From: a virus
Reading direction: 5' to 3' (one strand)
Length of the DNA: 23,364 nt
Virus record (IMG/VR): IMGVR_UViG_3300042402_002844
Location: 1 to 23,364 of that record
Shown here: piece after piece, positions 1 through 23,364 of the stretch
Layout: each line of letters opens with the position of its first letter
Numbering within the stretch: position 1 is the stretch's first letter
Position numbers and translations under genes: made by a program
The notes under the pieces: model-generated
What the model saw: the letters and a program-made list of their open reading frames with translations, nothing else
Database searches by the model: none
Told to the model about the DNA's origin: nothing

Positions 1-2
1 CT

Positions 3-446
3 TGGGCGCACAAGTTGGCAGTTGATAATACTCAACCCCAAAAGGTTGATAATACTCAACCCAGTGAATTCGAAGCGTTGTTTAATGCTTTCGAGGCAGC
101 AAAAGCAAAGGGTGCTAAGCGTCTGACCCTGCGTTTTGAGGGTATTAACGTGAAACCCAATCGTGATCTTAGTGCCCTTTGGGTTACATCGCAGACTGAA
201 AAGGAGCAGGGTAACTATGGTTTGCAACCCAAATACCTTGGCAAGGTGACACGTCAACAGATTGATTCGCGTCTCTCTGATGATATTAAAGAGGTGATTC
301 TGAGCGCCTCTAAAGACCCTCTCACTGCAGCGATTCGCTATGGTAAGGTATCTGGAGAGTGTTCATGTTGTGGTCGTGAATTGACTGATTCTCAGTCAAT
401 TGAGCGTGGCATTGGTCCTGTCTGCGCTCGCAAGTTTGGGTGGTGA
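3..446 (+). CDS. DUF6011-like Cys-cluster protein, 5' partial
   Basis: Coding region open to the left edge, so the true start is probably outside the window. A TTG at 15 is the first possible start inside it but has no ribosome binding site. The C-terminus carries C-S-C-C-G-R-E-L, then S, then GIGPVC and KFGW. Counting from the TTG, the cysteines are at about 116, 118, 119 and 137. This spacing matches the DUF6011 pattern (CxxCGRxL...GxGPxC), which probably binds zinc; that is inference. Near the start an 8-codon unit encoding VDNTQP is duplicated in tandem. The rest of the protein is basic and polar, with no membrane segment. Base composition is richer in GC than the structural genes (28 of 60 bases are G/C in 121-180). 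Function unknown; it could be a small nucleic-acid-binding phage protein. Confidence 0.7.
   Translation, partial: WAHKLAVDNTQPQKVDNTQPSEFEALFNAFEAAKAKGAKRLTLRFEGINVKPNRDLSALWVTSQTEKEQGNYGLQPKYLGKVTRQQIDSRLSDDIKEVILSASKDPLTAAIRYGKVSGECSCCGRELTDSQSIERGIGPVCARKFGW
21..62 (+). repeat. 24-base in-frame tandem duplication (VDNTQP unit)
   Basis: The 18-base string GTTGATAATACTCAACCC occurs at 21-38 and again at 45-62, a period of 24 bases (8 codons). It encodes VDNTQP-QK followed by VDNTQP-SE at the visible N-terminus of the DUF6011-like protein. It may be a recent slippage duplication in a flexible linker. Confidence 0.85.
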
Positions 447-455
447 TATAACGAA

Positions 456-489
456 CTGTAGGGTGCTAAGTTATACTTGGCACCTGCAG
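456..489 (+). terminator. Long hairpin after the DUF6011-like gene, possible terminator
   Basis: GGTGC-T-AAGT (462-471) pairs with ACTT-G-GCACC (475-484) around a 3-base loop TAT, with one T-G wobble. The stem continues outward as CTGTA (456-460) against TGCAG (485-489) with a bulged G461. That gives about 15 paired positions beginning 9 bases after the stop codon. No run of T follows, so it is not a canonical intrinsic terminator. It may instead stabilise the mRNA 3' end. Confidence 0.4.
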
Positions 490-513
490 TGAATTATATT
501 GTCTTATAGATGT

Positions 514-595
514 TTCGTGTATTATAATTAGCGTGTATTCGTGATTAATTCGTGATTGTTTATGCGTGTATTCGTGAATTGTCAGTGTCGTGAAT
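514..595 (+). repeat. Cluster of CGTG-containing direct repeats
   Basis: The 14-mer GCGTGTATTCGTGA occurs at 531-544 and 564-577. CGTG cores begin at 516, 532, 540, 551, 565, 573 and 589, seven in under 80 bases, in shared contexts such as TTCGTGAATT and TTCGTGATTA. The surrounding DNA is AT-rich and non-coding. These could be binding sites of a regulator for the downstream small genes or simply a degenerate tandem repeat. Confidence 0.6.
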
Positions 596-734
596 AGGCA
601 GTATTTGCGATTGATTTGTTATTGTTTATATTTTGCGTTACCCGTTTATAAAAATCAATAAGTCCCTAACCTACAGAGGTGACAAAACGCGAGAGAACTA
701 TCAATTTCATAAAATTTTTCCGGAGGTATTTTAA

Positions 735-854
735 ATGTTTGGATGGATTCACAAAAAAGGAAAATCAAGTCGCCCCAACAAAAATAAAGCAAAGGGTGCT
801 GCAAGAACTTGTGCTCAAAAAAATGCTGCAAGAAAACGCAGAAAGAAAAAATGA
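735..854 (+). CDS. Tiny highly basic protein, 39 aa
   Basis: The ATG at 735 follows a strong ribosome binding site, GGAGG at 722-726, at good spacing. That makes this frame the real gene rather than the longer overlapping frame starting at 679. The protein starts MFGWIHKKGKSSRPNKNKAK and ends RKRRKKK. Sixteen of 39 residues are Lys or Arg and there is a single Cys. Such composition suggests nucleic acid or membrane-surface contact, but no family function is known to me. Small proteins of this type are common in cyanomyovirus genomes (recollection, not a search). The stop codon overlaps the start of the next gene (ATGA at 851-854), indicating translational coupling. Confidence 0.75.
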   Translation: MFGWIHKKGKSSRPNKNKAKGAARTCAQKNAARKRRKKK

Positions 855-991
855 AAATCAAACCTTATTGGAGTTTCTGGAAAGTTGTCTTTGCGGGATG
901 GTTGATACGATATCCAAAGAATGTATTTCGAATAATTGGAATACCCCTTGGGATATTGATAGTGACCATATATAATGCGATAAGCAAATAA
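851..991 (+). CDS. Small membrane-like hypothetical protein, 46 aa
   Basis: The start is chosen at the ATG at 851, inside the ATGA overlap with the preceding basic gene, instead of an upstream alternative start at 809. The coupling and the sensible small-protein N-terminus MKIKPYWSFWKVVFAGW support this. Two hydrophobic stretches, around residues 7-18 and 27-42 (IIGIPLGILIVTIYN), separated by a basic segment RYPKN, suggest one or two short membrane segments. No enzyme motif is visible. It is followed 18 bases later by the 64-residue gene and is probably co-transcribed with it. Function unknown; a membrane-acting early phage protein is possible but unproven. Confidence 0.7.
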   Translation: MKIKPYWSFWKVVFAGWLIRYPKNVFRIIGIPLGILIVTIYNAISK

Positions 992-1009
992 AATTCCGGA
1001 AAAATTTTT

Positions 1010-1204
1010 ATGAGAGAAAAAGTTTATCATGTATATGCAAAGGATCAGTGCATATATCACAGTTTGTCAGAGGAAAAATTTTCTGAGACCTGGGATATGC
1101 TGCACAGGATGATTGAGTTCCTTGATATGAATATTAAAAAGGAAGATTTAACTTACGAAGAACTTCACCTCTGTAAGGAAATTAGTTTAAATTCATCACA
1201 TTGA
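1010..1204 (+). CDS. Hypothetical protein, 64 aa
   Basis: The ORF starts at ATG 1010 with a weak Shine-Dalgarno-like CCGGA at 996-1000. The product begins MREKVYHVYAKDQCIYHSL and is soluble and mixed-charge, with a probable helical middle (SEEKFSETWDMLHRMIEFL) and an acidic C-terminal half containing KKEDLTYEEL. I recognise it only as the kind of small conserved hypothetical protein found in marine cyanophages. The gene probably belongs to the same small transcription unit as the two preceding genes. Its stop codon lies inside the -35 element of the next promoter (TTGACA 1201-1206), so the unit ends exactly where a new one begins. Confidence 0.7.
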   Translation: MREKVYHVYAKDQCIYHSLSEEKFSETWDMLHRMIEFLDMNIKKEDLTYEELHLCKEISLNSSH

Positions 1205-1229
1205 CAAGTCATATATAGACTGATAAAAT
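1201..1229 (+). promoter_or_regulatory. Near-consensus sigma70 promoter with extended -10
   Basis: TTGACA at 1201-1206, an exact 17-base spacer, and TAAAAT at 1224-1229 preceded by TG at 1221-1222 (extended -10, TGnTAAAAT). Transcription would start near 1236, giving a leader of about 18 bases before the ATG at 1254. This is what a host-polymerase-driven early phage promoter looks like. It would drive the glycosyltransferase-like gene and the two small genes coupled to it, up to the terminator at 2328. Confidence 0.7.
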
Positions 1230-1253
1230 TGATCTTGAAGGACGATTTAACTT

Positions 1254-2021
1254 ATGACAAAAGGATTCACTGTTAAGGCATCATCACCAAAACCCAAAAC
1301 TGATGAATGGGACATTGATGCAATTAAAGAAAGAATGCGAGGTAAGAGTATTGTATTCTGTCTACCTGGGCGAGGATGTTCTTTTATTTTTCTAAAAGCA
1401 TTTGTACAACTGTGCTTTGATATGGTACAGAATGGAATGAGTATTCAAATTTCACAAGATTACTCATCGATGGTAAACTTTGCACGTTGTAAAGTTTTGG
1501 GTGCAAATGTTCTTCGTGGACCTAATCAGGTTCCTTGGGATGGAAAACTTGAATATGATTATCAACTTTGGATTGATAGTGATATTGTTTTTGACACTAA
1601 CAAGTTCTGGCAACTCTGTGATCTTGCTCTCAATGAGGAAGGTGAGGAGAAGGAAATCGTCGCAGGATGGTACGCAACTGAGGATGGTCACACAACTTCT
1701 GTCGCACACTGGTTGGAAGAAGATGATTTCCGTAAAAATGGCGGAGTCATGAATCACGAAACTGTTGAGTCTATCTCAAAGCGTCGCAAACCATTTACTG
1801 TAGATTACACTGGTTTTGGTTGGGTTCTAATCAAGCATGGAGTCTTTGAAAACCTTGAGTATCCTTGGTTTGCTCCAAAGATGCAAGTTTTTGATTCTGG
1901 TAAAGTTCAGGATATGTGTGGGGAAGATGTTTCATTCTGTCTTGATGCCAAAGAGGCAGGCTTTGAAGTCTGGTGCGATCCTCGGATTAGAGTTGGTCAT
2001 GAAAAAACTCGCGTAATCTGA
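1254..2021 (+). CDS. GT-A-like glycosyltransferase, 255 aa
   Basis: Probably a nucleotide-sugar-dependent glycosyltransferase of the GT-A fold. Visible hallmarks are an N-terminal beta strand and Gly-rich turn (IVFCLPGRG, about residues 33-41), the motif WIDSDIVF with a DxD-type metal/nucleotide-binding DSD at 108-110, the catalytic-region ED of GEDVSFC at 224-225, and a late His in VGHEK (H249), a typical last metal ligand. The length suits a single-domain enzyme and no membrane anchor is visible. AAGGA at 1238-1242 lies 11 bases before the ATG. It is transcribed from the strong promoter at 1201-1229, so it is likely early rather than structural. The acceptor (host surface glycan, phage DNA or protein) cannot be told from the sequence. 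Its stop overlaps the next start by one base (TGATG). Confidence 0.72.
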   Translation: MTKGFTVKASSPKPKTDEWDIDAIKERMRGKSIVFCLPGRGCSFIFLKAFVQLCFDMVQNGMSIQISQDYSSMVNFARCKVLGANVLRGPNQVPWDGKLEYDYQLWIDSDIVFDTNKFWQLCDLALNEEGEEKEIVAGWYATEDGHTTSVAHWLEEDDFRKNGGVMNHETVESISKRRKPFTVDYTGFGWVLIKHGVFENLEYPWFAPKMQVFDSGKVQDMCGEDVSFCLDAKEAGFEVWCDPRIRVGHEKTRVI

Positions 2022-2182
2022 TGGAAAAACACTACAATCTTTCTTATAAAGGTCGTACAATTTATAAAGATCTCAGTGCAGAAGACTGTGCTGAGATTCT
2101 TCAAGATCTCTCAGAGCGTTTTTACTCGGGAGAAGATATTGATCCTAATCTAATTGAAATGGAGGAAATTACAAATGGCTAA
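2021..2182 (+). CDS. Small acidic hypothetical protein, 53 aa
   Basis: The ATG at 2021 shares its A with the stop codon of the glycosyltransferase-like gene (TGATG), so translation is probably coupled. The product begins MEKHYNLSYKGRTIYKDL and continues with an acidic helical segment (SAEDCAEILQDLSERFY) and the tail DPNLIEMEEI. No catalytic motif or membrane segment is present. Its last 8 bases overlap the start of the following basic gene in another frame, and the ribosome binding site of that gene lies inside this coding sequence. Small proteins like this are recurrent in T4-like cyanophages, but I know no function. Confidence 0.75.
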   Translation: MEKHYNLSYKGRTIYKDLSAEDCAEILQDLSERFYSGEDIDPNLIEMEEITNG

Positions 2183-2318
2183 AGGCGGCGGATCTAATAA
2201 GACTATTTTCGAAGCAGGAGCACCTAAGAAAACTCGTCAAGGACGTTCTCCTCGTACATTGCTAAGTGCAACCTCTCGTAATGGACGTAAGAAAAAGTAT
2301 CGAGGTCAAGGAAAATAA
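2175..2318 (+). CDS. Tiny basic Gly-rich hypothetical protein, 47 aa
   Basis: ATG at 2175 preceded by GGAGG at 2161-2165, a strong ribosome binding site that fixes this start. The product begins MAKGGGSNKTIFEAGAPKK and ends in a basic tail (RNGRKKKYRGQGK). Fourteen of 47 residues are Lys or Arg, with a single acidic residue. It looks disordered and nucleic-acid-binding, comparable to the basic protein at 735-854. It overlaps the preceding acidic gene by 8 bases and is the last gene before the strong terminator at 2328, so it closes the early-type operon. The function is unknown to me. Confidence 0.75.
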   Translation: MAKGGGSNKTIFEAGAPKKTRQGRSPRTLLSATSRNGRKKKYRGQGK

Positions 2319-2327
2319 TATAGATAG

Positions 2328-2352
2328 AGCAGGATTTACTCCTGCTTTTTTT
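2328..2352 (+). terminator. Rho-independent terminator
   Basis: AGCAGGA (2328-2334), loop TTTAC, TCCTGCT (2340-2346), then a run of T to 2352. The 7-base-pair perfect stem and T tract are a textbook intrinsic terminator on the plus strand. It ends the operon starting at the 1201 promoter and lies immediately before the next gene at 2363. Confidence 0.88.
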
Positions 2353-2362
2353 GTATCTTAAT

Positions 2363-3004
2363 ATGGCATATCTAAATCATAATCTTCCGACAATTACTTG
2401 TTACATTCGTAATGAGTTTCTTTATAATCATAAAAAAGGTCATGGCGAGGTAACTTTATGTGACGTACACTCTGTAGCGTCCTTAGAGAAGCGTGTACCC
2501 CTCTTTGAGGCGTTTCTAGAGAATGGAGTCAACTGGACTCGTAGACCTATTCATGCATTTTGTTGGAAACCTGATGCACCAGTTCCTCAATTAGAAGAAT
2601 GTATGTGGTGGGATTGTTTTTCTCCTTATATTGATGTTCAAGTTCGTTCAAGGTTGTCTAACTTACGTGCTGAACTGATTAACTATCGTGGAGAAAAGAA
2701 TGAAGGAACCTATCTATTCACTCTTGATTGGTCATGGGAGTCAAAATCTACTCTGAATACAAACTTTAGTGAGACTCCAGAGCATAAATGTGCTCATTTC
2801 TTCAAAATGGACAACGGAAATTTCTATGCATATCCAAATAATAAGATTTTATGGTACGATGATGCATGGACAAAGAATAGAATTACCAAAAATCCAGGTT
2901 ATGAGATTGATCTAACTGAATATTCCGTAGAAAATCGTCGCAAAATTGAAACATCTGACGATTTTATGTACGAAATTACAAATATCGGGATAGCAACCCC
3001 GTAA
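2363..3004 (+). CDS. Conserved hypothetical cyanophage protein, 213 aa
   Basis: The start is taken at ATG 2363 (MAYLNHNLPTITCYIRNEFL) because the alternative TTG at 2351 lies in the T-tract of the upstream terminator. No Shine-Dalgarno sequence precedes either start. The protein is soluble and rich in aromatic residues. It contains HGEVTLCDVHSV near residue 34, NGVNWTRRPIHAFCW around 55-70, a WWDCF segment near 84, and a C-terminal basic-acidic region. I recall similar proteins in marine T4-like phages without an assigned role. It sits between the accessory block and the late structural module, so expression may depend on a late promoter or on read-through of the terminator. No fold assigned. 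Confidence 0.75.
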   Translation: MAYLNHNLPTITCYIRNEFLYNHKKGHGEVTLCDVHSVASLEKRVPLFEAFLENGVNWTRRPIHAFCWKPDAPVPQLEECMWWDCFSPYIDVQVRSRLSNLRAELINYRGEKNEGTYLFTLDWSWESKSTLNTNFSETPEHKCAHFFKMDNGNFYAYPNNKILWYDDAWTKNRITKNPGYEIDLTEYSVENRRKIETSDDFMYEITNIGIATP

Positions 3005-3036
3005 AAAGTTCTGATTTTTAATAATCAGGAGCAAAA

Positions 3037-3198
3037 ATGAACCAAAAAATGCTTAGAGAAATCGCAAATGACGATTTGAACCCCAAAAAACACGATTTTT
3101 ATCATCAAAATGAAATTCATGAAAAAATTCGTAATGATGAAGACTACGATGATTGGGAATATGGAACAGAACCCCTTTATGAATCAAAAAATCGATAA
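3037..3198 (+). CDS. Small acidic hypothetical protein, 53 aa
   Basis: ATG at 3037 with a clear AGGAG at 3027-3031. The product starts MNQKMLREIANDDLNPKK and is acidic in its second half (IRNDEDYDDWEYGTE). No motif or membrane segment is visible. A short inverted repeat, CTGATT (3011-3016) against AATCAG (3023-3028), covers the first two bases of the ribosome binding site, so a weak hairpin might modulate initiation. Its stop codon overlaps the late-promoter-like AATAAATA in front of gp25. Function unknown. Confidence 0.7.
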   Translation: MNQKMLREIANDDLNPKKHDFYHQNEIHEKIRNDEDYDDWEYGTEPLYESKNR

Positions 3199-3204
3199 TA
3201 AATA
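3197..3204 (+). promoter_or_regulatory. Probable T4-type late promoter before gp25
   Basis: AATAAATA at 3197-3204 differs by one base from the T4 late promoter core TATAAATA and lies 30 bases before the gp25 ATG. The gap 3205-3234 is otherwise AT-rich without a Shine-Dalgarno sequence. Known T4-like cyanophage late promoters resemble this core. Position at the head of the baseplate operon supports it; the mismatch lowers confidence. Confidence 0.5.
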
Positions 3205-3234
3205 AGATAGAATATTAAAATTTTATCAATTTCT

Positions 3235-3636
3235 ATGCCTTCTGAAAGGATAAGCAAAGCATTTAAAGATATTAGTTTATCCTTTCAGGTTAATCCCCTG
3301 AATTATGATTTGATTGCGATCAAAAATGAGACTGCAATTGCACGTTCAATACGTAATCTAGTTTTGACTCAACCAGGAGAAAGATTTTTTAACCAAAATC
3401 TTGGATCCAAGGTAAATCAGTCTCTTTTTGAAAATATCGATGACATTAGTGCTTCTATACTTCGCGATGAAATCAGAAACACTATTGAAAATTATGAACC
3501 AAGAGTTGAATTAATTGATGTTGTAGTCACCCCAAATTATGATGATTACGAATTTAGCGTGAATGTTAGTTATTACATAGTTGGTGTTGATGTATTACCC
3601 CAACAGTTAACATTTGCATTACAACCAACACGATAA
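3235..3636 (+). CDS. 25: Baseplate wedge subunit gp25 (GPW/gp25 family)
   Basis: A 133-residue protein, the same size as T4 gp25 (132). It has the GPW/gp25 family hallmarks: the central AIARSIRNLVLTQPGERFFNQ segment (about residues 34-54), a helical region, and ENYEPRVELIDVVV (about residues 86-99), whose EPR triad is characteristic. In contractile tails gp25 joins the sheath initiator end of the baseplate wedge and links the wedge to the first sheath ring. The ATG lacks an obvious ribosome binding site and follows a late-promoter-like element. The stop overlaps the gp6 ATG by one base (TAATG), consistent with coupled synthesis of interacting wedge proteins. Confidence 0.92.
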   Translation: MPSERISKAFKDISLSFQVNPLNYDLIAIKNETAIARSIRNLVLTQPGERFFNQNLGSKVNQSLFENIDDISASILRDEIRNTIENYEPRVELIDVVVTPNYDDYEFSVNVSYYIVGVDVLPQQLTFALQPTR

Positions 3637-5549
3637 TGGCACTAGTTAATTTTACGAACCTAGATTTCGACCAAATTAAAACTTCGATTAGAGATTATCT
3701 AAGATCGAACTCAAATTTTACTGACTACGATTTTGAAGGTTCAAACCTTTCAGTAATTTTAGATGTTCTAGCATATAACACATATATTTCCTCATACAAT
3801 GCTAATATGGTTAGCAATGAGGTTTTTATTGATAGTGCTACTCTTAGAGAAAATGTTGTTTCAATTGCAAGAAGCATTGGATACACACCAAGATCTAGAA
3901 CGGCATCAAAAGCAAATGTTTCGTTCTTTGTAGATACTTCTGTAGCAACTTCTCCACAAAAACCCCTAACATTAACCCTAAAAAAAGGTATTGTATCCAC
4001 AACATCCGGATCTTTTAATGGAATAAGTTACGTTTATTCCATTCCAGATGATATTACTGTTCCAGTCCTTAATGGAATTGCCGATTTTAGCAATATCAAT
4101 ATCTATGAAGGAACTTATATTACAGAAACATACACGGTCAACTCATTAAATCCGAATCAAAAATTTATTTTAAATAATTCAAATGTAGACTCTTCTCTTA
4201 TTCGTGTTGAAGTTAGAGATGGATCTCTTGGACCAAGAAAAAAATACATTCAATCAAATAATATCTTAGATATAAATTCAGAATCAAGAATTTTCTTTAT
4301 TCAAGAAATTGAAGATCAGAGATATGAACTATTATTTGGTGATGGTATTTTTGGGAAAAAGTTAATCAACGAAAATATTGTTGATATCTCTTATATCATA
4401 ACAAATGGAGAATCTGCAAATGGAGTTTCTTCTTTTGTTTTTAATGGTACTATTGTGGATAATAATAATTTTGATGTTACTAGTGGAATTTCACTTATAA
4501 CAGCAAATATTGCATCAAATGGAGGTAAGGAGATAGAATCCATAGATTCTATCAAAAAATATGCAACTAGAATTTATGCTGCACAAAATAGAGCTGTAAC
4601 TTCTAGTGACTATGAAGCAATCATTCCCCAAATATATCCAGAGGCAGAGTCGGTTTCTGTATTTGGCGGAGAAGATTTAGACCCACCTCAATACGGAAAG
4701 GTTTTTATTACAATTAAACCGGAAGGTGGTTTTTTTGTATCGAATAATATTAAAGATAATATAAAAGAAAAACTCAGAAAATATTCTGTTGCCGGAATTA
4801 TTCCCGAAATATTGGACCTTAAATATCTTTCTTTGGAGATTAATAGTACAATTTATTATAACAATAATGACGCACCTTCGTCAGAATATATTACAAATAT
4901 AGTATATAATAATATTAAAAAATACATAAATTCTTCTGAATTAAATAAGTACGGAGCAAGATTTAAATATAGTAAGTTTTTGAAAATTATTGATGACAGT
5001 CACGAATCAATAACGTCAAATATTACTACAGTTCAAATGAGACGTGATTTAAGACCGGTGTTAAATAGTTCAGCAACGTATGAAATCTGTTTTGGAAACC
5101 AATTTCACATAAAAGACATCCTTGGATTTAATATTAAATCATCTGGATTTACTGTACCGGGAGTTGCGGAAACTGTTTATATGGCAGATGTTCCAAATCT
5201 AGATAAAATAACTGGTACTATTGTTATTTTTAGATTAGATTCTATTGATCGTTATAGAATAATTAATTCAAATGCAGGTACTATAAATTATCAAAAAGGT
5301 GAAATCAATTTAGATGCGATTAATATTATTTCAACATCCAAGTCTGATGGCGGCGAATCAATTATACAAATTTCCGCAATTCCAGAATCTAATGATGTAA
5401 TTGGTCTACAAGATTTGTATTTGAATTTAAGTATTAATGATGTTACATTAAATGTTTTATCGGATAAAATTGCTTCGGGAGATGATCCTTCTGGTTCGAC
5501 ATACACAAAAACAACAAGTTACAGTAATGGTTCAATTATAAGAGAATAA
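3636..5549 (+). CDS. 6: Baseplate wedge subunit gp6 (baseplate J-like)
   Basis: A 637-residue protein, close to T4 gp6 (660). The N-terminal part (MALVNFTNLDFDQIKTSI...; then DYDFEGSNLSVILDVLAYNTYISSY) matches the conserved start of gp6/gpJ wedge proteins. FGDGIFG at 234-240 followed by TNGESANG at 256-263, and NRAVTSSDYE near 318-327, are typical baseplate J-like motifs. In T4, gp6 dimers form the iris ring linking wedges around the hub. Immediate neighbours gp25 and the gp7-like gene are its physical partners in the wedge. It begins within the gp25 stop codon and ends 1 base before the gp7-like start. No ribosome binding site is seen, so coupling is likely. Confidence 0.92.
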   Translation: MALVNFTNLDFDQIKTSIRDYLRSNSNFTDYDFEGSNLSVILDVLAYNTYISSYNANMVSNEVFIDSATLRENVVSIARSIGYTPRSRTASKANVSFFVDTSVATSPQKPLTLTLKKGIVSTTSGSFNGISYVYSIPDDITVPVLNGIADFSNINIYEGTYITETYTVNSLNPNQKFILNNSNVDSSLIRVEVRDGSLGPRKKYIQSNNILDINSESRIFFIQEIEDQRYELLFGDGIFGKKLINENIVDISYIITNGESANGVSSFVFNGTIVDNNNFDVTSGISLITANIASNGGKEIESIDSIKKYATRIYAAQNRAVTSSDYEAIIPQIYPEAESVSVFGGEDLDPPQYGKVFITIKPEGGFFVSNNIKDNIKEKLRKYSVAGIIPEILDLKYLSLEINSTIYYNNNDAPSSEYITNIVYNNIKKYINSSELNKYGARFKYSKFLKIIDDSHESITSNITTVQMRRDLRPVLNSSATYEICFGNQFHIKDILGFNIKSSGFTVPGVAETVYMADVPNLDKITGTIVIFRLDSIDRYRIINSNAGTINYQKGEINLDAINIISTSKSDGGESIIQISAIPESNDVIGLQDLYLNLSINDVTLNVLSDKIASGDDPSGSTYTKTTSYSNGSIIRE

Positions 5550-5550
5550 G

Positions 5551-8500
5551 ATGACAAATACAAGAGTTAAAATCAGTTCAATTGTACAAGATCAGCTTCC
5601 AGATTTTGTGCAGGAAGAATATCCTCTCGTAAGTGAATTTTTAAAAGAATACTATAATTCATTAGAAGGAAAAAGTGGAACTTTAGATATTCTTCAGAAT
5701 ATAGATCAATATGTGAAAATTGATAATCTAGCAGAATCTTTATTCAGTAGAACTGTTACTGTTAAACCACAAGCACCACAATCATATTTTATTGTTAGTG
5801 GTGGTTATTCTATTGAGAATCTTATTGTATATAAAAATGGCGTAAAGTTAAATCGAAATGTAGATTATTTTGCTACAGATGGAACGTCAGTATTTTTAAC
5901 AACCACAGCATCAACTACTGATGTTTTGGAGTTTGCAATACAAACACCATCTTCAACTTTTTTATCTAGCAATGTTGATTTTGTAGATAGTACTATTGAT
6001 GTATCATCCACGTATGGATTCCCAGAGTCTAATGGAATAATCAAAATAGACTCTGAAATTATATTGTATAAGAATAAAACTACAACATCTTTTGTTGATT
6101 GTACTAGAGGATTTAGTGGAATCACTTCTTATAGATCAGAAAATAATCCAGATCAGTTGGTGTTTTCCACCTCAGGTATTTCTACGCATTCCAGCAATGC
6201 CAAAGTTGAAAATTTAAGTTCTTTGTTCTTAAAGGAATTTCTTACAAAAATAAAAAGACAATTAATTCCTGGATTTGAAAACAGAGAATTTACTGAAGGA
6301 CTGAATGAAAAAACCTTCATAAAGCAAGCAAGAGATTTTTATAGTTCAAAAGGAACTGATGATTCATATAAGATATTGTTTAAATCTCTTTTTGGAGAAA
6401 CGGTTGATGTAATAAAACCAAGAGATTTTCTTTTAAGACCATCAGATGCTCAATATAGAATAACAAGAGATTTAGTAGTTGAATCTATTTCAGGAGATCC
6501 AATGGATCTTGAAAATAAAACACTGTATCAGGATGCCAGTGTAGATAATTTTTTCCCTAAATCTTATGGTACTATTACAAAAATAGAAAAAATTGTCAGG
6601 CAAAATAAAACATATTATGTTTTAAGTCTAGATAGTGATTATAATAAAGATTTACTTGTAGATGGATCGGTATATGGGAGTTTCTCCATTCATCCATCAA
6701 CAAAATTAACTACCCAAAGTTCTTTATCCAGTACTTTATTAGATGTCGATTCAACAATTGGATTTCCTCCTAATGGAAAATTATTATTAAATGTAAATGG
6801 CGTAGATTATACTTTTGATTATACTTCAAAAAATCTAACACAGTTTAATTTAACATCTCCTTGTAATTTAATTATTCCATCCGGAACTGATTTAAAATTA
6901 AATGATGTTTATGCATATGCAAATACTGGAAATACTACAATAAAAGTAAGAATAACCGGCGTTCTTTCTGATATTTCTTTTCCGGATTTAAATTATTTAA
7001 TGTCTAAAGGTGATCCAATAAAAACAGTAACTTTGGGATATGAGGCATCAGGGAAGTTAGCAAATAATTGGATATTTAATATTTCTAATAAGTATAATCT
7101 GAAAGAAGTTAATGGTCCAAATTCGTCAAATACGACTTTAAATTTATTTTCATATGAACTTATTACATATGATGCCCATAATATAAATTTGGGAGATTCT
7201 ATTACTTTAATTTCGTCAAGTAATGTGAAATCAAGTTATAAAGTCGCAAAAATAAACAATGCAAATTCTATTAGTGTAGAAGGACCAAAAATTGATAATA
7301 TTAATTTAAAATATTCTATAGAAAGAAATATTAAAAAACCAAGTTTTACCAATTTTACAGCATTAAATGAATACATTCCAAACGTTCAAAATGTTTACTT
7401 GAAGGATGAAAATAACATTTATGTAGCATCAAACTGCATTCCGGATTATCTTGGAGAAAATATTGATATTAAATCAACCGATATTGTTTTTTCTGGAACT
7501 TTTAACGGAGAAACTTTAGATTTGAGTTCTGGAAATCCAAATAATTTACATGGATTATATACTGGTGATTCAGTTATATATGTAAAAAATAGTTTTGAAG
7601 TAGAGAATTCTCTGAATATTCTTTCTAAGACATACTATGTCAAGAAAATAGATGAAACAAAAATAAAACTTGCAAATAGTAGATCAGATCTCTATAATAA
7701 TAAATTTGTAAGTGTTTCTGGATCAGTTGTCAATAATACCTTTAAGAAAGTTAAATTTGAAGTATTTAATCTTTTGCCTCAATCTTATATAAAAAATATT
7801 ACAACTCCTAAACCAAAGAGTATTAATGATAATTTAGATACTCCTATTGGACCCGTTGGGTTATTGGTAAATGGAGTAGAAGCTTACAGTTATAAATCTG
7901 AAGACAAGATTTATTATGGTGGAATTCAAAATATTGAAGTTTTAGATGGCGGAGAAGATTATGATATAATTAATCCCCCTTCAATTTCAATAGAAGATAC
8001 AAATGGATATAATGCAACTGCTTTAGTTCATGTTGAAGGGTCTTTAGAAAGAATAGACGTTGTTGATGGTGGATTTGACTACTTAGATGAACCAATTATA
8101 ACAATAACAGGTGGAAATGGATTAGGCGCTTATGCAAAACCAAATTTAACAACTTTCAAACATCAAGTTTCTTTCAACTCAATAGAATCTGCGGGTCTTG
8201 TTAATTTAACCAATGACACCTTAGGTTTTTCATCTTATCATAAATTTAGAGACTATGAGAGAGTAGTATATTTAACTGAAGGTCAAACTAGTGTTGGTGG
8301 AATTACCACAAATGCTCAATATTATGTCAATGTACAAGATGCATTTAATGTTAAATTGCATAAAACATTGGATGATGCAGTCTCTGGAATTAACACAATA
8401 AATCTAACTTCATATGGAGTTGGAGTTCATTTGTTTGAATCTTTCTCTCCAAAGAGGAAGATCTCTAGTGTTAGTGTCCTGAACAGGGGTTTTGGTTACA

Positions 8501-11500
8501 AAAATAAAAAAATAGTATGTACCTCATCAGGAATCAATACTGCATATAATAGTATCGATATACCAAATCACGGATACAATACCGGAGAAGTAATAGTTTA
8601 TAATCCAACTGGAACAGTGGTTGGCGGATTATCTAGTGGAACATCATATTTTGTAACTAAAGTAAATGAGGATCAATTCAAACTATCTCAAGTAGGAATT
8701 GCTACCACTAATAGGGATTTTTATTTTAAAACAAATCAATATGTTAATTTAACTTCAATCGGTTCATCCTTACATACATTTAATTATCCAGAAATTGTTG
8801 TTTCAGTTTCTGGAAGAATAGGTGTTTCTACATTAACAAATCAAAACTTTAATGCAATTTTGCAACCAGTTTTTAGAGGATCTATTACCAATGTATTTGT
8901 AAGTAATTTTGGAGTCGGATATGGATCTTCGGAAATTATAAATTATGAAAGACAACCAAAAGTTACTTTAGGTATAGGATCTGAGGCACAACTTTCTGCT
9001 ATTGTAAATAATGGAAAAATAAAACAAGTATTGGTTCTAAATGGCGGTAGCAATTATACGTCTGCTCCAACAATCAATACCTTAGGAATAGGGACTGCAG
9101 CAATATTAACTCCAGTAATTGGTGGGGGAAAAATAGTAGATGTTAAAATTGTAAATGGAGGAGTTGGATTTAGTACTGCAGGAACTTTGTTGGAAGTTGT
9201 TTCTTCGGGAAGAAATTTTAAGTCGTATTGTAAAGTAAAATCTTGGACAATCAATAAAGTAGAAAAACACTTAATTACAAACAGTATTTCTGACGATGAT
9301 GGTATCATAGACATTTCTCCATTTACAATGATTGGGGCACAATATTGTCATTTGTATGCTCCAAGAAAATTAAGGAGAAGTGTTTTTGGTATTGATTATG
9401 TTAAAGGAAACCAAACTTTTGTACCAGACCTCACACTGTCGGGAAATAGAGAAGTAGTATCTAATGTTCATTCCCCAATTATTGGTTGGGCTTATGATGG
9501 AAATCCGATCTATGGTCCATATGGATATTCAAATCCATCTGGAGGAAATGTGAGAGAAATGATTTCTGGATATGTGTCGCAAATTTCTTCTGAAAGACCA
9601 GATCCAGTTTCACAATTAGGACAAAAAATTTATCCGGAAGGATTTTTTGTAGAGGATTATCAGTTTAATAATTCTGGAGATTTGGACGAGCACAATGGAA
9701 GATTTTGCGTAACTCCAGAATTTCCAAATGGAATTTATGCATATTTTGCAACTATTAATAATGGATCAACTGAAACCACTGGGGTATTTAAAAATTACAA
9801 GAAACCAGTTTTTCCATATTTGATTGGAAACACTTTTAAATCATCACCTAATCAGTTTAATTATACAAGAGTTACCCAAGATAGTTTTGATTTTGTTACA
9901 GAAAATTTAATTCGCAATACTACTCCATATAAGTTTACTAGCAAAAATTCAGAATATGAATTTGTATTAAATCCAACAAAAATAAAAGAATCGTCATCAA
10001 GAATAAAATCAATTTTAACTGGCGGAATAAATGATATTGGTATTACTACTGGTGGAAATGATTATAAGGTTGGAGACAATATAGTATTCAATAATTTGAA
10101 GACAAATGGATCCAATGCATATGCTCAAGTATCTTATGTAAAAGGAAAAGAGGTAAAAACAGTAAGTTTTGCTTCTACTTTTTCTCCCAATGTTGAATTT
10201 TATCCCATTGATAATGTAGGAAAATATATTGGTTTCTGCTCTACTCCACACAGTCTTATTAACAATGACATAATTTCAATCTCTGGAATAAACACTTTAT
10301 CAAAACTTTTTGATAGATTTTATCAAGTTGGTGTTAGAACAGACACACTTTCTCTTCTGAATACTGTTGGAACAACAACTGCTACCGGAATTATTACATA
10401 TTTTAATGTAAACGGTTCTTTAAATTACCCAAGTATAAGAGAAAATGATGTATATCTCATCGAAAATGAGAAGGTAAAAGTTCTTTCTGTTGACACACCA
10501 TCTTCGAGGATTAAAGTATTAAGGGCATATGATTCAACAGTTGGATCATCTCACACTGCTTCCACTGTTTTATATGAACAAACTAGAAAATTTACTTTTG
10601 ATTCTCCGGGAACCACTAATGTAGTTTTCAACCTAAACAAAGAATTTTACTTTAGTCCAGCAGAATCTCTTGCAATTGGATCCTCTTCTGGAGTTGGAAT
10701 TGGGCATACTTTAAACTTCTCAAATCCAGGATCTGGAGTTACGAGTATTTTTATCCCAACAAAAACAATATACTTACCTTCACATTCGCTAAACACCGGA
10801 GAGAAATTAATTTACTCTAGCAATGGCGATTCGCCAATATCTGTTTCTAATGATGGCATAACTTCTTTCCAATTAGTGGATAATCAGTATGTTTATGTTG
10901 CAAAAGTATCCGATGATCTGATAGGCATTTCCACAAATAAAGTTGGTTTGGGATCAACCGGATCTTTCGTTGGAATTAATAGCAATGTAGTATTTTCGAC
11001 ACTTTATTTCACTAGTGTTGGATCTGGTTTAAATCATAGTTTTAAAACAGACTATGATAATGTTTTGATTGGAGAATTTAATAGAAACACTGTCACAGTA
11101 TCAACCGCAACAACACATGGATTAAAAAATAATGACATAGTATATTTTGAATCTTTGCCCGGTATCACAACTACTGTAGTAATAAAGTATAATGATAACA
11201 ATAGACGATTAATTGTAAATCCAAAGAATTTTGTTTCTGGTGATATTGACATTGCAAATAATACAATATTAGTTGCTAATCATGGTTATTTTACCGGACA
11301 GAAGGTAATTTATAATTCTATAAGTGGAGTAGGTGGTGGGTTGACCAATGATGAAATTTATTATGTCGTTAAATTTAACAAAGATAAAATAAAATTATCT
11401 TCTACTTACTACAACGCAATCAAAGATATTCCAGAGACAATTGATTTTACCTCAACCTTTGATGGATCAATTTCTTTAGTCAATCCAATTATTTCAATAA

Positions 11501-13923
11501 TTCCAAATCAAATAGTAAACTTTGATTTGTCTGATAAATCATTATCTTTTGCTAAGGGATCTGTTTTATATCCAGCATTTGATTTTAAATTGTATACCAA
11601 TTCAAATTTAACTGAAGAATTTGTCAAAGCAGAAGATTCTTCGATGTTTGATGTAGTAAGAATTGGAAAAGTGGGAGTTGATTCCACTTCTTATGTTAGA
11701 CTTTCTACTTCAAATATTAATTTTGATTTATATTACGCACTGATTCCAATTAATTTAACTGATAATTATGCAGTCAAAAAAGAAATTATAAACGACAATG
11801 AAAATATTTTGGATAATAATAAACTTTCTTTGACAAGAAGTTTTTATACAGGAAATTACACTATTAGTGGAGTTGGACAAACAACCTTTAAATTCAACAT
11901 TTTAGGTTATCCGGAAAGTTTATCTTATACAAATGCTGATGGCGATTTTCAATATTACACTAATTCTAGAAATGTTTCCGGAACAATTCAAAGAATAGAA
12001 TTGAAATCATCTGGATCATATTACGAAACTTCTCCGGGTGTAACGACTGTTTTTTCGAAGAATGGTAAAAATGCAATTTTAGATCCAATAACAATTTCTA
12101 TTGGCAATATAAACAATGTGGAAATTGAGGATATTGGATTTGAGTATCCATCAGATATAACATTAAGACCATCAGCAAAACTTCCTCAAGTATTAAAGAT
12201 TAATCCATTATCCATATTTAAGTCTGTAGGAGTTTCTTCAGTCGGAGTAAACTACACGATATCCCCCACTTTAGTTGTAATTGATGGATATACGAATAAG
12301 ATTGTTAGTGATGTTGATTTATCATATGATATTAAAACAAAAACCGTAAGTATTGTTAGAAATACCGAAGGAATAAACAGTGTAACTCCAATAATTATTC
12401 CAACAAATAATTCTAATGGGGTTCCAATAAGTAATATCACATTTAATAGTGTAACTAAAAATGTTACAGTACAATTGGGCGTAAATTACAGTTTTGGTCA
12501 AGTATTTCCATTTAATGTTGGCGACAAAGTTTTAATTGAGAGTACTAGTGTTGGTTCCGCGACAACTTCTAAAGGATATAATTCTAAAAATTATAATTAT
12601 AAATTATTCACTTTAACTTCAGTCAATCCTCAGTACGGCGCTTCTGGTGCAACGATAGTATATAATTTGTCTGATTATTTAACTGGATCTGAGTCTCCTG
12701 GATCTTTTGATTCTGAAAATTCTGCCGGAATAGTAGTACCGGAAAAATATTTCCCAATATTCAATACGTTATTGGAAAAGGGAAGATTTATTGTTGGCGA
12801 AAAGGTGAAAAGTGATTCTTTTATGGGAACGGTATTGAATTGGAATGAATATACTGAGCAGTTAAAAATATCTACCACAAATTCATTCCAAATAAATTCT
12901 CAGATTATAGGAGAAACTTCAAAAGCAAAAGGTTCTATAGTAGAGGTTGAAGATGTGAACGCAATTTATACAGTTGGATCTTCGTCTATTGTTAGGAAGG
13001 GATGGAATAGAGAAACTGGATTTTTAAATAATCAGTTCCAAGTAACTTCGGATAATAATTATTATCAAAACTTTTCATATTCTATTAAATCAAAGGTTGA
13101 TTATGAAACTTGGAATGAATCTATAGGTAATTTAAATCATACAACAGGATTTAAAAAATTTGGAGATCTCACAATAGAGTCAATAGATTCACAGTTTGTT
13201 GGAATAGCAACATCTCAAAATGATGGAGATTTCTCTGCAGTTTCTGATTTGGTAAGAGAAATTGATTTAAACTGTGTAAATGATTTTGATCTTGCTAGAG
13301 AAAAAACGATAGAAATTGACTCAATCTATTATTCAAAAGAAATAATCTTTAACTCCGTATCTTTACAAGATGAGTTGCAGTCAATCGGAAATAAAGTTTT
13401 GATGATTGATGATATAAGTGATCAATTTTCAAATTTACCAGGAATTAATAATTATGCAAATGCAGATACGTTTAGGCTGGCAGATTTTAGATTTAAAAAA
13501 TATATAACTTTTGTTAGAGATAAAAGATTTACCGGACTAAGGCAAATTTCTCTGGTTTCAATTTTACAAGATGGATTGGAAAGTTATATATCAGAATATT
13601 CTAAAGTTGAAACTGGTGGTGACCTCGGTTCTTTTGATTTTTCAATTTTTGGATCTGAAGGAACTTTAAAGTTTTTCCCATCATCTTACTTTATTAACGA
13701 TTATGATGTTAGTGTGATGTCTTATGGAATATATAAAAATTCTTTGGGTGTTGGAAATACCTCTTTAGGAAATTTAGTCGAACTCAAATCTTCAACTGCA
13801 ATAGTTCCCTCTGGAACAACCTCACAAACGACAATTGTTAGTATTGCATCAACTCATAGAGCATCAAAAATACTTGTCCAATTTGAACCTAGTGATGAAA
13901 ATATTTCCAATTTGATGAAATAA
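5551..13923 (+). CDS. 7: Giant gp7-like baseplate/tail structural protein, first part (2790 aa)
   Basis: Located between gp6 and gp8, where T4 has gp7. The N-terminal 400 residues resemble the C-terminal part of T4 gp7: DFYSSKGTDDSYKILFK (about 262-278) against T4 DFYSTKGIEASYKFLFK, followed in both by an acidic GETVDV/NEEVEI strand. The remainder is far longer than gp7 and is built from beta-rich repeats: seven HG-h-x-TG modules (His at about 667, 897, 1007, 1567, 1745, 1856, 1911), many GGxxY turns, and a YHYH-like domain (about 1260-1430) with GWAYDGNPIYGPYGY, DEHNGRF and TPEFPNGIYAYF. It probably forms the wedge arm and peripheral baseplate or fibre-attachment structure. The ORF ends at TAA 13921 inside a protein module that continues in the -1 frame, so this stop appears to be due to a frame break. 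The start is 1 base after gp6, with no clear ribosome binding site. The gene symbol is tentative. Confidence 0.8.
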   Translation: MTNTRVKISSIVQDQLPDFVQEEYPLVSEFLKEYYNSLEGKSGTLDILQNIDQYVKIDNLAESLFSRTVTVKPQAPQSYFIVSGGYSIENLIVYKNGVKLNRNVDYFATDGTSVFLTTTASTTDVLEFAIQTPSSTFLSSNVDFVDSTIDVSSTYGFPESNGIIKIDSEIILYKNKTTTSFVDCTRGFSGITSYRSENNPDQLVFSTSGISTHSSNAKVENLSSLFLKEFLTKIKRQLIPGFENREFTEGLNEKTFIKQARDFYSSKGTDDSYKILFKSLFGETVDVIKPRDFLLRPSDAQYRITRDLVVESISGDPMDLENKTLYQDASVDNFFPKSYGTITKIEKIVRQNKTYYVLSLDSDYNKDLLVDGSVYGSFSIHPSTKLTTQSSLSSTLLDVDSTIGFPPNGKLLLNVNGVDYTFDYTSKNLTQFNLTSPCNLIIPSGTDLKLNDVYAYANTGNTTIKVRITGVLSDISFPDLNYLMSKGDPIKTVTLGYEASGKLANNWIFNISNKYNLKEVNGPNSSNTTLNLFSYELITYDAHNINLGDSITLISSSNVKSSYKVAKINNANSISVEGPKIDNINLKYSIERNIKKPSFTNFTALNEYIPNVQNVYLKDENNIYVASNCIPDYLGENIDIKSTDIVFSGTFNGETLDLSSGNPNNLHGLYTGDSVIYVKNSFEVENSLNILSKTYYVKKIDETKIKLANSRSDLYNNKFVSVSGSVVNNTFKKVKFEVFNLLPQSYIKNITTPKPKSINDNLDTPIGPVGLLVNGVEAYSYKSEDKIYYGGIQNIEVLDGGEDYDIINPPSISIEDTNGYNATALVHVEGSLERIDVVDGGFDYLDEPIITITGGNGLGAYAKPNLTTFKHQVSFNSIESAGLVNLTNDTLGFSSYHKFRDYERVVYLTEGQTSVGGITTNAQYYVNVQDAFNVKLHKTLDDAVSGINTINLTSYGVGVHLFESFSPKRKISSVSVLNRGFGYKNKKIVCTSSGINTAYNSIDIPNHGYNTGEVIVYNPTGTVVGGLSSGTSYFVTKVNEDQFKLSQVGIATTNRDFYFKTNQYVNLTSIGSSLHTFNYPEIVVSVSGRIGVSTLTNQNFNAILQPVFRGSITNVFVSNFGVGYGSSEIINYERQPKVTLGIGSEAQLSAIVNNGKIKQVLVLNGGSNYTSAPTINTLGIGTAAILTPVIGGGKIVDVKIVNGGVGFSTAGTLLEVVSSGRNFKSYCKVKSWTINKVEKHLITNSISDDDGIIDISPFTMIGAQYCHLYAPRKLRRSVFGIDYVKGNQTFVPDLTLSGNREVVSNVHSPIIGWAYDGNPIYGPYGYSNPSGGNVREMISGYVSQISSERPDPVSQLGQKIYPEGFFVEDYQFNNSGDLDEHNGRFCVTPEFPNGIYAYFATINNGSTETTGVFKNYKKPVFPYLIGNTFKSSPNQFNYTRVTQDSFDFVTENLIRNTTPYKFTSKNSEYEFVLNPTKIKESSSRIKSILTGGINDIGITTGGNDYKVGDNIVFNNLKTNGSNAYAQVSYVKGKEVKTVSFASTFSPNVEFYPIDNVGKYIGFCSTPHSLINNDIISISGINTLSKLFDRFYQVGVRTDTLSLLNTVGTTTATGIITYFNVNGSLNYPSIRENDVYLIENEKVKVLSVDTPSSRIKVLRAYDSTVGSSHTASTVLYEQTRKFTFDSPGTTNVVFNLNKEFYFSPAESLAIGSSSGVGIGHTLNFSNPGSGVTSIFIPTKTIYLPSHSLNTGEKLIYSSNGDSPISVSNDGITSFQLVDNQYVYVAKVSDDLIGISTNKVGLGSTGSFVGINSNVVFSTLYFTSVGSGLNHSFKTDYDNVLIGEFNRNTVTVSTATTHGLKNNDIVYFESLPGITTTVVIKYNDNNRRLIVNPKNFVSGDIDIANNTILVANHGYFTGQKVIYNSISGVGGGLTNDEIYYVVKFNKDKIKLSSTYYNAIKDIPETIDFTSTFDGSISLVNPIISIIPNQIVNFDLSDKSLSFAKGSVLYPAFDFKLYTNSNLTEEFVKAEDSSMFDVVRIGKVGVDSTSYVRLSTSNINFDLYYALIPINLTDNYAVKKEIINDNENILDNNKLSLTRSFYTGNYTISGVGQTTFKFNILGYPESLSYTNADGDFQYYTNSRNVSGTIQRIELKSSGSYYETSPGVTTVFSKNGKNAILDPITISIGNINNVEIEDIGFEYPSDITLRPSAKLPQVLKINPLSIFKSVGVSSVGVNYTISPTLVVIDGYTNKIVSDVDLSYDIKTKTVSIVRNTEGINSVTPIIIPTNNSNGVPISNITFNSVTKNVTVQLGVNYSFGQVFPFNVGDKVLIESTSVGSATTSKGYNSKNYNYKLFTLTSVNPQYGASGATIVYNLSDYLTGSESPGSFDSENSAGIVVPEKYFPIFNTLLEKGRFIVGEKVKSDSFMGTVLNWNEYTEQLKISTTNSFQINSQIIGETSKAKGSIVEVEDVNAIYTVGSSSIVRKGWNRETGFLNNQFQVTSDNNYYQNFSYSIKSKVDYETWNESIGNLNHTTGFKKFGDLTIESIDSQFVGIATSQNDGDFSAVSDLVREIDLNCVNDFDLAREKTIEIDSIYYSKEIIFNSVSLQDELQSIGNKVLMIDDISDQFSNLPGINNYANADTFRLADFRFKKYITFVRDKRFTGLRQISLVSILQDGLESYISEYSKVETGGDLGSFDFSIFGSEGTLKFFPSSYFINDYDVSVMSYGIYKNSLGVGNTSLGNLVELKSSTAIVPSGTTSQTTIVSIASTHRASKILVQFEPSDENISNLMK
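9328..9840 (+). other. YHYH-like domain within the giant structural gene
   Basis: Residues about 1260-1430 of the giant protein contain a recognisable block. It has AQYCHLYAPRKLRR, then HSPIIGWAYDGNPIYGPYGY, then DLDEHNGRFCVTPEFPNG followed by IYAYFATI. The DG-x-PIYGP and HNGRF...TPE-P-G-YAYF elements are those of YHYH-family proteins; the literal YHYH tetrapeptide is not present, with YCHLY at the corresponding place (inference). It sits like an inserted globular domain between repeat modules. Function unproven. Confidence 0.65.
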
Positions 13924-14495
13924 CTTTGCTTAATGATGGAACAAATGTCCATATATTAGAATATGGAAAATTATCTAATTTAAATAGAGTTAAATACATT
14001 GGAGATGGAATTGGAACTTATACTGCATACATTTCCGGTTCCAATATAAATCTCGATTTTATTCCTAATGTTGGGTTAGGTATTACATACACTGTAAATA
14101 CTCTCAGAGTTTCATTGGCAAATACTTCTGGATCAGGCATTACAACTGGATCCATAACATTTAATACTGGTGATATTAGATCAAATTATGTTGCAATATC
14201 ATCATCACCAACACCAAGTCAAACAGTTATATCAAATTATTCTCAAGATTATTCGAGTGCATACTATCTTGTGATGGTTGAAGATACTGCAAATAATTCT
14301 TATCAATCTTCAGAAATAGTTGTTATTGATGATGAAACTAATGCATATGCAGTTGAATTTGGTTCTTTAGAAACTATTTCTGGTTTGGGGACTATTGGTG
14401 CTGGCGTTGGTTCAACCGGAACAAATCTTTATTTTACGCCAAATCCAAATATTTCGGTAAATGTTAAGGTATATCAACACTCCATGAGAATCGTT
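13819..14495 (+). repeat. Duplicated protein module spanning the frame break
   Basis: Two consecutive copies of an about 95-residue module. Copy 1 (about 13819-14118) runs from TSQTTIVSIASTHRASK through EYGKL and GIGTYTAYISG to TVNTLRVSL. Copy 2 (about 14211-14495) runs from TPSQTVISNYSQDYSSA through EFGSL and GAGVGSTGTNLYFTP to VYQHSMRIV. The copies align through the central part only if copy 1 is read in the 5551 frame before about 13899 and in the -1 frame afterwards. Confidence 0.75.
13899..13923 (+). other. Frame break in the giant gene (-1 shift window)
   Basis: The upstream frame stops at TAA 13921-13923. The -1 frame has its last stop (TGA) at 13896-13898 and is open from 13899. Any shift must occur here. 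Read in the -1 frame the sequence is KYFQFDEITLL, which continues the protein module; the zero frame reads NISNLMK-stop. One extra A in the run at 13898-13901 would restore a single ORF. No canonical X-XXY-YYZ slippery heptamer is visible. Confidence 0.75.
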
Positions 14496-17400
14496 GATTC
14501 TGGAAATTCTTTAGAATTTTATGGATTTACAAATGCGAGTTTGGATTCATCATATTCCGAATATCAAGGTACATTAAACAAAGTTAAAAAGTCTTTTGAT
14601 CTCAAAAACAAACAAAATCCAATATTCCAAAGAGTTTTTGATGCTTCAAATAACTTAATTGTAAATGTTGCAGATAATTTAGTCAAAATTCCTAACCATT
14701 TTTATGTAACAGGGGAAGAACTAATTTATAACTCCGGCAATGGAAGTCCTATAGGAATTGCAACAACAACAATTTCTGGAATAGGAGTAACAGATAAGTT
14801 ACCATCCTCAGTTTATGCTGTCAAACTAAATGATTTAAACATTAGATTTGCATCTTCAGTGGAAGATGCACTAAAATCTATTCCACAAACCTTAACTATT
14901 ACTTCTGTTGGTATAGGAACTACTCATTTTCTTACCGCCAAAAAACAAAATTCTAAATGTTTAATTGCAATTGATAATCATATACAATCACCAATTGTAT
15001 CAACTTTAACATCAGTATCACTGGCAAAAACTTCCAATTTCAATGAAATCAATCTCACTTTATCGGGTATAAGTTCAATTTATGGCGGAGATTTATTAAA
15101 AATTAATAATGAAATAGTAAAAGTTAATGTTGTTGGTTTTGGAAGTACAAATGTATTTTTAGTTGATCGTGGTTGGATGGGAACAACGCCAGAAAATCAT
15201 TCAATAGGGTCTACAGTAACAAAAGTAACTGGCAACTATAATATTATAGACAATACAATACACTTTGTTGAAGCTCCTTATGGAAATTCCCCAATAGGAA
15301 CAATGACAAATAGACCCGACGATAGAGATTATACGGGAATAACAACACATTCTACTTTCAGCGGAAGAGTTTTCTTGAGATCGGGAGTAGAAAATGAATC
15401 ATATGAACCTTACAGTAGAAACTACATTTTTGATGGGTTATCTGAGAGATTTACTGGAATTAATACCGAATTTATTCTAAAATCAAATAAATCTGATGTT
15501 ATTGGAGTATCAACAGGATCGATAATACTATTAATTAACAATATATTCCAAGAACCCCAAAGACTTGGCACTATTACCATTCCGGGGAATTATAAAATGT
15601 CAGAAAATTCTGGCATTACAACTTTATCATTTATTGGTAATATATCATCTACTTCGTATGATATCAACACGTCAAGTATTCCTAGAGGAGGGGTAATTGT
15701 TTCTGTTGCATCCACTCAAGGATTTGGATATCAACCGCTAATCTCTGCGGGAGGAACGTCAATAGTCTCTGTTGCAGGGACTATTTCATTAATTAGTATA
15801 GGATCGACGGGATCTGGATATAGAGGAGCATCAAAATATGAAATTATTACTCAAACTTCCGTAGCAATTGCAGCAGGATCTACTATTATACCGATTGATA
15901 ACCAAAATGGAGTTTTTGCTAAGTTACAACATTCAAGTTTAAATAAACTTGGAATAGGTTCTGCTTTTCAAGATGTTACAATCGTAGGTTCAGGAAGTAC
16001 ATATGTTCTTATTGGATCTGGAAGTACATCTTCCCAAGCAATAGAAGCAGGAACTTCTGTTTTGATAACCTTAGATTCGCCAACAACTGGAATTGTAAAC
16101 GTTGGAGTCAAAACGTCTAGTGTTTCTGGAACATTGAATTATCAGTTCGTTGGGTTTACCACTGTTTCTTCTGGACGTATTTCTAAAGATGTAATTATAA
16201 CCAATCCCGGATCTGGATATACATCTTCCAATCCACCAATAGTAATAATTGATAGTCCAGAAAATTATTACAACATTCCTTTAGTTTATTCTTCCGGAAC
16301 GTCAGGAATAGGAACTGGAGCAACTGTTAACATTGTAGTTGGACAAGGATCTAGTGTAATTGATTTTGAAATAAAAAATACTGGATTTGCATATAAAACA
16401 TCGGATGTTCTAACAGTTCAAACTGGAGGATTAATTGGAATTCCAACAGATTCTTCAAAACCTTTTAGAAAATTTGAACTAACAATTGACGAAGTATTCT
16501 CTGACTTGTTCTCATCCTGGTCTGTTGGAGATTTCCAAGTTATTGATAAAATAGAAAATTTATTCAACGGAAAAAGAAGAACTTTCCCAATAAAAATTAA
16601 TGGAGTGCAAACAACCATTAGATCAAGAGCAGGATCAAATATTGATATTCAATCTGTTCTTTTGATATTTGTTAATGATATTTTGCAAGTTCCGGGTGAT
16701 GGATATTTATTTAATGGGGGAAGTACTATTACATTCCCCGAGGCCCCCAAAGAGGGCGATACTTGCAAAATATTATTTTATAAAGGAACCGAACAAGTTG
16801 ATGTTGTTTTTGTTGATATTTTGGAATCTTTAAAAATTGGAGACGATATAAGACTGAACGATGATAGATTCTTCTTAAAAGAAGAAGAAAGACTTGTCAC
16901 GCAAGTTATTTCATCAGATTCTATTGAAACTAACCCATATTCAGGTGTTGGTTTAACTCTCGATGAAACTTTATCAAGACCTCTAATTTGGTGTAGACAA
17001 ACTGAAGATAAAATTATCAGCGGACAAGAAGTTGGTAAGAGTAGAGAATTATACGAACCATTTATACATCCAACAACAAATATTATTAGAACTGTTGGAA
17101 TAGCATCTACTGAGATATTTGTACAAAGTGTTAAAGTATTTTTTGATGACTTGAGAGAAAATTCAACTATTCCATTTAAAACAAAAATAACTATAACATC
17201 ACAAGACAATCTAGTTGGGGCATCAGCTACTGCCATTGTGTCCGCGGCAGGAACAATATCATCACTTTCTCTTAATAATGGCGGATTAGGATTTACAACT
17301 GCGCCGTCAGTAGTAATTGCAAAAACAGTAGGTGTTGTAACTACAGCAACAGCAACAGCATCAATTACTTCTGGCATTGTAACTTCCTTTACTATTACTA

Positions 17401-18038
17401 ACCCCGGATCTGGTTACACTACTAATAATCCACCGCAAGTTCTCATCGAATATCCATCATTAAAACAGGAAAAAATTGAAGAGGTTACCTATGAAGGTGA
17501 TTTTGGAACAATAGTTGGAATTTCTACAACTTCAGTTGGTATTGCATCCACTGCAATAGTTTTTGATTTGTTTATTCCTACTGATTCTTATCTAAGAAAC
17601 CCAAACATTAATGTTGGAATTGCAACAACGGGCATAAGTGGAATAAAAACTGATTATTACTTTACAGTATTTAATTCAAACATTGGTTTTGGTATTACAT
17701 CTTTAGATTCATCTTTATCTGTTGTTGGGGTAGGAACAACTTGCTTGGATAATATCTATAAAGTTGCTTCAGTTTCTATAGCACAAACAAGTGTTCCTGG
17801 AATTGGAGTAACAAATGTTTCTAGAGTTGTTGTCAGTGTTCTGAGTTATAATGGATTATCTGGAACTGGATATAGTGGATTTTATGGAGAATTTAGTTGG
17901 GGTAAAATAAACACTCCAGTGAGGAAGAAACCACTCAATTTTGTTTCATATAATAATGGAATTTCTGGTATTTTAACTTCTCCTATGATTCAAAGACTCA
18001 ATCCACTGAGATACGTTGGGTATTCCACAAGTGTTTAA
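13926..18038 (+). CDS. Giant baseplate/tail structural protein, second part (up to 1370 aa)
   Basis: The frame is open from 13899. The first start-like codon is a TTG at 13926, without a ribosome binding site, so independent initiation is unlikely and this is best read as the C-terminal third of the gp7-like giant. It contains an eighth HG-type module (NHFYVTGEELIY, about residue 258 from the TTG), a ...LKINNEIVKVN...VDRGWMGTT module resembling one near residue 150-195 of the first part, two NDxxQxP-type beta modules (NNIFQEPQ and VNDILQVPGDGY), and five GGxGY turns such as NPGSGYTSSNPP and NPGSGYTTNNPP. The C-terminus (GFYGEFSWGKI ... MIQRLNPLRYVGYSTSV) looks like a natural end. With the first part joined, the polypeptide would be about 4162 residues. 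The next gene has its own late promoter. Confidence 0.75.
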   Translation: MLNDGTNVHILEYGKLSNLNRVKYIGDGIGTYTAYISGSNINLDFIPNVGLGITYTVNTLRVSLANTSGSGITTGSITFNTGDIRSNYVAISSSPTPSQTVISNYSQDYSSAYYLVMVEDTANNSYQSSEIVVIDDETNAYAVEFGSLETISGLGTIGAGVGSTGTNLYFTPNPNISVNVKVYQHSMRIVDSGNSLEFYGFTNASLDSSYSEYQGTLNKVKKSFDLKNKQNPIFQRVFDASNNLIVNVADNLVKIPNHFYVTGEELIYNSGNGSPIGIATTTISGIGVTDKLPSSVYAVKLNDLNIRFASSVEDALKSIPQTLTITSVGIGTTHFLTAKKQNSKCLIAIDNHIQSPIVSTLTSVSLAKTSNFNEINLTLSGISSIYGGDLLKINNEIVKVNVVGFGSTNVFLVDRGWMGTTPENHSIGSTVTKVTGNYNIIDNTIHFVEAPYGNSPIGTMTNRPDDRDYTGITTHSTFSGRVFLRSGVENESYEPYSRNYIFDGLSERFTGINTEFILKSNKSDVIGVSTGSIILLINNIFQEPQRLGTITIPGNYKMSENSGITTLSFIGNISSTSYDINTSSIPRGGVIVSVASTQGFGYQPLISAGGTSIVSVAGTISLISIGSTGSGYRGASKYEIITQTSVAIAAGSTIIPIDNQNGVFAKLQHSSLNKLGIGSAFQDVTIVGSGSTYVLIGSGSTSSQAIEAGTSVLITLDSPTTGIVNVGVKTSSVSGTLNYQFVGFTTVSSGRISKDVIITNPGSGYTSSNPPIVIIDSPENYYNIPLVYSSGTSGIGTGATVNIVVGQGSSVIDFEIKNTGFAYKTSDVLTVQTGGLIGIPTDSSKPFRKFELTIDEVFSDLFSSWSVGDFQVIDKIENLFNGKRRTFPIKINGVQTTIRSRAGSNIDIQSVLLIFVNDILQVPGDGYLFNGGSTITFPEAPKEGDTCKILFYKGTEQVDVVFVDILESLKIGDDIRLNDDRFFLKEEERLVTQVISSDSIETNPYSGVGLTLDETLSRPLIWCRQTEDKIISGQEVGKSRELYEPFIHPTTNIIRTVGIASTEIFVQSVKVFFDDLRENSTIPFKTKITITSQDNLVGASATAIVSAAGTISSLSLNNGGLGFTTAPSVVIAKTVGVVTTATATASITSGIVTSFTITNPGSGYTTNNPPQVLIEYPSLKQEKIEEVTYEGDFGTIVGISTTSVGIASTAIVFDLFIPTDSYLRNPNINVGIATTGISGIKTDYYFTVFNSNIGFGITSLDSSLSVVGVGTTCLDNIYKVASVSIAQTSVPGIGVTNVSRVVVSVLSYNGLSGTGYSGFYGEFSWGKINTPVRKKPLNFVSYNNGISGILTSPMIQRLNPLRYVGYSTSV

Positions 18039-18045
18039 TAATGTC

Positions 18046-18053
18046 TATAAATA
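18046..18053 (+). promoter_or_regulatory. T4-type late promoter (TATAAATA) before gp8
   Basis: An exact TATAAATA, in context CTATAAATAG, lies 8 bases after the giant gene and 17 bases before the gp8 ATG. In T4-like phages this core is recognised by the late sigma factor (gp55) together with the sliding clamp. Transcription would start at about 18060, leaving a very short leader with no Shine-Dalgarno sequence. Confidence 0.75.
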
Positions 18054-18070
18054 GATAAAAAACGACAAAA

Positions 18071-19627
18071 ATGTCTGCGATTATAACTGATCAACTTAGA
18101 ATATTAAACGCTAAGAATTTTGTTTCTTCTGCTACTTCGTCCAATAATGGATACTATGCGTTTGTTGGTTTAACAAACGCGACAGACTATGATGCAAATT
18201 GGGATTCTGTACCCCCTGCACCTAAAGACAACTTTAATGAAGAAAACGATTATTGGGACACAATGATCGCTTTGAAAAAAATTTCTAGCGGTGATGTAAG
18301 ACAAGTGGTTAGAAAAATTACTTGGACTTCAGGAACAGTCTATGATATGTATAGGCACGATATAAGTAGAACTAATCTTTCTATTCCTTCAAATTCTACT
18401 AATTTATATTCTGCAAATTATTATGTTGTAAATAGTGATTATAGGGTCTATATTTGTTTATATAATGGCATAGAACCAGAAAACCCAACAGGAAAACCAT
18501 CTCTAGATGAACCTACTTTTACTGACTTAGAACCAAGAGCAGCTGGAACTAGTGAAGATGGATACATTTGGAAATACTTATATACAATAAAACCAAGTGA
18601 ACTTGTAAAGTTTGATTCGACTAATTTTATTCCAGTTCCAGCGGATTGGGAAACCAATTCAGATTATGCTGCGGTTAGAAATAATGCTAACTCAAGTGGA
18701 CAACTAAAAATAGCGACTATAAGGAATAGAGGAGTTGGTATTGGAACAGCAAACAGAACATACACAAGAGTTCCAATTTATGGAGATGGAGTAGGGGCAG
18801 AATGTACAATTGTAGTCAATAGTGACTCCAAAGTTGGTTCTATAATTATTACTAATGGCGGATCTGGATACACGTATGGAAGTATAGATTTTGTGTCTGG
18901 AAATGTTCCAACAGGAACAACTCCTCCAGTTTTGGATGTTATCATACCCCCGCAAAAAGGACATGGTTATGATATATACAGAGAGTTAGGAGCTTATAGG
19001 GTATTAATTTACTCAAAAATTGAAAATGATACTGAAGACCCAGACTTTATAGTTGGCAATCAAATTGCAAGAGTCGGTATCGTAGAAAATCCATTATCTT
19101 ATGATTCTGATGCTATTTTAAATAAAAGTAAAGCAAGTGCCCTATTTGCATTAAAACTTGTTGGCACTGGATATAGTACTACAACTTTTATAGCAGATAG
19201 TTTAATTACACAAACAGTTGGTCTTGGTTCCACTGCTATAGGTAGAGTGATTTCATATGATAAAAATACTGGAGTTTTAAAATATTGGCAGGATAGAACT
19301 TTAGTTGGATTTAATAGTGATGGGACTACAAATATAACCCCTTTGTATGGATTCAAATTACATCAGTTTACTTCAACTCCATTGAATGGTGGATCATTAA
19401 CTATTAATGCGTTTGGAGTAAGTGGTTTAGGAATAGATACATCTTTTACTGGAGTGTCAACCACAATAAATAATAGAAAATATTATTTGGGTCAATCTTT
19501 TGTTAACGGAGTATCCACTCCCGAAGTGGAAAAATACACTGGAAATATAATTTATGTTGACAATAGACCTTCAATAACTAGGTCTTCAAATCAAAAAGAA
19601 AATATCAAGGTCATTTTGCAATTCTAA
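18071..19627 (+). CDS. 8: Baseplate wedge subunit gp8
   Basis: A 518-residue homologue of T4 gp8 (334 residues). Shared landmarks include YWDTMIALKKI against T4 MWTHMMGTVKV, DGYIWKYLYTIKP (163-175) against DGYVWEYLFEIPP, VGIVENPL against ISIITNPL, and the C-terminus GNIIYVDNRPSI...ENIKVILQF (about 491-518) against EMIYMENRPPI...EEINILFTF. In T4, gp8 is a dimer in the wedge bound to gp7 and gp10. The extra length lies in the middle and includes a GGSGYT turn (263-268) and a SKASALF...GLGSTAIGRVISY segment resembling repeats in the flanking structural proteins. The start follows the TATAAATA promoter; no ribosome binding site is seen. The DUF4815 gene starts 6 bases after its stop. Confidence 0.88.
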   Translation: MSAIITDQLRILNAKNFVSSATSSNNGYYAFVGLTNATDYDANWDSVPPAPKDNFNEENDYWDTMIALKKISSGDVRQVVRKITWTSGTVYDMYRHDISRTNLSIPSNSTNLYSANYYVVNSDYRVYICLYNGIEPENPTGKPSLDEPTFTDLEPRAAGTSEDGYIWKYLYTIKPSELVKFDSTNFIPVPADWETNSDYAAVRNNANSSGQLKIATIRNRGVGIGTANRTYTRVPIYGDGVGAECTIVVNSDSKVGSIIITNGGSGYTYGSIDFVSGNVPTGTTPPVLDVIIPPQKGHGYDIYRELGAYRVLIYSKIENDTEDPDFIVGNQIARVGIVENPLSYDSDAILNKSKASALFALKLVGTGYSTTTFIADSLITQTVGLGSTAIGRVISYDKNTGVLKYWQDRTLVGFNSDGTTNITPLYGFKLHQFTSTPLNGGSLTINAFGVSGLGIDTSFTGVSTTINNRKYYLGQSFVNGVSTPEVEKYTGNIIYVDNRPSITRSSNQKENIKVILQF

Positions 19628-19633
19628 AGAATT

Positions 19634-22600
19634 ATGCCACAGCAAACTAACTTAAATATATCCCCATATTTTGACGACTTTGATAGAGAGAATCAATATT
19701 ATCGCGTTTTGTTTAAACCTGGGTATCCTGTGCAAGCAAGAGAGTTAACAACTCTCCAATCAATGCTACAAAGTCAGATTGAGCAAGTTGGCGATCACTT
19801 CTTTAAAGAAGGATCTGTCGTAATACCCGGAAATATTAATTATATTAATAATTATTATGCAGTAGAACTTCAAGAAAATTATCTTGGGGTTGATATTTTA
19901 TCATACTTACCATACCTAATTGGCAAAACTATTAGGGGATCAAATAGCGGTGTCAGAGCAACTATTGTTGGTGTAATAGATTTAAATAACTCTGAAAGAG
20001 GAAATAATACAATCTATGTAAATTTCTTAAATTCGGATTTAATTACTAATACTTATCAGGGATTTTCTGCGAATGAAATTCTTGTTGTTGAGCAAGGGAT
20101 ATTTGATTCAAGCACCATAGAACCAGATAAAAATGTAATTCTTCAAGCAAATGAAGGATTTGCAACGACAATTCCAACAAATCCAAATTCAATCGGTTCT
20201 GCAGTTACTTTGTCCGATGGTGTTTACTATTTGAGAGGTCATTTTGTATCTGTAGATGAGCAAACTATAATCTTAGATCAATATACAAATAACCCAAGTT
20301 ACAGAATTGGTTTAGACGTATTTGAAGAGATAGTTACTCCGGACGATGATATAGATCTAAATGATAATGCTCAAGGATTTTCTAACTATGCTGCCCCAGG
20401 TGCAGATAGACTTTCAATTGATGCAATTTTAACAAAAATTTCTTTAGATGACCCAACACCCGTAGCAACTCCAAATTTTGTACAACTTTTGGAAGTCAGA
20501 AATGGTATTGTCCAAAAGCAAATTAACAATCCAGAATATAATATTTTAGAAAAAGAACTTGCTAGAAGAACATATGATGAATCTGGAAATTATTATGTAA
20601 AATCTCCATCAATTTCAGTAAAAGAAACTTTAGATGATTTAAAAGGTAATGGTGGAGCATTTAAAGAAAATCAATTAACTTATAATAATAATAAAGCATC
20701 CGATGACTTAGGAACTTATGTTATTTCTCCACTAAAAGCTTTTGTTGGTGGATATGAAATAGATGTCATAGGAACTACTTACTTGGATTTTGAAAAACCA
20801 AGAACTAAAAAATTACTAGAAAATCAAAGTATAAATTATGTCACCGGTCCGACTTATACTTTGAATAGAGTTTATGGATCTCCTTCATTAGGAATTTCAA
20901 CTTCATATACTTTGAGTCTGAGGAATGATCGAGTAGGAATTACTTCAACTTCCTCTGCGGGTAAAGAAATAGGAGTCGCTAGAGTATATGATTTTGCACT
21001 AGAATCTGGATCATATAACACAGCGTTTCCAAATTCAAATGAGTGGGACATTTCTCTATATGATATTCAAACATATACTGAAATTTCTTTAAATGAACCA
21101 ATTACATTAACTACACCAACTTACATAAAAGGTAAGTCAAGTGGAGCAGTTGGATTCTTAAAATATAATGCTTCTAATTCGGGAATTATTACCGCATACA
21201 ATACAAAAGGAACATTTGTTGTAGGTGAGAAGTTTATATTTGATGGTATTGAAAACACAAGAGTTTCTACTGCAATTACTGCATACTCAACAAATGATGT
21301 AAAATCCTTATATGGTATAGTAGGAAGTGCTTCAACTTTTACTGCCGATGTTAAACAATCTACTCTGGTAAATATTGGGTCAGTACAAATAACCGCTACT
21401 GGTGGCGGAATCAGTACTGTAACGTCATCTAGTTTCATATTTACTGGTATTGCAACTGTAGGAAATATTGTTGCATTCTCAAATCCGGGATTATCTGTTA
21501 ATACTTTTGCAAAAATAGCATCAGTATCTCAAAGTTCCATTACTATTTCTGGAATAACAACTGTATCCGGTGTTTGTGATGGTGGGTTACCAACTTCAAA
21601 CATAAATCCAAGTGATTTTAAAATTTTATATTCAAATTTCCAATCTTCTAGAGATAATACTTTATACACTACTTTACCAAAAAGAAACATTGCATCAGTA
21701 GACTTAACCAATTCTTCATTAACAATAAGAAGACAATTTGATGTTACAGTTACTAGCAATTCTACAAATGTCATAACTGCAGAGTCTGATGAAACTTTTC
21801 TTTCCTATGATGAAGAAAGATATGCTCTTATTACTAATAATGGTAATACAGAAAGTTTAAGTCCAGATAAATTAGTATTTTCAAATGGAGGAAGAGAATT
21901 AACAATAAATGGTTTAAACTTAACCTCAGGTACAGGAAAACTAATAGCAACTTTAAGAAAAGTTAGTATAAGTTCAAAAGTAAAAAATAAAAATAGAGTA
22001 AGATCTATTATAGTAAACAAATCAAAATATGCTTATTCTGGAGTAGGTCAAACAACAAATAATGATGGTCTAACATATGGAACTTATCCATACGGAACAA
22101 GAGTTCATGACGAGGAAATTTGTTTATTAGAACCAGACGTTACTTTAATTCATGGAATTTATGAATCAAATGATACATCAGAACCAGAATTACCAAATTT
22201 AACTTTAACTTCAATTACTGGACCAAATTCTAAAACAGATGATTTGTTAATTGGGGAGGAGTTTGTAGGAAGCGTCAGTGGTGCAGTTGGTGTTCTTGCA
22301 GAAAAGTTAAATGCTTTGAAGATATCATATGTAACTCAAAATTCAAATAAATTCCAAGTAAATGAAATTGTAACATTTAAAGAATCGGGAATAACTGCTG
22401 TCATTACCACTGTTGATGGCGGCGATAACAATATCACCGCAAATTATATATTTGATAATGGTCAAAGGGATACAATATATGACTATTCAAGAATAATCAG
22501 AAAATCTTCTGCGAAAGAACCAACAAGAAAATTAAAAATTGTTTTTGAATCCACTTCTTTCTCGACATCAGACAATGGAGACGTGACCACAGCGAGTTCC

Positions 22601-23364
22601 TATGATCAGTTTGATTATTGTGATATTCAATCTGTCAACGGCATAAGAAATACTGATATTATTGATATAAGACCAAGAGTTTCTAACTTTACAGTAACAA
22701 CTTCATCTCTTTCTCCTTTTGAATTTAGTGCTAGATCATTTACTTCTAGTGGAAATTCCGCTTCTAGTATTTTGGCTTCTGATGAATCCATTCTATTTGA
22801 TTATTCATATTATCTACCAAGAGTAGATAAAATTTATCTCACAAAAGATGGAGTTTTTCAACTTAACAAAGGAGAACCCGCAGATAACCCGCAATCTCCT
22901 ATTGATATTGATGATGCTTTAAATATTGCTACTATTACTCTTCCAGCATATCTTTGTAATGTAAATGATGCCAATTTAAATCTTGCTGAACATAAGAGAT
23001 ATAGAATGAAAGACATTCATTCTCTTGAGAATAGAATTAAAAACCTTGAGTATTATACTTCTTTATCTCTTCTAGAAACTGATACCTCGAATTTGTTTAT
23101 TAGAGACGTAAATGGATTAAATCGTTTCAAATCAGGATTTTTCGTTGATGATTTTTCAACAACATCGTCACAAAAGAAAGAAACAATCATCAAAAATAGT
23201 ATTGATATTGTTAATTCTGAACTAAGACCATCCCCATATACAACACAAGTTGATTTGATTTTAGGTTCAAATTCCTTGATTGGTCTTGGCGTTACTTCCA
23301 ATCCAAATGTTGACGTAAACTTTGTAACTGATTTAGTTGGAACAAATGTAAAAAAAGCAGGCGG
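19634..23364 (+). CDS. DUF4815-containing tail/baseplate structural protein, 3' partial
   Basis: Open from ATG 19634 to the right edge (1243 full codons), so the C-terminus is missing. The N-terminus NISPYFDDFDRENQYYRVLF followed by KPGYPVQARELTTLQSMLQ (residues 8-46) is the hallmark of DUF4815, found in phage tail structural proteins. Further on are several SGAVGxL modules (SSGAVGFLKY, SGAVGVLAEK) and, at about 1118-1150, EHKRYRMKDIHSLENRIKN followed by LEYYTSLSLLETD, a probable coiled coil, then GLNRFKSGFFVDDF. Adjacency to gp8 suggests a peripheral baseplate or tail-fibre-network component, roughly in the place of T4 gp9/gp10 (inference from synteny only). It starts 6 bases after the gp8 stop, with a weak AAAGAA upstream. 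Confidence 0.85.
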   Translation, partial: MPQQTNLNISPYFDDFDRENQYYRVLFKPGYPVQARELTTLQSMLQSQIEQVGDHFFKEGSVVIPGNINYINNYYAVELQENYLGVDILSYLPYLIGKTIRGSNSGVRATIVGVIDLNNSERGNNTIYVNFLNSDLITNTYQGFSANEILVVEQGIFDSSTIEPDKNVILQANEGFATTIPTNPNSIGSAVTLSDGVYYLRGHFVSVDEQTIILDQYTNNPSYRIGLDVFEEIVTPDDDIDLNDNAQGFSNYAAPGADRLSIDAILTKISLDDPTPVATPNFVQLLEVRNGIVQKQINNPEYNILEKELARRTYDESGNYYVKSPSISVKETLDDLKGNGGAFKENQLTYNNNKASDDLGTYVISPLKAFVGGYEIDVIGTTYLDFEKPRTKKLLENQSINYVTGPTYTLNRVYGSPSLGISTSYTLSLRNDRVGITSTSSAGKEIGVARVYDFALESGSYNTAFPNSNEWDISLYDIQTYTEISLNEPITLTTPTYIKGKSSGAVGFLKYNASNSGIITAYNTKGTFVVGEKFIFDGIENTRVSTAITAYSTNDVKSLYGIVGSASTFTADVKQSTLVNIGSVQITATGGGISTVTSSSFIFTGIATVGNIVAFSNPGLSVNTFAKIASVSQSSITISGITTVSGVCDGGLPTSNINPSDFKILYSNFQSSRDNTLYTTLPKRNIASVDLTNSSLTIRRQFDVTVTSNSTNVITAESDETFLSYDEERYALITNNGNTESLSPDKLVFSNGGRELTINGLNLTSGTGKLIATLRKVSISSKVKNKNRVRSIIVNKSKYAYSGVGQTTNNDGLTYGTYPYGTRVHDEEICLLEPDVTLIHGIYESNDTSEPELPNLTLTSITGPNSKTDDLLIGEEFVGSVSGAVGVLAEKLNALKISYVTQNSNKFQVNEIVTFKESGITAVITTVDGGDNNITANYIFDNGQRDTIYDYSRIIRKSSAKEPTRKLKIVFESTSFSTSDNGDVTTASSYDQFDYCDIQSVNGIRNTDIIDIRPRVSNFTVTTSSLSPFEFSARSFTSSGNSASSILASDESILFDYSYYLPRVDKIYLTKDGVFQLNKGEPADNPQSPIDIDDALNIATITLPAYLCNVNDANLNLAEHKRYRMKDIHSLENRIKNLEYYTSLSLLETDTSNLFIRDVNGLNRFKSGFFVDDFSTTSSQKKETIIKNSIDIVNSELRPSPYTTQVDLILGSNSLIGLGVTSNPNVDVNFVTDLVGTNVKKAG

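Follow-up and report, generated by a model that had tools for sequence, protein, structure and literature searches.

The giant gp7 baseplate wedge gene of a T4-like cyanophage record is interrupted by a private one-base deletion, seen in none of the other records examined, and the interruption is probably a sequencing or assembly error rather than a natural mutation, because near-identical copies of the gene in other records are whole. The window, by which we mean the whole stretch of DNA analysed, is a viral record 23,364 bases long. It contains two long open reading frames (ORFs), 5551-13923 (2790 residues, from ATG) and 13926-18038 (1370 residues, from TTG), the second in the -1 frame relative to the first. 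The first-pass annotation had reported two ORFs of these lengths in this phase, and both were confirmed; the full-length form of 4162 residues that it had proposed agrees, by arithmetic, with 5551-18038 plus one base.

Judged from its sequence, the region 5551-18038 is one giant T4-like cyanophage gp7 gene. Both ORFs, each with an E value of 0, matched one and the same PHROG family, phrog_2885 (4179 positions), which carries the name baseplate wedge subunit. The strongest match of the first ORF runs over positions 72-2688 of the family, and that of the second over positions 3542-4176. The gene order gp25-gp6-gp7-gp8 is found in the window as it is annotated in Synechococcus phage B23. In addition, a tblastn search of the phage collection with the 440 residues preceding the break matched 367 records, which by the first word of their names comprise 308 Synechococcus, 33 "Cyanophage", 22 Prochlorococcus and four "Marine" records. 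A single annotated baseplate wedge gene of 12.1-12.9 kb is present in the isolates Bellamy, S-SM2, SynMITS9220M01, P-TIM68, S-B05 and S-SCSM1, and the gp7 region of the window (12.5 kb) is of the same size. The genes of Bellamy (gene 111) and S-SM2 (gp7) belong to phrog_2885, share the gene order and measure 12.2-12.5 kb, and their proteins match on both sides of the junction; the window differs from them by the private one-base deletion and by ordinary divergence, with about 37-43% protein identity near the junction. A single uninterrupted frame, usual in phrog_2885 gp7 except in the B23 group, is not found in the window. The family name and the gene order suggest that the gene gives an ordinary, single-chain baseplate wedge protein. 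In Pfam searches, the first ORF gave a YHYH domain (PF14240, E 1.3e-23; window 9460-9759, residues 1304-1403) and two matches below the cut-off, one of them Baseplate_wedge, and no domain was found in the second ORF. An excerpt of one published paper counts gp7 among the larger structural proteins and calls it very divergent in non-cyanophage T4-like genomes (PMC3037559).

Table 1. Features of the window and of related gp7 loci (positions are those of the sequence named in the second column).
Feature	Sequence	Position	Strand	Remarks
gp25-like baseplate wedge subunit	Window	3235-3636	+	phrog_261; gp number by B23 gene order
gp6-like baseplate wedge subunit	Window	3636-5549	+	phrog_219; gp number by B23 gene order
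gp7 (baseplate wedge initiator), 5' part, to premature stop	Window	5551-13923	+	2790 aa; phrog_2885 match
gp7, 3' part, -1 frame	Window	13899-18038	+	Listed ORF from TTG 13926; phrog_2885 match
Module copy 1, beta-rich, break inside	Window	13801-14186	+	Limits as cut for alignment
Private one-base deletion (against L002 and L003/L082)	Window	13893-13899	+	Just 5' of A run
Out-of-frame TAA reached after deletion	Window	13921-13923	+	Read from sequence
Module copy 2	Window	14187-14600	+	Limits as cut for alignment; repeat proper shorter
gp8-like baseplate wedge subunit	Window	18071-19627	+	phrog_438; gp number by B23 gene order
gp7 break	L036	2206		Frame change
gp7 break	L118	5593		Frame change
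gp7 breaks	L146	2447, 5228		Frame changes
gp7 break	L093	1541		Frame change
gp7 break	L119	8730		Frame change
gp7 in-frame stop	L064	3450		
gp7 in-frame stop	L075	1405		
B23-type ATGA split	L163 (phage B23)	10540-10640		
B23-type ATGA split	L172	near 3885		
B23-type ATGA split	L173	near 2398		

The second frame opens at 13899 with KYFQFDE and reaches its first ATG at 14274; counting the stop, it shares the 25 nt of 13899-13923 with the first frame. Upstream of the TTG at 13926, no purine-rich ribosome binding site was visible by eye, which bears out the earlier remark that the second ORF has no supported start. Lacking one base here, the record runs into the TAA at 13921, and one gp7 gene comes to look like two.

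The closest relatives place the missing base. Locus L002, on an IMG/VR contig, is 99.924% identical to the window over 6,595 columns with one gap, and the loci L003 and L082, which lie on one contig, are 99.932% and 99.934% identical over 13,296 and 13,557 columns with a single gap each; in all of them the gap is at the break. Both L002 and L003 carry one extra base at this site and are read through in one frame. The run of A at 13898-13901 has the same length in the window, L002 and L003, and the missing base lies directly 5' of it. Loss of a base inside the A run, as the first-pass annotation had suggested, was therefore rejected. Its more general proposal, a one-base loss within one giant baseplate gene, is upheld by these two intact 99.9% identical contigs and by the open frame in all 152 covering loci described below, with the place shifted by a few bases; likewise, the frame change that it had put between 13899 and 13920 does occur near there, but the break lies at 13893-13899. 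When the overlap was built with two further pieces of the closest relative's contig, it extended over window 2044-23364 (21.3 kb) and contained 16 substitutions and only one indel, the deletion at the break. By their contig names, L002 and L003 come from two different metagenomes, either of which could be the window's own sample. The exact string of the window was not found in any other viral contig, in a scan that may omit the window's own record. At window 17956 there is a private substitution, L002 and L003 sharing the same other base.

Comparison of the junction with related cyanophages, which had been proposed as a check, was extended to 163 loci, with the window's own record excluded; two of the underlying searches kept the best 80 of 85 and the best 80 of 121 relatives. 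The junction is covered by 152 of the loci (the other 11 lack it), and in all 152 a single frame passes through it with no stop codon in the 300 nt flanking it on either side, or as far as the locus reaches where that is less. These loci are distinct by contig name only, and many are closely related to each other; L105 and L165, probably one genome, are both counted among the 163. The loci of twice-fetched contigs (L082, L085, L086, L089 and L090) were removed before this count and before the count of 154 contigs given below. Translations across the junction were made for 148 loci, i.e. the window (L001), five repeats and 142 distinct contigs. All 142 contigs keep the same frame on both sides, and 141 of them are free of stops in the stretch translated; in L075, an in-frame stop lies some 440 nt upstream from the junction.

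The window's break lies inside a module that the first-pass annotation had described as duplicated downstream. The duplication was found again on the intact L003, where the copies share 28% of their residues across 106 aligned columns (E 1e-11, as a single comparison). The module stretch also aligns in a chosen set of 32 sequences, in which the 31 relatives show 31-78% identity to L003, the remaining member. The duplication is real but ordinary, a property of the family that needs no link with the break. An AlphaFold model of the module consists almost entirely of beta strands (mean pLDDT 84, pTM 0.81). In a fold search of the PDB with this model, the best match was T4 gp9 (E 1.1e-4, TM-score 0.33, rmsd 11.7), followed by a Klebsiella phage baseplate chain (E 7.4e-4, TM-score 0.32). 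These matches are too weak to name the fold; the one to T4 gp9 is a weak lead.

A real private frameshift mutation in the sampled phage, which would give a truncated gp7 and perhaps a defective particle or a minor strain, seems unlikely, though it is the alternative that survives best. The deletion is after all present in the deposited sequence, and the 16 substitutions against the closest relative point to a record that is a slightly different strain or consensus. As the private substitution at 17956 illustrates, a difference found only in the window is not necessarily an error. Moreover, the break site has a run of only four A and no long homopolymer, which counts against an error. However, gp7 is open here in every one of the covering loci, and one would not expect the consensus of a sample to show a truncated baseplate gene. 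An error in sequencing or assembly is therefore the reading that we prefer, and the break itself has hardly any biological importance. A literature search over titles and abstract openings returned no paper on this break or on the B23 split discussed below, which is no proof of absence in print.

Breaks of this general kind occur elsewhere in the gene in other records. Seven of 154 distinct viral contigs, with 1,452,931 bases of gp7 spanned, carry at least eight such breaks (Table 1), a lower bound because one point was tested per matched piece and the loci often hold partial gp7. Near-identical sequences were at hand for the comparison of L036, L118, L146 and L093, and not for L064, L075 and L119. 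Each of the breaks of L036 and L118 shows up as a single-base gap when the contig is aligned to a relative (99.95% and 99.90% identity across 2 kb). The two breaks of L146 fall at gaps in its alignments to L148, which contain 22 and 17 gap columns in total at 98.9% and 99.0% identity. In L093, two separate stretches are 100% identical to L092 and adjoin near the break, the pattern that a rearrangement or a misjoin would give. With seven of 154 contigs broken, sporadic breaks are ordinary in this collection. Giant phage genes gather them in public contigs, and they can mimic recoding when no near-identical record is set beside them.

Programmed -1 recoding at the site, the other option of the first-pass annotation, would yield forms of 2790 and 4162 residues, and a -1 shift within the 25-nt overlap would indeed produce the full-length protein. 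Programmed -1 frameshifting is familiar from phage tail genes, for example lambda G/GT, and depends on a slippery site and on a frame break that is conserved among relatives. Frameshifting of the lambda type would likewise join two overlapping frames; however, in the window no slippery site was seen, and a conserved break was tested for and not found. The canonical -1 slippery heptamer has the form X XXY YYZ, and by eye none is present in the upstream frame at the codons GAT GAA AAT ATT. Folding of the downstream RNA (100 nt from 13893, as a pseudoknot-free structure) gave -14.6 kcal/mol, a stability only slightly above that of shuffled sequences (z -1.40; 17 of 200 shuffles did as well). The frame break is present in none of the 152 junction-covering loci among the 163 examined, including the two 99.9% identical ones; since the break is missing in all site-covering relatives, there is nothing conserved to recode. 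Recoding is very improbable and was rejected, since the near-identical copies are intact, no canonical slippery site is present and the fold is weak. It is also hard to believe that the sampled virus population truly carries and maintains the deletion, with low-level ribosomal slippage at the A run still giving some full-length gp7 and hence two forms.

The idea that gp7 is truly divided at 13923/13926 into two genes with starts of their own was rejected as next to negligible in probability: fission of gp7 is possible, as an apparently genuine split in B23 and two relatives indicates, but that split lies about 0.6 kb further on, and the window has just a TTG at this place, with no ribosome binding site visible, while all 152 covering loci are unsplit at the site. 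The first-pass annotation had named, as the finding that would count against it, homologues whose frame stops at the position corresponding to 13923 and is followed by a new gene; this was seen in 0 of 152.

The split in the B23 group deserves description in its own right. Synechococcus phage B23 has two annotated gp7 genes, b23_0257 and b23_0258, that overlap by 4 nt in the sequence ATGA and, like the two ORFs of the window, lie in frames -1 apart. By eye, the position of this split is equivalent to about window 14514, at the end of the module stretch and past the repeat of copy 2. The same stop-start overlap is common to all three members found, namely B23, the environmental contig L172 (98% protein identity over the query) and L173 (51%), these two being the only relatives found. 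An ATG within a stop-start overlap that relatives share is absent at the break of the window. Because the B23-type split is shared across such distances with a conserved ATG, it looks genuine, apparently a conserved gene fission, and may merit separate study; the two B23-group genes are perhaps translationally coupled.
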